From positions 806,001 to 870,000 of the forward strand of contig NZ_FOZE01000001.1 in assembly GCF_900113225.1 (NCBI RefSeq): 64,000 nucleotides of DNA. The letters run 5' to 3'. Made by a program: the position numbers and the translations under genes. The notes below the pieces were generated by a model. The model did not search any database. It worked only from the letters and a program-made list of their open reading frames with translations, and had not been told where the DNA came from. Of the stretch, positions 1 to 64,000 are shown piece after piece (position 1 is the stretch's first letter; each line of letters begins with the position of its first letter). The DNA is from Mitsuaria sp. PDC51. Its GTDB lineage: Bacteria; Pseudomonadota; Gammaproteobacteria; Burkholderiales; Burkholderiaceae_C.

Positions 1-117
1 AGCATGCTCCCCTACCTGGCCACCATCGTGGTGCTGGTGATGATCTCGCGCAACGAGGGCTTCATCCGCGCCAACATGCCGGCCTCGCTGGGGCGGCCGT
101 TCCATCCCGGCGGATAG
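1..117 (+). CDS. ABC transporter permease, C-terminal fragment
   Basis: The reading frame is open from the window edge and ends with TAG at 115-117, giving the last 38 residues of a membrane protein. A hydrophobic helix (LPYLATIVVLVMIS) is followed by a short polar tail that includes RANMPASLGRPF. This is the usual ending of the second permease of BMP-type (guanosine/simple-sugar) ABC importers. The BMP-family binding lipoprotein starts 69 bp downstream on the same strand, which supports the assignment. Substrate specificity cannot be read from this fragment. Confidence 0.75.
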   Translation, partial: SMLPYLATIVVLVMISRNEGFIRANMPASLGRPFHPGG

Positions 118-186
118 CCGCGCGCGGCGCCCGACCCTTCGCCCTTCCGCTTTCCGCTTTCCGATCACGACTTCGCTGGAGAACCC

Positions 187-1359
187 ATGTCCGTCCGATA
201 TCCGCGTCCGATGCTCCGCCGTTGCCTGCTGATCGCCGCCTCGGCGGCCGCCGCGCTCGCGCTGGCCGCGTGCGGCAAGAAGGACGACGCGCCCGCCGGG
301 GCGGCGTCCGCGCCGCAGGCGGGTGGCGCCGCGTCCGGGGCCGCGCCGCTCAAGGTCGCCTTCGCCTACGTCGGCCCGGTGGGCGACGGCGGCTGGACCT
401 TTGCCCACGACAACGCCCGCAAGAAGCTCGAGCAGACCTTCGGGTCCCGCATCCAGACCAGCTTCGTAGAGAAGGTGCCCGAGGCGGCCGATGCCGAGCG
501 GGTCTTCCGCGACCTGGTCCAGCAGGGCAACACCCTGGTCTTCGGCACGACCTTCGGCTACATGGCGCCGATGCTGAAGGTGGCCGCGGACAGTCCGCAG
601 GTCCGCTTCGAGCATGCGACCGGCTACAAGCAGGCCGCCAACCTGCGCAGCTACGACGCGCGGACCTACGAGGGCGCGTACATGGCGGGTGTCGTCGCCG
701 GCGCGATGACGAAGACCGGCACGCTGGGCGTCGTCGGCTCCATCCCCATCCCCGAGGTGATCCGCAACATCAACAGCTTCACGCTGGGCGCGCAGAGCAG
801 CAACCCGAAGGTGACGGTCAAGGTCGTCTGGGTCAACGAGTGGTTCAACCCGCCCCAGGAGACCAACGCCGCCCAGACGCTGATCAACGCCGGCGCCGAC
901 GTGCTGATGCAGAACACGGATTCGAGCGCGGTGCTGCAGACGGCCGAGAAGAACGGCAAGTACGCCTTCGGCTGGGACTCGGACATGAGTTCGTACGGGC
1001 CCAAGGCGCACCTGGGCTCGGCGGTGATCGACTGGTCGCCGTACTACATCGCCAGCGTCCAGGCGGCGCTGGACGGCAGCTGGAGCGCCGGTCCGGGCAA
1101 GCACAGCTGGTGGGGCGTCAAGGAAGGCGCGATCGACCTGGTGTCGCTGAACGCCGCGGTGCCGGCCGAGGTCAAGGCCCGGGTCGACCAGGTGAAGGCC
1201 GGGCTCAAGGACGGCAGCTTCGTCATCTGGAAGGGGCCGATCGCCGGCCAGGACGGCAAGGAGGTCCTGGCGCGGGACAAGGTCGCCGACGACGCGTTCC
1301 TGCAGAACATCCGGTTCTACGTGAAGGGCGTGGAGGGGCAGGTGCCCGCCGGCAAGTGA
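187..1359 (+). CDS. BMP family ABC transporter substrate-binding lipoprotein
   Basis: This 390-residue protein is the likely periplasmic binding component of the importer whose permease ends just upstream. The N-terminus has a basic start, a hydrophobic stretch and a lipobox LAAC with Cys29, followed by an Ala/Gly/Pro-rich linker, so it should be anchored as a lipoprotein. The mature part opens with a beta strand and the GPVGDGGWTFAHDNAR segment typical of the BMP/Med family, which binds nucleosides or related ligands. GGAGAA lies about 7 nt before the ATG at 187; an in-frame ATG at 211 would also keep the signal peptide. Close spacing suggests co-transcription with the permease gene. The ligand is unknown. 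Confidence 0.88.
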   Translation: MSVRYPRPMLRRCLLIAASAAAALALAACGKKDDAPAGAASAPQAGGAASGAAPLKVAFAYVGPVGDGGWTFAHDNARKKLEQTFGSRIQTSFVEKVPEAADAERVFRDLVQQGNTLVFGTTFGYMAPMLKVAADSPQVRFEHATGYKQAANLRSYDARTYEGAYMAGVVAGAMTKTGTLGVVGSIPIPEVIRNINSFTLGAQSSNPKVTVKVVWVNEWFNPPQETNAAQTLINAGADVLMQNTDSSAVLQTAEKNGKYAFGWDSDMSSYGPKAHLGSAVIDWSPYYIASVQAALDGSWSAGPGKHSWWGVKEGAIDLVSLNAAVPAEVKARVDQVKAGLKDGSFVIWKGPIAGQDGKEVLARDKVADDAFLQNIRFYVKGVEGQVPAGK

Positions 1360-1510
1360 GCGACCGGTTCCTCCGTCCATCCCGCCGGATCGACGCTCCG
1401 TCGCGGCGCTCCGCCGCCAGTCGGCCACGGGATGGGCAAGGACTGACCCCGGCGTCTACAGTCGCCGGATCCCGGGATGGTCCCGGGCCCGATCAGGAGA
1501 GGAGAACCCG

Positions 1511-3475
1511 ATGAGGAAGTCGTTCCCGAAGGCCGCCCCGCGGCACGCGCTGACGCTGCTGGGCGTGGCCTTGGCGGCCGCGATGGCGATGCCCGCCCAG
1601 GCCGCGACCGAGAAGGCCGCGGCCCGTTCCGAGGCCAAGGCCAGCCAGCCGCGCCCGGCCAAGCGCTACACGATCGAGCAGTTCATGGCGACGACCTCGA
1701 TCAGCGGGGCGTCCTTCTCCCAGGACGAGCGCCGCATCCTGTTCAGCAGCAATGCCAGCGGCATCTTCAATGTCTACAGCATCAGCGTCGACGGCGGCGA
1801 GCCGGTGGCGCTGACCGCCTCCAAGGCCGACAGCCATTACGCGGTCAGCTACTTCCGCACCGATGACCGCGTGCTCTTCACCCGCGACCAGGGCGGCAAC
1901 GAGAACAACCACCTGATCGTGCGCGAGCTCGACGGCAGCGAGCGCGACCTGACGCCCGGCGACAAGGTCAAGGCTGGCTTCAACGGCTGGAGCCGTGACG
2001 GCGACGCCTTCTTCGTCACGACCAACGAGCGCGACGCCCGCTACATCGACGTCTACCGCTACGACGCCAAGACCTATGCGCGCACGCTGGTCTACCAGAA
2101 CAACGAGGGCAACGCGGTGTTCGGCGTCAGCGGCGACGGTCGCTGGGTGGCGCTGGGCAAGACCAACACGACGGCCGACTCCGACGTCTACCTCTACGAC
2201 ACGCAGTCCAAGGAGACCAAACACCTCACGCCGCACCATGGCGTCGCGTCCTTCAGCGTGACCGGCTTCGACCCGGCGTCGACGACCCTGCTGATGCTGT
2301 CCAACGAGGGCGCCGAGTTCCAGCGCCTGCTGGCCTACGAGCTGGCGTCCGGCCAGACGCGCGAGCTCGAGAAGGCCGACTGGGACATCGTCTACAGCAG
2401 CTACTCCCGCGACGGGCGCTACCGCGTCACCGGCATCAACAACGATGCCAGCCTGGAGCTGCGCATCGTCCAGACCGCCGATGGCCAGCCGGTGACCCTG
2501 CCGCGGCTGCCGGGCGGCGAGCTGCGCGGCGTGGCCTTCTCGCGGACCAGCCAGCGCATGGCCTTCTACCTGAACGGCGACCGCTCGCCGAGCAACCTGT
2601 ATGTCTACGACTTCGGCAGCAAGCAGGTGAAACAGCTGTCGCGCAGCCTGTCCCGGGACATCGATCCGGAAGAGCTGGTCGAGGCGCGCATCGTGCGCTT
2701 CCGCTCCTTCGACGGCATGGTGATCCCGTCGGTCTACTACCAGCCCAAGGAAGCTTCCCCGACCCACAAGGTGCCGGCCGTGGTGCTGGTGCATGGCGGC
2801 CCTGGCGGGCAGACGACGCGCGGCTACTCGGCGATGGTCCAGTACCTGGTCAACCACGGCTACGCGGTGCTGGGCATCAACAACCGCGGCAGCTCAGGCT
2901 ACGGCAAGAGCTTCTTCACCGCCGACGACGGCAAGCACGGCCGCGAGCCGCTGTGGGACTGCATCGAGGCCAAGACCTACCTCGCCAGCACCGGCGTGAT
3001 CGATCCCGAGCGCATCGGCATCATGGGCGGCAGCTACGGCGGCTACATGACCCTGGCGGCGATGGCCTTCCGGCCCGAGGCCTTCAAGGTCGGCGTGGAC
3101 ATCTTCGGCGTGTCCAACTGGCTGCGCACGCTGGAGTCCATCCCGCCCTATTGGGAGAGCTTCCGCAAGGCGCTGTACCTGGAGATCGGCGATCCGGTGA
3201 AGGACAAGGACTTCCTGGTCGCCACCTCGCCGCTGTTCCACGCCAAGGAGATCCGCAAGCCGCTGCTGGTGATCCAGGGCAAGAACGATCCGCGGGTGAT
3301 CAAGCCGGAGAGCGACGAGATCGTCGAGGCCGTCAAGAAGAACGGCGTGCCGGTGGAGTACGTCGTCTTCGACGACGAAGGCCATGGCTTCTCCAAGAAG
3401 AAGAACCAGATCGAGGCCAACCAGAAGACGCTGGAGTTCCTCGACAAGTACTTGAAGCCCGGCTTGAAGAACTAA
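1511..3475 (+). CDS. Secreted S9 family (prolyl oligopeptidase-like) peptidase
   Basis: This 654-residue protein has a signal peptide cut near AQA-ATE (about residue 31). A beta-propeller region follows (about 60-390), then a C-terminal alpha/beta-hydrolase domain (about 400-650). The catalytic triad is visible as Ser508 in GGSYGG, Asp593 in GKNDPRV and His625 in EGHGF. S9 enzymes of this class cleave peptides after proline or release dipeptides and acylated residues; the leader indicates action in the periplasm or outside. AGGAGAGGAGAA lies just before the ATG. An intrinsic terminator follows about 75 bp after the stop, so the gene appears to be transcribed alone. Confidence 0.9.
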   Translation: MRKSFPKAAPRHALTLLGVALAAAMAMPAQAATEKAAARSEAKASQPRPAKRYTIEQFMATTSISGASFSQDERRILFSSNASGIFNVYSISVDGGEPVALTASKADSHYAVSYFRTDDRVLFTRDQGGNENNHLIVRELDGSERDLTPGDKVKAGFNGWSRDGDAFFVTTNERDARYIDVYRYDAKTYARTLVYQNNEGNAVFGVSGDGRWVALGKTNTTADSDVYLYDTQSKETKHLTPHHGVASFSVTGFDPASTTLLMLSNEGAEFQRLLAYELASGQTRELEKADWDIVYSSYSRDGRYRVTGINNDASLELRIVQTADGQPVTLPRLPGGELRGVAFSRTSQRMAFYLNGDRSPSNLYVYDFGSKQVKQLSRSLSRDIDPEELVEARIVRFRSFDGMVIPSVYYQPKEASPTHKVPAVVLVHGGPGGQTTRGYSAMVQYLVNHGYAVLGINNRGSSGYGKSFFTADDGKHGREPLWDCIEAKTYLASTGVIDPERIGIMGGSYGGYMTLAAMAFRPEAFKVGVDIFGVSNWLRTLESIPPYWESFRKALYLEIGDPVKDKDFLVATSPLFHAKEIRKPLLVIQGKNDPRVIKPESDEIVEAVKKNGVPVEYVVFDDEGHGFSKKKNQIEANQKTLEFLDKYLKPGLKN

Positions 3476-3548
3476 AACCGTGTGAAGTTGCACGGCTTAC
3501 AGGCTGTTGCCCGGGGCGGTGGCAGCTTGGGCAGCATGCACCCCCAGA

Positions 3549-3574
3549 AGCCCGGCCCCGTGCCGGGCTCTTTT
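3549..3574 (+). terminator. Rho-independent terminator after the S9 peptidase gene
   Basis: AGCCCGGC (3549-3556) pairs with GCCGGGCT (3562-3569) around a five-base loop and is followed by CTTTT. It separates the peptidase gene from the cold-shock-domain gene. Confidence 0.85.
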
Positions 3575-3591
3575 GTCCGAAGAGAGAGAAG

Positions 3592-3644
3592 CGCCCGATG
3601 GAGGGCGTCCAGCGGACCACAAGTCCGCGACGCGGCGTCGGGCG
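3592..3644 (+). promoter_or_regulatory. Structured 5' leader of the cold-shock-domain gene
   Basis: A nested hairpin can be drawn. CGCCCGA (3592-3598) pairs with TCGGGCG (3638-3644), GCGTC (3605-3609) with GACGC (3629-3633), and GCGGAC (3612-3617) with GTCCGC (3623-3628) around a CACAA loop. It ends 24 nt before the ATG and leaves the ribosome site (GGGGGAA) free. Temperature-dependent folding, as in other cold-shock leaders, is only an inference. Confidence 0.5.
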
Positions 3645-3668
3645 ATCCACAAGACGGGGGAACAAGTC

Positions 3669-4070
3669 ATGCGATTCGAAGGAACCTTGGACAGCTGGTA
3701 CGCCGAGCGCGGCCACGGCGTGGTGCGGCCCGAGCAGGGCGGCGAGACGCTGTTCGTGCATGTGTCGGCCTTCCCGATGGACGGCCAGCCGCCGCAGGAG
3801 GGCGAGCGCATCAGCTTCGAGATTGTGTCCAGGAGTGACGGCAGCAAACAGGCGGTGCGGCTGCAGCGCCTGCAGGCCCACAGGCTGCCCTCGCAACTGC
3901 GACCCCGCATGGCCTCCCGCCCGCCGCGGCCGATCGCGCGCCGCCGCACGTCGCCACTGACCTGGATGGTGCTGGTGCTGCTGGCGCTGGGCGTCGGCGC
4001 CACCGTGTGGACGCCGGCCAGCCATGCGCTGGGCGGCGCGAAGGCCCAGGGCGAACCGTCGCGGCGCTGA
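3669..4070 (+). CDS. Cold-shock-domain protein with C-terminal membrane segment
   Basis: This 133-residue protein begins with a cold-shock-like OB fold (residues 1-65). It carries the RNP-type pattern GTLDSWYAERGHGVVRP and, further on, ETLFVHVSAF. A basic linker (about 70-95) and a single hydrophobic helix (about 98-115, WMVLVLLALGVGATVW) follow. Related proteins usually fuse the domain to a multi-helix DUF1294 region; here only one helix is left. ATG 3669 was chosen because GGGGGAA lies about 6 nt upstream and the fold begins at once. Membrane-tethered RNA binding is a possible role but is not shown. Confidence 0.8.
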   Translation: MRFEGTLDSWYAERGHGVVRPEQGGETLFVHVSAFPMDGQPPQEGERISFEIVSRSDGSKQAVRLQRLQAHRLPSQLRPRMASRPPRPIARRRTSPLTWMVLVLLALGVGATVWTPASHALGGAKAQGEPSRR

Positions 4071-4143
4071 ACCAGTTGACTCCTTGGGGCCGGCCCTTGC
4101 GGCCCCGTCGCCCTCGCGGAGGCCTGTTGCTCCGCTTTTTGCA

Positions 4144-4167
4144 GGCTGCCCTCGGGCAGCCTTTTTT
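4144..4167 (+). terminator. Rho-independent terminator between convergent genes
   Basis: GGCTGCC (4144-4150), a CTC loop, GGGCAGCC (4154-4161) and six T residues. It lies between the cold-shock-domain gene (plus) and the end of the TonB receptor gene (minus). Confidence 0.92.
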
Positions 4168-4173
4168 GCGTCC

Positions 4174-6579
4174 TCAGACCTTCAGTTCCAGGCGCACGGT
4201 CCAGACGGTGAAGCTGCGGCCGGTGCTTTCGCTCGTGACCAGCCGGCCCGGCGTGACCGCGATGCTGCCGTTGCCGTAGCTGAGCGGCACCAGGTTGCTC
4301 GCGGCCAGTCGCAGCGCCACCGCGGACGAGAAGGTCCACAGGGCCGAGACGTCGATGACGCGCTTCTTGTCGATCTCGTTGAGCACCTGGTCGCTCTGCT
4401 GCAGCAGCGTGGTCGGCGTGTAGTTGAGCGAGGCGCCCAGCGTCAGCGGCAGCGAGCGCAGCCGGTAGTCGGCGCCCAGGTTGGCGGTGTAGCGGGGCTG
4501 CTGGTCCAGCTTGTTGTCGGGACCGCGGATGCCGTCCACCGAGGAGTCGAACAGCGACAGGTTGCTGCGCAGGTTGATCGGCAGCGCGTCGGCGAAGTAT
4601 TCGTCGAGGCGGAACTTGGCCTCGAGCTCGACGCCGTGGGTGGTGGCGTTGCCGATGTTGCGCGGCCGGATGACCCAGCGCGGCTCGGTGGCGTAGGGCA
4701 CGGTCTCGAGCTGGGCCTGGGCGCGGATCAGGTCGGTGATGCGGCGATAGAAGAAGTTGACGCTGAGCAGCCCGCCCTTCGAAAGGTATTTCTCGTAACC
4801 GATCTCGACGCCCGTCGCCATCTCGGGCTTGAGGTCGGGGTTGCCGAAGCGGTCGGGATAGTTGATCAGGTTGCTGCCGCAGAGCGTGGCCGGCGGCTGG
4901 CAGGTGAACTGGCTGTTGATGCTGAGCCGGCCGATGACGTCGTTGAGGTTGGGCGCCTTGTAGCTGCGGGTCAGGCTGGCGCGGATCTGCTCGCGGCTCT
5001 TCTCGTCGATCTTGTAGACGCCGTGCAGCAGCGGGGTGAGCACGCTGGAGGTGTTCTTCACCGGGCCCTGGTTGTTGCTGCTCTCGGTCTGGATGCCTTC
5101 CCAGCGCAGGCCGGCGTAGAAGCCCCACTGCTTGCCGACGCTCCATTCGTCCTGCGCATAGGCGGCGAGCCGGCGCGTCGATGCGGAGACGTTCTCGCCG
5201 AAGTCGGCGAGGAAGGCGCAGTTGTCGCGCCGCATGGTGCTGCCGTAGACCTCGGTGCAGCCGCGCGTCTGGTCGCGCGTGGTGCCTTCGCCCTCCAGGC
5301 CGGCGACCAGGCTGTGCTCGTTGTCCATCTGGTGGTTGAGCTTGAGGTTGACGCTCCACTGCGTGTCGCGGCTTTTCGTGGTGTCGTCCTGCGTGCGGAA
5401 GAAGAGGCCCGGCGTGGCGTCGAGGTCCTCCTCGCGGTGGGCATCGCCGTCCATCGTCATGCGCCCGGCGCCCAGCCGCGTCTCCAGGCGGGTGCGCTCG
5501 TCCAGGCGCTTGTTCCACTGCAGGTTCAGCCGGGCCATGGTGGCGCGGTTGCTGCTGTCGCTGGTGTAGCTGTCGTACTTGATGCGCTCGAACGCGTTCT
5601 CGTCCGGCACCGCCGACTGGGTCTGGCGGGCGCTGCTGGCGCCGCGGCCGCGGTTGACCATCACGAAGGGCTGGAGCGCGAGCGTGTCGCCGCCCGCCAG
5701 GCGCAGCTGCAGGCGGCCGGTCAGGTTGAGCGACTTGCGCTCGTCGGCGCTCTGCCCGCGGGTCTGCAGCAGGGTCTGGCTCTGGAGCGCGCCGGTGCCG
5801 GTGTCGAAGCGGCTGGTCAGCGACTGCGACGCGATGTCGTCGAGCCGCTTGTGCTGCATCGCGTTGACGGTGAGGTTGTAGGCGGTGCCCTGGTCGTCGA
5901 GCTTGTCGTTGCGGGTCCAGCTCAGGTGGGGCGTGACGTGGTCGCGCTCGAAGGTGGAGGCCAGGCGCAGTTCGTTGAGGCGGCGCTGCAGGGCCTCGCG
6001 CAGGACGACGTTGATGGTGCCGGCGATGGCGCGCGCGCCGAACTCGGCGGTGGGCGCGCGCATGACCTCGATGCGTTCGATCTGTTCGGGCGGGAGCTCG
6101 TCGAGCGAGAAGCCCGGCGGCATGCGTTCGCCGTTGACCAGGATCTGGGTGTAGCCGCCGCCCATGCCGCGCATGCGGACCTCGCCGCCGCGGCCGGGTC
6201 GTCCGCCGGTGGTGACGCCGGGCAGGCGCTTGAGCACCTCGCCGATGGTGGCGTCGCCGTAGCGTTCGATCTCCTCGCGGCCGATGACGATCTTGGAGGC
6301 GGTGGCGGCGCGGCGCTGGTCGTCGTCGCGCGAGGTGCCCTGGATCTCGACGCGGTCGAGCTGGGCGGGGTTGTCGGGGGCGTCGCGCCGGGCGGGTGAC
6401 GGCGCGGGGCGGGGGGCGGGCGGTGTCGCGGCCGGCGGGGGGGAGGTCGTCGTGGCGGGCGCGGTCGCCGGCGGGGCCGGGGGCGCGGGAGGCGCGGATT
6501 GGGACCAGGCGGGGGCGCTCAGGCCCAGCATCAAGGCAACGGAGAGTGGACGCGGGGCGGGGCGGCGGGAGCTTGTCAT
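4174..6579 (-). CDS. TonB-dependent outer membrane receptor
   Basis: This 801-residue protein has a signal peptide (to about AWS-QSA), a long Pro/Ala/Thr linker, a plug domain (about 55-190; EIERYGDATIGEVLKRLPGV, then IRVMRAPTAEFG-like signature and AGTINVVL) and a 22-strand-type barrel ending in the VRLELKV strand. Such receptors import scarce ligands across the outer membrane using TonB energy. The ligand is not evident, and no neighbouring transport gene or recognisable riboswitch helps. The proline-rich N-terminal linker is longer than usual. It ends 7 bp from a shared terminator and is divergent from a small membrane protein gene. Confidence 0.85.
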   Translation of the reverse strand: MTSSRRPAPRPLSVALMLGLSAPAWSQSAPPAPPAPPATAPATTTSPPPAATPPAPRPAPSPARRDAPDNPAQLDRVEIQGTSRDDDQRRAATASKIVIGREEIERYGDATIGEVLKRLPGVTTGGRPGRGGEVRMRGMGGGYTQILVNGERMPPGFSLDELPPEQIERIEVMRAPTAEFGARAIAGTINVVLREALQRRLNELRLASTFERDHVTPHLSWTRNDKLDDQGTAYNLTVNAMQHKRLDDIASQSLTSRFDTGTGALQSQTLLQTRGQSADERKSLNLTGRLQLRLAGGDTLALQPFVMVNRGRGASSARQTQSAVPDENAFERIKYDSYTSDSSNRATMARLNLQWNKRLDERTRLETRLGAGRMTMDGDAHREEDLDATPGLFFRTQDDTTKSRDTQWSVNLKLNHQMDNEHSLVAGLEGEGTTRDQTRGCTEVYGSTMRRDNCAFLADFGENVSASTRRLAAYAQDEWSVGKQWGFYAGLRWEGIQTESSNNQGPVKNTSSVLTPLLHGVYKIDEKSREQIRASLTRSYKAPNLNDVIGRLSINSQFTCQPPATLCGSNLINYPDRFGNPDLKPEMATGVEIGYEKYLSKGGLLSVNFFYRRITDLIRAQAQLETVPYATEPRWVIRPRNIGNATTHGVELEAKFRLDEYFADALPINLRSNLSLFDSSVDGIRGPDNKLDQQPRYTANLGADYRLRSLPLTLGASLNYTPTTLLQQSDQVLNEIDKKRVIDVSALWTFSSAVALRLAASNLVPLSYGNGSIAVTPGRLVTSESTGRSFTVWTVRLELKV

Positions 6580-7026
6580 CGGGCAGGCCAGTGCGAGGCA
6601 AGCGCGGCCGATCTGGCGATGGCTGGGACGGAAGCGCGGGGAATTTGTATGGGGGTCGTCAGCCGGGCCGAGGCGGCCGGGTCACGGAACGGGCCGAAGC
6701 ATCGCACGGTGTACGTTTCGTGAAGCGGCGCCGCTGCGGACTTTCAAAGTTCTTTACCCAAGGTGATGGGCGGGCGCGACGGCGTTGAGGGAAAACCCGC
6801 AGCGGAGGCGGGTCCACGGCGTCGGCGATTCGACAGCCAGGTGGTTGAAGTCCCTGAATGGGGGGCAGACGATCGGCTTGCTACTGGAGTGGGCCATTGG
6901 CCCGCTCGCGAGCAAAGGAGAGCGTGGGGGCACGCCCGATCAGGACGGCGGGCGACGATCGATCACGCTGAGATCGTGCGGCTCGACGCCGATGCGGCCC
7001 TCTTCCTTTCTTCCCATGGAGCAGCA
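6580..7026. other. Intergenic region between divergent genes, no gene supported
   Basis: This 447-bp spacer must hold the promoters of the TonB receptor (minus) and the small membrane protein (plus). Open frames here lack ribosome sites and coding character. I see no clear -35/-10 pair, riboswitch or operator. Confidence 0.5.
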
Positions 7027-7296
7027 ATGCTTGGACTTCTGAATCTCGACAAGGTGAAACGGCTCGGCGCCAAGCGATTTCTCGTCTTGTTCGCGTTGGC
7101 CGTGTCGGCGATGTTCTTTGGCCTGTTCGTGGCGATCGGCGTGCTGATCGAGGGCGAATACGTGGCGCGAAGAGGCTTCCTGGTGGTCAGCCTCGCGTAT
7201 GGCTTCCTCATGACGGCCATCTTCGGATGGGACCTCTGGCGATCTCCGCCGCCCGATCACGGTGATGCCGGCGAGCAGCGTGACGGTCAGACCTGA
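7027..7296 (+). CDS. Small two-helix membrane protein of unknown function
   Basis: This is an 89-residue protein with a basic N-terminus (LDKVKRLGAKR), two hydrophobic helices (about 18-40 and 50-66) and a polar acidic tail. ATG 7027 was chosen because GGAGC lies 6 nt upstream and it gives a standard membrane topology; the frame is open further upstream but looks non-coding. The composition (aromatic FFGLF, AYGFLM) is that of an inner-membrane protein. No family was recognised. It stands alone before a strong terminator. Confidence 0.65.
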   Translation: MLGLLNLDKVKRLGAKRFLVLFALAVSAMFFGLFVAIGVLIEGEYVARRGFLVVSLAYGFLMTAIFGWDLWRSPPPDHGDAGEQRDGQT

Positions 7297-7337
7297 CCAG
7301 CGACAGTCTGCGACGAGCTCCGCGGCGCCCCAATGAA

Positions 7338-7366
7338 AGAAGCCACCCGTCGGGGTGGCTTCTTTC
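7338..7366. terminator. Rho-independent terminator, possibly bidirectional
   Basis: AGAAGCCACCC (7338-7348) pairs perfectly with GGGTGGCTTCT (7353-7363) around GTCG. It is followed by T-rich sequence on the plus strand and by TTCTTTC on the minus strand. It terminates the small membrane gene and may also stop transcription from the lacI-type gene. Confidence 0.88.
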
Positions 7367-7550
7367 TGAAGAGGGTATCCGGACGCTGGTGACGGGTTCC
7401 AGCTTTCTGCCCTATGTCGCAGTCGGTTGTTTGTCTCGGATGCATGGCATTGTGCCGAGGCTGTGTGACGGCCAGTTGACGAAAAGCGAGGCGACTCCGG
7501 GTCAGTTCATCGGCGGGCGTCCGGTGCGTGCCGTGACCGATCGCAGCGGC

Positions 7551-8600
7551 TCAGCAGGCGGGTGCCGTGTCGCTGTGCAGGCGCCGGGTGGACTCCCGCA
7601 CGATCAAGCGCGGCACCGGGGGCTGCACCGAGGAACTGCCATGCCGGAGCAGATCCAGCATCGCGGCGGCGGCGCGCCGGCCAAGCTCGGCGATCTGGAC
7701 ATCGATCGTCGTTCGCGGTGGGCTGGCATGGGCGGTGTTCAGCAGGTCGTCGTAGCCGACGAGCGAGACGTCCTCGGGCACGCGGATCCCGCGGCTGTGC
7801 AGCACGCGCGCGGCGCCGGCGGCCATCTGGTCGTTCGCCGCGAACACCGCGGTGAAGGCGGTACCGCGCTCCAGCATGCGCGTCATCGCGGCAGCGCCGC
7901 CGGCCTCGAGGTAGTCGCCGTTCGCGATCAAGGCTTCGTCCAGCTCCAGACCGGCCTCGGCGAGCGCCGCCCGGTAGCCCGCCTCGCGCTCCTTCGCATC
8001 CGCATGCGTCGCATCCCCGCCGATGAACGCGATCCGCCGATGGCCGCGCTCGATCAGGTGGGCGGTCGCCGCCTGCGCGCCCGCGGCGTCATCGGTCTTG
8101 AGCGCGTGAAGGCCCGGCGCCTGCAGCGACCGTCCCGTGACCACGACCGGCAACTCGCGCGCGAGCGCCGCCAGGAAGGCGTTGTCCAGGCCGCCCGTCA
8201 ACACGATGATCCCGTCGACGCGCCGGGAGCGCAGCGAGGCGATGCAGCGTTGTTCCTCTTCCGCCTGCCAGTGGCCGCTCGACACCACCAGTGCGTAGCC
8301 CGCAGGCGTCAGCACTTCCTCGATGCCGCGCAGCAGCAGCGCGTAGAACGGGCTTTCGAAATACTGGACGAGCAAGCCCACGTTGAAGGTGCGCCCATCC
8401 GCGAGCGCCCGTGCGATGGTGTTGGGGACGAATCCCAGGGCAGCGATGGCCTGTCGCACGCGCTCGGTCTTGTCGGCGCTGACCTGCGCGCTGCCGCTCA
8501 GCACGCGCGACACGGTGCTCGGCGACACACCGCTGGCCGCGGCCACCATGCCCAGCGTCACCTCGCTGGACGTCGATAGGAGAGGCTTCTTTCTCTTCAT
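7551..8600 (-). CDS. LacI/GalR family transcriptional regulator
   Basis: This 349-residue repressor has an N-terminal helix-turn-helix (about 14-36, VTLGMVAAASGVSPSTVSRVLSG) and hinge region, followed by a periplasmic-binding-protein-like effector domain (about 65-335; NVGLLVQYFESPFYALLLRG). Proteins of this family bind a sugar or nucleoside and release operators. A 12-bp palindrome lies directly before its own ATG, implying autoregulation. No sugar operon is adjacent, so the effector and other targets are unknown. No Shine-Dalgarno sequence is seen because the operator occupies that position. Confidence 0.92.
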   Translation of the reverse strand: MKRKKPLLSTSSEVTLGMVAAASGVSPSTVSRVLSGSAQVSADKTERVRQAIAALGFVPNTIARALADGRTFNVGLLVQYFESPFYALLLRGIEEVLTPAGYALVVSSGHWQAEEEQRCIASLRSRRVDGIIVLTGGLDNAFLAALARELPVVVTGRSLQAPGLHALKTDDAAGAQAATAHLIERGHRRIAFIGGDATHADAKEREAGYRAALAEAGLELDEALIANGDYLEAGGAAAMTRMLERGTAFTAVFAANDQMAAGAARVLHSRGIRVPEDVSLVGYDDLLNTAHASPPRTTIDVQIAELGRRAAAAMLDLLRHGSSSVQPPVPRLIVRESTRRLHSDTAPAC

Positions 8601-8602
8601 TG

Positions 8603-8614
8603 GAAAGCGCTTTC
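8603..8614. promoter_or_regulatory. LacI-type operator palindrome at the regulator start codon
   Basis: GAAAGCGCTTTC is a perfect 12-bp palindrome with the central CG typical of LacI/GalR operators. It starts two bases upstream of the regulator ATG (8598-8600 on the minus strand), so repressor binding there would block both transcription and the translation start region. Confidence 0.75.
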
Positions 8615-8773
8615 ATGGACGCGCCATCCTACTCCTGCGAGCGCCAGGCTGTGGAACGGGCGCCGGGATGGAAGAATGCGGCCCATGCCCGCTCCGGCTC
8701 GTTGGAATCCTTGCCGGGCGCGATGCGGGCCCGCCGATTGCTATGGCGGCTCCAACCATTTCCGAACGACACC

Positions 8774-9238
8774 ATGCAGGATCGCCTGAAAGTCCTGATC
8801 GCCGATGACCAGCCCGATTCGCTGGAGCTGCTGCGCGAGCTGCTGACGGTCTACCACTTCGAGCTGAAGGTCGCGCCCACCGGGCTGGAGGCGATCCGCA
8901 TCGGGCTGAAGTGGGAGCCGGACCTCCTGATCACGGACATCGCGATGCCGGACGCCGACGGCCGGCACGTGGCGAGCCGTCTGAAGCTGAGCCTGCCGGC
9001 GCTGGTCGCGATCGCGGTCAGCGGCACGCCGCTGAACACGGATTTCGAGTCGGCGGAGGACCTCGTGTTCGACGATTACTTCGTCAAGCCGCTCAACTGG
9101 GCCCGGCTGCACGCGGTGTTGACGCGGCATGGGGCGAAGCTGGTCGAGCCGGGCGGTGCGCAGCTGTTCGGCGCGGACGATGGCGCCGACGTGTCGTTGG
9201 AGGCGCCGACGGACCCGAGCCGGCGGCCGGAGCGATGA
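8774..9238 (+). CDS. Receiver-only response regulator
   Basis: This 154-residue CheY-like protein has the acidic pair Asp11-Asp12, phospho-acceptor Asp55 in LLITDIAMPD, a Ser/Thr in AVSGT and the conserved Lys in FVKPL. No output domain follows; the last 35 residues are a Pro/Asp-rich tail. It probably relays phosphate to a partner protein. ATG 8774 places the first strand at residue 5; a longer form from 8723 is possible, and neither has a strong ribosome site. The stop overlaps the start of the DUF1275 gene (ATGA), so the two are translationally coupled. No histidine kinase is nearby. Confidence 0.85.
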   Translation: MQDRLKVLIADDQPDSLELLRELLTVYHFELKVAPTGLEAIRIGLKWEPDLLITDIAMPDADGRHVASRLKLSLPALVAIAVSGTPLNTDFESAEDLVFDDYFVKPLNWARLHAVLTRHGAKLVEPGGAQLFGADDGADVSLEAPTDPSRRPER

Positions 9239-9996
9239 GGCGGCTGCTGCACCTGACCAGCCGTCACCGCGCGCCGTCGACCAACCAGGCGCTGGGGCTG
9301 CTGCTCGCGTTCAATGCGGGCGCGGTGAACGCGGGCGGCTTCCTGATCCTGCAGCGCTACACCTCGCACATGACCGGATTCGCCTCGCAGCTGGCCGATG
9401 GCGCGGTGATGGGGCAGGGCACGCTGGTGCTGAACGCGCTGGGCGCGATCCTCGCTTTCGTGTGCGGCGCGGCGGTCTGCGCGGTGCTGGTGAACTGGGC
9501 ACGGCGGCATGGCCTGCGCAGCGTTTACGCGCTGCCGCTGATGCTGGAGGCAGCGCTGCTGTTCCCGTTCGGCCTGATGGGCGCGATCACGCTGACCTGG
9601 CACACGCCCTTCGCGGTGCCGCTGACGGTGCTGCTGCTGGCCTTCATCATGGGCCTGCAGAACGCGGTCGGATCGAAGACCTCGGGAGGCAGCGTCCGCA
9701 CCACCCACATGACGGGGAACATCACCGACCTGGGGATGGAGCTCGGCAAGATGCTCTATTGGAATCGCCAGCCCAAGGCGCTGCGGCCCGGCGTGCGGCA
9801 TGACCGCGAGCGGGCGCTGCGCGCGGGCGGCCTGCTGGCCGCCTTCGTCCTGGGCGGCGTGGCGGGGGCGCTCGGGTTCAAGCACCTGGGCTTCATCTGC
9901 GTGGTGCCGCTGGCGACAGTGCTGTTCGTGCTGGCGCTGCCGCCGGTGACGCGGGACTGGGGACGGTGGAGAGGGGTGCTGGCGCGGCAGCGGTGA
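9235..9996 (+). CDS. DUF1275 (YoaK-like) membrane protein
   Basis: This 253-residue membrane protein has about six hydrophobic helices. The family pattern is seen near the N-terminus (LLLAFNAGAVNAGGFLIL) and in the middle (TSGGSVRTTHMTGNITDLG). The family is widespread but its function is not established; transport has been suggested. The ATG at 9235 overlaps the stop of the response-regulator gene. No separate promoter is likely. Confidence 0.85.
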   Translation: MRRLLHLTSRHRAPSTNQALGLLLAFNAGAVNAGGFLILQRYTSHMTGFASQLADGAVMGQGTLVLNALGAILAFVCGAAVCAVLVNWARRHGLRSVYALPLMLEAALLFPFGLMGAITLTWHTPFAVPLTVLLLAFIMGLQNAVGSKTSGGSVRTTHMTGNITDLGMELGKMLYWNRQPKALRPGVRHDRERALRAGGLLAAFVLGGVAGALGFKHLGFICVVPLATVLFVLALPPVTRDWGRWRGVLARQR

Positions 9997-10011
9997 GGGG
10001 CTGGACAGGCG

Positions 10012-10644
10012 TCAGCGCGTGGATCGCAGGCGCAAGTCTCTTTCGCGTCGAGCCGCCTCACGCTCCTCCGCCTCCCGCTGCCGCGCGATCCGGTCGCCTT
10101 CCGCGGGATCGGCCGCGCTGTGGACGGCCTCGGCACGGCGGCGGGCGTCAGGGCCGCCGGTCAGGCTGCTCTGGGCGTCGACCGCCTGCTTGCTGACGGT
10201 CCAGTCCGCGGCGCTGTACTTGCCCTGGCCCTTCTGGCATTGGCGCGCCCGGCGGATCTCGTCCTGGACGAAGCGTTTCGCCTCGGGGCTCAGCGAGATC
10301 GAACTCGCCTTGGTCTCCATGCCGGCGATGTCGCGGTCGGAGGGGCAGACGTTGGCGGGAGCGATCGGTGCGGCCGGTGCCGCCGACGGCGTCGCGGTCG
10401 CGGCTTGCTGCTCCGCGGCGGCAGCCTTGGCGCGCTCGATTGCGGCGCGGTCCGCCGAGGTGTCGATCACATTGCTCTGCAGCGACCGCGACGTCATCGC
10501 TTCGCCCTTGGCCGGGCAGGGCTGGTCCGAGTACTGGACCTTGCCGTCGATGGTGCATTTCCAGACCTGGGCCTGGGCGGTGGGCGCCGCCATCGCGACG
10601 GCGGCGAGCAGGCCGGCGAAGGCGGTCCGGTGGATCTGTGGCAT
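10012..10644 (-). CDS. DUF4124 domain exported protein
   Basis: This 210-residue protein has a signal peptide cut after AQA (about residue 23). A DUF4124-type motif follows directly (VWKCTIDGKVQYSDQPC, about 25-42), in which two cysteines probably form a disulfide. An Ala-rich linker and a charged helical C-terminus rich in Arg/Glu complete it (EREAARRERDLR pattern). ATG 10644 is supported by GGGAGAC at a good distance; the open frame extends far upstream but is non-coding there. The domain is common in proteobacterial cell-envelope proteins and its role is unknown. Confidence 0.8.
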   Translation of the reverse strand: MPQIHRTAFAGLLAAVAMAAPTAQAQVWKCTIDGKVQYSDQPCPAKGEAMTSRSLQSNVIDTSADRAAIERAKAAAAEQQAATATPSAAPAAPIAPANVCPSDRDIAGMETKASSISLSPEAKRFVQDEIRRARQCQKGQGKYSAADWTVSKQAVDAQSSLTGGPDARRRAEAVHSAADPAEGDRIARQREAEEREAARRERDLRLRSTR

Positions 10645-10875
10645 GTGCTTGTCTCCCTGAAGCGAATCGAACGCGCCAACTCTCGCATGTGTTGACAGGC
10701 CGGAGGCACGGGGCGTCGGCAGGCAGCTCGGCATCGGAGGCGGCGATCGCCGCGGGTCCGGGACCGGCGCGAGCCCGTCAAGTCCCCTCCCGCCGCTTCC
10801 CCGTCCTGGCCGTGGCCGACCGCGGATGAAGCGGGCAGCATGCGGTCCTCCGAAGCCGCGGCGTGGACCGACAGC

Positions 10876-12519
10876 ATGGCCTTGATCTCCCTTCAGCGGA
10901 CGCTCGCGGCGTCCGCCTGCGCATGGATGGCGGGTGGCGCGATCGCCGCGCCAGATTCCGCCGCGCTCGCCACCGATCCGGCGGCGATGACGCAACTGGT
11001 CGAGGCGGTCACCCTCGACGTCATCTCCGAGCTCTCCGTGTCCGCGTGCGAGGACGTGGGCGCGCCCTCGGCCCCCCAGATGCGTGACGCGTGGGTGGCC
11101 TGGCGGACGCGTTACCAGCTCCCGCCGCTGCGGGTGATCGTGACGCGCGTGATGACGCGCAAGAGCAGCGATCCTCCATGGGACAAGCTGGTCGAGCCGG
11201 TCCGCAAGCGGGTTCTCACGAACGCCACGCCCGATCAGGCCTGCGTCGCGATGGCGCGCGAATGGGACGGCCCCGGCATGGACATCGCTGCGAAGTATCC
11301 GCAGGCCATGCCGGTGGCGCGGGCGCTCGTACAGGCGAAGCTCGTGGCGCCGCCGACGCCGCTGCCCGTGGCTGTCGAGCCGGCGCGCGGCCAGCTCCTG
11401 CTGCCGAGCCAGGTGGTCGCCTTGACGGCGCAGCGGGGGAGTTGGCTGGCGATCTCCGATGAGGCGGCACTTCGCAAGATGGGGCAGGTCTATGTGAAGG
11501 GCCGGGTGGCGCGCGATATCCGCTATCCCGAGCGCTTCCACCTCGTGCAGGAGCGGGGCGGCCGGCAGGCCGAGCAGTTGATCCATCTGAAGTTCAACGC
11601 CGAGCCGTGGGTGGGCCGCGAGATCGTGCTGCGCGGGGTGGTGACCTCGCTGAGCCGGCTGTCGATGGACCTGGCCGATGCCGCGCTGGTGAATGATGCG
11701 TCGGGGCTGACGGTGTCGCCGCTGCAGCAGGCGCCACTGGCGCGGAAGGAGGTGCTGCTGCAGCGCGTGATGAGCGCGCCGGGTCAAGGTTTGAGCGAGA
11801 AGGATCTGGTCGCGGTCGTGCTTCATGGGGAGGCCAACTACAACTACGGCACCCGTTGGGAGGAGGACGTCAGGTTCCTGCTGAAGGACGGGACGGTGTA
11901 CCGCCGCACGGAGATGCCGCCGGATCAGTTGAACGTCGCCGCGTCGAGGCAGTTGGAGCCGCGGCGCTGGGGGCGGTGGAGGAGCACCGGCAAGGGCTAC
12001 GAGATGCAGGAACAGGACGACGACGGGCGGCCGCTCGGCGAGTGGAAGTTGGAGAAGCATGTCGCGATGAAGCCGTGGCCGAAGGATGCGAGGCTGGAAG
12101 GGAGCTTCAGCCGAAGCAGCTTCAACGGGAGCATGGTCACGGGCGGGACCTCAGCGACGCGCGGGATCCGGTTCACGAAGGACGGTCGCTTCGAGCGCAG
12201 CTACAGCGCGCTGTCGAGCACGGGCAGCCTGCAAGCGATCACCGGGACGGTGATCGCGGGGTCGTCGCAGGGGGACGGATCGGGGAGCAGCAGCACCGGC
12301 GGCGGGACGGTGGGGACGGGGCTAGGGACGGTCGGTGCGACCAGCGGGACACGGACGAAGGACGATGGGGCGAGCCGGAGAGGTCGGTATCAGTTGAGCG
12401 GCTACGCGATCACGCTGACCTATGACGACGGACATGAGGAGCGGCTACTCAGTTTTCCGGTCGATGGGAATGGCCGGAGTGTGTATGTCGGGAGTGGGAG
12501 TTATGACCTCTCGAAGTGA
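10876..12519 (+). CDS. Large exported protein of unknown function
   Basis: From ATG 10876 the protein has 547 residues. It has a signal peptide (MALISLQRTLAASACAWM, cut near AIAA), a helical N-terminal domain with two cysteines (about 45-130), a middle beta-rich region (about 190-260), a domain with SFSRSSFNGSMVTGG (about 400-450), a Gly/Ser/Thr linker (about 460-495) and a C-terminal lipocalin-like strand set (YQLSGYAITLTYDDG). No family was recognised with confidence. The start was placed to retain the signal peptide; an in-frame ATG at 10840 adds 12 residues that would mask it. It is divergent from the DUF4124 gene. Confidence 0.7.
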   Translation: MALISLQRTLAASACAWMAGGAIAAPDSAALATDPAAMTQLVEAVTLDVISELSVSACEDVGAPSAPQMRDAWVAWRTRYQLPPLRVIVTRVMTRKSSDPPWDKLVEPVRKRVLTNATPDQACVAMAREWDGPGMDIAAKYPQAMPVARALVQAKLVAPPTPLPVAVEPARGQLLLPSQVVALTAQRGSWLAISDEAALRKMGQVYVKGRVARDIRYPERFHLVQERGGRQAEQLIHLKFNAEPWVGREIVLRGVVTSLSRLSMDLADAALVNDASGLTVSPLQQAPLARKEVLLQRVMSAPGQGLSEKDLVAVVLHGEANYNYGTRWEEDVRFLLKDGTVYRRTEMPPDQLNVAASRQLEPRRWGRWRSTGKGYEMQEQDDDGRPLGEWKLEKHVAMKPWPKDARLEGSFSRSSFNGSMVTGGTSATRGIRFTKDGRFERSYSALSSTGSLQAITGTVIAGSSQGDGSGSSSTGGGTVGTGLGTVGATSGTRTKDDGASRRGRYQLSGYAITLTYDDGHEERLLSFPVDGNGRSVYVGSGSYDLSK

Positions 12520-12523
12520 TTTG

Positions 12524-12532
12524 CCTCGACCT
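12524..12532. repeat. 9-bp copy of the tRNA-Asn 3' end (possible att remnant)
   Basis: CCTCGACCT occurs here in the same orientation as at 13871-13879, inside the 3' end of the nearer tRNA-Asn gene. The two copies bracket the low-G+C gene exactly. Nine bases alone could be chance. Confidence 0.35.
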
Positions 12533-13712
12533 AGTCGGCTGTACCCGTATTGTTTCGGAACTCGTCCTGTAGCTTCACGAACCATTCGCCGTAATGGCGA
12601 TATTTGTCCTTGGCGACGGGGTAATTGTGGTTCAGGTCGAAAAGATCCTCGAACCAATAATTGTTTGATCCAGTTTTCTGGAAAAGGATAAAGGGATGGA
12701 TGTCTCCGCTGCGTAGTTCGTTCATCAGCGCGGGCTTGATGATTCGGCCGTACGGATGCCCAAGCCGGTCGTTCGCCGTTTCGAGCAGGTCGTAGATCAA
12801 CGGGATGTGGTGATGGTCACCATGCCAGTTCCAGAAATCCATGTTGAATCCGAAGGGGTAGACCTTCCATCGGAACTCTGAGAACTGACTTATCAACACC
12901 AGATCCATCGAATCGGGTTCGATGGCCATATACGAGGCGAGAGGCGATTCTGCGGCAATTGCCTTAATCTTCTCGACTTGATAGTCGTAGATGGATTCGG
13001 TGGGGTACTTCTTGCCAGCGCCGTGCTTCAACCATGCCGTCGATATTCCGGTCAGCGTGGATAAGGAGTCGATGTCGTGCTCTGCGATCTCGACTTCGCC
13101 AGATTCGATCGCTTTCCAAGCTCTTTCGCTTGGGAAATGCAAATGTTCAATGATTCTAGAGGCGGGTATGGATGCATCTTCTCGGCCTTCCTTGATTCGA
13201 TGTCCACAGTCGAAATATCGCACTGAGCGGGAGGCTGGAGAATCTGAAGAAGTCGACTCGCCGAAATAGTTGAGGAGAAGGGACGAATTCCCTGCAGTGT
13301 GTTTGGTGATGCGTTCGAGCGAAAGAGGATCGAGCTCCCAACCCAGCGCCGCGCAGGCGGACCGATAGTCCTCTACTTCATCCTTGAGGGGTGTGTTGAC
13401 ACAGATCAGTACGCGCCGAATCTTGCTCGCAAATTTTGTCGACGGCAGCTTCCCGATGTCCTCGATGATCTTCTTTGGAATATCCGTCTGCTGGGTCGTG
13501 CAAATGATGGCGGTATATGTGTCATCCGATGCGTGGTACACGTGAGCGTCACATTTCCCGGTCGTCGTCTTGCCAATGAAGTTGAAGGACGGTTCCAAAC
13601 GATCAAAGCCGGGATAGATGCTCGGCAGCAGGGTGCTCATGAATCGTTCGAACTCGTCGGAGCCCATTGCGCCGATTTTGATTCGGATACGGTCGATCAA
13701 TGCGTTGTTCAT
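12531..13712 (-). CDS. Nuclease-like domain fused to XRE helix-turn-helix; possible defence gene
   Basis: This 393-residue protein is A+T-rich (near 50% G+C by eye) among neighbours near 70%. Residues 1-130 look like a degenerate PD-(D/E)XK nuclease fold: KCDAHVY with Asp55, then a strand ending IICTTQQ (69-75) and KK at 80-81. Residues 170-232 match an XRE helix-turn-helix (RIKEGREDA, then STLTGISTAWLKHG). The C-terminal 150 residues are aromatic-rich with HGDHHH at 297-302 and match nothing I recognise. The gene stands alone beside two tRNA-Asn genes, a common landing site for foreign DNA. Nuclease activity and a defence role are inferences; the usual catalytic Lys spacing is not clear. Confidence 0.6.
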   Translation of the reverse strand: MNNALIDRIRIKIGAMGSDEFERFMSTLLPSIYPGFDRLEPSFNFIGKTTTGKCDAHVYHASDDTYTAIICTTQQTDIPKKIIEDIGKLPSTKFASKIRRVLICVNTPLKDEVEDYRSACAALGWELDPLSLERITKHTAGNSSLLLNYFGESTSSDSPASRSVRYFDCGHRIKEGREDASIPASRIIEHLHFPSERAWKAIESGEVEIAEHDIDSLSTLTGISTAWLKHGAGKKYPTESIYDYQVEKIKAIAAESPLASYMAIEPDSMDLVLISQFSEFRWKVYPFGFNMDFWNWHGDHHHIPLIYDLLETANDRLGHPYGRIIKPALMNELRSGDIHPFILFQKTGSNNYWFEDLFDLNHNYPVAKDKYRHYGEWFVKLQDEFRNNTGTAD

Positions 13713-13827
13713 GGCAAGAGACAGATTGGTCGGGGCTGGTGTTGTAGAGCATTAATGCATGCGCAGGACATCCCCCCAGGGTAGGGGAGTGCGACGGTCG
13801 GTGTCGGCGGGCGAAGCGAACCAAAAG

Positions 13828-13860
13828 AAAAAGCCCCGATGCATCGCTGCAACGGGGCTT
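13828..13860 (-). terminator. Rho-independent terminator of the downstream tRNA-Asn
   Basis: On the minus strand AAGCCCCG and CGGGGCTT pair, with an inner GCA/TGC stem, and are followed by TTTCTTTT. It lies 5 nt after the tRNA CCA end. Confidence 0.88.
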
Positions 13861-13865
13861 CAGTT

Positions 13866-13941
13866 TGGCTCCTCGACCTGGGCTCGAACCAGGGACCTAC
13901 GGATTAACAGTCCGGCGCTCTACCGACTGAGCTATCGAGGA
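13866..13941 (-). tRNA. tRNA-Asn (GTT), copy 1
   Basis: The gene is 76 nt with CCA encoded (13866-13868) and discriminator G. The acceptor stem is TCCTCGA/TCGAGGA, the anticodon loop is CTGTTAATC with anticodon GTT, and the T-loop has GGTTCGAGCC. Apart from one acceptor pair it appears identical to the second copy at 14045. It reads codons AAC/AAU. Confidence 0.97.
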
Positions 13942-14005
13942 AAAGTCTGCTCAGATCCTATCGATCTGAATTCTTGGGCCAGGGTCTTCGGTCGGACTCT
14001 GGCTG

Positions 14006-14034
14006 AAAAAGAACGAAGGTCCGAAGACCTTCGT
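14006..14034 (-). terminator. Rho-independent terminator of the upstream tRNA-Asn
   Basis: On the minus strand ACGAAGGTC pairs with GACCTTCGT around a TTCG tetraloop and is followed by TCTTTTT. It lies 10 nt after the CCA of the second tRNA-Asn and before the first, so the two tRNAs are probably separate transcription units. Confidence 0.9.
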
Positions 14035-14044
14035 CATCTGATCT

Positions 14045-14120
14045 TGGCTCCCCGACCTGGGCTCGAACCAGGGACCTACGGATTAACAGTCCGGCGCTCT
14101 ACCGACTGAGCTATCGGGGA
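14045..14120 (-). tRNA. tRNA-Asn (GTT), copy 2
   Basis: The gene is 76 nt with encoded CCA. The acceptor stem is TCCCCGA/TCGGGGA, one base pair different from copy 1; the D, anticodon (GTT) and T arms look identical. It is followed by its own terminator. Confidence 0.97.
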
Positions 14121-14156
14121 TCAGAGCCTAAGAGTATACACAGAAAAATCAGAAGC

Positions 14157-16340
14157 TCACAAGACCCACTCCACCGACGCACGCCAGGTGCGATTGGCGA
14201 GCGGGTACAGGTAGACGTGGCCGTACTGGTACGGCGATTCGCGCCACGCCCGGCGGTCAGTCACGTTGTCCACGCCGACACGCCAGATCAGCTGTTGCCG
14301 ACCGATGTTCTGCTCGTAGCGCGCGCCCAGGTCCAGCCGCGTCCAGCTCGGGATGGCCAGCGAGTTGTCCGGCAGCACCATGCGCTTGCCCTCGTACACG
14401 ACGCCCGCCTGCAGCTCCAGGCCCGGCAGCCCGACGCCCTGGCGCGCCTGCAGCTTCAGCACCGTCTCCGGCACGTTGGTCGGCTTCAGGCCGTTGAGCG
14501 TCGCGTCCTCGCTGCGCTCGCGGCGCGCGCGCAGCTTCATCGCGCTGGCCATCAGACCACCGTTCGTCCACTTCAGATCCGCTTGCGCTTCCACGCCGCG
14601 ATGGTTCTGCTCGCCGTCGATGCGGGTCTCGAGCATGTCCAGGCCGTTCACCGTGACCGCGACGTCACGCGTCGCGGGCTTGCTGACGTCGAAGTAGTTG
14701 ATCGACCAGTCCACCGTCCGGCTGCCCGACTTCAGACCGATCTCCCACTGCCTGCTGCGCAGCGCCGGCAGCACCGCCGTGCGGTTCGCATAGACCGGCA
14801 GGTTGGGCACGACTGCCGATTCAATGCCCTGGCCCCAACTCGCGTAGGCCAGCAGCTGCGCGTTGATCGCGTAGCTCACACCGAGCCACGGCGTCGTGAA
14901 CGACTGCGCGTACGGATTCGGCGTGCCGACCTGGCCAGCCTCCGGGCCGACCGCGACGCTGTCGCGCTTGAGCCGCGTGTGACGCACGCCGAGCCAGCCT
15001 TGCCAGCGCTCGCTGAACTGCATCGCGTCGCGCAGGTAGACCTCGGTGCTGCGCTCGGTGCGGTTGGTGTTGGTGCCGGTGAGCGTCGGGTCGGCCGTCG
15101 TCGGCAGCGTGCCCCAGATGTTGCCGGTGCCCGCCCAGTTGTAGGCCTGGCCCTGCAGCCGGCTCTTGTAGCGCGAGAGCAGCACGCCGGTCGTCAACTC
15201 GTGCGTGATGCCGGCCGTGTTGAGCCGGCCCTGCGCCGAGAGGTCGAGCGCGTCGCTGTTGCGGTGCTCGTTCTCGCTGCGGAAGTCGTACTGGTCGAAG
15301 GTGCCGTCGGGGCAGTAGGTGCTCGGGTAATAAGTGCCGTCGCCGGCGGTGCAGCCGAATGGGTAGGCGAGGCGGTCATCGGTGACCAGCCGCTGGATCG
15401 CGGCATGCGCCTGCAGCTTCCAGTCGGCATTCAATTGGTGCTGCACGCGCAGGGAAGCGGTGCGGCCCTCGAAGACGACCGGCAGGCTCCACGATTGATT
15501 GTTCAGGTTGGTGCGCGGATCGATGGACTTCGCGTCGGGCAGGCGGTCGCCGAGCAGGCTGAAGCCGGGCTGGCTGGGCTGGGACTGGCGGGAGACCTCG
15601 ACCTCGGCCTCGACCAGCGTGTCGCGCGTCACGCGCCAGTCGCCGGCGACGGCCATCATCCAGCGATGGCCGTCGGCGTCGCGCAATTCGGGCCGGAGCT
15701 TGGCGGCCTGCAGATTGACGCGCAGGCCGAAGGCCTTGTCGTTGCCGTGGCCGTCGCTGAAGCGGCGGCTCCAGTCCATCGCCGATTCGAGGGTGCCGCG
15801 CTCGCTGACGCCGAGCGTCACGCTGGTGAGCTCGGTCGTCGGCCGCTTCACGACGAGGTTCACGAGGCCGCCGGGGGCGCTGGTTCCCGCCTGGATGCCG
15901 CTCGTGCCCTTGAGCACCTCCAGGCTGCTCTTGTTCGCGAGGGGCAGGGCGGTCTCGGCGTTGATCGGCAGGCCGTCGCGACGGAAGTTGAAGCGGTTGT
16001 CGAGGTCGTAGCCGCGGATCTTCAGGTAGGAGACATACCCCGCGGAGTTGTACGAGTCGCCCACGCTGGCGTCCAGCAGCGTCAGGCCGGCCAGGCTGGT
16101 GAGGCCGCGGTCGGTGAGCTGTTCGGCGCTGACGATGCTGGCCTGCATCGGCAGCTTGGCGACCGGCGTGTCGCCGAAGCCGCCGACGGTGGCGGGCGCC
16201 TCGGCCGAGCCCTTGATGACGACGCTGGGCAGCGCCGGCGCGGCCGTCTGCGCGGCGGCGTGGAAGGACAGGCCGCCGGCCGCGAGCGCGAAGGCGAGGC
16301 GGCGGAGCGGGAATGGAGTCAAGCGAGACGAAGTTGCCAT
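14157..16340 (-). CDS. TonB-dependent receptor under a TPP riboswitch (putative thiamin-compound receptor)
   Basis: From ATG 16340 this is a 727-residue outer-membrane receptor. It has a signal peptide (cut after AAAQ), a plug domain (about 40-170; SVVIKGSAEAP, KIRGYDLDNRFNFRRDGLP, EVLKGTSGIQAG) and a barrel ending RASVEWVL. By sequence it looks like a FhuA/siderophore-type receptor. A TPP riboswitch lies about 95 nt upstream on the same strand, which points to thiamin or a thiamin precursor as ligand. ATG 16340 keeps the signal peptide; a TTG at 16379 is less likely. No clear Shine-Dalgarno is seen. Two cysteines in the barrel (FGCTAG..., TYCPDG) may form a loop disulfide. Confidence 0.85.
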   Translation of the reverse strand: MATSSRLTPFPLRRLAFALAAGGLSFHAAAQTAAPALPSVVIKGSAEAPATVGGFGDTPVAKLPMQASIVSAEQLTDRGLTSLAGLTLLDASVGDSYNSAGYVSYLKIRGYDLDNRFNFRRDGLPINAETALPLANKSSLEVLKGTSGIQAGTSAPGGLVNLVVKRPTTELTSVTLGVSERGTLESAMDWSRRFSDGHGNDKAFGLRVNLQAAKLRPELRDADGHRWMMAVAGDWRVTRDTLVEAEVEVSRQSQPSQPGFSLLGDRLPDAKSIDPRTNLNNQSWSLPVVFEGRTASLRVQHQLNADWKLQAHAAIQRLVTDDRLAYPFGCTAGDGTYYPSTYCPDGTFDQYDFRSENEHRNSDALDLSAQGRLNTAGITHELTTGVLLSRYKSRLQGQAYNWAGTGNIWGTLPTTADPTLTGTNTNRTERSTEVYLRDAMQFSERWQGWLGVRHTRLKRDSVAVGPEAGQVGTPNPYAQSFTTPWLGVSYAINAQLLAYASWGQGIESAVVPNLPVYANRTAVLPALRSRQWEIGLKSGSRTVDWSINYFDVSKPATRDVAVTVNGLDMLETRIDGEQNHRGVEAQADLKWTNGGLMASAMKLRARRERSEDATLNGLKPTNVPETVLKLQARQGVGLPGLELQAGVVYEGKRMVLPDNSLAIPSWTRLDLGARYEQNIGRQQLIWRVGVDNVTDRRAWRESPYQYGHVYLYPLANRTWRASVEWVL

Positions 16341-16383
16341 CGATGTGCCGGAGCCAGAAACGCGATGGCAGGTCGGCAAACCA

Positions 16384-16408
16384 GCACGCCGATGAGAAGG
16401 CGGCGTGC
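16384..16408 (-). promoter_or_regulatory. Hairpin downstream of the TPP aptamer (possible expression platform)
   Basis: GCACGCCG and CGGCGTGC form an 8-bp stem with a 9-nt loop, between the riboswitch and the receptor start. There is no T tract, so if it is regulatory it more likely affects translation or folding than acting as a classical terminator. Confidence 0.45.
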
Positions 16409-16434
16409 GAGGACACGAGGCGTGTCGAAGGCAT

Positions 16435-16566
16435 GCTTCCCTGCGCGAGGATTACCTCAAGTCTCCTGAAGGAGACTTTGACGCGCGCCTTGCGGCACGC
16501 GCCAACAGGTTCAAAGGGACTTTCTCAGCCGGCCCCTGACGCATCGTCCGGACCAGCACCCCTAGC
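16435..16566 (-). promoter_or_regulatory. TPP riboswitch (thi box)
   Basis: Read on the minus strand, all conserved blocks occur in order: GCTAGGGGTGC (P1/P2), a P3 stem with CTGGTCC/GGGGCCGG and a GACG/CGTC tip, GGCTGAGA (J3/2), GAACCTG (P4), GAGGTAATCCTC (P5 and its TAAT loop) and GCGCAGGGAAGC (P4/P1 closing). The aptamer binds thiamin pyrophosphate and normally lowers expression of the gene downstream. An extra segment of about 47 nt with two hairpins lies between GAACCTG and P5, where most family members have about two bases. Confidence 0.93.
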
Positions 16567-16731
16567 GAGGCTCGCCGGACGGGCCGGCGAGCGGGTGGGA
16601 TTCTAGCGGGAGGCGCCGCGGCGCCGGGCCTGCCACCCTGGGGATGTCACAACACGCCTTGCCATCTCGTCTTGCCAATGTGGCCAGCCGATGTGCGTTG
16701 GCCCACGCCTCAATCCTGGAAGGACAGTGAC
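16567..16731. other. Divergent promoter region, no gene seen
   Basis: This spacer holds the start of the riboswitch transcript (minus) and the upstream region of the NmrA-like gene (plus). A GCTCGCCGG / CCGGCGAGC inverted repeat sits at about 16570-16593. No clear -35/-10 pair is visible. Confidence 0.4.
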
Positions 16732-17496
16732 ATGAACGTGACGATCATCGGAGGCAGTGGCCTCATCGGCCGGAAGCTCGGCCCCCTGCTGGAGCGCGCC
16801 GGTCATCGCGTGGTCCTGGCGTCGCCCTCGCAAGGCGTCAACACCTTGACCGGCGAGGGCCTGGCCCAGGCCGTGGCCGGCGCGGACGTGGTGGTGGACG
16901 TCAGCAACTCCCCCTCGTTCGAAGCCCAGGCGGTGCTGCAGTTCTTCCAGACCTCGACGACGAACCTGCTCGCCGCCGAGGCGTCGGCGGGCGTCCGCCA
17001 CCACGTGGCCCTGTCGGTCGTCGGGGCCGACCGGCTCGCCGACAACGGCTACATGCGTGCCAAGGTCGCCCAGGAGGCGCTGATCCAGGAGGGCCGGGTG
17101 CCCTACACGATAGTGCGAGCCACCCAGTTCTTCGAGTTCCTGACCGCGATCGCCGGGGACGGCGCCGAAGGCGACGGCGGCGCGCGCGTGTCGTCGGCGC
17201 TGTTCCAGCCCATGGCGGCCGCGGACGTGGCGGCGGGCCTCGCGGACGTGGTGTCGCGGGCGCCGCGCAACGCCATCGTGGAGATCGGCGGGCCGCAGCG
17301 GCTGCCGATGAGCCAGGCGGTGCAGCGGGCGCTCGAGGCCCACGGCGATGCGCGCCGCGTCGTCCCGGATGCCCAGGCGCCGTACTTCGGCTCCGTGCTG
17401 GACGACGCCTCGCTGGTCGCGGGCGCGGACGCGCAACTCGGCGCGACGAGCCTCGAGGCCTGGCTCGCCAATATTGCGGGCGCGGGCGACCGCTGA
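16732..17496 (+). CDS. NmrA-like / atypical SDR NAD(P)-binding protein
   Basis: This 254-residue protein opens with a Rossmann strand and GGSGLIG (residues 7-13), the glycine motif of NAD(P)-binding atypical short-chain dehydrogenases. The pattern continues with ADVVVDVSNSPSFE, HVALSVVGADRL and PYTIVRATQFFEF, typical of the NmrA-like/YwnB group that acts as redox sensors or reductases. There is no classical YxxxK pair in the expected place. GGAAGGA lies 8 nt before ATG 16732. It is monocistronic, and its substrate is unknown. Confidence 0.85.
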   Translation: MNVTIIGGSGLIGRKLGPLLERAGHRVVLASPSQGVNTLTGEGLAQAVAGADVVVDVSNSPSFEAQAVLQFFQTSTTNLLAAEASAGVRHHVALSVVGADRLADNGYMRAKVAQEALIQEGRVPYTIVRATQFFEFLTAIAGDGAEGDGGARVSSALFQPMAAADVAAGLADVVSRAPRNAIVEIGGPQRLPMSQAVQRALEAHGDARRVVPDAQAPYFGSVLDDASLVAGADAQLGATSLEAWLANIAGAGDR

Positions 17497-17661
17497 GTCG
17501 GAACGCGCGACCGCAGGAATGCGGGAACGCGGCCCTGCGCCGGGTCGCCGTCCGCCCGCGGCACCGGCCCGTTCAACGGCCCCATCCGCAGTTCAGGACA
17601 CGCCCGTCCCCGTCCCTGAGCGCGCCGCATACAACGCCTCCACCATCAAGGAGGATTGAAC

Positions 17662-17982
17662 ATGCATGCGGATTCAGCAGCCGTCGCGGCGGCACGGGCG
17701 GGCGAGGGGCAGGCGCCGCTCGCTCCCCCTCGGAAGAAGGGCTACTTCCTGGCCAACGTCGCCACCGTGCTCGCCCTGGCGGTCGGCGCGGCGGCGACCT
17801 GGATCACGGCGATGGCGCTCGTGGAAGCCTATGGCATCGGCCCGCACAACTTCGGCCAGGCGGTCCAGGCGGCGCGGCGGGAAGCTCCCGGCGTCGGCCT
17901 GTACCTGCTCGACGCCGGCGCGCTCGCCGTCGTGGCCGTGCTCTCCTGGCTGGCCGCGCGAGGCTATCGGTCCGGGCGCTGA
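17662..17982 (+). CDS. Small membrane protein of unknown function
   Basis: This 106-residue protein has a polar N-terminus (about 30 residues) and two hydrophobic helices (about 30-53 and 78-98) joined by a basic periplasmic or cytoplasmic loop (QAVQAARREAPG). AAGGAGG lies 7 nt before ATG 17662, a strong ribosome site; a TTG two codons earlier is less likely. No family was recognised. It lies between the NmrA-like gene and the PspA-flotillin operon but is separated from each by more than 150 bp. Confidence 0.7.
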   Translation: MHADSAAVAAARAGEGQAPLAPPRKKGYFLANVATVLALAVGAAATWITAMALVEAYGIGPHNFGQAVQAARREAPGVGLYLLDAGALAVVAVLSWLAARGYRSGR

Positions 17983-18096
17983 GGTTCGACATCTCCCACC
18001 AATGGGGGAAAGCGATTGACGTCGACGCCACGGACCGGTCCACTCCGCCCTCGTGAGCGCGCCCAGGACGCGGCAAAACCTGCGTGAGGCGCCGGA

Positions 18097-18144
18097 AATT
18101 CGAATGCATTCGCCTGTTGACGGATGAATTCGAATGAATACACT
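18097..18144 (+). promoter_or_regulatory. Promoter of the PspA/flotillin operon with repeated ATTCGAAT sites
   Basis: TTGACG (18117-18122) and TACACT (18139-18144) are 16 bp apart and form a good sigma-70 promoter. AATTCGAATG occurs at 18097-18106 and again at 18127-18136, exactly 30 bp apart. The first copy overlaps a 12-bp palindrome CGAATGCATTCG (18101-18112); the second sits in the -35/-10 spacer. The arrangement suits a repressor or stress regulator, which is not identified. Confidence 0.6.
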
Positions 18145-18177
18145 GGGCCGGTCCCAACGGTTTCAAGCCTCATCGTC

Positions 18178-18696
18178 ATGAACGCGAGCAGCCCGCCGCC
18201 CACCATGGAGCCCTTGTCGGCCCGCATTCCCAGCGACCTGTACCTCTGGCTCGCCCAACTGCAGGTCGAAGGGGCGACGACCAACAGCGACAAGCTGCGC
18301 GTGCTGCTCGGCCAGCTCAAGCGCCAGCACGACGGCGCCTTCGACTACGTCGCCGCCCATGCCTGGACCCGCGACCTCACCGCGCGGCTGCGCGAGGCGC
18401 TGGTCCGGATCGAGAGCGAGAGCGGCCACCACTCCGAGGTCGTCAGCCTGTTGCTGGACCACTTCGTCGCGGCCCTGGCGTTGGCCATCAGCCAGGCCCC
18501 GGCCGACGCCGACGACGCCCGCAAGTTCGAGGAGGCGCTGGTGCGTCGCGCCGCCACCCTGTGCGAGACCCTGCTGCGCCAGGGCACGCCGCTCACCGCC
18601 GCGGCCTACGACCCGCAGGTCGTGAGACGTCACCTCGGGCCGACCCTGGACCTCGCCCATCCCCTGCAAGCCACTTCGTCCTCGAAAGGATCCTGA
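18178..18696 (+). CDS. Protein of unknown function, first gene of the PspA/flotillin operon
   Basis: This 172-residue soluble, mostly helical protein has no signal peptide. It has a segment LSARIPSDLYLWLAQLQVEGATTNSDKLR-like near residues 13-42 that resembles the ends of ribbon-helix-helix or YjfI-type proteins, then amphipathic helices rich in Ala/Leu/Glu. No firm family was assigned. ATG 18178 was chosen because it lies about 28 nt after the predicted transcription start; 18124 lies inside the promoter. The stop is one base from the pspA-like ATG. Its place at the head of the operon suggests a regulator or partner of the PspA-like protein. Confidence 0.65.
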   Translation: MNASSPPPTMEPLSARIPSDLYLWLAQLQVEGATTNSDKLRVLLGQLKRQHDGAFDYVAAHAWTRDLTARLREALVRIESESGHHSEVVSLLLDHFVAALALAISQAPADADDARKFEEALVRRAATLCETLLRQGTPLTAAAYDPQVVRRHLGPTLDLAHPLQATSSSKGS

Positions 18697-18697
18697 G

Positions 18698-19366
18698 ATG
18701 ACCGACTCCCTGAAGACCCGCGTGGGCCGCGTGATCGCCGGCAGCGTGCACGCGCTCCTCGACCGCATCGAGGATCAGGCGCCCGAGGCGACGATGGAGC
18801 AGTCCCTCCGCGAGGCCGACGCCGTCATCGACGAAGTGCGTCATGAGCTGGGCACCGTGTCGGCCAACCGCCACCTGTCGCAGCGCCAGCACGCCAACCT
18901 GAACCAGCTGCACGCGACCCTGTCGTCGCAGATCGACGAGGCGATGAGCGCCGGCCGCGAGGACCTGGCCCGCGCCGCCGTGGCCCGCCAGCTCGACATC
19001 GAGGCCCAGCTGCCGGTGCTCGAGACCACGCTGGCCGAGCACGCGCGCCAGGAAAGCGAGCTGACCGGCTTCGTCGCCGCGCTGCTCGCGAAGAAGCGCG
19101 AGATGCAGGACGCGCTGGCCGAGTTCCGCAAGAGCCGCGCCGCCGCCGCGACCGCGACGGCACCCACCGGTGCCGGCAGCGCGGCCCACCGCATCGGCAA
19201 GGTCACCGACGCCTTCGACCGCGTCTACGAGCGCCAGACCGGTCTCTCCGGCACCGTTCGTCAGAACAGCCTGCAACAGGCCGCGCAGCTCAAGGAGCTC
19301 GATGACCTGGTCCGCGACAACAAGATCGCCGAGCGCATGGCGCAGCTGAAGGCCGCCAAGTCATGA
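18698..19366 (+). CDS. PspA/IM30 family protein
   Basis: This 222-residue protein is almost entirely charged alpha helix with long coiled coils (about 25-150) and a short Ala/Thr linker (about 147-163), as in the PspA/IM30/ESCRT-III-like family. These peripheral membrane proteins stabilise damaged inner membrane. It is the YjfJ-like short form. It is coupled on both sides, with a one-base gap from the upstream stop and ATGA overlap with the yqiJ-like gene at 19363. Joint action with YqiJ and flotillin is inferred from the operon. Confidence 0.85.
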   Translation: MTDSLKTRVGRVIAGSVHALLDRIEDQAPEATMEQSLREADAVIDEVRHELGTVSANRHLSQRQHANLNQLHATLSSQIDEAMSAGREDLARAAVARQLDIEAQLPVLETTLAEHARQESELTGFVAALLAKKREMQDALAEFRKSRAAAATATAPTGAGSAAHRIGKVTDAFDRVYERQTGLSGTVRQNSLQQAAQLKELDDLVRDNKIAERMAQLKAAKS

Positions 19367-19989
19367 GCCTGTTCACCGCGCAGGAGAACCTGCCGTTCGG
19401 GATCGGCTTCGCGCTGATCGTCGGCATCGCGGTGGTCGAGGGCGCCGGCATGTTGATCTCGCTCAGCCCCAGCAACCTGATCGACGACTGGCTGCCCGAG
19501 GTCGACGGCGACTCCGGCCTGGACCGCGTGCTGGGCTGGCTGCACCTGGGCAAGGTCCCGGCGCTGGTCCTGCTGCTGCTGTTCCTGACGGGTTACACCG
19601 TCTTCGGCTACAGCCTGCAGGTCGTGATGAACGGCCTCTTCGGCGGCTACTTGCCCGCCGCGGTGGCCGGCCTCGCGGCGGTGCCGGCGGGGCTGGCGAC
19701 GGTGAGAGGCCTGGGCGCGTTGATCGCGCACATCATTCCGCAGGACGAGACCAGCGCCGTCAGCGAGCAGAGCCTGGTGGGCCGCGTCGGGGTCGTCGTG
19801 ACCGGTTCGGCCCGGCGCGGGCTCGCGGCGCAGGCGCGGGTCAAGGACGTCCACGGTCGCTCGCACTACCTGATGGTCGAGCCCGATGTGGATGACGAGG
19901 TCTTCCAGGAGGGAGCGCAGGTGCTGATCGTCAGCAAGGCCGGCGCGTTCTACCGCTGCATCGCCAATCCGCATCCGACCTTGATGTAG
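19363..19989 (+). CDS. yqiJ: YqiJ-like NfeD-family membrane protein (OB fold)
   Basis: This 208-residue protein has three or four hydrophobic helices in the first 125 residues (FGIGFALIVGIAVVEGAGMLI, then LVLLLLFLTGYTVFGY) and a C-terminal OB-fold domain (about 135-205, GRVGVVVTGSARRG ... GAQVLIVSKAGAFYRC). YqiJ/NfeD proteins are partners of flotillin-type SPFH proteins and are encoded next to them. The ATG overlaps the pspA-like stop, and the flotillin gene follows after 87 bp. Confidence 0.85.
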   Translation: MSLFTAQENLPFGIGFALIVGIAVVEGAGMLISLSPSNLIDDWLPEVDGDSGLDRVLGWLHLGKVPALVLLLLFLTGYTVFGYSLQVVMNGLFGGYLPAAVAGLAAVPAGLATVRGLGALIAHIIPQDETSAVSEQSLVGRVGVVVTGSARRGLAAQARVKDVHGRSHYLMVEPDVDDEVFQEGAQVLIVSKAGAFYRCIANPHPTLM

Positions 19990-20076
19990 CGCGGCGCCAC
20001 GGAGGGCGCATCGTGCCGCTGCCGCCGATTTCCATACCAACACGGATTCCAAGTTTCTTGAGGGAGTAACCAGTCC

Positions 20077-21834
20077 ATGAGCAATCTGATCGAGCTGCTG
20101 ACCATCGCGGGCATCGCCCTGGTCGCGCTACTGACCATCGGCTTCGTCTTCGCGCGCCTGTACAAGCGTTCGACGAAGGAGACCGCCTTCGTCCGCACCG
20201 GCCTGGGCGGCCAGAAGGTCATCATGGACGGCGGCGCGATCGTGCTGCCGGTGTTCCATGAGCGGGTGCTGGTCAACATGAACACGCTCAAGCTCGAGGT
20301 GCAGCGCCGCGAGCGCGAGAGCCTGATCACCCGCGACCGCATGCGCGTCGACGTGACCGCGGCCTTCTTCGTGCGGGTCAAGCAGACCGAGGAGGCGGTC
20401 AGCATCGCCGCGCAGACGCTGGGCGCCCGCACGATGAGCCCGGACGAGCTCAAGGCGCTGGTGGAGGACAAGTTCGTCGACTCGCTGCGCGCGACGGCCG
20501 CCACGATGTCCATCCAGGAGCTGCAGGACAAGCGCCGCGACTTCGTCCAGGCGGTGCAGAACGCCGTCGCGGAGGACCTCGAGAAGAACGGCCTCGAACT
20601 GGAATCGGTGTCGCTGACCAGCCTCGACCAGACGGACAAGCAGTTCTTCAACCCGAACAACGCCTTCGACGCCGAAGGCCTGACGCGGCTGACCGAGCAG
20701 ACCGAGGCGCGCCGCAAGCAGCGCAACGACGTGGAGCAGGACACCGAGGTGCAGGTCCGGACCAAGAACCTGGATGCGACGCGGCAGAAGCTCAACATCG
20801 AGAAGGACCAGGAGTTCGCGACGCTGTCCCAGCAGCGCGAGATCGAGATCACCCGGGCCGAGCAGGTCGCGCTGATCGCATCGCAGCAGGCTGAGCGCAC
20901 CCGCCAGGCCGAGGCGGCGAAGATCGAGGCTGAGCGCCAGGTCAGCCAGAAGCGCATCGAGGCGGATCGCGAGATCAAGTCGGCGGAGATCGAGAAGAAC
21001 CTGGTCGTGCAGACCCGCGAGATCGAACTCGAGCGCAAGACCGAGATGCAACGCGCCGAGCAGCGCAAGCAGGTCGAGATCGCTCGCCAGGACACGCAGA
21101 TCGCGATCGCGACGAAGTCGCGCGAGCAGTCCGATGCCGACGCGGCCGCCAACATGGCCCGCGCGGACGCGGTCAAGGCCGAGGAACTGGTGAACACGGC
21201 GCGGCAGGTGGCCGTCGCCGAGCGCGAGAAGAACATCCAGCTGATCGAGGCCTCCAAGGAAGCCGAACAGCTCGCCATCGCCGTGCGGGTGTCCGCATCG
21301 GCGGAAAAGGAGGCGGCGCTGGACCGCGCCGAGGCGCTGACCATCGAGGCCCAGGCCAAGCAGGCCGCGGCGCTGGCGGAAGCCGAAGGCCGCCGGGCGA
21401 TCAACGAGGCGCTGAACACTCTGTCCGCCGCGCAGATCGACCTGCAGGTCCGCACGATGCTGCTGCAGCAGCTGCCCAACATCCTGGAGCAGGCGGTGCG
21501 TCCGATGGAGAAGATCGATTCGATCCGCATCTTCCAGGTCAACGGCATGCCGGGCGCGAGCAACGATGGCGGCGCGGCGAGCGGGCAGGGCGGCGCGGGC
21601 GGCCCCGGTGCGGGCGTCGGGGCGACCTTCCCGGAGCAGGTGATGAACTCGGCGCTGCAGTACCAGATCGCCAAGCCCATCGTCGATGCGGTGATGAAGG
21701 ACGCCGGGCTGTCCAACGAAGGCATCACCGGCGTGGCGCAGTCTTTGGCCGGCATGCTGGGGCAGGGCAACGGCGCACCGGTCCCTCAGGTCCCGCATGC
21801 GGCGCAGAAGTCGATCGACGGCCCGCACGCCTGA
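20077..21834 (+). CDS. yqiK: Flotillin family SPFH protein (YqiK)
   Basis: This 585-residue protein has an N-terminal membrane helix (about 6-27), an SPFH/Band 7 domain (about 30-215; KVIMDGGAIVLPVFHERVLV, RVDVTAAFFVRV) and a long Glu/Ala/Lys/Arg coiled coil (about 220-470) with the repeated heptads of flotillins. A Gly/Ala-rich C-terminal tail (about 495-585) completes it. Flotillins form large cages or rafts in the inner membrane and affect fluidity and stress tolerance. GGGAG precedes the ATG by about 10 nt. It is the last gene of the operon and is followed by a strong hairpin. Confidence 0.92.
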   Translation: MSNLIELLTIAGIALVALLTIGFVFARLYKRSTKETAFVRTGLGGQKVIMDGGAIVLPVFHERVLVNMNTLKLEVQRRERESLITRDRMRVDVTAAFFVRVKQTEEAVSIAAQTLGARTMSPDELKALVEDKFVDSLRATAATMSIQELQDKRRDFVQAVQNAVAEDLEKNGLELESVSLTSLDQTDKQFFNPNNAFDAEGLTRLTEQTEARRKQRNDVEQDTEVQVRTKNLDATRQKLNIEKDQEFATLSQQREIEITRAEQVALIASQQAERTRQAEAAKIEAERQVSQKRIEADREIKSAEIEKNLVVQTREIELERKTEMQRAEQRKQVEIARQDTQIAIATKSREQSDADAAANMARADAVKAEELVNTARQVAVAEREKNIQLIEASKEAEQLAIAVRVSASAEKEAALDRAEALTIEAQAKQAAALAEAEGRRAINEALNTLSAAQIDLQVRTMLLQQLPNILEQAVRPMEKIDSIRIFQVNGMPGASNDGGAASGQGGAGGPGAGVGATFPEQVMNSALQYQIAKPIVDAVMKDAGLSNEGITGVAQSLAGMLGQGNGAPVPQVPHAAQKSIDGPHA

Positions 21835-21855
21835 TCAGCTAACGCTGGAGGGAAT

Positions 21856-21890
21856 GAAGCCCGCTGGTGAAAGCCAGCGGGCTTCTTGCC
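21856..21890 (+). terminator. Terminator of the PspA/flotillin operon
   Basis: A perfect 12-bp stem, GAAGCCCGCTGG (21856-21867) with CCAGCGGGCTTC (21874-21885), is followed by TTGCCTT. The T tract is weak but the hairpin is very stable. Confidence 0.75.
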
Positions 21891-22015
21891 TTCACACAGG
21901 AGAGTTCCGCGAGTCAGGCCGCGAGGGCGAGTCGGGCGTCGTGCTCCTCACCTCACGGCTGCATATCGAGTTGATCGTTCGCAAGTCTTGGCCGAGGCAG
22001 ATAATCCTCGCCGCC

Positions 22016-24865
22016 ATGGACGATCCCTCAGTTCCCCTGTCGTTGCGCTTCGGCCCGTTCGCCTTCGACGAGGCGAATGCGCGGCTCTTGGCCGAGGGAC
22101 AGGCGATCGCTCTGGCGCCCAAGGCCTTCGGCGTCCTCACGGAGCTGCTGCGCCATGCCGGCACGCTCGTGACCAAGGACGCGCTGCTCGACAGCGTCTG
22201 GGGCCATCGCCACGTGAGCGAATCCGTGCTCAAGACCACGATCAGCGAACTGCGCGCCGCGCTCGGCGATGACGCGAAGCATCCGCGCTGGGTCGAGACC
22301 GCCTCGCGGCGCGGCTACCGCTTCATCGGCCCGATCGAGGGCACGGCCACCGCGGTCAACGAGCAGCGCGGGCTCATCGGCCGCGAGCCTGAACTCGCCC
22401 GCCTGCGCGCCGCCTGGTCGCGCGCCGGGGCCGGACAGCGCCAGCTGTGCTGCGTCGCCGGCGAGGCCGGCATCGGCAAGACCGCGATGATCGACGCCTT
22501 CGTCGCGTCGCTCGGTGACGCCGCCACCGCCCACGGCCAGTGCATCGAGCAGGTCGGCGAGGGCGAGCCCTACCTGCCGGTGCTGGACGCGCTCGCCGGT
22601 CTGGCGCGCACGGATGCGTCGCTCGTCACGCAGCTGCGCCGCGTCGCGCCGACCTGGCTGCTGCAGCTGCCCTGGCTCATCGACCGCGAGGAACAGGAAC
22701 GGCTGCAGGCCGGCCTCGCCAGCGCCACGCAAGACCGCATGCTCCGCGAGTTCTCGGAGCTGGTGGAGCAGCTCACCGCCGTTCGGCCGCTGCTGCTCGT
22801 CACCGAGGACCTGCACTGGTGCGACGAGGCCACCGTGCGTCTGATCGACCACGTCGCGCGCCGCCGCCCACCGGCGCGCCTGATGTGGATCGTCACCTAC
22901 CGCACGCCGGAACTCGTCGCCAACGACCATCCGCTCAACGGCCTGCGCCACGAACTGCGCGCCCGCCGGCTGTGCGAGGAACTGCTGCTCGATCCCTTCA
23001 GCGAGGCCGAGCTCGCTGCCTACCTCGCGCGGCACCGGCCTGGCCTAGCCGCCGACGAGGCGCATGTCCGCCGCCTGCACCGCCAGACCGACGGCTTGCC
23101 GCTGTTCGTCGCCAACGCGGTCGACGAGCTGTCCACGGCCACGACCTCAGGCGACGCCGGCTCGCACGACGACTGGGCGGTGCCCGATTCGCTGGCCGGC
23201 GTCATCGAGCGCCAGCGTGCCCGCTTGGCGCCGGACGCCGCCGCGCTGCTGGAAGCCGCCGCCGTCTGCGGCGTTGAGTTCGCCTGCTCGATCGTGGCTC
23301 ACATGCTGGGCAGCGATGCCGCCACCGTCGCGGCGGACTGCGATGAACTCGCGCGCCGCCAGGCCTGGCTGGCGCCGGCCGCGCTGGAGCCGCTGGCCGA
23401 TGGCACGCTGGAGGCGAGATTCACCTTCCGTCATGCGCTGTACCGGCAGGTGCTCTATCAACGCATCGCGCCGTCGACGCGCGTGTCGCTGCATCGGCGC
23501 GCCGCGGCCGCGCTCGAGCAATGGCGCGCCGATCGCATCGACGCGGTCGCCGCCGCGCTCGCGCTGCACCACGAGCGCGGTCTCGACGCGCTGGCCGCCA
23601 TGCGGGCCTACGCGGCGGCCGGCGAACGCGCGCTCGGGCGCTTCGCGCCGCACGAGACCCTGTTGCTGGTCACACGCGGCCTGACCCTGCTCGACCGCGC
23701 GTCCGAAGGCGAGGCCCGCTGCGAGGCGGAACTCGCGCTCCAGCAACTGCGCGGCGCCGCGCTCGCCCAGTCGACGGGTGTGACGACACCGGAAGGCCGA
23801 GCCGCCTATCTCCGCTGCGCGACGCTGTGCGAGCTGCTCCCGCCGACCCGACCGCGCGCCTGGGTGATGACCGGCCTGGTCTGGATGTTCACCGCGTCCG
23901 GCGAATACCTGCAGGCCGAGGCCATCGCGCTGCGGCTGTGCGCCGCGGCCGATGCCTTCGACGACGACCTGCTGCGCGCCGCCGGCGCCGTGTCCCTGGC
24001 CGTGACGCTGCTGCAGCGTGGCCGGATCAGGGAGGCGATGCCGTTGGTGCTGCGGGCCCGCGCCTTGACCGAAGCGCTCGGCCATCCGCGCCTGCCGGCG
24101 ACGGTGATGCATGACCCGTCCGCGCTGGCGTGGGGCGTCGGCGCGGTCGTGCATGCGTACACGGGCGCTGTCGAGTTCGCCCGGCAATGGGCCGAGGCGG
24201 GCGCCGCGCGTGCCGCCGAGATCGGCGTGCCGGTGATGCGGGGCTTCGCGGCGCGCTGCGCGAGCATCGTCGATGTGCGCTTCGGCCGCGCGCAGCAGGT
24301 GCTGGCCCGGACGCAGCGGATGCGCGAACTGGTGCGGGAGCATCAACTGGGCCAGGGCGAGGGCCCGAGCCGCGCCATGCTGGGCTGGGCCCGCGCGCGC
24401 ACCGGCGATGCCGCCGGGCTGTCCGACGTCGAGGCCGGCTGCGCCGCCCATGCGGCGACGGGGGCCTGGTTCGAGGCGTCCGGATTGCGGTGGATGGCGG
24501 TGGACGCCGCGCTCGCCAGCAACGACCTGACCGCGGCGCGGCGTCATCTGGACGACGGCTTCGCGATGGCTCAACGACTGGGCGAGACCCTGCATCTCCC
24601 CGACCTGTGGGCGGCCCGCGCCACCCTGGCCGAGCGCGAAGGTGACCTCACCGCCGCGCGGGAGGCGGCCGGGACCTCCGCGCGCCTGGCGGCGGAGCAG
24701 GGCGCGTTGACGGCGGAGCTCATCGCGCGCCTGGCGCTGTGCGAGCTGCCAGGCGCCTCGCCGGCCGAACGGGACGACCTGCGCGCGCTGCGCGCCCGCT
24801 GGCACGACGCGACGCCCTGGCCGGTGCTGGCGCGCGTGGACGCGCTGCTCGCCGCCAGCGCCTGA
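22016..24865 (+). CDS. Winged-helix transcriptional regulator with AAA-type ATPase and helical repeats
   Basis: This 949-residue regulator has an OmpR/PhoB-type winged helix (about 8-105; LLRHAGTLVTKDALLDSVWG, RRGYRFIG) and a STAND-like ATPase domain (about 120-480). Walker A GEAGIGKT is at 149-156 and a Walker B-like strand LLLVTEDLHWCDE follows. TPR-like helical repeats fill the C-terminus (about 560-940). Such proteins switch on nearby genes in response to an unknown signal. ATG 22016 begins the winged helix; the upstream open frame is non-coding. It is followed by the 11-nt repeat array and, in the same direction, the efflux operon, which is its likely target by position. Confidence 0.85.
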   Translation: MDDPSVPLSLRFGPFAFDEANARLLAEGQAIALAPKAFGVLTELLRHAGTLVTKDALLDSVWGHRHVSESVLKTTISELRAALGDDAKHPRWVETASRRGYRFIGPIEGTATAVNEQRGLIGREPELARLRAAWSRAGAGQRQLCCVAGEAGIGKTAMIDAFVASLGDAATAHGQCIEQVGEGEPYLPVLDALAGLARTDASLVTQLRRVAPTWLLQLPWLIDREEQERLQAGLASATQDRMLREFSELVEQLTAVRPLLLVTEDLHWCDEATVRLIDHVARRRPPARLMWIVTYRTPELVANDHPLNGLRHELRARRLCEELLLDPFSEAELAAYLARHRPGLAADEAHVRRLHRQTDGLPLFVANAVDELSTATTSGDAGSHDDWAVPDSLAGVIERQRARLAPDAAALLEAAAVCGVEFACSIVAHMLGSDAATVAADCDELARRQAWLAPAALEPLADGTLEARFTFRHALYRQVLYQRIAPSTRVSLHRRAAAALEQWRADRIDAVAAALALHHERGLDALAAMRAYAAAGERALGRFAPHETLLLVTRGLTLLDRASEGEARCEAELALQQLRGAALAQSTGVTTPEGRAAYLRCATLCELLPPTRPRAWVMTGLVWMFTASGEYLQAEAIALRLCAAADAFDDDLLRAAGAVSLAVTLLQRGRIREAMPLVLRARALTEALGHPRLPATVMHDPSALAWGVGAVVHAYTGAVEFARQWAEAGAARAAEIGVPVMRGFAARCASIVDVRFGRAQQVLARTQRMRELVREHQLGQGEGPSRAMLGWARARTGDAAGLSDVEAGCAAHAATGAWFEASGLRWMAVDAALASNDLTAARRHLDDGFAMAQRLGETLHLPDLWAARATLAEREGDLTAAREAAGTSARLAAEQGALTAELIARLALCELPGASPAERDDLRALRARWHDATPWPVLARVDALLAASA

Positions 24866-24876
24866 CGCGCGGCGCC

Positions 24877-25063
24877 GGCCACGCTTCGGCCAGGCATCGG
24901 CGAGGCACCGGTCAGGCACCGGTCAGGCAACGGGCACGTATTGGCCAGACATCGGCCAGACATCGACCGGGCGCCGCCCGGACCCGTCGTCCTGACCGCC
25001 CGGCGCCCGATCCCGACCATTCCCGGACCGTTCCCCGACCGTTCCCGAACGACTTCCCGGACC
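24877..25063. repeat. Tandem array with 11-nt period, 17 units
   Basis: The 187 bp divide into exactly 17 units of 11 nt. Units 1-9 (24877-24975) follow the theme GGYCAGGCATC with variants (for example GGTCAGGCACC at 24910-24920, GGCCAGACATC twice at 24943-24964). Units 13-17 (25009-25063) follow TTCCCGGACCG. Units 10-12 are more diverged. It lies between the regulator gene and the efflux operon. It has no spacers and is not CRISPR. Confidence 0.8.
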
Positions 25064-25131
25064 CTCGTCCCTACGCTTCAGTCCATGGCCGATGCGCTCC
25101 CGCGCCGGCCGCAACGACTGGAGAAAAGACG

Positions 25132-26559
25132 ATGTCCACCCGCCCACGCCGCTTCGCCCGCCTCGCGCTGGTTCCGGCCGTCGCGGCCGCCCTGGCCGCC
25201 TGCGCGGCCCTGCCCGAGACCCCGCCGCTGGCGACGCCCCGTCCCGTCGACGGCTACGCCGCGACGCAGTCGCTGGCAGCCGCCCGCGCTGACTGGCCCA
25301 CCGACGCCTGGTGGCGCGCCTATGGCGACGCGCAACTCGATCAGCTCGTCGATGAGGCGCTGGCCGGATCTCCGTCGATCGCGACCGCCCAGGCCCGACT
25401 GGCGCGTGCCGAATCGGTGGTGCAGACCTCCCGCGCCGCCAACCGGCCGCAGCTCAAGGCCAACGCGTCGATCAGCGAGCAGAAGCAGAGCTACGAGTAC
25501 CTGACGCCCCGCGCCGCGACGCCCGACGGCTGGAAGGACTACGGCCGCGCGACGCTGGACTTCTCCTGGGACCTGGACTTCTGGGGCCGCAACCGCGCCG
25601 CGCTGGCGGCGGCGCTGTCCGACGCCGAGGCCGCCCGCGCCGATGCCGCGCAGGCGCGGCTGATGCTGGCCGCCTCGATCGCGTCGGCCTATGCCGAGTT
25701 CGCCCGCCTGTGGGCGCTGCAGGACACCGCCGAGGCGGCACTGGCCGTGCGTGACAAGACGGTCGAGCTGCTGCGCATGCGCCGCCAGAACGGCCTGGAG
25801 ACGCTGGGCGGCGTGCGCCAGGTCGAGGCCCGCCGCGCCATGGCCGACGCCGACCTGCAATCGGCCCGCGAGCAGCTCCAGCTGCAGCGGCATCGCCTGG
25901 CGGCGCTCACCGGCGCGGGCCCCGACCGTGGGCTGGCGCTCAGCCGCCCGCAGCTGGACGTCGCCCGCGACTTCGGCCTGCCGGAGCAGCTTCCCGCCCA
26001 GTTGCTGGGCCGCCGCCCGGACATCGTCGCCGCGCGGCTGCGCGTCGAGGCCGCGCTCGGCCGCGTTGATTCGGCCAAGGCGGCGTTCTATCCGGACGTC
26101 AACCTGACGGCCTTCGCCGGCATGCAGTCGCTGGGCCTGTCGAAGCTGACCGACGGCGGCGCCTTCACCGGCAGCATCGGTCCGGCGATCTCGCTGCCGA
26201 TCTTCGACGGCGGCCGGCTGCGCGGCCAGCTGCGCGGCGTCCGGGCCGACGCCGACGCGGCCGTCGCCAGCTACGACCAGGCGGTCGTACAGGCGCTGCA
26301 GGAAGTGGCCGACATCGCCGCCAGCGAGCGCGCCCTCGGCGGCGAACTGGCGAGCACCGATGCCGGCGTCGAGGCCGCGCGCGAGGCCTGGCAGATCCAG
26401 CAGCGGCGCTATGCCGGCGGCCTGTCGACCTACCTCGAGGTGCTCACCGCCGAGGACGCCTGGCTGACCAACTTGCGCACGCAGACCGACCTGCGCTCGC
26501 GCGCCTTCACGCTCGATGTGGCGCTCAAACGCGCCTTAGGAGGCGGCTTCCGCAGCTGA
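25132..26559 (+). CDS. NodT-family outer membrane efflux lipoprotein
   Basis: This 475-residue protein has a signal peptide with lipobox LAAC (Cys near residue 24), then two repeats of the TolC-like OEP fold (about 60-255 and 270-465). They are marked by WWRAYGDAQLDQLVDEAL, RPDIVAARLRVEAALGRVDSAKAAFYPDVNL and GGLSTYLEVLTAED. It forms the outer-membrane duct of a tripartite pump. ATG 25132 follows GGAGAAAAG; the open frame runs upstream through the repeat array but is not coding. Next genes are the adaptor and the inner-membrane pump. Confidence 0.92.
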   Translation: MSTRPRRFARLALVPAVAAALAACAALPETPPLATPRPVDGYAATQSLAAARADWPTDAWWRAYGDAQLDQLVDEALAGSPSIATAQARLARAESVVQTSRAANRPQLKANASISEQKQSYEYLTPRAATPDGWKDYGRATLDFSWDLDFWGRNRAALAAALSDAEAARADAAQARLMLAASIASAYAEFARLWALQDTAEAALAVRDKTVELLRMRRQNGLETLGGVRQVEARRAMADADLQSAREQLQLQRHRLAALTGAGPDRGLALSRPQLDVARDFGLPEQLPAQLLGRRPDIVAARLRVEAALGRVDSAKAAFYPDVNLTAFAGMQSLGLSKLTDGGAFTGSIGPAISLPIFDGGRLRGQLRGVRADADAAVASYDQAVVQALQEVADIAASERALGGELASTDAGVEAAREAWQIQQRRYAGGLSTYLEVLTAEDAWLTNLRTQTDLRSRAFTLDVALKRALGGGFRS

Positions 26560-26630
26560 CGCGGAAGTTGTGTCGGGAAAACGACCGAGCAAACCATCAA
26601 TGAAACCTTAGAGAGAAAGCGAGTCCCGCC

Positions 26631-27857
26631 ATGTCCGAAGCCATCTCGCCGCGCGCTGCGGCCACGCCGTCCGCCAAGCCGCCCCTGCATACCGCCGATC
26701 CCGCCCACGACGCGCCGGCGGCGCCGGCCCGCCCCGAGGCGCGCAAGAAGCTGTTCACGCTGCTCGCGCTGACCGTCGTTGCCGCAGCGGTGGGCGTCTT
26801 CGCTTACGAGCACTTCTTCGCGTCGCGCTACGTCAGCACCGAGAACGCCTATACGGCCGCCGAAATGGCGCAGGTGACGCCCTTCGTCGGCGGCATCGTC
26901 CGCGAGGTCCGCGTCTCCGACACGCAGGCCGTGCGCCGCGGCGACGTGCTGGTCGTGCTGGACGACACCGACGCCCGGCTCGCGCTGGAGCAGGCCGAGG
27001 CCGAGCTCGGCCGCGCCCAGCGGCGCGTGCGCGGCTATGTCGCCAACGACACCAGCCTGGCGGCGCAGGTGATCGCGCGCGATTCCGACCGCCTCCGCGC
27101 CGAAGCCCAGCTCGCGTCGGCCGCGTCCGACCTCGAGCGCGCCAAGGTCGACTTGGAGCGCCGGGAAGCGCTGTCGGATTCGGGCTCGGTCTCAGCGGAC
27201 GAGGTGACCCGCGCCCGCAACGCCTTCCAGACCGCCACCGCCGCGCTGGCCGCGGCCAAGGCGGCTGCGGCCCAGACCACCGCCAACCGCGCGGCTGCGC
27301 TCGGCCAGCGCGAGGCCAACGCCACGCTGATCGCCGACACCACCGAGGCCGCCAACCCCGAGGTCGCCCTGGCCCGCGCCAAGCGCGACCAGGCGCGCGT
27401 GAACCTGGAACGCGTGGTCGTGCGCGCCCCGGTGGATGGCGTCGTCGCCCGGCGCGCGGTGCAGCTGGGCCAGCAGGTCGCCGCCGGCACGCCCTTGCTG
27501 GCCATCGTCCCGATGGGCCAGGTCCACGTCGACGCCAACTTCAAGGAAGGCCAGCTCGACAAGGTCCGCATCGGCCAGCCGGTGGAGGTCGAATCCGATC
27601 TCTATGGCCGCTCGGTCGTGTACCACGGCACCGTGCAGGGCCTGTCCGGCGGCACCGGCTCGGCCTTCGCCGCGATCCCGGCGCAGAACGCGACCGGCAA
27701 CTGGATCAAGGTCGTGCAGCGCGTGCCGGTGCGCATCGCGCTGGACCCGAAGGAGCTCGCCCAGCGCCCGCTGCAGGTGGGACTGTCGATGACGGCCACG
27801 GTCGACACGCGCGCCGAAGCACGCGCCGAAACCAGCGCCAACACGAGCGCCCAATGA
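26631..27857 (+). CDS. EmrA/HlyD-type membrane fusion protein
   Basis: This 408-residue adaptor has one N-terminal helix (about 42-63, FTLLALTVVAAAVGVFAYEHFF). The lipoyl/barrel half motif is next (VSTENAYTAAEMAQVTPFVGG), then a long alpha-hairpin (about 115-245), the second lipoyl half (VVRAPVDGVVARRAVQLG) and a beta-barrel end. EmrA-type adaptors link an inner-membrane MFS pump to an outer-membrane channel. It lies 72 bp after the NodT gene and 23 bp before the MFS gene, so one operon is likely. The substrate is unknown. Confidence 0.92.
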   Translation: MSEAISPRAAATPSAKPPLHTADPAHDAPAAPARPEARKKLFTLLALTVVAAAVGVFAYEHFFASRYVSTENAYTAAEMAQVTPFVGGIVREVRVSDTQAVRRGDVLVVLDDTDARLALEQAEAELGRAQRRVRGYVANDTSLAAQVIARDSDRLRAEAQLASAASDLERAKVDLERREALSDSGSVSADEVTRARNAFQTATAALAAAKAAAAQTTANRAAALGQREANATLIADTTEAANPEVALARAKRDQARVNLERVVVRAPVDGVVARRAVQLGQQVAAGTPLLAIVPMGQVHVDANFKEGQLDKVRIGQPVEVESDLYGRSVVYHGTVQGLSGGTGSAFAAIPAQNATGNWIKVVQRVPVRIALDPKELAQRPLQVGLSMTATVDTRAEARAETSANTSAQ

Positions 27858-27879
27858 GCGCCCGACCAGGAACCGCGCC

Positions 27880-29418
27880 ATGAACGCCGCCATCCCCGAC
27901 GACCAGCGCCCGCTCGAGGGCGGTCAGCTGTGGCTCGCCGCCATCGTGCTGGCCGCCGCGAACTTCATCGCGGTGCTGGACATGACGATCGCCAACGTCT
28001 CCGTGCCCGACATCGCCGGCAGCCTGGGCATCAGCTCGAGCCAGGGCACCTGGGTCATCACCTCCTACGCGGTGGCCGAGGCCTGCATCGTGCCGCTGAC
28101 CGGCTGGATCGCCGGCCGCTTCGGCGCGGTGCGGGTCTTCGCCACGGCGATGGTGCTGTTCGGGCTGTGCTCGGCGCTGTGCGGCCTGTCGCCGACGCTG
28201 GGCCTGCTGGTCACCGGCCGGGTGCTGCAGGGCCTGTCGGGCGGCTCGCTGATGCCGCTGTCGCAGACGCTGCTGCTGCGCATCTTCCCGAAGGAGAAGG
28301 CCGGCGGCGCGATGGCGCTGTGGGCCATGACGACGCTGGTGGCGCCCATCCTCGGGCCGATCCTGGGCGGCTGGCTCTGCGACGCGTTCTCGTGGCCGCT
28401 GATCTTCTTCATCAACGTGCCGATCGCGCTGATCGTCGCGCCGCTGGCCTGGCGCATGCTGCGCCGCTATGAGACGCCGCTGGAGCGCCAGCCGATCGAT
28501 CGCGTCGGGCTGGTGCTGCTGATCGTCTTCGTCGGCGCGCTGCAGCTGATGCTGGACCTGGGCAAGGAGAAGGACTGGTTCGAGTCGACCGAGATCATCG
28601 CGCTGGCCGTGGTGGCGGCGATCGGCTTCGTCGCCTTCCTGATCTGGGAGCTCACCGAGCCCTATCCGATCGTGGACCTGCGGGTGTTCCGGCATCGCGG
28701 CTTCGCCGTCGGCGTGCTGACGATCGCGCTGGGCTTCGGCGCGATGTTCGGCGCCAACGTGCTGACGCCGCTCTGGCTGCAGAGCTACATGGGCTACACC
28801 TCGACCTGGGCCGGCCTGGCGACGGCCTGGTCCGGCGTGCTGGCGGTGGCCGCCGCGCCGATCGCGGGCAAGCTCGCCGGCAAGGTCGATCCGCGGCCGC
28901 TGGTGTTCTTCGGCCTGGCCTGGCTGGGCGCGGTGATGGTGCTGCGCACCCTCGGCACCACGCAGATGGGCTACTGGCAGATCGCGCTGCCGCTGCTGCT
29001 GATGGGCGTGGGCATGCCCTTCTTCTTCGTGCCGCTGACGGCCCTGTCGCTGGGCAGCGTGGAGCCGCGCGAGACCGCCTCCGCCGCCGGCCTGCAGAAC
29101 TTCGTGCGCACGCTTTCGGGGGCGGTCGCGACCTCGCTGGTCACGACGAGCTGGGAGAACCGCACCACCGCGATCCATGCCGACCTGGTCGGCGACCTGG
29201 ATCGCTCGGGCGAGGTGATGCGCACGCTGACCGGGCTGGGCCTGCCGCCGGACGCGCGCAGCGGGATGCTCGACAACCTGCTGACCGGCCAGAGCGTGAT
29301 GCTGGCGACCAACCAGATCCTGTGGATCGTGGCGGCGCTGTTCCTGGTCTCGGCCTTCGCGATCTGGCTCGCACCGCGGCCCACGCGCACGGTGGAGATG
29401 AGCGAGGCCGGTCACTGA
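27880..29418 (+). CDS. EmrB-type MFS multidrug transporter (DHA2, 14 helices)
   Basis: This 512-residue protein has 14 predicted transmembrane helices. DHA2 signatures are the first-helix pattern NFIAVLDMTIANVSVPDIAG and the loop motif GWIAGRFGAVRVF, with LGPILGGWL in helix 5. With the adaptor and NodT protein it should expel hydrophobic compounds or drugs by proton antiport through both membranes. The preceding TGA lies 23 bp upstream. The last part (about 420-460) forms a longer loop, as in EmrB. Confidence 0.93.
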   Translation: MNAAIPDDQRPLEGGQLWLAAIVLAAANFIAVLDMTIANVSVPDIAGSLGISSSQGTWVITSYAVAEACIVPLTGWIAGRFGAVRVFATAMVLFGLCSALCGLSPTLGLLVTGRVLQGLSGGSLMPLSQTLLLRIFPKEKAGGAMALWAMTTLVAPILGPILGGWLCDAFSWPLIFFINVPIALIVAPLAWRMLRRYETPLERQPIDRVGLVLLIVFVGALQLMLDLGKEKDWFESTEIIALAVVAAIGFVAFLIWELTEPYPIVDLRVFRHRGFAVGVLTIALGFGAMFGANVLTPLWLQSYMGYTSTWAGLATAWSGVLAVAAAPIAGKLAGKVDPRPLVFFGLAWLGAVMVLRTLGTTQMGYWQIALPLLLMGVGMPFFFVPLTALSLGSVEPRETASAAGLQNFVRTLSGAVATSLVTTSWENRTTAIHADLVGDLDRSGEVMRTLTGLGLPPDARSGMLDNLLTGQSVMLATNQILWIVAALFLVSAFAIWLAPRPTRTVEMSEAGH

Positions 29419-29439
29419 CCCCCGACGCCGGAGGCTGCG

Positions 29440-29646
29440 ATGACGCTGGATCGAGACCCGCGGCATCCCGCCCGCCGGCAGTACGTGCTCAAGCTCGACC
29501 GCCGGGCGGAACCCAGCCGTGCCGCGCTGAGCGGACGGGTCGAGAACCTGGCCACCGGGCAGGCCTTCGAGTTCAGCGACGTCGAGTCGCTGCTCGAGGG
29601 CCTGGCGCGGGACCTGGCCGCATCCGTGGACCGCAACGATGCCTGA
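29440..29646 (+). CDS. Small protein of unknown function, end of the efflux operon
   Basis: This is a 68-residue soluble protein: a basic N-terminus (DRDPRHPARRQYVLKLDRR), a short beta segment and an acidic helix (FSDVESLLEGLARDLAASV). GGAGG lies 5 nt before the ATG, and it starts 21 bp after the emrB-type stop, so it is very likely translated. No family was assigned; small proteins of this pattern are common in Burkholderiales. Confidence 0.65.
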   Translation: MTLDRDPRHPARRQYVLKLDRRAEPSRAALSGRVENLATGQAFEFSDVESLLEGLARDLAASVDRNDA

Positions 29647-29721
29647 TCGGTCACGGTCCGGTCCCGCGAGGCGGGGGCAACCCTGAAGGCGCGGGCAGGC
29701 GGCTTCGCTAGCATCGCGCGC

Positions 29722-32700
29722 ATGAACATGAGGGAGGGGAGCGCGCCCACGCTTCCAGAACAAGACTGGTCGGCGATCGATCGATCGCTGGATCTCGGGC
29801 ACTACCTGACGGTCTCCGACCGGATCGACGGCTGGATTGCCGACGGTTCGCCGGACGCTGTCGTCCGCGCCATCCGCGCGCTGAGCTACCTGGGCGACGA
29901 CCGCCGCGCCGAGGCGCTGGCGCTGCGCCTGGGGCGCCGCCACCCCGGTCACCCGCAGGCGCGGCTGTACCTACTGCGCACGGTGCTGGCGCGGCAGGGA
30001 CCGTTCGGGATGTGGCGGGCCTGGCGCCGCTTCCCGTCCCCGCCCGGCCAGGACGATGCGGCCCGCGCCGACGAGCACGCGCTGCGCGGCACCTGGCTGG
30101 GCCAGCTGCGCGACTTCAGCCGCGCCTGCGCCGAGCATGAGCGGGCGATCGCGCTCGATCCGTCCGACCCGTGGCTGCGCATCGAGTACAGCTTCACCCT
30201 GATGGGCCAGGACCGCTACGAGGACATGCTGGCGCGGGCCCGCGAGGCGCTGGCGCTGTGCCCCGGCTACCGCTCCGGACTCCAGGCCGAAGCCCGCGCG
30301 CTCACGCTGCTGAACCGTCAGGACGAGGCCGTCGACGTGCTGCGCGCCGCGATGGCGAGCACCGAATGCGCGGCCATCGCGCTGCAGCTGGCGGATCTGC
30401 TCAACGAGCGCGAGGCCTGGTCCGAGGTGCTGGCGCTGCTGGCGGAGGCGCAGCGGATGATGCCGCGCGCGAACGCGGCTGAACTCGGCTACCTGGAGGC
30501 CCGGCGCGCCGACGCGCTGATGCGCCTGGGGCGCCATGCCGAAGCGCGCGAGGCGGCGCTGCGCGTGCCCGGGACCGGCTTCTACAGCGCGCTCGCCGAA
30601 CGCCTGGTCGATCCGTCGCCGGGCCAGGCGCGGGTGCTGCTCCGGCTGCCTTTCGTGCGCCAGCATTGGTCCACCTGCGCGCCGGCCACGCTGAGCTCGC
30701 TCTGCCAGTACTGGGGCTGGCCGGCCGAGCACCTCGAAATCGCCCAGGCCATCTGCTACGACGGCACCAGCGACGCCAACGAGCGTCTCTGGGCCGAGCA
30801 GCGCGGTTTCCTGGTCCGGGATTTCCGCCTGGACTGGGACAGCGCCTGCGCGCTGATCGACGCCGGCGTGCCCTTCGCGCTGGTCACGAAAGGGGCCGCG
30901 AGCGGCCACCTGCAGGCGGTGGCGGGCTATGACCGGCTGCGGCGCACGCTGCTGATCCGCGATCCCTTCCACCCCTCCCATGCGGAGATGGAAGCGGCGC
31001 CGCTGTTCGCCGCGCAGGCGGCCCACGGGCCGCGCGCGATGCTCATGGTGCCGCCGGACCAGGCCCACCGCCTCGACGGCATCGTGCTGCCCGAGGCCGA
31101 GGACCACGACGAGCTGTTCCGCGTCCAGACCGCGCTGGAGCGGCACGACCGCCCGGCCGCGCTGGTGGCGCGCGACGTGCTGGCCGCGCGCTCGCCGGGC
31201 AGCCGCCTGGCCTGGCGCGCCGCGCGGCTGGTCGCGCTCTACGACGGCAACGAGCCGGCGATCCTGGAGGCGACCGAGGCCCTGCTCGCGATGTTCCCGG
31301 ACGATCCTCACCTGCGGCTGAGCCAGGTCGCGTCGCTGTCGGCGATCGCCGGCCAGGCCGCCAGTTCGCGCGCGCTGGAGGCGCAGGCGGCGGCGCCCGG
31401 CGCCGACCCGCTGGTGCTGGTGCGCTGGGCCGACCGCCTCGCGCTCGACAGCCGCCGCGCCTGGCAGGCCCGGCAGTGCCTGCGCCGGGCGATCCGGCGT
31501 GGGCCGGTGCTGGGGCAGGTCTGGTGGCAGTGGGCGGACTTCGAATGGGCGCACGGCTCGCGCGAGGACGCGCTGGCGCTCTACCGCTGGACCGCCTGCC
31601 TGCTGGCCACCGATGAGCAGGCCGCGCGGGCCTACATGACCGCCTGCCGCGTGCTCGGCAAGGAGGCCGAAGGCCTGGCTTTCCTGCGCGAGCGCGAGCG
31701 CGAATGGGGCGGGCGCTCGAGCGCGCCCCTGATCACGCTGTACCAGCAGCTGGACCTGATCGAACGCGCGGAGGAGGCGGAGGCGCTGTTGCAGGCCGGC
31801 CTCGCCCGGCGGCCGGACGACGCCGCGCTCAAGCTCTTCGCCGCCGAGCAGCGTCTGCGCCGGCAGCAGCTGGACGCGGCGCAGGCGCTGGTGGAGGCGG
31901 CCGTGCAACCGGCGCATCCGGCCGAGGTCCTGCGCCTGCGCGCGCTGCTGGACGAGGCGCGGGGCGAGCTCGACGCGGCGCTGCGCTGGGCCGACGAGGC
32001 CTGCGCGCTGCAGCCTTTCGGCCTGGCGCTGCACCGCTTGCGCCTGCGCCTGTTGTCGCGCCGGGACGGTCAGGGCGCGGCGCTGGCCGCGCTGCGCGAG
32101 GTGGCCGGGCGCCACCCGGCGCATTACGGACTCCAGCGGCTGCTGTTCGACTGGGTGCCCGACCGCCCCGAGGACGTCAACGCGGTCCTGGAGCGCCTGC
32201 GCGAGCATCACCCGGACGACGCCTGGACCCGGCGCGAACTGGCGGTGCAGGCCAGCCGGCAGGGGCGGCACGACGAGGCCGTCGCCACGGCCGAGGCGGC
32301 CTGCGCGCTCACGCCCGAGCGCGCCGACGCGCAGGGCGTGCTGGCCTATGTGCTGCATCGGCGTGATGGGTATGACGCGGCGCTGCCGGCGCTGTGGCGG
32401 GCCATGGCGCTGGATGCGGATTACGACTTCTCGATGCGCCTGCTGGTCAATGCCGCGCCGGATCCGACGAAGGCCCGCGACGCCGTCGATCGGGCCGCGG
32501 CGGAGCTGGACCGGCAGGTCGTGCTCGGCGACGGCTGGTTGTGCTTCCAGCAGGTGGCCGGCCGGGGCTGGCGGCCGACGGCGGTCGCGCGCCGGCTGAT
32601 GCGGGCCCTGCGTCGCCAGCCCGACACCTGGCACCTGTGGGTCGCGCTGGCGCGGCAATGGATCGAGTCGGGCCGCGCGCCGCGGGCGCGGCGCCTGCTG

Positions 32701-34653
32701 GTCGAGGCGGCGCGGCGCTTCACCGCGCTGCCGCGCGTGCAGCACGAACTGGCGGAGGCCTTGCGCCAGATCGGCGATCGCGCGGGCGCGCGGGCCGCCT
32801 GCGAGGCGGTGCTGGCGGAGTCCCCCGGCTGGAACACGGCGGTGCGCCTGCAGGTCGACCTGCTGACCGAGTCGCAGCCCGACTACGACGCCGCCGAGCG
32901 CGTCGTGACGCGCGCGCTGCACCACGCCCATGACGACGACGACCTGATCGCGCTGCTCGCCTGGCTGCATGAGCGCCGTCAGCGGCCGGACGACGCCCTG
33001 CGCGAGGCGCGCCGCTCGCTGCTGCTGAATCCGCGCCCGACCTGGGTCTGGGCGATGGTGCGACGGGTCTGCGAGGCGGGCGAGCGCCTGCACGACTTCG
33101 ACGCGATGGTCGACGAGGTCGAACGCAGCCGCCCCGGCGACGCCAGCGCCTGGCTGGTGCGCGCGAGCCAGGGGCGGGACGACCTCGAGGCGCTGGCCGC
33201 GGCCGAGCGCGCCGTGGCGCTGGCGCCGATGCTGGAAGCGGCCTGGATCGCGCGCTTCGAGCGCCTGGCGCAGCTGTCGCGCCACGATGAGATCGAGACC
33301 CTGCTCAAGGCGCTGCCCTGGCCCGGCGCGGCACCGGTCGCGCTGCGGGCCTGGGAGGCGCGCTGCGCCTGGCGACGCGGCGACCGGGCCGGTGCCGTCG
33401 CCCGGCTGCGCGCGCTGATCGCGGAGGTGCCGGACGACGAGGCCCTCTGGCGCGACCTGGCCGACTGGGAAGACGCGCGCGACGAGAACGCGGCCTACCT
33501 GGAAGCGGCGCAGCGGCTGCGGGCGCTCCTGCCGCATCGCGGCATGCCGCACGCCTACGTCGGCCATGCGCTGTTCAAGCTGGGTCGCCATGCCGAGGCG
33601 GTCACCGAACTGCGCCGCGCCCTGGAGCTCGAAGGCCGTTACCTGTTCGCTGCCCGCGTGCTCTGCGAGGCGGCGGAGCGGGTCGGCGACACCGACAGCG
33701 TGGAGTGGGCGGTGCGCTCGCAGTGGGCCGCCGAGCCGACCACCGACCTCGCGCGCCGGGCGGTGATCGCCGCCAGCCGTGCCGGACGGCGCGACCTGGC
33801 CTTCGAGTGGCTGGAGCGCCTGGTCGACCTGCCGGGCTACGACCTGGCGCAATCGCGCCTGGCCTGCGAGGCGATCGACGGCGCGGGCTGGGGACAGGGG
33901 CTGGCGGCCTGGCAGCTGGCCCGCATCGAGCGCGGGGAGGGCGCGCCCGGCCTGGCCTATCACTGGCTGAGCGCACAGGCGCGGCGCCGCGGTGAGCTGA
34001 TCACCGCCTTCACGGCCGCGCGGCTGCTGCGACGCGCGCAAGGCCAGTTGCTGCTGCGGGCGCTGCTGCGCTGGCTGGTCGACACCGAGCGCGACCTCTG
34101 GCTGCGCTGGCTGGTGCGTCGGCATGGCGACCGGCTGCGCGCGGACATGGCGAGCTGGGGCGAGACGAGTTATGCGCTGGTCTCGCGCGGCCTGTTCCGC
34201 GACACCGTGGACTGGATGCGCGACTGGCGCGACCGCGCGCAGCCGCCGCTCTATGCGCTGACCAACCTGTGCATCGCGCTGGCGCGGCGTGGGCACTGGG
34301 ACGAGCTGGGCGAGGTGGTCGCGCATGCCCTGCCGCGGGATCCGTATCAAGAGGACATGCGCCTGTGGGAGCTGGCGCTGCTGGCCGCGCACTCGCGCGC
34401 CGAGCAGCTGGAGCATCGCCTCGCGCGGCGGCATGAATGGTCGCCGTCCGGATGGATGACGCCGGCGCTGGCGATGATCGAGGCCTATGCCACGCTGATG
34501 CGGACGGGCGGCCGCGAGGGCTCGGTGGCGGCGCTGCGGCGGGCGGTGATCGGGGACGGCCCCGGCGCCTCGATCTGGCGGCGCCTGCGCCATCCCGCGC
34601 GCTGGGTCCACACCGCGCCGGCACAGCGCTGGCGCTGGTTTGTCCCGCAATGA
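29722..34653 (+). CDS. Giant TPR protein with embedded C39-like cysteine peptidase domain
   Basis: This 1643-residue protein has no signal peptide or membrane helix and so is probably cytoplasmic. It consists mainly of degenerate tetratricopeptide repeats (about 15-300 and 460-1600). A C39/papain-like domain (about 300-440) interrupts them: Cys319 in STCAPATLSSL, His396 in GHLQAVAGYD and Asp414 in LIRDPFHP form a credible catalytic triad. C39 peptidases normally cut double-glycine leaders and are fused to ABC exporters, neither of which is present. The start has no strong ribosome site, and ATG 29728 is an alternative. Its substrate and partners are unknown. Confidence 0.8.
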   Translation: MNMREGSAPTLPEQDWSAIDRSLDLGHYLTVSDRIDGWIADGSPDAVVRAIRALSYLGDDRRAEALALRLGRRHPGHPQARLYLLRTVLARQGPFGMWRAWRRFPSPPGQDDAARADEHALRGTWLGQLRDFSRACAEHERAIALDPSDPWLRIEYSFTLMGQDRYEDMLARAREALALCPGYRSGLQAEARALTLLNRQDEAVDVLRAAMASTECAAIALQLADLLNEREAWSEVLALLAEAQRMMPRANAAELGYLEARRADALMRLGRHAEAREAALRVPGTGFYSALAERLVDPSPGQARVLLRLPFVRQHWSTCAPATLSSLCQYWGWPAEHLEIAQAICYDGTSDANERLWAEQRGFLVRDFRLDWDSACALIDAGVPFALVTKGAASGHLQAVAGYDRLRRTLLIRDPFHPSHAEMEAAPLFAAQAAHGPRAMLMVPPDQAHRLDGIVLPEAEDHDELFRVQTALERHDRPAALVARDVLAARSPGSRLAWRAARLVALYDGNEPAILEATEALLAMFPDDPHLRLSQVASLSAIAGQAASSRALEAQAAAPGADPLVLVRWADRLALDSRRAWQARQCLRRAIRRGPVLGQVWWQWADFEWAHGSREDALALYRWTACLLATDEQAARAYMTACRVLGKEAEGLAFLREREREWGGRSSAPLITLYQQLDLIERAEEAEALLQAGLARRPDDAALKLFAAEQRLRRQQLDAAQALVEAAVQPAHPAEVLRLRALLDEARGELDAALRWADEACALQPFGLALHRLRLRLLSRRDGQGAALAALREVAGRHPAHYGLQRLLFDWVPDRPEDVNAVLERLREHHPDDAWTRRELAVQASRQGRHDEAVATAEAACALTPERADAQGVLAYVLHRRDGYDAALPALWRAMALDADYDFSMRLLVNAAPDPTKARDAVDRAAAELDRQVVLGDGWLCFQQVAGRGWRPTAVARRLMRALRRQPDTWHLWVALARQWIESGRAPRARRLLVEAARRFTALPRVQHELAEALRQIGDRAGARAACEAVLAESPGWNTAVRLQVDLLTESQPDYDAAERVVTRALHHAHDDDDLIALLAWLHERRQRPDDALREARRSLLLNPRPTWVWAMVRRVCEAGERLHDFDAMVDEVERSRPGDASAWLVRASQGRDDLEALAAAERAVALAPMLEAAWIARFERLAQLSRHDEIETLLKALPWPGAAPVALRAWEARCAWRRGDRAGAVARLRALIAEVPDDEALWRDLADWEDARDENAAYLEAAQRLRALLPHRGMPHAYVGHALFKLGRHAEAVTELRRALELEGRYLFAARVLCEAAERVGDTDSVEWAVRSQWAAEPTTDLARRAVIAASRAGRRDLAFEWLERLVDLPGYDLAQSRLACEAIDGAGWGQGLAAWQLARIERGEGAPGLAYHWLSAQARRRGELITAFTAARLLRRAQGQLLLRALLRWLVDTERDLWLRWLVRRHGDRLRADMASWGETSYALVSRGLFRDTVDWMRDWRDRAQPPLYALTNLCIALARRGHWDELGEVVAHALPRDPYQEDMRLWELALLAAHSRAEQLEHRLARRHEWSPSGWMTPALAMIEAYATLMRTGGREGSVAALRRAVIGDGPGASIWRRLRHPARWVHTAPAQRWRWFVPQ

Positions 34654-34655
34654 AA

Positions 34656-34690
34656 AGAGCCCGCCGGCATCGCCAGGCGGGCTCTCTTTC
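34656..34690. terminator. Terminator between the TPR gene and the FNR gene
   Basis: AGAGCCCGCC (34656-34665) pairs with GGCGGGCTCT (34676-34685) and is followed by CTTTC. On the minus strand the stem is followed by TTTTCA. It separates convergent genes and may work both ways. Confidence 0.85.
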
Positions 34691-34696
34691 GGTCCA

Positions 34697-34740
34697 GGCG
34701 CCCCGACGGGGCCCTCGGGGTCCAGCGCCCCGTTGGGGGC
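34697..34740. repeat. Dispersed palindromes of GCGCCCC type
   Basis: Two neighbouring palindromes, GGCGCCCCGACGGGGCC (34697-34712) and GCGCCCCGTTGGGGGC (34725-34740), resemble the element at 38561-38580. The family seems to mark gene ends in this genome. Confidence 0.5.
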
Positions 34741-34755
34741 ACTGGGCCGCCGGAC

Positions 34756-35859
34756 TCAGTCGAACACCGGCGTCTCGACGCCCAGCACCTTGTGCAGCTT
34801 GGGGCTGGTGGTCGTGTACTGCAGGTGGACGCGCTTCTCGGGGTTGATGATCGGCATCGCGCCGAAGGCCGCCAGCGCGGCCTCGTGGAAGCCCGACAGG
34901 ATCAGCTTCTTCTTGCCCGGGTAGGTGTTGATGTCACCCACCGCGAAGATGCCGGGCACGCTGGTCTGGAACTTCTCGGTGTCGACCTGGATCTGCTTCT
35001 TCTCCAGCGCCAGACCCCATTCGGCGATCGGGCCCAGCTTGGGCGACAGGCCGAAGAACACCAGCACCTGGTCCGCCGGGACCACGCGCGTGACGCCGTC
35101 GCCGCCGGTGATCTTCAGGCCCTTGAGCGCGTCCTCGCCTTCGTCCAGGTCGGCCACCTGGCCCACCATGAACTGCATCTCGTAGGCGTCGCAGAGTTCC
35201 TTCATCTTGGCCACCGAGGCCGGCGCGGCGCGGAAGCCGTCGCGGCGGTGGACCAGGATCACGCTCTCGGCCTTGTGCGGGTTGCCGTCGGCATTGCCGG
35301 CGCAGAAGTTCAGCGCCCAGTCCAGCGCCGAATCGCCGCCGCCGATGATCACCAGGTTCTTGCCGGCGAACTGCGCCGGGTTGCGCACCCGGTAATGGAC
35401 CTGCGAGCCCTCGTACTTGTCGATGCCCTCGACCTTCAGCGTGCGCGGCTGGAAGGAGCCCACGCCGCCCGCGATGAAGATGGTCTTGGTCAGGAACTGC
35501 GTGCCCTTGCTCGTGGCGACGAAGAAGCGGCCGTCCTCCTGCTTCTCGACGGTCGTGACCTCCTGGCCCAGATGGAAGGTCGCGCCGAAGGGCTCGATCT
35601 GCTTCATCAGGTTGTCGGTCAGTTCCTTGCCGGTCACCACCGGCAGCGCCGGGATGTCGTAGATCGGCTTGTCGGGATACAGCTCGATGCACTGGCCGCC
35701 GGGATAAGCCAGCGAATCGATGATGTGGGCCTTGATCTCGAGCAGGCCCAGCTCGAACACCTGGAACAGGCCCACCGGGCCGGCGCCGACGATGACGGCA
35801 TCCGTTTCGATCACGCCCGCGTGCGGGGCGGAGGTCGCTTCAGTCACTTGCGTTTCCAT
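34756..35859 (-). CDS. Ferredoxin-NADP reductase (thioredoxin-reductase-like type)
   Basis: This 367-residue flavoprotein has an FAD-binding GAGPVG motif (about 25-30), SLAYPGGQC, and a second Rossmann motif [11 protein letters not shown] (about 180) for NADPH. A C-terminal [16 protein letters not shown] closes the FAD site. It lacks the CxxC pair of thioredoxin reductase, as expected for YumC-type ferredoxin-NADP reductases. It moves electrons between NADPH and ferredoxin. It lies 54 bp after fdxA, on the same strand as the sulfate operon, so it can supply the ferredoxin-dependent sulfite reductase; that link is inferred. Confidence 0.9.
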
Positions 35860-35913
35860 TCTTGTGAGAAGCAGCGGCCGGCAGGCTCCGGCGCCGCGAG
35901 ATGAGGGGATCGG

Positions 35914-36237
35914 TCAGCGGACCAGCTGATCGACCTTGCCCGTCTTGTCCTTCCACTCGTCGGCATCGGGCAGCGGCGTCTTGCGCTTGGTGATGCTGGG
36001 CCACTTCTTCGCGAGATCCGCGTTCAGCTTGATCATGATCTGCTGGTCGCCGGGGACGTCCTCCTCCGGCATGATCGCGTTCACCGGGCACTCGGGGATG
36101 CAGACCGCGCAGTCGATGCATTCATCGGGGTCGATGGCCAGGAAGTTCGGGCCCTCGCGGAAGCAGTCGACGGGACAGACATCGACGCAATCGGTGTATT
36201 TGCAGCGAATGCAGGCTTCGGTGACGACGTGGGTCAT
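35914..36237 (-). CDS. fdxA: 7Fe-8S ferredoxin FdxA
   Basis: This 107-residue protein starts with [21 protein letters not shown] and continues [15 protein letters not shown]. The cysteine spacing fits one [3Fe-4S] and one [4Fe-4S] cluster, and the C-terminal tail is typical for proteobacterial FdxA. It is a low-potential soluble electron carrier. It sits between cobA (116 bp upstream) and the FNR gene (54 bp downstream), which makes it the natural link between NADPH and CysI in the same cluster. Confidence 0.95.
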
Positions 36238-36353
36238 AGCGGCTCTTCTAGTGGCGGGGCCGGCGGGGGGCCCTCGAAATTCAGCGTCCCTGGCGGTCTC
36301 CAGGCGATTCCCGGACGGTGGGCTCGGTCGGCGCTGACGGAAAACGGCGGATT

Positions 36354-37214
36354 TTAAACGTTCGGGGTTTGCGCCAGCGCTTCCGGCCCGCGCGGCTCAA
36401 GGTCTTGGGACGGGGAAAGCGTCGCGTATTCGCCCAATCCGGGGTCGGAGGCCCGCTCGGGCGCGGTCGCCGGCGAGGCACCGGTGGCTGACGCCCGGTC
36501 CGGGACTGCCGCGCCCGCCGTGCCCAGTGGCGCGGCGCCCGCGCCGACGACGACCACCGTCGGCCGCCCCCGATGCAGCATCGACGCGGCGCCCAGCGTG
36601 GCGACCTCATGCTCGCTGGCCAGCGCGTCCGCGCAGCCGGCGCGGGACACGACGCTTACCGGCGCGTCCGGCGCCCAGCCCGCGGCGAGCAGCCGGCGGG
36701 CGAGGGCGGCTAGCTGCTGCCCGGCCATGTAGAACACCTCGGTGTCGGCGGACTTGGCGGCCTGGAGCTCGCCCTCGCGGGTCATCGCGGTGGTCAGCGC
36801 GACGCTGCGGCCGGCGCCGCGGCGCGTCAGCGGGCGGCCGGTCTGCGCGGCCGCGGCGATCGCGGCGGTCACGCCGGGCACGATCTCGTAGCCGATGCCG
36901 GCCTCGGCCAGCGCCTGCAATTCCTCTTCCAGCCGGCCGAACACGCTGGCATCGCCGCCCTTGAGCCGCACGACCAGCGCATGGGTCTTCGCTTCCCGCA
37001 CCAGCGCCGCGTTGATCGCGGTCTGCTTGGTCGAGTGGCAGAAACCGCGCTTGCCCACGTCCAGCCACCGCGCCTGGGGCGCGAGCTCGCGCAGCGCCGG
37101 GTCGGTGAGGGCGTCGAACAGCACCACCTCCGCCTGCGCCAGTGCCCGCGCGCCGCGCAGCGTGATCAGGTCGGCGGCGCCGGGCCCGGCGCTGACGAAG
37201 AGGACGCGTCCCAT
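36354..37214 (-). CDS. cobA: Uroporphyrinogen-III C-methyltransferase
   Basis: This 286-residue protein carries the SUMT signatures [38 protein letters not shown] and [15 protein letters not shown]. It adds two methyl groups from SAM to uroporphyrinogen III to give precorrin-2, the precursor of siroheme. It is the monofunctional form, without the CysG oxidase/chelatase half. It starts 20 bp after cysN, so it belongs to the sulfate operon and makes the cofactor for CysI. The last 45 residues are a loose Ala/Pro/Glu tail. Confidence 0.92.
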
Positions 37215-37234
37215 GGCGGTCTCCTGGACGGTGT

Positions 37235-38527
37235 TCAGCGGACCAGCAGCGCGCCGCTGGTGCGGTTGCTGGTGGGATCCACGACGATCAGCGCGCCGCC
37301 GACGCGGTTGTCCGCGTAGGGCTGCAGCGGCAGCTCGGCCTGCAACTCGACGGTGACATGGCCGATCTCGTTGACGGAGAGTTCATGCGCCTCGGTCTCG
37401 GCCAGGGTCTGGATATCCAGGCGGTGGTCGATGGCGGTGATGCGGGCCTGGACCCAGCGGTTGCCGTGGCGGACCCAGTATTTGCGGCCGATGACGGCCG
37501 GCTCGGTGTCCAGCCAGGCCAGCGTCGCGTCGAAGGCGCGGCGCGGCGTCGCGGCGCCCGGCGCCACGATCCAGTCGCCGCGCGACACGTCGACCTGTCG
37601 GTCCAGCAGCAGCCCGGCGGACTCGCCGGCCACCGAAGCGGCCACCGGCTCGCCGGCGCGGCGCAGCTCGCCCACCACGGCGGTCTGGCCGCTCGGCAGG
37701 ATCTGCACCTCGTCGCCGACCTGCACCTGGCCCTGCGCGATCCGGCCCCACAGCACGCGGGGGTTGTTGCCGGTGCCGTCGCCGTCCTTGGCCACGTACT
37801 GCACCGGCAGCGCCAGCGGGGCTTCGACGGTTTCCTGCACGGTGGGCAGCGACTCCAGCACCTGCAGCAGCGAGGGGCCGTCGTACCAGTACGCCTCGAG
37901 CGGCTGGGTGACGTTGTCGCCGCGCAGCGCGGAGACCGGCACCACCGCGGTGACCTGGATGCCGGCGGCGGACGCGAACTTCTCCAGCGCGGCCGAGACC
38001 TTGCGGAACGCGTCGCCGGGATTCGCGGCGGCATCGATCTTGTTGATCGCGAAGACGATGCTGGGCACGCGCAGCAGATGGGCCAGCAGACTGTGGCGGC
38101 GCGTCTGCGGCAGCAGCGGGACGTCGTCCACCGACAGGTCCAGCTTGGTCACGTCGACCAGCACCACGGCGGCATCGCTGCCGGCGGCGGCGGTGACCAT
38201 GTTGCGGGTGTACTGCTCATGGCCGGGGGCGTCGGCGATGATGAACTTGCGCTGCTTGGTCGCGAAGTAGCGGTAGGCGACGTCGATCGTGATGCCTTGC
38301 TCGCGCTCGGCCTCCAGGCCGTCGGTGAGCAGGCTCAGGTCGATGGGCTGGCCGGCGGCGCGCTTGGCCAGCGTGTCGAGCTGGTCGGCCAGGATCGCGC
38401 GGCTGTCGAAGAGCAGGCGCCCGATCAGCGTGCTCTTGCCGTCGTCGACGCTGCCCGCGGTCAGGAAGCGCAGCGCGCGGTGCGTGGTGTCGACGTCGGA
38501 TTGATGGATCTTGTGAACGGCGGTCAT
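37235..38527 (-). CDS. cysN: Sulfate adenylyltransferase subunit 1 (GTPase)
   Basis: This 430-residue translation-factor-like GTPase has P-loop GSVDDGKST (about 26-34), the switch segment DAPGHEQYTRNM and NKID. CysN drives, by GTP hydrolysis, the formation of APS from sulfate and ATP by CysD. It lacks a fused APS kinase (CysC), which agrees with a pathway that reduces APS directly. It starts 87 bp after cysD; the gap holds two hairpins. Confidence 0.95.
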   Translation of the reverse strand: MTAVHKIHQSDVDTTHRALRFLTAGSVDDGKSTLIGRLLFDSRAILADQLDTLAKRAAGQPIDLSLLTDGLEAEREQGITIDVAYRYFATKQRKFIIADAPGHEQYTRNMVTAAAGSDAAVVLVDVTKLDLSVDDVPLLPQTRRHSLLAHLLRVPSIVFAINKIDAAANPGDAFRKVSAALEKFASAAGIQVTAVVPVSALRGDNVTQPLEAYWYDGPSLLQVLESLPTVQETVEAPLALPVQYVAKDGDGTGNNPRVLWGRIAQGQVQVGDEVQILPSGQTAVVGELRRAGEPVAASVAGESAGLLLDRQVDVSRGDWIVAPGAATPRRAFDATLAWLDTEPAVIGRKYWVRHGNRWVQARITAIDHRLDIQTLAETEAHELSVNEIGHVTVELQAELPLQPYADNRVGGALIVVDPTSNRTSGALLVR

Positions 38528-38540
38528 CGGAACTCCTGCC

Positions 38541-38576
38541 GGGCCGCCTCGGAGCGGCCCGCGCCCCCGTGGGGGC
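38541..38576. repeat. Two hairpins between cysD and cysN
   Basis: GGGCCGC/GCGGCCC (38541-38560) is followed by GCCCCC/GGGGGC around GT (38563-38576). The second resembles the palindromes at 34697-34740. There is no T tract, so this is not an intrinsic terminator; an effect on mRNA stability inside the operon is possible. Confidence 0.55.
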
Positions 38577-38614
38577 AGTGAACGTGGCGGACGCGGGGCG
38601 TGGCCCCGGGCGCG

Positions 38615-39574
38615 TCAGAAATAACCTTCCTTCTTGCGGCGCTCCATCGAGGCGTCGGAGGTGCGGTCGTCCATGCGGGTGGCGCCGCGCTCGGAGACGG
38701 TCACGGTCAGCGTCTCGGCGACGATGTCGGCGGCGCTGGCGGCGGGGCTCTCCACCGGGCAGGTGCAGGTCATGTCGCCGACGGTGCGGAAGCGCACCTG
38801 CGCGGTCTCGACGGTCTCGCCGGCCTCGGGCGGCGTGACCTCGGTCAGCGGCACCAGCAGGCCCTTGCGGCGGATCACCTGCCGGTCATGCGCGAAGTAC
38901 AGCGACGGCAGCGGGATGTTCTCGCGCGCGATGTAGAGCCACACGTCCAGCTCGGTCCAGTTGCTGATCGGGAAGGCGCGGAAGTGCTCGCCCGGGCGGA
39001 TGCGGGTGTTGAAGAGATTCCATAGCTCGGGCCGCTGCTCCTTGGGCTGCCATTGGCCGAAGCTGTCGCGGTGGCTGAAGATGCGCTCCTTGGCGCGGGC
39101 CTTCTCCTCGTCGCGGCGGGCGCCGCCGATGAGCACGTCGAAGCGGTGCTCCTCGATGGTCTCCAGCAGCGTCACCGTCTGGTGGCCGTTGCGCGATTCC
39201 AGCGGATGCGCCAGGCGGATCGTGCCCTTCCTGATCGAGTCCTCGAGGTGGCCGACGACCAGGCGCTCGTCCATTTCCTTGACGCGGCGGTCGCGGAACT
39301 CGATGACCTCGGGGAAGTTGTGGCCGGTGTCCACGTGCACCAGCGGGAAGGGCAGCTTGCCCTTGAACTCGCTGCCCGACACGCGCTGCTTGAAGGCTTT
39401 TTCGGCCAGGCGCAGCACGACGCAGGAATCCTTGCCGCCGGAGAACAGCAGGGCAGGGCGCTCGAAGGCCGCGGCGACCTCGCGCAGGATGAAGATCGCC
39501 TCCTCTTCGAGGTGATCCAGATGGCGATGGTCCGCCAGCGGCAGCAGTTGTTCGAGGTTCACGGGGGCGTTCAT
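38615..39574 (-). CDS. cysD: Sulfate adenylyltransferase subunit 2
   Basis: This 319-residue protein has the ATP-pyrophosphatase P-loop variant FSGGKDSCVVLRLAEKAF (about 44) and the block FPLVHVDTGHNFPE. With CysN it forms ATP sulfurylase, making APS from sulfate. It ends with RMDDRTSDASMERRKKEGYF, the typical CysD tail. Its ATG overlaps the cysH stop, so the two are coupled. Confidence 0.96.
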   Translation of the reverse strand: MNAPVNLEQLLPLADHRHLDHLEEEAIFILREVAAAFERPALLFSGGKDSCVVLRLAEKAFKQRVSGSEFKGKLPFPLVHVDTGHNFPEVIEFRDRRVKEMDERLVVGHLEDSIRKGTIRLAHPLESRNGHQTVTLLETIEEHRFDVLIGGARRDEEKARAKERIFSHRDSFGQWQPKEQRPELWNLFNTRIRPGEHFRAFPISNWTELDVWLYIARENIPLPSLYFAHDRQVIRRKGLLVPLTEVTPPEAGETVETAQVRFRTVGDMTCTCPVESPAASAADIVAETLTVTVSERGATRMDDRTSDASMERRKKEGYF

Positions 39575-40419
39575 GCCGAGGCTCCGGAGGTCTCAGGGGA
39601 ATCGGTGGATTCGGGGGTGTGGGTGGCGTGCAGGCCGCATTCCTTGGACGAGTCCTCCCACCACCAGCGGCCGGCGCGGAAGTCCTCGCCGACGGCGATC
39701 GCGCGCGTGCAGGGCGCGCAGCCGATGCTGGGCATGAACTGGTCGTGCAGCGGGTTGTAGGGGACGTCGTGGGCCTGGACGTAGTGCCAGACGTCGGCCC
39801 AGCTCCACTCGGCGAGCGGATTGATCTTGATGCGGCCCTGGCCGTCCTCCTCGCGCAGCGGGACCTCGGCGCGGTTGGCGCTCTGCTCGCGGCGCAGGCC
39901 GGTGATCCAGGCGCTGCGGCCGGCGAGCATGCGCGCCAGCGGCTCGAGCTTGCGCACGCCGCAGCAGGCCTTGCGCAGCTCGACGCTGCGGTACATCGGC
40001 TCTTCGCCGTTGGCGCGGACGAAGTGGACGACCTGCTCGTTCACCGGCGCGAAGACCTCGACGGCCAGACCGTAGCGCGCCTGGATGCGCGGGATCAGCG
40101 CCAGCGTCTCGGCGTGCAGCTTGCCGGTGTCGAGCGTGGCCAGCGCGATGGGCAGGCCGTGGCGCGCGATCAGGTCGGTGATGACCATGTCCTCGACGCC
40201 CAGCGAGGTCGACTGCAGCGCGCCCGGACCGAAGTCGGCGGCGGCCTGCTGCAGCGCCTCGACGGTGCGCGCGAGGCGCTCGTCGAAGCCGGCGGTCTTG
40301 CGGGCGTACAGGCCGATCGCGGAGCCGACCCCGATGCCGGGCAGCGCGGACACGCCCGATGCGGCCGCGTCATCGCCGCCGATCGGCGTGAAGTCCAGCG
40401 AGGACAGCTCGCCGCTCAT
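39571..40419 (-). CDS. cysH: Assimilatory APS reductase (CysH, iron-sulfur type)
   Basis: From ATG 40419 the protein has 282 residues. It carries ALQSTSLGVEDMVITDLI (nucleotide loop), TLDTGKLH, the two cysteine pairs ACCGVRK and GCAPCTR that ligate a [4Fe-4S] cluster, and the catalytic ECGLH near the end. The double cysteine pairs mark enzymes that use APS rather than PAPS; no APS kinase gene is seen, which agrees. It reduces APS to sulfite with thioredoxin or glutathione. It starts 2 bp after the DUF934 gene and overlaps cysD. Confidence 0.95.
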   Translation of the reverse strand: MSGELSSLDFTPIGGDDAAASGVSALPGIGVGSAIGLYARKTAGFDERLARTVEALQQAAADFGPGALQSTSLGVEDMVITDLIARHGLPIALATLDTGKLHAETLALIPRIQARYGLAVEVFAPVNEQVVHFVRANGEEPMYRSVELRKACCGVRKLEPLARMLAGRSAWITGLRREQSANRAEVPLREEDGQGRIKINPLAEWSWADVWHYVQAHDVPYNPLHDQFMPSIGCAPCTRAIAVGEDFRAGRWWWEDSSKECGLHATHTPESTDSPETSGASA

Positions 40420-40421
40420 GC

Positions 40422-40931
40422 TCAGGCCTCCGCCTTCTGGCTCGTGGCGCCGGCTCGCGCGAACAGCGGACGGGTCTCGTTGACGTCGGCCTGGTAATGG
40501 CCGGGGAAGAAGGTCAGCGCGCGTTCGGCCGCTTCCAGGTTCTGGTCGCCGCGCAGCTGCACGGCGTCGACGCCGCAGCGCTGCAGCAGCGGCAGCATGT
40601 CGACCAGCACCTCGCCGATCGCGCGGACCTCGCCGGCGAAGCGCAGCCGCGAGCGCAGCACGTGGGCCTGGCTGTAGGCGCGGCCGTCGACCCACTTGGG
40701 GAACTGCAGCACCACCAGCGCCAGGCGCGGCAGGTCGGCCTTGAGCTCGGTCACGTCGACGTCGTTGGGCAGGATCACGCCGGTGGCCAGGCCTTCCGGC
40801 CAGGTGTCGCGCACGGCATGCCACTGCTCCAGCGTCAGCAGCTTGTGGTCGGCGGCGGCGGGATGCGGCTGGGGGCCGTCCTCGCCCGCGCAGGTGTGCC
40901 AGGGGTCTTGGGCCTTGGAAACGAACTTCAT
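40422..40931 (-). CDS. DUF934 family protein of the sulfate assimilation operon
   Basis: This 169-residue protein has the central DUF934 pattern GVILPNDVDVTEL, LALVVLQFPKWVDGRAYSQA and LRSRLRFAGEVRAIGEVLVDML. It is nearly always found between cysI-type reductase and cysH in Proteobacteria, and is likely an accessory to sulfite reductase; its molecular job is not established. It starts 11 bp after the cysI stop and ends 2 bp before cysH. Confidence 0.9.
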   Translation of the reverse strand: MKFVSKAQDPWHTCAGEDGPQPHPAAADHKLLTLEQWHAVRDTWPEGLATGVILPNDVDVTELKADLPRLALVVLQFPKWVDGRAYSQAHVLRSRLRFAGEVRAIGEVLVDMLPLLQRCGVDAVQLRGDQNLEAAERALTFFPGHYQADVNETRPLFARAGATSQKAEA

Positions 40932-40942
40932 GGTGCGGCGGC

Positions 40943-42640
40943 TCAGTCGGTGGTCTGCTTGGCGGTGGTGCGGCGGATGCCGTTGGTCGCCTGCTTGAAG
41001 GCGTCCAGGCCGATGCGGCGCACCGTCTGGAGGAAGCGCTCGCCGGCTTCGCGCTCGCGGCGGTAGGTCGCGATCACGGCCTCGACGGCGTCGGCCGCCT
41101 CGTCGGCCGCGAAGGACGGGCCGATCACCTTGCCCGGCACCGCGGCGCCCGACAGCGTCGAGCCGTCCGAGCCGCCCAGCGTGATCTGGTACCACTCGCT
41201 GCCGTCCTTGTCGACGCCGAGCACGCCGATATGGCCGCTGTGGTGGTGGCCGCAGCTGTTGATGCAGCCGCTGATGTGCAGGTCGATGTCGCCGATGTCC
41301 CAGAGCTCGTCCAGGTCCTGGAAGCGCTCGGTGATCTCGGCCGCGACCGGGATCGAGCGGGCGTTGGCCAGCGCGCAGAAGTCGCCGCCGGGGCACACGA
41401 TCATGTCGGTCAGCAGGCCGATGTTGGGCGTGGCGAAGCCCTGTGCCTTGGCGGCTTCGTAGAGTGCGGGCAGGTCGCTTTCGCGCACCCAGGGCAGCAG
41501 CAGGTTCTGGTCGTGGGAGACGCGCAGCTCGCCATGGCTGAAGCGGTCGGAGAGGTCGGCGGCGGCGTCCATCTGCGCGTCGGTGATGTCGCCGGGCGGC
41601 AAGCCCAGGCGCTTGAGCGACAGCGTCACCGAGCGGTAGCCGCTGACGCGGTGGGCGTGGACGTTGCGCTCCAGCCAGCGGCGGTAGGCCGGGGCGGCGC
41701 CTTCGAAGATGTCGATGCCCGCGGCCGGGGTCACGCCTTGCGGCTCGACGAAGCTCGCGGCGACGCGGGCCAGTTCAGCCTCGGGAATGATCTGCTCGTG
41801 GCTGCCGGCATCGTCGTTCAGGATGGCCTGGTACTCGGCGTTGACGGCGTCGAAGTAGGCCTGGCCTTCGGCCTTCACCAGGATCTTGATGCGCGCCTTG
41901 TACATGTTGTCGCGGCGGCCGAAGCGGTTGTAGGTGCGCACGATCGCCTCGAGGTACAGCAGGATGTGCTGCCACGGGACGAAGGGATTGATCTCCTGGC
42001 CGACGATGGGCGTGCGGCCCATGCCGCCGCCGACGAAGACCTGGAAGCCGACCTCGCCCGCTTCATTGCGGCGCAGCTGCAGGCCGATGTCGTGCCAGCC
42101 GATGGCGGCGCGGTCTTCCTTCGCGCCGGAGATCGCGATCTTGAACTTGCGCGGCAGGAAGGCGAATTCAGGATGCAGCGTCGACCACTGGCGCAGCACT
42201 TCGGCGTAGGGGCGGGGGTCGATGAGTTCGTCGGCCGCGACGCCGGCGGTGACGTCGCTGGTGATGTTGCGGATGCAGTTGCCGCTGGTCTGGATGCCGT
42301 GCATGTCGACGTCGGCCAGCAGGTCCATCACGTCGGCCGACTGCGGCAGCGGGATCCAGTTGAACTGCAGGTTCTGGCGCGTGGTGAAGTGGCCGTAGCC
42401 GCGGTCGTGCTCGCGGGCGATGCGGCCGAGCTGGCGCAGTTGCTTGGACGACAGCACGCCGTAGGGGATGGCGATGCGCAGCATCGGCGCGTGGCGCTGG
42501 ATGTACCAGCCGTTCTGCAGGCGCAGCGCGCGGAAGTCGTCGTCGGGGAGCTGACCGGCCAGGTGGCGCTCGAGCTGGTCGCGGAATTGGGCCGCGCGGG
42601 CGTGGACGAACTGGCGGTCGAAATCGGTGTAGGCGTACAT
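40943..42640 (-). CDS. cysI: Sulfite (or nitrite/sulfite) reductase, siroheme hemoprotein
   Basis: From ATG 42640 the protein has 565 residues. It has the two-fold repeat of siroheme reductases: a ferredoxin-like half with FTTRQNLQFNWIPL and NITSDVT, then Cys416, Cys422, Cys459 and Cys463 (VCPGGDFC and GCINSCG), which bind the [4Fe-4S]-siroheme pair. It reduces sulfite to sulfide with six electrons. No flavoprotein CysJ is encoded nearby, so ferredoxin is the likely donor. It is the first gene of the operon, behind an A+T-rich promoter. Confidence 0.93.
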   Translation of the reverse strand: MYAYTDFDRQFVHARAAQFRDQLERHLAGQLPDDDFRALRLQNGWYIQRHAPMLRIAIPYGVLSSKQLRQLGRIAREHDRGYGHFTTRQNLQFNWIPLPQSADVMDLLADVDMHGIQTSGNCIRNITSDVTAGVAADELIDPRPYAEVLRQWSTLHPEFAFLPRKFKIAISGAKEDRAAIGWHDIGLQLRRNEAGEVGFQVFVGGGMGRTPIVGQEINPFVPWQHILLYLEAIVRTYNRFGRRDNMYKARIKILVKAEGQAYFDAVNAEYQAILNDDAGSHEQIIPEAELARVAASFVEPQGVTPAAGIDIFEGAAPAYRRWLERNVHAHRVSGYRSVTLSLKRLGLPPGDITDAQMDAAADLSDRFSHGELRVSHDQNLLLPWVRESDLPALYEAAKAQGFATPNIGLLTDMIVCPGGDFCALANARSIPVAAEITERFQDLDELWDIGDIDLHISGCINSCGHHHSGHIGVLGVDKDGSEWYQITLGGSDGSTLSGAAVPGKVIGPSFAADEAADAVEAVIATYRREREAGERFLQTVRRIGLDAFKQATNGIRRTTAKQTTD

Positions 42641-42740
42641 GGCGTCAGCTGGGCCCCGGCCGGGTTTCAAGAAGGGCCCGCCGCGTCATCTGACACCGCG
42701 GCTGGCGCCCTGGGCTGGCCGGGAGTCTGGACTCTATGAA

Positions 42741-42795
42741 CGCTTTATATATATGAGAACTACAAATTCGTAGATTGCTTATGGCGAGATAAGCA
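42741..42795 (-). promoter_or_regulatory. A+T-rich promoter/operator region of the cys operon
   Basis: The segment is far more A+T-rich than its surroundings. It holds TATATATATAAAG on the minus strand, a near-palindrome CTACAAATTCGTAG (42760-42773) and a perfect inverted repeat TGCTTAT-N6-ATAAGCA (42776-42795). The latter contains the T-N11-A form bound by LysR-type regulators such as CysB. No regulator gene is adjacent. Confidence 0.6.
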
Positions 42796-42839
42796 TATGA
42801 ATGGAGCTGCAAAGGCGCTGGCGGCCGCCGGCCGCGTGC

Positions 42840-43811
42840 TCAGGCGGTCGCCAGGCGGCGCAGCGCGGCAAGTTGGTCCTTGATCCGCGGCGGCAGCGGC
42901 TCGGCTCCCGCGAGGATCGCGCGAATCAGCGCGGCGTTGTCCGCCGGCTCGCAGGCGGTGGACAGCGGCCAGTCCAGATCCTCATTGCTTTGCGGATTGA
43001 TATCGATCGCTTGCCCGTCCGCGAAGCCTTGCAGATGCGCCTTGCGCCGCAGATGCAGATAAGCCTCGCCTTCACTGGCGCGCATCAGCAGCGCGCGCCC
43101 GCCACCGGTGCTCAGGATGGGCAGCGCCGTTCCCATGCTGTCGACGTACTCGGGATGCGTCACCGCCACCACGCGCACGCTGCGCCCGGGCAACGGATCC
43201 AGCAGCTTGGCCACGCTGTGGCTGCTGTTGCGCAGCCCCAGCCGCGGACGCAGCGCCATCATCGCGTCGAGTCCCGGATGGATCGCCGCCGTCGGCAGGA
43301 TGGCGAGCCGCTCCGCTGCAAGCCGCTGCCCGGCTTCCCCGACGTCCCCCGCCACCGGCAGCCCCAGGGCCTCGAACAGCTCGAACGGACTGATGCGGCT
43401 GTCGAAGTCATGCCGGCCGTGGATCAGCACCGGGATGCCGTCCCGCGCCAGCAGCATCGCCACCAGCGGCATCAGGTTGGCCTGCTTGCGCGCGCCGTTG
43501 AAGGTGGGCAGGACCACCGTTCGCGGTCCCTCGGGGGCGGGGACGCGCGCCGCGCCGGCCTGCATGGCCTCGACGAAACCCAGCAGCTCGTCCAGGCTCT
43601 CGCCCTTGATGCGCATCGCGATGAGGATGGCGCCGCGCTCCAGATCCGGCACGGTGCCGTCGAGCAGCTGTCCGAACAGTTCGCGCGCCTGCTCGCGCGT
43701 CAGGTCGCGGGCGCCGCGCGCGCCGCGGCCGATTTCCTTGATGAGCGGGGCGTAGGGAGCGGAGTCCACGGCAGGTCGGTGCGAAGCGCGGGGGCGGAAC
43801 AAGCGCCGCAT
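42840..43811 (-). CDS. ybiB: YbiB family DNA-binding protein (TrpD2-like)
   Basis: This 323-residue protein has the anthranilate phosphoribosyltransferase-like fold. An N-terminal helical domain carries LTREQARELFGQLLDGTVPDLERGAILIAMRIKGES, followed by an alpha/beta domain with LPTFNGARKQANLMPL and VLIHGRHDFDSR. YbiB/TrpD2 proteins bind nucleic acid and do not make tryptophan. A GTG at 43769 is an alternative start that removes a basic N-terminal extension. It lies behind the cys promoter but is separate. Confidence 0.88.
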   Translation of the reverse strand: MRRLFRPRASHRPAVDSAPYAPLIKEIGRGARGARDLTREQARELFGQLLDGTVPDLERGAILIAMRIKGESLDELLGFVEAMQAGAARVPAPEGPRTVVLPTFNGARKQANLMPLVAMLLARDGIPVLIHGRHDFDSRISPFELFEALGLPVAGDVGEAGQRLAAERLAILPTAAIHPGLDAMMALRPRLGLRNSSHSVAKLLDPLPGRSVRVVAVTHPEYVDSMGTALPILSTGGGRALLMRASEGEAYLHLRRKAHLQGFADGQAIDINPQSNEDLDWPLSTACEPADNAALIRAILAGAEPLPPRIKDQLAALRRLATA

Positions 43812-43845
43812 CTTAGCCAGCCCGGCGTCCGGGAACGCAGGAGGT

Positions 43846-43902
43846 GGAACGGCCCGCGCGGGCCGTTCCGCACCCGGGCGGCCGCGTCATCGGCCGCCCG
43901 GG
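43846..43902. repeat. Two strong tandem palindromes
   Basis: A 24-bp perfect palindrome (43846-43869; arms GGAACGGCCCGC/GCGGGCCGTTCC) is followed by a 12-bp stem CCCGGGCGGCCG/CGGCCGCCCGGG with a 6-nt loop (43873-43902). They follow the stop of the outer membrane gene on the minus strand and may act as a transcription end or mRNA stabiliser, although T tracts are absent. Confidence 0.6.
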
Positions 43903-43909
43903 CTCACGA

Positions 43910-44470
43910 TCAGAACACCGAGCGCAGCACCACGCTGAACGCGCGGATGTTGGCTTTCTCCTTCGCCAGCTTGGCGCGGGTGAAGTCCGCGCCCAGGCCC
44001 ACCGAGTAGGTGTCGTTCAGCGCGAAGGCGGCACCGAGGCCGAGGTAGGGCTGGACCGAGCGCTCGCGGGCGCTCTGGGTGGTGATCTTGTTGTCCCAGG
44101 TGCTGGCCTTGATCTGGTTCCAGGCCACGCCGCCGCGAGCGTTCAGGCTCAGCCGGTCAGTCAACGGATAGCGATAGACGCCGCCGATGCCCCAGCCGCT
44201 GAGCTTGGCGCGGGCGCCGTTGACCTCCTCGCCGGCCTTGACGCGGGCGTAGTCCAGCCAGCTCGCTTCAACGCCCAGGCCGCCACCGAACAGGTAGCCC
44301 AGGCTCAGGCGCGAGTCGACGTCGGTGGCATCGCATTTGGGCAGGTCGCGGCACTGGCCGTTGACCTTGCCGGTGCCCAGCGAGGCTTCGAGATACACCT
44401 GCGCCTGCGCCGCGCCTGCGCCCACGGCCAGCGCGAGCACCAGAAGGGAAGGGAACGGAGAGAACTTCAT
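43910..44470 (-). CDS. Small outer membrane beta-barrel protein
   Basis: From ATG 44470 the protein has 186 residues. It has a signal peptide cut after AQA (about residue 23), then alternating amphipathic strands ending in the aromatic Phe typical of porins (FSVVLRSVF). Two cysteines (QCRDLPKCDA) near residues 40-46 could form a disulfide. It fits the OmpW/OmpA-like 8-strand barrel class. No function can be read from context. Confidence 0.78.
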   Translation of the reverse strand: MKFSPFPSLLVLALAVGAGAAQAQVYLEASLGTGKVNGQCRDLPKCDATDVDSRLSLGYLFGGGLGVEASWLDYARVKAGEEVNGARAKLSGWGIGGVYRYPLTDRLSLNARGGVAWNQIKASTWDNKITTQSARERSVQPYLGLGAAFALNDTYSVGLGADFTRAKLAKEKANIRAFSVVLRSVF

Positions 44471-44712
44471 GCGGGATTGCTTTCGTTGAATTGAAAAAGA
44501 AGCGCCAGCGCGAAGCTGGCGAATCGGATTCTTGAAAGGGCAACCCGAGGCGTAAATCGCATCCATCAGGCAGCGTGGCGTCGTGACTGACTCATGCAAG
44601 GGGGAAGGATCTGCGGGTGGGTGGAAGGCGGCGTTGACGGTGTCTTCGGAGCGCAGACCGCGCATGCCAGCCGATGCACACGCACACGCAGACGCAGACG
44701 CGAGAGCGGACG
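44471..44712. other. Intergenic region, no gene supported
   Basis: This spacer carries the promoter and leader of the small beta-barrel gene (minus). A CGCCAGC/GCTGGCG hairpin (44503-44521) sits in the leader. A CACACGCACACGCAGACGCAG-like simple run occurs near 44675-44700. No coding frame is convincing. Confidence 0.5.
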
Positions 44713-44739
44713 AAAAAAAGCCGGTCCAAGGACCGGCTC
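44713..44739 (-). terminator. Rho-independent terminator of the ornithine cyclodeaminase gene
   Basis: On the minus strand GCCGGTCC-TT-GGACCGGC is followed by seven T. It lies 34 nt after the stop. Confidence 0.95.
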
Positions 44740-44772
44740 GCTTGCGCGTGGAGCGCCGACGGGCAAAGGCGC

Positions 44773-45867
44773 TCAGGCGGCCAGCGGCGCGATCACCGGG
44801 GCCGGCGTGGCGGCGCCCGTGGCGATGCCGAGGCCTTGGGGCTGCGCCGGCAGGCCCAGTTCACCGAACAGGTCCTTCGGGTCGGCCATGTCCGGCACCA
44901 GCGCCAGGTCGCGGCCCAGTCCCAGGGCCAGCGCCCGGTCGCGCAGCCAGCGCAGCGTGGCGAAGTCCTCGAGCGCGAAACCGACCGAGTCGAAGACCGT
45001 GACCTCCTCCGCCGAGCGCCGGCCCGCGGCCTCGCCGCGCAGCACGCGCCAGAACTCGGTGACCGGGAAGTCGGCGGGCATCTGCTGCAGGTCGCCTTCG
45101 ATGCGCGATTGCGGCTCGTACTCGACGAAGACGCTGGCGCGCTCCAGCACGCCGCGATGCAGTTCGGTCTTGCCGGGGCAGTCGCCGCCGACGCCGTTGA
45201 TGTGCATGCCGGGCTCGACCATCTCCGGCGTCAGGATGGTGGCATTGCGCTTGTCGGCGGTGACCGTGGTGACGATGTCGGCGCCGCGCACCGCTTCGGC
45301 GGTGTCGCGGCAGCGGACCACCGTCAGGCCCTCGATGCGCGACAGGTGGCGGACCAGCTTGTCCGTCGCCGCCGGGTCGACGTCGAAGAGGCGGATCTGG
45401 GTGATGCCCAGCAGGTGGTGGAAGGCCAGGGCCTGGAACTCCGCCTGGGCGCCGTTGCCGATCAGCGCCATCACGCGCGAGTCGCGGCGGGCCAGGTGTT
45501 GCGCGGCCAGCGCCGAGGTGGCGGCGGTGCGCAGCGCGGTGCTGAGCGTCAGCTCGGACAGCACCTGCGGGGTGCCGGTCGCGACATCGGCGAGCACGCC
45601 GAAAGCCATCACCGTGGGCAGGCCCACGAGGTGGTTTTTGGGGTGACCGTTGACGTACTTGAAGGTGTAGAGCGCGGCGTCGGAGATCGGCATCAGCTCG
45701 ATCACGCCTTCGTCGGAATGGTTGGCGACGCGGGCGCTCTTGTCGAATTCGGCCCAGCGGACGTAGTCGTCGGCGATGTAGCGGGCCAGGGTCTGGAAGC
45801 TGTGCGCCAGGCCGTCGTGGCGGACCACGCGGGCGACGTCGGGGGTGAGGAGCAATCGGGTCGTCAT
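44773..45867 (-). CDS. Ornithine cyclodeaminase / mu-crystallin family protein
   Basis: From ATG 45867 the protein has 364 residues. The NAD-binding motif ALIGNGAQAEFQALAFHHL is clear, with DIVTTVTADKRNATIL and MHINGVGGDCPGKTELH typical of the ornithine cyclodeaminase branch. It would convert L-ornithine to L-proline and ammonia. A longer form from 45879 adds four residues; GAG lies before the shorter start. A divergent Lrp/AsnC regulator 200 bp away is the likely controller, as for other amino-acid catabolic genes. Confidence 0.88.
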   Translation of the reverse strand: MTTRLLLTPDVARVVRHDGLAHSFQTLARYIADDYVRWAEFDKSARVANHSDEGVIELMPISDAALYTFKYVNGHPKNHLVGLPTVMAFGVLADVATGTPQVLSELTLSTALRTAATSALAAQHLARRDSRVMALIGNGAQAEFQALAFHHLLGITQIRLFDVDPAATDKLVRHLSRIEGLTVVRCRDTAEAVRGADIVTTVTADKRNATILTPEMVEPGMHINGVGGDCPGKTELHRGVLERASVFVEYEPQSRIEGDLQQMPADFPVTEFWRVLRGEAAGRRSAEEVTVFDSVGFALEDFATLRWLRDRALALGLGRDLALVPDMADPKDLFGELGLPAQPQGLGIATGAATPAPVIAPLAA

Positions 45868-46083
45868 CGGCCGTCTCATGGCAGTGAGGATGCCTCCATT
45901 CTTCGGATCCGCGTGTCAGCAGGAAGCCAAACAACTGATCAATAATCGAAGCCGATTGGGCATTTCGGCAGCGGCGGCTGTCGAAATGACGTGAAATCCG
46001 GGTTAACCCTGGGCGCTGTGCGCGCATCCGCGCCGGACATGCGCCACGATGGTGCGGCCCGGTCGCGACTTCCGGGAGCCTCC

Positions 46084-46509
46084 ATGGACACGCTGGACCA
46101 TCAACTCATCGCGCTGCTGCGCCAGGACGCGCGCGCCAGCATCGCGACGTTGGCGCACAAGCTGAAGGTGTCGCGGGGGACGGTGACCAACCGGCTGACG
46201 CGCCTGGAGGACAGCGGCCAGATCGTCGGCTACACCGTCCGGCTGCGCGCCGACGTGGCCCAGCCGCACATCACCGCCTGGATGAGCATCGCCGTCGAGG
46301 GCAACCGCACCCGCGAGGTCGTCGGCATCCTGCTGGGCGAGCCCGGCGTGGCCGGGCTGTTCGACACCAACGGCCGCTGGGACCTGCTGGCCGAATTGCG
46401 CGCCGACAACCTCAGCGAGCTGGCGGAGATCCTGGAGCGGGTGCGCCTGATCAAGGGCATCGGCGCGACCGAGACCAGCATCCACCTGCAGACCTACAAG
46501 CTGTCCTGA
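46084..46509 (+). CDS. Lrp/AsnC family transcriptional regulator
   Basis: This 141-residue protein has a winged helix-turn-helix at residues 4-50 (DHQLIALLRQDARASIATLAHKL, SRGTVTNRLTRLE) and a C-terminal RAM ligand-binding domain (about 65-140). These regulators sense amino acids and often act on a divergent gene, here the ornithine cyclodeaminase. GGGAG precedes ATG 46084 by 5 nt; the upstream open frame is non-coding. Confidence 0.92.
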   Translation: MDTLDHQLIALLRQDARASIATLAHKLKVSRGTVTNRLTRLEDSGQIVGYTVRLRADVAQPHITAWMSIAVEGNRTREVVGILLGEPGVAGLFDTNGRWDLLAELRADNLSELAEILERVRLIKGIGATETSIHLQTYKLS

Positions 46510-46550
46510 CGCCGCGTCCGGCCGCGCCAGGCCCCGCATCACGCGTTGCG

Positions 46551-47414
46551 TCAGCGTTTCGCGGGCGGCGCGTCGTCGTCGGGTTCGGGCGCGTCGGGCT
46601 CGAGTTGGAAGTGGCCGTCGCGCAGTTCCATGCGGGTGCGCTGCACTACCGGGCGCGGCGCGGGGCAGTCGCCTTCGTTGAAGCGCAGCACGATCTCCAC
46701 GCGCGGGCCGCGGCCGGGGCTCAGCACGCTGACGCCCGAGGTCTGCGGCGCCGCGCCCGCGCCGCAGGCCTGCGGACCGGGCTTGTCGTCGAAGCCGAGT
46801 TCGGCGCCAAGCTGCAGTTCGCCGTCGCGCTCCAGCACCAGGCGCTCGCTGCGGCTCTCGCGGCCGCGGTCCTGGTCGTGGCGCCGGCTGCGCAGGATCC
46901 AGCGCTGTTCGTCGAGCTGCAGCAGTTGCAGGTCCTCGTCGCCCGAGCCCGGCGCGCCGGCCATCAGGAGTGGGCCCTTGGCGCGCAGGCGCCAGCGGCC
47001 CTGCGCGTCGGCGGCCAGCACCGCCGCGCCGAGCGCCGGCACGCAGGCCGGGCAGCGGAACTGCTCGCGCGGTCCGGGCGTCAGCTGGTAGACCAGCATC
47101 AGCTTGTCGACGTCCTGCTCGACGTAGCGCGCGCGGAAGACCTCGCGCACTTCGGCGCGCAGGGTCGGCGAGCGGCCGCCGAAGAAGGCGGCGACGCGCG
47201 CATCGCGCCAGCTGCTGCCGCCGTAGACCATCTTCATCGCGAGCTCGGGCTTGGGCGGTTGCTCGATGGCCACGGGGAGCTGCGCGAGCGCGTTCGCGGC
47301 GGCGAGCAGCAGCGGCGCGGCGGCGCCCAGCGCGAAGGCTCGGGACGAGACAGGAAAGAAGGCGGGGCGTTGGAACACGTCGGCGGCGAATCGGAGGTAC
47401 CAGGGGGCGATCAT
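46551..47414 (-). CDS. Exported protein of unknown function
   Basis: From ATG 47414 the protein has 287 residues. It has a long signal-like N-terminus (ending LLAAANALAQ, about residue 45), then a mixed domain with PPKPELAMKMVYGGSSWRDARVA and FRCPACVPALGAAV (Cys pair CPAC), and an acidic C-terminus (PDAPEPDDDAPPAKR). No family was recognised. The start is uncertain; a GTG at 47378 would shorten the leader. It is divergent from pncB. Confidence 0.6.
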   Translation of the reverse strand: MIAPWYLRFAADVFQRPAFFPVSSRAFALGAAAPLLLAAANALAQLPVAIEQPPKPELAMKMVYGGSSWRDARVAAFFGGRSPTLRAEVREVFRARYVEQDVDKLMLVYQLTPGPREQFRCPACVPALGAAVLAADAQGRWRLRAKGPLLMAGAPGSGDEDLQLLQLDEQRWILRSRRHDQDRGRESRSERLVLERDGELQLGAELGFDDKPGPQACGAGAAPQTSGVSVLSPGRGPRVEIVLRFNEGDCPAPRPVVQRTRMELRDGHFQLEPDAPEPDDDAPPAKR

Positions 47415-47510
47415 CGCCGAGTGCTGGAATGAGGGCGGGGCAGGGCCGAGGCAAGGGCCTGGGTGAGGGCCGGCAGCAGGGGCGGGAAGGCGGCGGTACA
47501 GTCGCCGCCC

Positions 47511-48725
47511 ATGAGCCGTTCCGACACCTCGCCGCCGGTGATCCGCAGCCTGCTGGAGACCGACCTCTACAAGTTCACGATGTGGCAGGCGATGCTGCAC
47601 CGGCATCCGCAGGCGCAGGCCGAGTACCGCTTCGCCTGCCGCAACACGCCGCAGTACCCGCTCGCGACGCTGGTGGCCGACCTCGAGCGCGAACTGGACC
47701 ACCTGTGCGCGCTGACCTTCCGGCCGGACGAGCTCGACTACCTGCGCGGCCTGCGCTTCATGAAGCCGGACTTCATCGACCTGCTGCGCATCTTCCGTTT
47801 CCAGCGCGACTTCATTTCGGTGCGCGCGGACGGCGAGCGGCTCGAGATCATCGTGCGCGGCCCGCAGGTGCATGTGATGGGCTTCGAGATCTTCGTGCTG
47901 GCGATGGTCAACGAGCTGTACTTCCGGCGCTTCGATGCCGCGCCGGCGATCGAGGAAGGCCGGCGCCGGCTCAAGCGCAAGGTCGAGACGGTGCGCGCCT
48001 TCGTCCGCGACGAGGCGCCGCGCCGCCACCCGTTCCAGTTCTTCGACTTCGGCCTGCGCCGGCGTTTCTCCGGCGCCTGGCACGAGGAGGTGCTGCGCAC
48101 GCTGCGCGACGAGCTGCCGGAGACCTTCCGCGGCACGTCCAACGTGCTGCTGGCCAAGGAACTGGGGCTGGTGCCGATCGGCACGATGGCGCACGAGTAC
48201 CTGCAGGCCTACCAGGCCACCGGCGTGCGGCTGCGCGACCACCAGAAGGCGGCGCTCGAGGACTGGGTGCAGGAGTACCGCGGCGACCTGGGCATCGCGC
48301 TCACCGACGTGATCGGCATGGACGCGTTCCTGGCCGATTTCGACCTCTACTTCGCCAAGCTCTTCGACGGGCTGCGTCACGATTCGGGCGATCCGGTCGA
48401 ATGGGGCGAGAAGGCGCTGGCGCACTACGAGCAGCTGCGCATCGACGCCAACACCAAGCGGCTGGTGTTCTCTGACGCGCTGGACATGCCCAAGGCGCTG
48501 GCGCTGTACCGCCATTTCGCGGACCGCGTCCAACTGGGCTTCGGCATCGGGACCCAGCTCAGCAACGACATGGGGCTGCCGACGCTGAACATCGTCATCA
48601 AGCTGACCCACGTCAATGGACAGCCGGTGGCCAAGCTCTCCGACAGCCCCGGCAAGACCATGTGCGAGGACCAGACCTTCCTGGCCTACCTGCGGCAGGT
48701 GTTCAAGGTGCCGAGTCCGCGATAG
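47511..48725 (+). CDS. pncB: Nicotinate phosphoribosyltransferase
   Basis: This 404-residue protein has [18 protein letters not shown] near the N-terminus, [13 protein letters not shown]-like FQFFDFG, the phosphoribosyl-site [13 protein letters not shown] and MAHEY, and [11 protein letters not shown]. It joins nicotinate and PRPP to nicotinate mononucleotide in the NAD salvage route. ATG 47511 begins the conserved region; no strong ribosome site is present. It is monocistronic. Confidence 0.95.
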
Positions 48726-48757
48726 GCGCTCGCGTCCTGCGACGGCGGTGGCCGTGC

Positions 48758-51163
48758 TCAGTCCCGGTGCGCCGTGATGCGATGGATCACCGGGCCCGCC
48801 AACAGCGGCGTGGGCTTGCCCTCGACCCAGTCCTGGTGCCCCGCGCCGTAGAACGGCGACATCGGATGGCCGCTCTGCCCGCCCGCCATCGACAACCAGC
48901 CTTGTTCCTCGCGGCCCGGCGAGACGACCAGCCGCTCCGACTGCCCGAAGGCCGGCCCGGCCACATGCGGCAGGTTGCTGTCGCCCGACTGCGGCACCGA
49001 CGGCATGTCCAGCCAGCGCGACAGCGCCGGGATCGCCTTGGCCAGCGGATGCTGGATGCGACTGGCGTTCTGCGCGCCCCAGGTGGCGCCGCCGAGGTTG
49101 CCGTCCGGCGCGACCTCGCGGGCCGCGGCGTCCAGCTGCGCCAGCAGCAACGCATCCCAGCTCGCGTAGGCCGCCGGCAGCAGGTGCACGGGACGCTCGT
49201 CGAGCGCGCGCGCCGCGCTGTACTCGAACTGGTTGCGCCAGCGGATGCGGCGCTTCGGGTCGAGCTGCCGATCGCCCAGCGCGGGCAGCGTCCAGTCGTC
49301 CCACAAGGTATCGAGCACCCGCAGCCGTGCCTGGCGCACCAGGCGGTAGGCAGCCGAGTCCGCGTCGGCGCGCCCGTTCCAGTTCTCGAGCAGCTGCACG
49401 AACGCGCGGTGCGTCGGATGGGTCGCGGCATCGCTGCGCGCCACCGCCAGCAGCCGAGCCGCCCAGGTCTTCATGAAGCGCGCCTCGTCGTCGTGATGGA
49501 TCGCGCCGATCGAGGCTTCGTCGTGCTTGTCGCGCGCGGAGAGCCGGTCGCGGATCTGCTGCGCGCGGGCGCCGAGATCGAAGCCGCCGTCGCCGAGCAA
49601 CTCGCCGGGCGCGCCATCCAGCTGGCGGTTGTTGGCGGTCCACAGCTGGCCTTGCGCCGGCGAGAGCACCTGTGGCGCCCGGTCCGGATCGAGCCACTCG
49701 CGGCGCATCGCACCCGGCGCGACGAAGCGCCCGAAGGCGTCCGGCAGCCCTGGCTGCGCCCACAACCGACCGGCGATGGTCCAGCCGATCTGGCCGTCGC
49801 GGTCGGCGGCGATCAGGTTCTGGTGCGGCATGCCGGCGCGCTGCGCCAGCGCCAGCGCGTCGCTGACATGGCGCATCCGCAGCATCCGGTCCAGCTCGAG
49901 GTTGTAGGCCGCGCCCTGATGCGCGACCCAGTGCAGCGCGAAGCGGCGGTCGCCGTCGGTGGTCACGATCGGCGCGCCGTCGATCTCGCTGACCGTCATC
50001 GTCACCGCGGGACCGCCGTGGACTTCCAGGGTCTCGGTGTGCGTCGAGGTCTTGGCGTCGGCCGGCACCTCGACCCAGTCGAACCACTGGCCGTAGGCAT
50101 TCGTGAAGCCCCAGGCCACCGCGCCGTTGCTGCCGACGACCATCGCCGGCAGGCCCGGCAGCGTCACGCCGGCGGCGCGCAGGCCGTTCGCGCCGCTGCC
50201 GATCTGGAACTGCGCGCGGTACCAGATGGCCGGCACGCCCAGGCCCAGGTGCATGTCGTCGGCCAGGATCGCGCCGCCGTGCGTCGAGCGCGAACCGGCG
50301 ACCGCCCAGTTGTTGCTGCCCAGCACCGGCGGCTCCGCGCGGGCGCTCGCCGGCGAGGCCGCGGGACCGGGGACGGATGCGCTGGCCGGCGCCTCGGGCG
50401 CTGGAGCGCGACGCAGGTCCAACTGCTCGGGCGTCGGCATCGGCGGCGGCGCCAGCTGGCTGCCGTCGAGCGCCGCGTCCCAGCGGCCGCCCCGCGGGCT
50501 GAGCCAGTCGAAGACCGCGTCGCCGGCGCGCTCGCGCAGCACCGCGCGCTCGAAGCCGGCCTCGAAGCTGGTCCCCTGCAGCATGAAGTACATCTCCGCG
50601 ATCACCAGCAGCGAGTCCACCGGCGTCCAGTCCTGCGGCCGCGCGCGCAGCAGCAGGTAGGGCCAGGGCCGCATCGGCAGCGCATGCAGCCCGGCGTTGA
50701 CGCCCTCGGTGTAGGCCAGCAGCAGCAGCCGGTCCTCGCCGGAGAGCTGCTCGAAGCGGTCGGTCAGCCGCGCCCGCAGCCGATGCACGCGCCGCGTGCG
50801 ATCGCGCTCCAGCGCCTTGTCCCCGAACAGCGCGGACAGCTCGCCGGCGGCCGAGCGGCGCGTCAGATCCATCTCGAAGAAGCGTTCCTGCGCATGGGCG
50901 AAGCCCAGCCCGCGCGCCACGTCCAGCCGCGTGCGGCCCTCGACGACGAGCGTGCCGAGCGCGTCGCGGCCCAGGCTCACCGGCGCGCTCAGGCCGGGGA
51001 TCGCGGCGTCGCCGTCGAGCTGCGGCAGGCTGGCGCGCACGCTGGTCCAGACGCCGAGCGCCAGCGCGATCAGCAGCAGCGGCAGCCCGATCAGGGCCCG
51101 CACCAGCCAGCGTCGGGGCGCGCCGGGTCGGCGGTGGCTGTCCTTGGCGCTCTTGTCATTCAT
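48758..51163 (-). CDS. Penicillin acylase family hydrolase
   Basis: This 801-residue Ntn-hydrolase precursor has an N-terminal membrane or signal helix (about 22-43), an alpha chain (to about 250), a Pro/Ala-rich spacer and a beta chain starting at Ser283 (G|SNNWAVAG), which becomes the N-terminal nucleophile after self-cleavage. DDMHLGLGVPAIWY and GSNGAVAWGFTNAYGQWFD are family signatures. Family members cleave amides such as beta-lactam side chains or N-acyl-homoserine lactones. The native substrate is unknown. Confidence 0.92.
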   Translation of the reverse strand: MNDKSAKDSHRRPGAPRRWLVRALIGLPLLLIALALGVWTSVRASLPQLDGDAAIPGLSAPVSLGRDALGTLVVEGRTRLDVARGLGFAHAQERFFEMDLTRRSAAGELSALFGDKALERDRTRRVHRLRARLTDRFEQLSGEDRLLLLAYTEGVNAGLHALPMRPWPYLLLRARPQDWTPVDSLLVIAEMYFMLQGTSFEAGFERAVLRERAGDAVFDWLSPRGGRWDAALDGSQLAPPPMPTPEQLDLRRAPAPEAPASASVPGPAASPASARAEPPVLGSNNWAVAGSRSTHGGAILADDMHLGLGVPAIWYRAQFQIGSGANGLRAAGVTLPGLPAMVVGSNGAVAWGFTNAYGQWFDWVEVPADAKTSTHTETLEVHGGPAVTMTVSEIDGAPIVTTDGDRRFALHWVAHQGAAYNLELDRMLRMRHVSDALALAQRAGMPHQNLIAADRDGQIGWTIAGRLWAQPGLPDAFGRFVAPGAMRREWLDPDRAPQVLSPAQGQLWTANNRQLDGAPGELLGDGGFDLGARAQQIRDRLSARDKHDEASIGAIHHDDEARFMKTWAARLLAVARSDAATHPTHRAFVQLLENWNGRADADSAAYRLVRQARLRVLDTLWDDWTLPALGDRQLDPKRRIRWRNQFEYSAARALDERPVHLLPAAYASWDALLLAQLDAAAREVAPDGNLGGATWGAQNASRIQHPLAKAIPALSRWLDMPSVPQSGDSNLPHVAGPAFGQSERLVVSPGREEQGWLSMAGGQSGHPMSPFYGAGHQDWVEGKPTPLLAGPVIHRITAHRD

Positions 51164-51246
51164 CGATGGGCTCTCCGCTTGCGGGCCGGGATTGTGCGTG
51201 CGCCTGGCAACAGGATCGCTACAGCGTTTCCCTAGAATCCCGCGCC

Positions 51247-52227
51247 ATGTTCCGAGACGACCGCGACCCTACCAAATCCGCCGGCCTGCCGCCCGAGCCG
51301 TCCCGTCGCCGCTGGCTGCTCGCCGCCGGTGCCGCCGGCCTGGGCGCGCTGGGCGGCTGCACGACGCTGTCGCCCACCAGCGCGCCGACGCCGGTGGTGA
51401 CCACGCCCGACCCCGAGCTGCCCACGCCCGTCACGCCCAAGCCGGTGCCCAAGCCCCCGCGCCTGGGCCTGGCGCTGGGTGGCGGCGCCGCGCGCGGTTT
51501 CGCCCACATCGGCGTGATCCAGGTGCTGGAGGAAAACGGCATCAAGGTCGACCTGGTCTGCGGCACCTCGGCCGGCAGCCTGGTGGGGGCGCTCTACGCG
51601 GCCGGGTGCAGCGGCAAGGAGCTGCAGACCGTCGCCGAGGCGATGGACGAGGGCGCGATCACCGACTGGACCTTCCCGATGCGCGGCCTGATCCGCGGCG
51701 AGGCGCTGGCGCGCTACGTCCGGCAGATGACCGGCAACCGCGGGCTGGAACAGCTGCCGCTGCCGCTGGGCATCGTCGCGACCGACCTGGGCGACGGCTC
51801 GCCCATCCTGTTCCGCCAGGGCGACGTGGGCACCGCGGTGCGGGCGTCCAGCGCGGTGCCGGCGGTGTTCCAGCCGGTGAAGATCGGCAACCGCGAGTAC
51901 GTCGACGGCGGCCTGGTGGCGCCGGTGCCGGTGCGCTTCGCCCGGCAGATGGGCGCGGAGCTGGTCATCGCCGTCGACATCGGCGAGCCGCCCGATCCCA
52001 AGATCCCCGGCGACGCGATGCGCATGCTGCTGCAGACCTTCTCGATCATGGGCAAGTCGATCAACCAGTACGAGCTGCAGGGCGCCGACGTGGTGCTGCG
52101 GCCCAAGCTGGACGGCTTCAGCGGCTCGGACTTCAGCACCCGGCGCCGCGCGATCACGCTCGGCCGCGAGGTGGCGACGGCGATGCTGCCGGAGATCCGC
52201 CGCAAGATCGCCGCGAAGACGCGCTGA
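51247..52227 (+). CDS. Patatin-like phospholipase lipoprotein (RssA-like)
   Basis: This 326-residue protein has a twin-arginine-like leader SRRRWLLAAGAAGLGALGGC with a lipobox Cys near residue 38, a Pro/Thr linker and a patatin domain. The domain shows oxyanion GGGAARGF, nucleophile Ser108 in GTSAG and Asp220 in DGG. It should be an acyl hydrolase at the membrane. ATG 51247 was chosen; upstream frame lacks coding signs. The linker (PTPVVTTPDPELPTPVTPKPVP) suggests it reaches away from the membrane. Confidence 0.9.
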   Translation: MFRDDRDPTKSAGLPPEPSRRRWLLAAGAAGLGALGGCTTLSPTSAPTPVVTTPDPELPTPVTPKPVPKPPRLGLALGGGAARGFAHIGVIQVLEENGIKVDLVCGTSAGSLVGALYAAGCSGKELQTVAEAMDEGAITDWTFPMRGLIRGEALARYVRQMTGNRGLEQLPLPLGIVATDLGDGSPILFRQGDVGTAVRASSAVPAVFQPVKIGNREYVDGGLVAPVPVRFARQMGAELVIAVDIGEPPDPKIPGDAMRMLLQTFSIMGKSINQYELQGADVVLRPKLDGFSGSDFSTRRRAITLGREVATAMLPEIRRKIAAKTR

Positions 52228-52245
52228 TCCGCGGGAGCGGGGCGT

Positions 52246-52815
52246 CTAGAGGCGCTCGCCGCGCGCGCTGGCCTCGATCAGCTTGTTCAGCCGGGCCAGC
52301 TGGGTCTCGGGCTTCTTCGCGCTGAGGATGTGCCAGATGCTGGTGCGGCGGTAGCCGTCCGGCTGCTGCTGGAAGAAGGCCCAGGCGGCCGGATGCCGCA
52401 TGAAGACGACCTCGTGGGCCGGCGTCAGTTCCACCAGTTCCTTGGGCTGCTCGAACGCATAGACCCGCGAGCGCTCCTCCTGGCGGCGCTCGAAGGCGGC
52501 CAGCCCGGCCGGCTTCATGCGACCTTCCTGGATCAGCGCCTCGGCGCGGGCGATATTGACCGCGCTCCAGATCGACACCGCCTTGCGCGGCGTGAAGCGG
52601 ATCTTGTAGCGCTTGTCGTCGATGCGGGTGCGCACGCCGTCGATCCAGCCGTGGCAGAGCGCCTCGTCGACCGACTCCGGCCAGGCGAGGCTGGGTTCGC
52701 CGGTGGCGCGCTTGTGGAAGCCGACCACGACCTCGGTGGCCGTGGCGGCGTGCTGGTCGAGCCAGTCGCGGAACTCGGCGGCGCTGGCGAAGAAGATCGG
52801 GGTGCGGGTGGCCAT
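52246..52815 (-). CDS. YdeI/OmpD-associated family protein
   Basis: This 189-residue soluble protein has the YdeI-type N-terminal domain (FASAAEFRDWLDQHAATATEVVVGFHK, ESVDEALCHGWIDG, FTPRKAVSIWSAVNIARAEALI) and a bacteriocin-protection-like C-terminal part ending in a helix (QLARLNKLIEASARGERL). The role is poorly known. ATG 52815 starts at the conserved block. It converges with the patatin gene and stands divergent to tetR. Confidence 0.85.
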   Translation of the reverse strand: MATRTPIFFASAAEFRDWLDQHAATATEVVVGFHKRATGEPSLAWPESVDEALCHGWIDGVRTRIDDKRYKIRFTPRKAVSIWSAVNIARAEALIQEGRMKPAGLAAFERRQEERSRVYAFEQPKELVELTPAHEVVFMRHPAAWAFFQQQPDGYRRTSIWHILSAKKPETQLARLNKLIEASARGERL

Positions 52816-52980
52816 GGGCCGCGAGTATGCCCCGGTACCGGGCTCGGCCTGGCAGCAGCGCCGGTGCCCGTGGCGCGCGTTTTGCCCTTGGACAGGAAGC
52901 GCCGGTCGCCGTGGGCGCGGCCGCCGCCGCCGGACGCGTCGGTCGCCGTCGGCCCGCGAGGAGGGGTTGGGGTCAGCTTT

Positions 52981-52998
52981 TTGCGTACGTGTACGCAA
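52981..52998. promoter_or_regulatory. Palindromic operator upstream of the tetR-type gene
   Basis: TTGCGTAC and GTACGCAA form perfect 8-bp arms separated by GT. A further half-site CGTACGC lies at about 53063. The site is 100 bp before the TetR start and fits an autoregulatory TetR operator. Confidence 0.6.
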
Positions 52999-53097
52999 TG
53001 ACGAAGGTCCCGTCCCTGAGCGGGTTCACGAGGATTGGATGCGGTCTCCAGCGTGAGATAACGTACGCCCACAATAACCTTTGGATGCAGGAACGCC

Positions 53098-53805
53098 GTG
53101 GCACACATCGATCAGCACACCGACCGCGAGCGGCCCCGGCTGCGCCGCGGCCCCGCCGAGATGGCCGCGCTCAAGCGCGAGATGCTGGAGCGCGCTCGCA
53201 AGATCTACCGGGACGAAGGCGTGGAGGCGCTGAGCATGCGGCGCCTGGCGCAGGAGCTGGGGATCTCGACGATGGCGATCTACAGCTACTTCGAGAGCAA
53301 GAAGGCGCTGCTGGACGGGCTGTGGATCGAGGTCTTCGAGGCGCTGACCGACGAGCTGCTGGACGCCTCCAAGGACCAGCGCGCCCCGCGCAAGGTGCTG
53401 GAGGCGCACACCCGCTGCCTGCTGGACTTCTGGGAGCGACATCCGGAGCAGTTCCGGATGATCTACATGTCGCTGACCCAGACGGGCTCGCTGGAGGAGA
53501 TCGGCCAGTCGCAGCAACCGGTCTACAACCGGCTGCTGGGCCTGATGCGGGAGCGGGTGGCGGCCTGCGCGCCGGAGGGCTTCGAGCCCGATGAAACCGC
53601 GATCCGGCTGATCTGCGACCAGATGTCGGTGCGCACCATGGGCTACCTGATGATGGTGATCGGCCTGCCGCGCTACCCGCTGTACGACCGCGAGGCGCTG
53701 CGCGAATTCACCGTGCAGGGCGTGCTGCGCGACGTGGCGGACCAGTTCGCTCGCTTCGCTTCCGGGGCGAACGCGACGACGCCGATGGTGTCGTCAGGCG
53801 ATTGA
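53098..53805 (+). CDS. TetR family transcriptional regulator
   Basis: This 235-residue protein (GTG start) has an N-terminal helix-turn-helix at about 25-72 (ARKIYRDEGVEALSMRRLAQELGISTMAIYSYFESKKALL) and an all-helical ligand domain. AGGAAC precedes the GTG at a good distance. It likely binds the palindrome at 52981-52998. Its target gene and ligand are unknown; YdeI is the nearest divergent gene. Confidence 0.9.
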   Translation: MAHIDQHTDRERPRLRRGPAEMAALKREMLERARKIYRDEGVEALSMRRLAQELGISTMAIYSYFESKKALLDGLWIEVFEALTDELLDASKDQRAPRKVLEAHTRCLLDFWERHPEQFRMIYMSLTQTGSLEEIGQSQQPVYNRLLGLMRERVAACAPEGFEPDETAIRLICDQMSVRTMGYLMMVIGLPRYPLYDREALREFTVQGVLRDVADQFARFASGANATTPMVSSGD

Positions 53806-53813
53806 TCCGCGCC

Positions 53814-53842
53814 CAAAAAAAAGCCCAGCATGAAGCTGGGCT
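53814..53842 (-). terminator. Rho-independent terminator of the phasin gene
   Basis: On the minus strand AGCCCAGC-TTCAT-GCTGGGCT is followed by eight T. It lies 70 nt after the phasin stop. Confidence 0.93.
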
Positions 53843-53913
53843 TGAAGGGCACTTGGGAAGCCAAGCTTCCTTGGGTACCGAGGAGACAACCGTTGCGGCA
53901 ACTCTCGGAACGC

Positions 53914-54471
53914 TCAGGCCGTGGCGCGCTTGGCGGTACGGGTGGCGTTCTGGGTGGCCTTCACCGCCGTGCTGGTCACGGCGTTGAAATTCGATTCAGC
54001 GATCTCGGAGGCCTGCTTGGCAGCCTTGTGCAGGCTTTCGTAAGCGTTGTTGGCCGCGGCGACCGCCGACTTCACCAAAGCAACAGCATTTTCCGTGCCA
54101 GCCGGGGCGTTCTTGGTCGCGTTGTCGACGACGGCGCCAAACTTGACCTGGGCGTCGGCGACTTGCGACTCGGCCAGCTTGACGAATTCCGACGAGGTCG
54201 ACGAGGCGATGTCGTACAGGTGACGGCTGTAGGCGACGGCCTTCTCGGCGGTCGGTTGCAGCAGCGAGGCCTGCAGGGCCCACAGTTCCTGCGGATCCTT
54301 GACCGTGATGGCCTGCTGGGCGGTTTCGGCGGCTTCGCCGAGCGCGGTCTTGGCGACCTGCAGGTTCAGCTCGACCAGCTTCTCGTAGCCTTCGAAGGCC
54401 TTGGCCGTCAGGCCGAACAGGGAAGCTTGCAGGTTCTTTTGTTGGTCGAGCACTTGGTCAGCGGTCAGCAT
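53914..54471 (-). CDS. Phasin family protein
   Basis: This 185-residue protein matches the Phasin_2 family: [57 protein letters not shown] and a basic Ala/Thr-rich C-terminus ([15 protein letters not shown]). Phasins coat polyhydroxyalkanoate granules and control their number and size. AGGAGA lies 7 nt before the ATG. It has a consensus promoter at 54562-54589 and its own terminator. Codon use is strongly biased, which agrees with high expression. Confidence 0.93.
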
Positions 54472-54561
54472 GCGAGATCTCCTTTGAGAGTGATGTCAGC
54501 CAGGGGAAATGCGGCAGGCTGAGCGCCGTTGCTGACCTTTGTTGCGGTGCAGCATGAACTC

Positions 54562-54589
54562 AGTATAGGACCCTCGACGACGATTGCAA
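54562..54589 (-). promoter_or_regulatory. Sigma-70 promoter of the phasin gene
   Basis: On the minus strand TTGCAA (-35) and TATACT (-10) are 16 bp apart, about 95 nt before the ATG. The region just upstream is rich in TGC/GCA motifs, including TGCTTGCA over the -35 box, which would suit a PhaR-type repressor; that is an inference. Confidence 0.75.
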
Positions 54590-54670
54590 GCATTTTTTGT
54601 GCATCGCAGCAAAATCCGGGAAACCGGCCCCGGCGGCGCGGCACAGCGGGCTCTGCTAGCGTCCCGGACC

Positions 54671-55624
54671 ATGCTTGCCTTCCATTACGACCATTTGACG
54701 CTGGCCCTGCCGCCCGGGCATCGCTTCCCGCAGTCCAAGTACCAGATGCTGCGCGAGCGGGTGGAGCGCGAGCCCGGCGTGATGCGGCCGCGGGTGGCCG
54801 AGGCGGCCGGGATCGAGGCGCTGGCGCTGGTGCACACGCCGGACTACATCGACGCCGTGATGCACGGCACCCTGAGCGCGGCGGCGCAGCGCGAGATCGG
54901 CTTCCCCTGGGGGCCGGCGCTGCCGCGGCGCTCGCTGTGCTCGGTCGGGGCGACGATCGCGGCGGCCCGGGCCGCCCTGGAAGAGGGCGTGGCCGCCAGC
55001 CTGGCGGGCGGGACGCACCATGCGTATGCGGACAAGGGCAGCGGCTTCTGCGTCTTCAACGACGTGGCGGTGGCCGCGCGCCTGATGCAGGCGGAGTGGC
55101 ACCGCCGCCATCCGGGGCGCCCCGGCCTGCGGGTGCTGGTGGTGGACCTGGACGTCCACCAGGGCAACGGCACGGCCAGCATCTTTCAGGACGACGACAG
55201 CGTGTTCACCTTCTCCGTCCACGGGGAGAAGAACTTCCCCTTCCGCAAGGAGGCGAGCGACCTGGATGTCGGCCTGCCCGACGCCTGCGGGGACGCGGTC
55301 TACCTGGACGCGCTGCAGACCGCGCTGGCCGAGGTCTGGCGGCGCCTGGCCGACCGCCCGCCGGGGCTGGCCTTCTACCTGGCCGGCGCCGATCCGCACG
55401 AGGGCGACCGGCTCGGCCGCCTCAAGCTCAGCGCCGACGGGTTGCTGCGCCGCGACCGGATGGTGCTGGACGCGCTGGTCGAGCGCCGCATCCCGGTGGC
55501 GCTGAGCATGGCCGGCGGCTACGGCGAGGACCTGGCCGTGACCGTCGAGGTGCAGATGCGCACGCTGGGCGCGGCGGCGCAGGCCTGGGCGCGCTGGCGC
55601 GACAGTAGCCCGCGCGACACCTGA
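54671..55624 (+). CDS. Histone deacetylase family protein
   Basis: This 317-residue arginase-deacetylase-fold protein shows the zinc and catalytic blocks GGTHHAYADKGSGFCVFNDVAVA, VVDLDVHQGNGT, YLAGADPHEGDRLGR and MAGGYG. Bacterial members deacetylate small molecules or polyamines, or act in acetoin metabolism. ATG 54671 begins the fold; the open frame upstream is not coding. It is followed 29 bp later by the thioesterase gene, so they may be co-transcribed. Confidence 0.92.
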   Translation: MLAFHYDHLTLALPPGHRFPQSKYQMLRERVEREPGVMRPRVAEAAGIEALALVHTPDYIDAVMHGTLSAAAQREIGFPWGPALPRRSLCSVGATIAAARAALEEGVAASLAGGTHHAYADKGSGFCVFNDVAVAARLMQAEWHRRHPGRPGLRVLVVDLDVHQGNGTASIFQDDDSVFTFSVHGEKNFPFRKEASDLDVGLPDACGDAVYLDALQTALAEVWRRLADRPPGLAFYLAGADPHEGDRLGRLKLSADGLLRRDRMVLDALVERRIPVALSMAGGYGEDLAVTVEVQMRTLGAAAQAWARWRDSSPRDT

Positions 55625-55653
55625 CCCCGCGCGGCGGTGGAAGAATCGCCGCC

Positions 55654-56136
55654 ATGTCCTCCATGTCCGCCAACCACCCCGGCGCCTCCACGCCCGAGCC
55701 ACGCCCGGCCCCCGAGCCGCGCCAGGCCTTCGCCCGCTTCCAGCCGGTACCCACGCGCTGGATGGACAACGACGTCTACGGCCATCTGAACAACGTCGTC
55801 TACTACAGCCTGTTCGATACGGCGGTGAACCGCTACCTGATCGAGCAGGGCGCGCTGGACCTGCACCATGGCACCGTCATCGGCCTGGTCATCGAGACGC
55901 ACTGCAACTTCTTCGCCTCGCTGGCCTTCCCGCAACTCGTGGAAGCCGGCCTGCGGGTGACGAAGCGCGGTCGTTCCAGCGTCCGCTACGAGATCGGCCT
56001 GTTTGCCGAGGGCGAGCCGCTGTGCGCCGCGCGCGGGCACTTCGTCCACGTCTATGTCGACCGGGAGACGCGCCGCCCGGTGGACGCGCTGCCCGACACC
56101 TACCAGCAAGCGCTGCGAGCGCTGGAGATGCCATGA
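55654..56136 (+). CDS. Acyl-CoA thioesterase (hot-dog fold)
   Basis: This 160-residue protein has the 4-hydroxybenzoyl-CoA thioesterase-type motif RWMDNDVYGHLNNVVYYSLFDTAVNRYL, with the catalytic Asp in DNDVYGH. It hydrolyses acyl-CoA esters; the exact chain is unknown. A Pro-rich N-terminus (about 25 residues) precedes the fold. Its stop overlaps the nitroreductase start (ATGA). Confidence 0.9.
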   Translation: MSSMSANHPGASTPEPRPAPEPRQAFARFQPVPTRWMDNDVYGHLNNVVYYSLFDTAVNRYLIEQGALDLHHGTVIGLVIETHCNFFASLAFPQLVEAGLRVTKRGRSSVRYEIGLFAEGEPLCAARGHFVHVYVDRETRRPVDALPDTYQQALRALEMP

Positions 56137-56864
56137 CCCTGCCCGACCCGCTGCCCAATCCGTTCACGCCACCCACGCCCGAGCAATCCGCGGCGGTGGA
56201 CGCCGCCATCGTGACCCGCCACTCGATGCGCGCCTTCCTGCCCACGCCGGTGCCGCGCGCGCTGATCGAGGAACTGCTGGCCGTGGCGGCGCGGGCGCCC
56301 TCGGGCACCAACACCCAGCCCTGGCAGGTCCATGTGCTGACCGGTGGCGCGAAGGACCGGCTGGTGGCGCGCATCCAGTCGGTCTACGACGACCCGGAGG
56401 AACTGGCCACCCACAGCGAGGAGTACGCCTACTACCCGCGCGAGTGGGTCTCGCCCTACATTGATCGCCGCCGCAAGGTCGGCTGGGACCTGTACGGACT
56501 GCTGGGCATCACCAAGGGCGACAAGCTGCGCATGCATGAGCAACACGGCCGCAACTACCGCTTCTTCGACGCGCCGGTGGGCCTGATGTTCACCATCGAC
56601 CGGGTGATGCAGCAGGGCAGCTGGCTGGACTACGGGATGTTCCTGCAGAACATCATGGTGGCGGCGCGCGGCCGCGGCCTGCACACCTGCCCGCAGGCGG
56701 CCTTCACCCAGTTCCATCGCGTGATCGCCGAGGAGCTGGGCCTGGCGCCCCACCAGCAGGTGGTCTGCGGGATGTCGCTGGGCTACGCGGACCCGGCGGC
56801 GATCGAGAACACACTGGTCACCGAGCGCGATCCGGTGGCCGCTTTCACCCGCTTCCTCGAGTGA
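56133..56864 (+). CDS. Nitroreductase family protein
   Basis: This 243-residue FMN enzyme has RHSMRAFLPTPVPRALIEELLAVAARAPSGTNTQPW, the FMN phosphate-binding start of nitroreductases, and VCGMSLGYADPAAIENT near the end. It would reduce nitro or quinone-type compounds with NAD(P)H. It is coupled to the thioesterase gene by ATGA overlap. The physiological substrate is unknown. Confidence 0.9.
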   Translation: MTLPDPLPNPFTPPTPEQSAAVDAAIVTRHSMRAFLPTPVPRALIEELLAVAARAPSGTNTQPWQVHVLTGGAKDRLVARIQSVYDDPEELATHSEEYAYYPREWVSPYIDRRRKVGWDLYGLLGITKGDKLRMHEQHGRNYRFFDAPVGLMFTIDRVMQQGSWLDYGMFLQNIMVAARGRGLHTCPQAAFTQFHRVIAEELGLAPHQQVVCGMSLGYADPAAIENTLVTERDPVAAFTRFLE

Positions 56865-56955
56865 GGGACACGCGGACGCCGAGGTGGGCGATCCGCGTGC
56901 AGCCTCCCGGGACCCTCGGCCTACAGTTGGCGCTTTCCTGCACGGAGATGCGCCC

Positions 56956-57939
56956 ATGAGCAAGCCCAGCGTCCTGGTGGCCCGCAAGACCTTCGACGAC
57001 ATCGTCGACCGGCTGCGCCCTCACTTCGAGGTCGAGGCCAACGACAGCGACACGGGCTGGTCCCAGGACGAACTGATCCGCCGCCTGCAGGGCAAGGCCG
57101 GCGCGTACATCGCCGGCGGCGACCGGATCGACGCGAAGCTGCTCGACGCCTGCCCCCAACTGAAGGCCGTCTGCACGATGGCCGTGGGCTACAACAACAT
57201 CGACGTGGCCGCCTGCACCGCGCGCGGCGTGGTCGTGACCAACGCGCCGGACGTGCTGACCGAAACCACCGCGGACTTCGGCTTCGCGCTGATGATGGCG
57301 ACGGCGCGACGCATCACCGAGAGCGAACACTTCCTGCGTCGCGGCGAGTGGAAACAATGGTCGGTGACCATGTTCGCCGGCGCCGACGTGCATGGCGCGA
57401 CGCTGGGCGTGCTCGGCATGGGACGCATCGGCGCGGCGATCGCGCGGCGCGGGCACCTGGGCTTCGGCATGCCGGTGCTGTATCACAACCGCTCGCGCCT
57501 GCCGGCCGACCAGGAAGCACCGCTCGGTGCGCAGTGGGTCGAAAAGGACGAGCTGCTGCGACGCGCCGACCACCTGATCATCGTCGTGCCCTACAGCGCG
57601 TCGTCGCACCACCTGATCGGCGAGCGCGAGCTCCGCTTGATGAAGAAGACGGCGACGCTCACCAACATCGCGCGCGGTGGGGTCGTGGATGACGCGGCAC
57701 TGGCGGCGGAGCTCAAGGCCGGCACCATCGCCGCAGCTGGCCTGGACGTGTTCGAAGGGGAGCCGACCGTGCATCCCGACCTGCTCGCCTGCGAGAACGT
57801 GGTGCTCACCCCCCACATCGCCAGCGCCACCATCGCGACGCGGCGGGCGATGAGCAACCTCGCCGTCGACAACCTGATCGCAGCGCTCACGGGTGGGGTG
57901 CCGCCGACGGCGTTGAATCCGGAAGTGCTGCGGGGGTGA
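56956..57939 (+). CDS. D-2-hydroxyacid dehydrogenase (glyoxylate/hydroxypyruvate reductase type)
   Basis: This 327-residue protein has the NAD(P) motif VLGMGRIGAAIARR, the catalytic Arg in NIARGGVVDD, Glu in LDVFEGEP and His in LTPHIASAT. MAVGYNNIDVAACTARGVVVTNAP is the family substrate loop. It likely reduces glyoxylate and hydroxypyruvate. GGAG precedes ATG 56956 by 8 nt. It is followed by a long intergenic hairpin. Confidence 0.92.
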   Translation: MSKPSVLVARKTFDDIVDRLRPHFEVEANDSDTGWSQDELIRRLQGKAGAYIAGGDRIDAKLLDACPQLKAVCTMAVGYNNIDVAACTARGVVVTNAPDVLTETTADFGFALMMATARRITESEHFLRRGEWKQWSVTMFAGADVHGATLGVLGMGRIGAAIARRGHLGFGMPVLYHNRSRLPADQEAPLGAQWVEKDELLRRADHLIIVVPYSASSHHLIGERELRLMKKTATLTNIARGGVVDDAALAAELKAGTIAAAGLDVFEGEPTVHPDLLACENVVLTPHIASATIATRRAMSNLAVDNLIAALTGGVPPTALNPEVLRG

Positions 57940-57974
57940 GGGCGCCTACCTGCGATGGACGGCGCGCTGGCCGC

Positions 57975-58020
57975 CATGGCATGGGGCCGCAGGCGGCAAG
58001 CGCCTGAACCCCAAGCCATG
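57975..58020. repeat. Long composite hairpin after the hydroxyacid dehydrogenase gene
   Basis: CATGGC, TGGGG and CAGGCG (57975-57995) pair in order with CGCCTG, CCCCA and GCCATG (58001-58020) around GCAAG, giving 17 base pairs with small internal loops. There is no T tract. It may be a REP-like element or an mRNA 3' end structure. Confidence 0.6.
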
Positions 58021-58124
58021 CCGTCCCCCACCATCGGCGTCCTGCCACGGCTTGGGTGTGGCGGACTGCGTCGGCCGCAGGTGTGGCTTGCGGGAGGGGC
58101 GGCTGGCGCTGAGAGAATCGCTCG

Positions 58125-59591
58125 ATGACTTTCGTTGACCTGCTGCATCTCGCCCTCTCCGGGGTGATCGTGATCCTCCTCATCGCCGTCTGGCTGACGC
58201 TGCGACGACAGTCCGGCGCGGATCCGGCGGCGACCATGGGCCCGCTGCTGCAGCAGTCCGGGGAACGCCTGGAGCGCCTGGAGCGGGCGCTGCGCGATGA
58301 GCTGGGTCGCGTGAACACCGGCCTGCGCGAGGAAGTCGGCCGCGGGAACGCCGGCCTGCGTCAGGAGACGCTGACGACGCTGACCCAGTTCCAGCAGGCG
58401 CTGTTGACGCAGGGCGGCGATACGGCGCGCTCGCAGAACGAGCAGATCGACGCCTTCCGCGTGCAGCTGGCGCAGCTGCAGCAGTCGCTGGCGCAGCAGG
58501 CCGCGACCGCGCGCGAGGCGCAGGACGCCGCCGCCGCGCGCACGACCACGGTGCTGACCGAGCAGCTGCAGGCGCTGGCCCAGCGCAACGAGGCCGGCCT
58601 GGCGGAAACCCGTCGCACGGTGGAGGCCCGGCTGCAGTCGATCCAGCAGGACAACGAGAAGAAGCTCGAGCAGATGCGGGCGACCGTCGACGAGAAGCTG
58701 CACGCGACGCTGGAGCAGCGCCTGGGCGAGAGCTTCAAGCAGGTCGCCGAGCGGCTGGAGCAGGTCTACCGGGGCCTGGGCGAGATGCAGACGCTGGCGC
58801 GCGATGTGGGTTCGCTGAACCGGGTGCTGACCAACGTCAAGACGCGCGGGATCTTCGGCGAGGTGCAGCTCGCGGCGCTGCTGGAACAGGTGTTCACGCC
58901 GGAGCAGTACGCGGCCAACGTCGAGACGGTGCCGGGCAGCGGCGGGCGCGTCGAATTCGCGCTGAAGCTCCCCGGGCAGCGCGACGACGGCAAGCCGATC
59001 TGGCTGCCGATCGACGCCAAGTTCCCGCGCGAGGATTACGAGCGCCTGCTGGAGGCGCAGGAGCGCGCCGACGCGCCGGCGGCGGAACTGGCCGGCCGGG
59101 CGATCGAGACGCGGCTGCGGCTGGAAGCCAAGACCATCCGCGAGAAGTACCTCGGTCCGCCGCACACGACCGACTTCGCCCTGCTGTTCCTGCCCACCGA
59201 GGGCCTGTATGCCGAGGCGCTGCGTCGCCCCGGCCTGAGCGAGGCGCTGCAGCGCGAGCACAAGGTGATGCTGGTCGGCCCGACGACGCTGCTGGCGACG
59301 CTGTCCAGCCTGCAGATGGGCTTCCGCACGCTGGCGCTGGAGAAGCGCTCGGCCGAGGTGTGGGAGGTGCTGTCGGCGGTGAAGACGGAGTTCGGCAAGT
59401 TCGGCGACGTGCTGGCCAAGACGAAGAAGAAGCTCGAGGAAGCGAGCAACACGATCGATGCCGCCGAGGTCCGTACCCGCGCGATGACGCGCCGGCTCAA
59501 GACGGTCGAGGCGCTGCCCGAGGACCAGATGTCCCGCGTGCTGCAGCTCGGCGCCACGGACGCGCCCGACGAGGAAGGCGCCGCCGGATGA
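58125..59591 (+). CDS. rmuC: DNA recombination protein RmuC
   Basis: This 488-residue protein has an N-terminal membrane helix (about 5-23), a long Gln/Glu/Ala coiled coil (about 40-220) and a C-terminal nuclease-fold domain (about 225-430). The latter shows TRGIFGEVQLAALLEQVFTPEQY, PIDAKFPREDYERLLEA and GPTTLLATLSSLQMGFRTLALEKR. RmuC limits DNA inversions and structural instability. Its stop overlaps the MFS start (ATGA). Confidence 0.95.
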   Translation: MTFVDLLHLALSGVIVILLIAVWLTLRRQSGADPAATMGPLLQQSGERLERLERALRDELGRVNTGLREEVGRGNAGLRQETLTTLTQFQQALLTQGGDTARSQNEQIDAFRVQLAQLQQSLAQQAATAREAQDAAAARTTTVLTEQLQALAQRNEAGLAETRRTVEARLQSIQQDNEKKLEQMRATVDEKLHATLEQRLGESFKQVAERLEQVYRGLGEMQTLARDVGSLNRVLTNVKTRGIFGEVQLAALLEQVFTPEQYAANVETVPGSGGRVEFALKLPGQRDDGKPIWLPIDAKFPREDYERLLEAQERADAPAAELAGRAIETRLRLEAKTIREKYLGPPHTTDFALLFLPTEGLYAEALRRPGLSEALQREHKVMLVGPTTLLATLSSLQMGFRTLALEKRSAEVWEVLSAVKTEFGKFGDVLAKTKKKLEEASNTIDAAEVRTRAMTRRLKTVEALPEDQMSRVLQLGATDAPDEEGAAG

Positions 59592-60853
59592 GCGACCGGC
59601 CCGGCTCGACGCCCCCGCGTGCGCCCGGGCCCGCGCCTGTCGGCACGAACGCCGACGCGATCGGTATCCCGCAGCCGCCGGTGGCGGGATACACCGGCCT
59701 GAGCGTCGGCTTCGCGGCGGTGATCGCCTCGCTGGTGGCGGTGCATGCGTGCATGGCCACGACGCGGGTCGCGGCGACGCTGTGGGTGCTGCACCAGGGC
59801 TACGGCGGTGGTTTCGTCGGCGTGCTGCTGAGCCTGTTCGCGGTCGCACCGCTGGGGCTGTCGATGTGGGCCGGCCGGCTGGCCGACCGCCACGGCTTCC
59901 ATCGGCCGGTCGGCATCGGCGTGGCGATGGCCTTCGCCGGCGCGGTGCTGGCGCTGGCCGCGCAGCTGCTGGGCTGGTTGTGGCTGCTGGCGCTGGGCTG
60001 CCTGCTCTGTGGCGGCGCGGTCGCCGTCTCCGCGGTCGCGATCCAGCGCGAGGCTGGCCTGATGGCCCGCGATGCCTCGCAGCTCAAGCGCGTGTTCAGT
60101 TGGGTGGCGCTGGGGCCGGCGCTGTCCAACGCGCTGGCGCCGGTGATCACCGGCATCGTCATCGACCTGGCGGGCTTCAGCGCCGCGCTGGTGCTGTCGA
60201 CCCTGCTGCCGCTGGCGGCCTGGGCGGTGGCGCTGCGCGTGCCGCGGCAGGCCCCGGCGCCGCTGGCGACCGGCGCCAAGCCGCGACCCGCCTGGGACCT
60301 GCTGAAGGACCCCGGCCTGCGCAACCTGCTGATCGTGAACGTCGCGATGTCCTCGTGCTGGGATGCCCACAGCTTCGTCGTCCCGGTCGTCGGCCACGCG
60401 AAGGGCTTGTCGGCCTCGAGCATCGGCCTGGTGCTGGGCAGCTTCGCCGCCGCGGCGACGCTGGTCCGTCTGGCCATCGTGCGCTGGGCCCATCACATCG
60501 ACGAGGTCAAGGCGCTGCGCGCGGCGATGGCCATCGCCACCGTGACGCTGATCGTCTATGCCTGGCTGCCCGGCACGCTGGGGCTGATGGCGGGCTCGGC
60601 GGTGCTGGGGCTGGCGCTTGGCGCGGTGCAGCCGATGGTGCTGGCCACGATGCACCAGGTCACGCCGCCGGACCGACACGGCCAGGCGCTGGGGCTGCGA
60701 ATGCTGGCGTCCAACGGCGCGACGGTGGCGATGCCGCTGGGCTTCGGCGCGCTGGCCGCGATCAGCGTCGCGGCGGCGCCGCTGTGGCTGATGGCCTCGG
60801 TGCTGGTGGGTGCGCAGTTCGCCGCCAGAGAGATGGGCCGCTCGACGCGCTGA
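59588..60853 (+). CDS. MFS transporter
   Basis: This 421-residue protein has about 12 hydrophobic helices and the loop-2 motif GRLADRHGFHRPVG. A Pro-rich cytoplasmic N-terminus (about 30 residues) precedes helix 1. Substrate specificity is not evident. ATG 59588 overlaps the rmuC stop, so the gene is co-transcribed with rmuC, although no functional link is known. Confidence 0.87.
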   Translation: MSDRPGSTPPRAPGPAPVGTNADAIGIPQPPVAGYTGLSVGFAAVIASLVAVHACMATTRVAATLWVLHQGYGGGFVGVLLSLFAVAPLGLSMWAGRLADRHGFHRPVGIGVAMAFAGAVLALAAQLLGWLWLLALGCLLCGGAVAVSAVAIQREAGLMARDASQLKRVFSWVALGPALSNALAPVITGIVIDLAGFSAALVLSTLLPLAAWAVALRVPRQAPAPLATGAKPRPAWDLLKDPGLRNLLIVNVAMSSCWDAHSFVVPVVGHAKGLSASSIGLVLGSFAAAATLVRLAIVRWAHHIDEVKALRAAMAIATVTLIVYAWLPGTLGLMAGSAVLGLALGAVQPMVLATMHQVTPPDRHGQALGLRMLASNGATVAMPLGFGALAAISVAAAPLWLMASVLVGAQFAAREMGRSTR

Positions 60854-61020
60854 CGCAAGAGCGGTGTTGGCTGATTCCCTCTCCCGCTGACGGGAGAGCG
60901 AGGGTGCGCGCAAAAGCGGCGTTGACTGAACGCCTCTCCCGCTGGCGGTAGAGGGCTGGCGTGCGCAAGAGCAGCGTTGGCCGAAGGATTCCCTCTCCCG
61001 CTTGCGGGAGAGGGTAGGGT
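60854..61020. repeat. Three tandem REP-like units of about 55 nt
   Basis: Units begin with CGCAAGAGC or CGCAAAAGC at 60854, 60909 and 60964, exactly 55 nt apart. Each holds a hairpin built from CCCTCTCCCGC and GCGGGAGAGGG (the second one decayed). The third is followed by TAGGGTGAGG. They sit between convergent genes, the usual place for REP elements. Confidence 0.8.
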
Positions 61021-61060
61021 GAGGGCCAGCGGCCGACGCAGTGCGCCCGCTTCGTTTGCC

Positions 61061-61080
61061 GTCCCGCTCGCAAGCGGGAC
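61061..61080. repeat. Short hairpin at the end of the REP-like region
   Basis: GTCCCGCT and AGCGGGAC pair around CGCA. It lies 9 bp from the stop of the minus-strand gene and may form its transcript end. Confidence 0.6.
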
Positions 61081-61088
61081 AGGCACCC

Positions 61089-62048
61089 TCACTCGCCCGG
61101 CGCCATCGCAACCTGCCGGCGCGCCTCCTTGTGCTTCATCGCCACATACTCCTCGAGCGACTGCTCATGCAGCTGGCGCGCATAGCGCTCAGTCGCCGCG
61201 AACCAATCGCGCAGGCGCCGGTCCAGCCGCTGGTCGGCGGGCGTGGACAGGGTGTCCAGATAGGACTCGATCGCGAGGAAATAGCGCATCGTGTTGCGTT
61301 CCGCGATGCCCTGGATCCCGCCGACGTAGCGCGGCTGACCATCTTCCTCGCGGCCGACCACGGTGAAGCCGACCTTGTCGCGGCCCGAGGTCGCCAGATA
61401 GGCGTTCGTCGCCACCCGCGCGGCGAAGTTGTTCATGTAGGCATACCGCAGCCGCACGAAGCTGCGCCTGGCGTCCAGCGGCACCGCTTCCAGCGTGAGC
61501 CGATAGTGGCTGGTCCCCATCGGTCCCTTGTTCGCGCTCATCTCGACGAGCAGGTACTGCGGCTGCGCCGCCAGCACCTGGAAGCGGAAGTCGAGCGCAT
61601 AGGCATCCTCGATCGGCTGGTCGAACTTGCGACCGATCGCCATGTGCAGCGTCGCGCCGGGTGCGGCGTCGTCCTCGACCGCGCAGCGCTTGACGTTGGC
61701 CGGCAGCGTGAGCACATCGCACCACGCCCCGGCGTCGCGCAGCGCGCCGGCCAGCGTCGCGAAGTTGTGCTGGACGACGGCATGCATCTCGCCGGTCGGC
61801 CGTTCGGTGTCGTTCACCGAGCTCAGGACGATCGGCCGCTGGAAGGGACTGCGCGCCAACTGCGGCGCGAGCTGCTCGTACTGGGCACGCAGGCCCGCGC
61901 CTTGCTGCGCCGAGACCTCCGTCGCGAGCAGCAGCAGCCCCAGCAGCAGCGCCGCATGGGACAGCCAGAACATCACGCCGTGATGGCCGGGGCCGTGGCG
62001 ACCGTGCCTCGGACGCCCGGCATGGAAGAGGGACGGGAGGGAACGCAT
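61089..62048 (-). CDS. Exported protein of unknown function
   Basis: From ATG 62048 the protein has 319 residues. It has a His/Arg-rich N-terminus, a signal helix (MFWLSHAALLLGLLLLATEVSAQ, cut near residue 48) and a soluble domain with a Cys pair (GAWCDVLTL, VKRCAVED). The tail is helical and basic-acidic (EYVAMKHKEARRQ). GGAG lies 6 nt before this ATG, preferred over one at 62060. The domain recalls START/polyketide-cyclase-like exported proteins, but no family is certain. It is divergent from the CHASE2 sensor gene. Confidence 0.7.
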   Translation of the reverse strand: MRSLPSLFHAGRPRHGRHGPGHHGVMFWLSHAALLLGLLLLATEVSAQQGAGLRAQYEQLAPQLARSPFQRPIVLSSVNDTERPTGEMHAVVQHNFATLAGALRDAGAWCDVLTLPANVKRCAVEDDAAPGATLHMAIGRKFDQPIEDAYALDFRFQVLAAQPQYLLVEMSANKGPMGTSHYRLTLEAVPLDARRSFVRLRYAYMNNFAARVATNAYLATSGRDKVGFTVVGREEDGQPRYVGGIQGIAERNTMRYFLAIESYLDTLSTPADQRLDRRLRDWFAATERYARQLHEQSLEEYVAMKHKEARRQVAMAPGE

Positions 62049-62261
62049 GGCGAACTCCATCGCTCGACCGAAGGGTCGTTGATCCACCTTAAGGGCGGGG
62101 CGGGGGGCGGTCTGTCGGACAAGGCCGCATCGCGTCGTCGGGCCGGCGCGCCCCGCGCACACGGTGTTGGGAAGCCGGGGGCCTTCGCCTAGGATGCGGC
62201 GCGGCGATGATGAGGGCGGGGCAATGAAGCCGCCCACGGGCGCGCCATGAAGCGAGGGACG

Positions 62262-64000
62262 ATGACACGCGAGATGAGGGCTGGATCGAACGGACCGCGA
62301 GGCACGCGGGCCCCGCAACGCGGCGCGCTGCGATGGCCTTCGCGCTGGGCCTGGGCCCAAGCGGTGCTGGCGTTGGCGGTGACGGCGGTCGTCGCGCTGC
62401 TGTGGTTCGCGCGCCCGCAGGCCGGACCGATCGCGCGGCTCGACGGCCTCGTGCAGGACGCGCAAATCCAGTGGCGCGGTCGGCTCACGCCCGGCACGAC
62501 CTATCCGATCACGCTGGTGCAGTTCGATGACGCCAGCGCCGCGCGCTTCGGCAGCATGGCGCCGGCGCGACCGCTGCTCGCCGAGGCGATCGCGCGGGTG
62601 CAGGCCGCTCAGCCTCGCCTCATCGCGATCGACCTGCCGATGCAGGACGCGCGGCCCGACGGCGACGCCGCGCTGGCGGCCGCCATGCGCGGTGGCGCGC
62701 CGGTGCTGCTGCCGTTCGCGCTGCCGCCCGCCTCGATCTCCGCGGCCTCCGCCTCGCCCACCGCCCCCTTGCCCCCAGCCGAAGCGCCGGCACTCGAGCC
62801 AGCCGCGGCCGTACCGCCCGCGCTGCGCGCCCAGGCCTTCCTCAACGTCGAGGGCGAGCCCCGCAGCGCGCTGCGTCCGGCGCGCGCGGACTCGCCGCCG
62901 GAGCCGCTGCTGTCGGCGGCGAAGTCGCTGGGCCATGCGCAGCTGGTGCGCGAGGCCGACGGCGCGGTGCGTCACGAGTTGCCGGCCCTGCCGCTGGACG
63001 GCGCGGCCTATCCGTCGCTGGCGCTGCGCATTGCCGGCGACGCGATGCGTCAGCCCTGGTCCGAGGCCACGCTGCGCTGGAGTCGCGACCTGCGCTGGGG
63101 CACGCTGCGCGTGCCGCTGGACCTGCTGTCGCGCCAGGGCGTGAATCCCTACGGCCCGGCCGGCACCTTTCCGTCGGTGTCGCTGGCCGACCTGCTCGAC
63201 GGCAAGGTGCCCGACGAGGCGCTGCGCCACCGCATCGTGATCCTGGGCGTGTCGGCGCGCGGGGCCGGCGCCGCTTTCCCCACGCCGTTCGACGCCGGCC
63301 TGCCCGACGCGGAGCGGCTCGCGACCGTCGTCGACAACCTCCTGACCGGCCGCACGCTGACGCGACCGTCCTGGGCTCCGCTCGCGGAACTGGCCGCGCT
63401 GCTGGCGCTGCCGCTGCTGTGCGCGGCGCTGCTGGCACGCGGCCGGTTGTGGCTCGGACTGCTTGGCGTCGCGCTGCTGGTGGGCGCAGGCCTGGCCGCG
63501 GCGCAGTGGGCCTTCGAGGACCGCTTCCTCGTGCTTGCGCTCGGCCATCCGCTGCTGGCGGTCGCCGCGGCGAGCGTGGGCGTGCTCGGCCTGCGCGGGC
63601 TCGCCGCCTGGTCGCGACGGCGGGCGGCGTGGCGTCGCCTGAAACTCAGCGAGGAACGCCATGTGCTCGCCGCGCAGGGCGCCAACGACGGCCTCTGGGA
63701 CTGGGACATCGCGACGGACCGGCTGGAGGTGTCGGCGCGATGGCTGGCGCTGATGGGCGACGCGGCGAGCGGTGCGGGCGGCGGCAGTGACGCAGCTGTC
63801 GGTGCCAGTGCCCGTGCAAGCGCCGCTGCTGGCGCTGCTACCGGTGCAGGTACTGATGCTGGTGCCGGTGCCGGTGCTCGGTCGAACGAACGGCCGGACG
63901 GCATCGCGCGCTTCACGCGTCCGTTGGACGACGCGGCCGCCGGCCTCTTCCGCGCTGAGCTCGACGCGCACCTGCAGGGCCGCAGCCTGCAGTTCCACCA
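62262..64000 (+). CDS. CHASE2-PAS sensor protein, N-terminal part (runs off the window)
   Basis: At least 579 residues are coded, and the frame is open at the window end. An N-terminal helix (about 27-48) leads to a periplasmic CHASE2 domain (about 60-365; ITLVQFDDASAARFG, PRLIAIDLPMQD, RIVILGVSARG). Three membrane helices follow (about 370-450), then a PAS domain (EERHVLAAQGANDGLWDWDIATDRLEVSARW) interrupted by an Ala/Gly-rich stretch (about 507-545). Such proteins usually end in GGDEF/EAL or histidine kinase domains, which lie beyond the edge. GAGGGA lies 5 nt before ATG 62262. Confidence 0.85.
   Translation, partial: MTREMRAGSNGPRGTRAPQRGALRWPSRWAWAQAVLALAVTAVVALLWFARPQAGPIARLDGLVQDAQIQWRGRLTPGTTYPITLVQFDDASAARFGSMAPARPLLAEAIARVQAAQPRLIAIDLPMQDARPDGDAALAAAMRGGAPVLLPFALPPASISAASASPTAPLPPAEAPALEPAAAVPPALRAQAFLNVEGEPRSALRPARADSPPEPLLSAAKSLGHAQLVREADGAVRHELPALPLDGAAYPSLALRIAGDAMRQPWSEATLRWSRDLRWGTLRVPLDLLSRQGVNPYGPAGTFPSVSLADLLDGKVPDEALRHRIVILGVSARGAGAAFPTPFDAGLPDAERLATVVDNLLTGRTLTRPSWAPLAELAALLALPLLCAALLARGRLWLGLLGVALLVGAGLAAAQWAFEDRFLVLALGHPLLAVAAASVGVLGLRGLAAWSRRRAAWRRLKLSEERHVLAAQGANDGLWDWDIATDRLEVSARWLALMGDAASGAGGGSDAAVGASARASAAAGAATGAGTDAGAGAGARSNERPDGIARFTRPLDDAAAGLFRAELDAHLQGRSLQFH

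Follow-up and report, generated by a model that had tools for sequence, protein, structure and literature searches.

Profile comparison shows that an XRE-type helix-turn-helix (HTH) followed by a C-terminal domain forms a module that is reusable behind unrelated N-terminal domains on plasmids, a phage contig and chromosomal contigs. In the window, i.e. the whole stretch of 64,000 nucleotides analysed here, this module is carried behind a nuclease-like head by a protein encoded beside two tRNA-Asn genes (Table 1). As a tentative best explanation, to which we give slightly less than an even chance, the gene is mobile cargo of a variable, partly defence-carrying tRNA site, and its product a DNA-binding sensor or regulator with a non-catalytic nuclease-fold head. 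By kind, the protein is filed as a multi-domain XRE regulator of mobile islands.

Table 1 Features of the window and of the corresponding tRNA-Asn site in genus relatives. Rows that name a genome are given in the coordinates of the locus in brackets.
Feature	Position	Strand	Remarks
Window gene, 393 aa, ATG start	12531..13712	minus	From the ORF list; single copy in its own genome
N-terminal domain, residues 1-153, degenerate PD-(D/E)XK-like	13254..13712	minus	Low-confidence model
Asp55 to CTTQQ (71-75), expected place of D...ExK	13488..13550	minus	ExK reads Cys-Thr-Thr
XRE-type HTH, residues 159-232	13017..13238	minus	PHROG match, models, hhalign
C-terminal domain, residues 241-393	12534..12992	minus	Common to RHH-, TM- and AlbA_2-headed proteins
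HGDHHH, residues 297-302	12807..12824	minus	Not conserved; close to the GAGG loop of relatives in the alignment
Convergent neighbour, 559 aa	10840..12519	+	Stop about 11 bases from the stop of the window gene
tRNA-Asn (GTT), nearer copy	13866..13941	minus	
tRNA-Asn (GTT), second copy	14045..14120	minus	
Flank past tRNA 3' end, right edge of variable stretch	13824..13865	.	Similarity with most genus relatives fades beyond
G1174 (L099), PDC-M31A/B candidate pair, AAA_21 ATPase and partner	8815-10738		G+C 0.45-0.50; 0.3 and 1.6 kb from tRNA; left flank seen
G1176 (L108), PDC-S15 candidate, FRG domain	2643-4648		1.0 kb from tRNA; adjoins NsnA-like/PD-T4-2-like protein; low G+C; left flank seen
G1180 (L110), DRT4/DRT6-like reverse transcriptase	1714-3474		82 bp from tRNA; left flank not seen within 6.5 kb
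G1177 (L103), Hachiman HamA and HamB	3807-8462		4.2 and 5.1 kb from tRNA; left flank not seen within 6.5 kb

The coordinates, Asp55, the IICTTQQ string (residues 69-75), the XRE region and the HGDHHH string of the preliminary description are all present, and the strand is added here. Its claim of a base composition foreign to the neighbours was likewise borne out. In 500-bp windows, G+C is 0.504-0.536 over the gene, 0.66-0.75 where they end before 12.5 kb or start at or beyond 14.25 kb, and 0.56-0.64 in the intermediate ones, which include the tRNA genes. By codon position (1/2/3), the gene shows a G+C of 0.51/0.40/0.66, as compared to 0.65-0.71/0.50-0.53/0.88-0.93 in three neighbours. Both tRNA-Asn genes lie upstream of the gene, which stands alone in that it has no close co-directional neighbour; no RM genes occur among the ORFs at 8-20 kb of the window. 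No operator could be recognised upstream, where the best palindromes had their equal in 45 of 200 shuffles. A second full-length copy was detected in genome G253, which belongs to a different family of the order (2 of the 300 genomes searched at this level match, the window's own included). As this homologue is intact and 58% identical, with differences mostly at third codon positions, the window gene is not a chance ORF.

The fold of the N-terminal domain was addressed with an AlphaFold2 model of the window protein together with six relatives (mean pLDDT 61, pTM 0.50), in which the N-domain rests on effectively one sequence. The modelled order of this domain (H3-15, H18-32, E44-49, E52-61, E65-72, H78-87, E98-105, H110-122; block pLDDT 33-63) matches the helix-helix-strand-strand-strand-helix-strand-helix succession expected of a PD-(D/E)XK fold. 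The model puts D55 on strand two and the ExK position where strand three ends, at low confidence. As modelled, the domain would resemble the PD-(D/E)XK superfamily in its helix-helix-beta-beta-beta-helix-beta arrangement and in the Asp on the second strand of a hairpin; it differs from this superfamily in lacking both ExK and a detectable sequence family. D55 and C71-T72-T73, the latter at the ExK position, are invariant in the window protein and the G253 homologue, so that the catalytic D...(D/E)xK motif is incomplete in both. Because Cys-Thr-Thr stands for ExK in both known copies, catalysis by the N-domain is unlikely, and the loss of ExK, if it was one, predates the split of the two. A resemblance of the CTTQQ string to "EYTTQ" heads of other proteins carries no weight in this reading. 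A Foldseek search with the model gave no match at E<=0.001; the best 50 matches contain one restriction enzyme, Kpn2I (rank 42, E 0.31, probability 0.75, matched part of the protein not stated). No curated nuclease family for the N-domain was found in Pfam, NCBIfam, PADLOC or PDB sequences, nor a named family for the N- or C-domain in Pfam, PADLOC, PHROGs and NCBIfam with the window protein or in Pfam with six relatives. With about 66-67% identity to G253, the N-domain is the most conserved third of the protein (HTH 48%, C-domain 54%), and 68% of its third codon positions differ despite 66% amino-acid identity. Taken together, the model suggests a PD-(D/E)XK-like fold that lost its catalytic ExK, and the domain is read as a putative constrained, non-catalytic nuclease fold.

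The preliminary description had proposed a nuclease-like N-terminus fused to an XRE HTH and a further C-terminus, with structure prediction as a check. The fusion stands, and the prediction returned a PD-(D/E)XK-like order of strands and helices at pLDDT 33-63, which no more than suggests the fold, with Kpn2I as the one restriction enzyme among the 50 matches listed. An active nuclease is not supported, ExK being absent from both copies and a family match lacking. A profile of the N-domain built on both copies recovered only itself in 369 class genomes; at E<=1 it gave a match in 35 of 299 phylum genomes, self included. Among the candidate places inspected for relatives of the domain, L046 and L047 have frames broken by stops and no recognisable kin, and L048, L049, L059, L060 and L063 were judged dissimilar by eye.

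An XRE HTH in the middle of the protein, as claimed before, is supported by several lines of evidence. Residues 167-235 give a weak PHROG repressor match (E 0.0035), helices are modelled at 184-230 with a block pLDDT of 71-85 (43-69 for the helix at 159-172), and Foldseek with the window protein model finds HTHs such as SinR at probability 0.99. A second model, of the HTH and C-domain module led by a Motiliproteus protein (mean pLDDT 82.5, pTM 0.80), shows an XRE-type HTH followed by alpha-beta-beta-beta-alpha-beta-alpha. Its Foldseek matches are the HTHs of SinR, DdrO, TP901-1 CI and C.BclI (probability 0.99-1.00, E about 0.1-0.3); no match reaches E<=0.001, and the C-domain has no reliable one. 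A profile of 18 module proteins matches the 434 repressor (E 0.014), and the modelled helices at 159-230, the Foldseek matches of the relative and this profile together identify an HTH of the 434-repressor type, in line with the hhalign result below. The window protein has no Pfam match, and its relatives reach HTH_31/HTH_3 below cut-off only. The HTH fold is shared with XRE/HTH_3 repressors and with RM controllers (SinR, C.BclI, C.AhdI; the latter two appear in the Foldseek matches), whereas the window protein carries it mid-protein with two further domains and has no RM genes among the ORFs at 8-20 kb of the window.

The C-domain of the window protein is modelled as helix-strand-strand-strand-helix-strand-helix. 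The HGDHHH string named earlier for this part is indeed present. A conserved metal site there was rejected, since the string reads VGDEYH in the sole close homologue (G253). The fact that the GAGG-type loop of the relatives stands at HGDH/VGDE in the nuclease-headed pair also argues against a metal site. An RNase H-like topology (beta-beta-beta-alpha-beta-alpha), for which glucokinase, CoaX and HIV RT appeared among the matches, was discarded as no match was significant; expansin, AbiV and glucokinase matches were rejected as weak and partial.

The connection to a wider family emerged from weak tblastn matches of residues 215-378 to Klebsiella plasmids and from a Vibrio plasmid match to the G253 homologue (E 0.5). 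As identity across the module family is about 20%, homology was tested by profile. Aligning the two nuclease-headed proteins with 17 others by hhalign gave a probability of 98.6 and an E of 1.4e-15, the latter valid for a single comparison, over 229 columns, and places the module at residues 155-386. RHH-type heads occur on plasmids of Klebsiella, Escherichia, Pseudomonas, Acinetobacter, Burkholderia and others, and on one phage/viral contig (L081). The FitA-like RHH PF22513 passes its cut-off in two of the three RHH-headed proteins examined and narrowly misses it in the third; the Acinetobacter and Moraxella proteins are annotated as Arc family, and the remaining ones were assigned by alignment. 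Membrane-helix heads were read from the sequences of Vibrio, Motiliproteus and Pseudoalteromonas proteins. A Schlafen AlbA_2 head is found in protein P0004 of G776 (PF04326, 60.9 bits, cut-off 25.3) and, by alignment only, in a Gallionella MAG; the G776 contig C77 and the Aquincola MAG record, being of equal length, appear to be one and the same. In a tree of 23 module sequences, each head class with at least two members forms one side of a branch (RHH class 90/87; the other three classes starred), with the nuclease-headed pair set apart by a long branch.

The W(W/F)xD motif, whose W and D are nearly invariant in 18 aligned module proteins, reads W353-F-E-D356 in the window protein and W-F-D-D in G253, while the G-x-G-G loop is replaced by HGDH/VGDE in this pair. 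The FitA-like RHH + HTH plasmid proteins have the HTH and C-terminal domain in common with the window protein and differ in the head, a DNA-binding RHH versus a nuclease-like domain; most of them also show a GAGG-type loop and a YW-type tail, as opposed to HGDH and YP.AK..G..F in the window protein. The AlbA_2 + HTH + C-domain proteins of the Aquincola and Gallionella MAGs share the HTH and the C-domain, including the [DE]DL.DL.H motif, and are distinguished by their AlbA_2 head. Of 72,556 plasmid records, 1,213 match one Klebsiella protein of this form at E<=1e-3, and in 469 the match spans no less than 80% of that protein; the matches listed are mostly annotated "hypothetical protein". Some of the RHH + HTH plasmid genes are located near conjugation, partition or repressor genes. 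In the stretches examined, annotated defence neighbours of plasmid relatives are mostly absent, with toxin-antitoxin pairs and pifC with a P-loop NTPase as exceptions.

The nuclease-headed form is rare. A search of 250 family genomes returned the window protein itself and the C-domain match in G776, and the 72,556 plasmid records gave distant C-domain matches only. Neither the window protein (P0001) nor P0003 has a match in 50,697 phage records. Degenerate-pattern scans, a method limited to close kin, gave no confirmed relative of the whole protein in viral or genome contigs; two of the six loci from one such scan (L079, L080) were dismissed by eye, as no listed ORF reads as a relative. The HTH + C-domain profile matches 34 of 339 class genomes, self included, and the other 33 were set aside as generic HTHs, the matches listed covering profile positions 1-127 and nearly all ending below 97. 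No description of a nuclease-like head fused to an XRE HTH and this C-domain was found among the titles and abstract openings retrieved from the literature with general terms.

The genomic site, which provides the chief clue, was analysed by searching window DNA 10840-15500 against 16 genus genomes, own included, with 18 candidate places scored per genome. The side with the tRNA and the TonB receptor is present in 16 of 16. Stretches of up to about 11 kb beyond the tRNA were taken from 15 relatives, of which 14 are informative; L112, whose contig stops 310 bp from the tRNA, was left out. The window protein is absent by tblastn beside the tRNA in 14 of 14. Beyond about 42 bp from the 3' end of the tRNA, similarity fades, and a comparison of each relative with the window shows different ORFs in the stretch that follows. 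A homologue of the left flank was detected within 6.5 kb in seven of the 14 (L098, L099, L100, L106, L107, L108, L109), and in these seven only is the variable stretch bounded on both sides. These comparisons show that the stretch beside tRNA-Asn is variable, in agreement with the earlier suspicion of a foreign-looking gene at a variable tRNA site. In G1171 the left-flank neighbour lies 124 bp from the tRNA, i.e. there is no cargo. As the 559-aa gene is also missing from this spot, and lies elsewhere in several relatives, the window cargo may comprise two genes, the 559-aa neighbour and the window gene. Integration into the tRNA itself was rejected, considering the roughly 42 bp of similarity beyond its 3' end and the lack of a tRNA-end repeat near 12.5 kb.

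PADLOC was run on twenty chosen proteins, for the most part those nearest the tRNA, which come from all informative relatives but G1171 (13 of 14); in L103, three ORFs of lower G+C 2.5-5.1 kb away were picked over four nearer ones. Nine of the 20 match, and seven are counted as diagnostic (two each in L099, L103 and L108, one in L110), a generic methyltransferase match in L107 and a weak NYN match in L104 being left out of this count. Diagnostic matches are found 0.1-5.1 kb from the tRNA in four of the 14 relatives; two of these four show the left flank as well. For G1177 and G1180 the identity of the site is established for the tRNA side only, as no left-flank homologue lies within 6.5 kb; in G1177, a DUF6119 gene and four other ORFs separate HamA/HamB from the tRNA. 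Among the proteins scanned, no diagnostic defence gene was found in ten of the 14 relatives (none scanned for G1171), and the same tRNA side carries other scanned cargo that does not resemble defence genes, namely MCRA in G1172, PEP-CTERM in G1179 and a methyltransferase in G1175. In a small, non-random control, none of seven window genes matches PADLOC, and one of three genes of L101 does, a generic kinase about 0.9 kb from the tRNA. The window protein itself has no PADLOC match up to E 10. The HamB frame of G1177 ends near profile position 685 of 841 and may be shortened.

The G253 homologue (L006) is preceded by genes that match TnsA (27.9 bits against a cut-off of 26.5), rve (31.2 bits, below its cut-off of 32.6) together with Mu-transpos_C (24.4, cut-off 21.7), TniB and TniQ. 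After it come genes with DUF4365 (immediate neighbour), HSDR_N_2 (at 2.3 kb) and SIR2_2 (at 8 kb) domains. From this gene order we infer that the homologue is cargo of a Tn7-like element. According to PMC8649781, known innate defence systems make up 2% of the cargo genes of Tn7-like transposons and are carried by 26% of these elements, and further, unknown defence systems are expected among the remaining cargo. The caveat raised in the preliminary description, that homologues might be conserved core genes outside islands, was checked and does not apply, as the single close homologue lies in an island. The suspected association with defence genes gains some support from both settings, i.e. Hachiman, DRT and PADLOC candidates near the tRNA, and a homologue beside Tn7-like and defence-type genes. 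A 471-aa gene of G253 (L006, 15618-17033) with no Pfam match lies between the HSDR_N and SIR2_2 genes.

Other explanations have to be weighed against these data. An active nuclease with a shifted site, in which metal is bound by D55 together with further conserved residues and cutting is directed by the HTH, strikes us as quite unlikely. Shifted PD-(D/E)XK sites exist, the N-domain is the most conserved third, and D55, D63, D64, E20, E22, E40 and K53 are invariant between both copies. Still, as there are two sequences only, this invariance says little, and CTT in place of ExK in both, together with the lack of any family or PDB sequence match, speaks against metal-dependent cutting. The missing catalytic motif would suit a decaying, functionless remnant of a former restriction-like gene, as would the fact that the gene has no DNA match at the 18 candidate places scored in each of the 15 other genus genomes. 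This explanation is very improbable given the intact frame, a homologue that differs mostly at third positions while 58% of the amino acids are identical, and a CTT common to both copies.

The protein may also play no part in defence and act as an accessory transcription regulator for genes of mobile elements, the tRNA site being a mere landing place. That most relatives are RHH + HTH plasmid genes, some of them near conjugation, partition and repressor genes, fits this idea, as do the MCRA, PEP-CTERM and methyltransferase genes on the same tRNA side and the ten of 14 relatives without a diagnostic defence gene at the tRNA. However, the window gene has no close co-directional neighbour to regulate, its homologue resides among DUF4365, HSDR_N and SIR2_2 genes, and one AlbA_2 form is found beside type I RM-like genes, while a 1726-aa protein whose AAA match stays below threshold adjoins another. 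We rate a plain regulator as rather unlikely and retain cargo encoding a sensor or regulator with a non-catalytic nuclease-fold head as the preferred reading. Weighing against the latter are the want of a recognisable operator, the low-confidence model of the N-domain, the surroundings of the plasmid relatives, mostly free of annotated defence genes in the stretches examined, the lack of a PADLOC match to the protein, the ten of 14 relatives without a diagnostic gene among the proteins scanned, and the two sites (G1177, G1180) shown to correspond on the tRNA side only.

For such a sensor, the HTH, judged from its fold, would anchor the protein to incoming DNA or to an operator. As suggested by its conservation behind different heads, the C-terminal domain would sense a ligand or partner signalling an invading element. 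The N-domain would serve as a replaceable output or aiming part that binds DNA or a partner instead of cutting. We infer a putative defence role for the window protein. In a bolder version, which we hold to be somewhat unlikely, the module would sense foreign DNA or the state of mobile elements in general, with pluggable outputs (RHH DNA-binder, membrane anchor, Schlafen AlbA_2, dead PD-(D/E)XK). The window protein would then represent the nuclease-fold type within a modular family of single-protein conflict systems that is as yet undescribed. The WYL repressors BrxR/CapW/CapR and RptR are similar insofar as they are HTH-type regulators found with defence systems (PMC9122601, PMC12255303). The window protein differs from BrxR, CapW and CapR by standing alone and by its nuclease-like head, and no WYL domain is seen in it, as it has no Pfam match of any kind.

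The shared module ties a large set of plasmid "hypothetical protein" genes to island genes with AlbA_2- or nuclease-like heads, through a C-terminal domain without a match to any curated family. Should the module respond to a signal of invasion, head swaps would offer a direct route to what is sensed. Moreover, the tRNA-Asn site is a ready place for finding more defence genes in the genus.

Several individual loci of the module family deserve mention. In G776 (L009, 10988-12199), the AlbA_2-HTH-C-domain gene lies on the opposite strand directly after hsdR/hsdM/hsdS-like genes, as read from the ORFs, and may be an RM regulator; in L078 (9364-15851), such a gene adjoins the 1726-aa protein, whose sole match is to AAA_30, below threshold. 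On a Citrobacter plasmid, an RHH-headed relative is located just upstream of trbA in the IncI transfer region (L014, 3968-4951), and on the Klebsiella plasmid pKPN5 a distant RHH-headed relative lies beside pifC and the P-loop NTPase gene (L012, 159-4945); pif genes exclude phage. Long inverted repeats with arms of 18+18 and 11+11 bp, equalled in none of 200 shuffles, are found upstream of the RHH-headed gene of L003 and the TM-headed gene of L075, respectively, and are possible operators or terminators.
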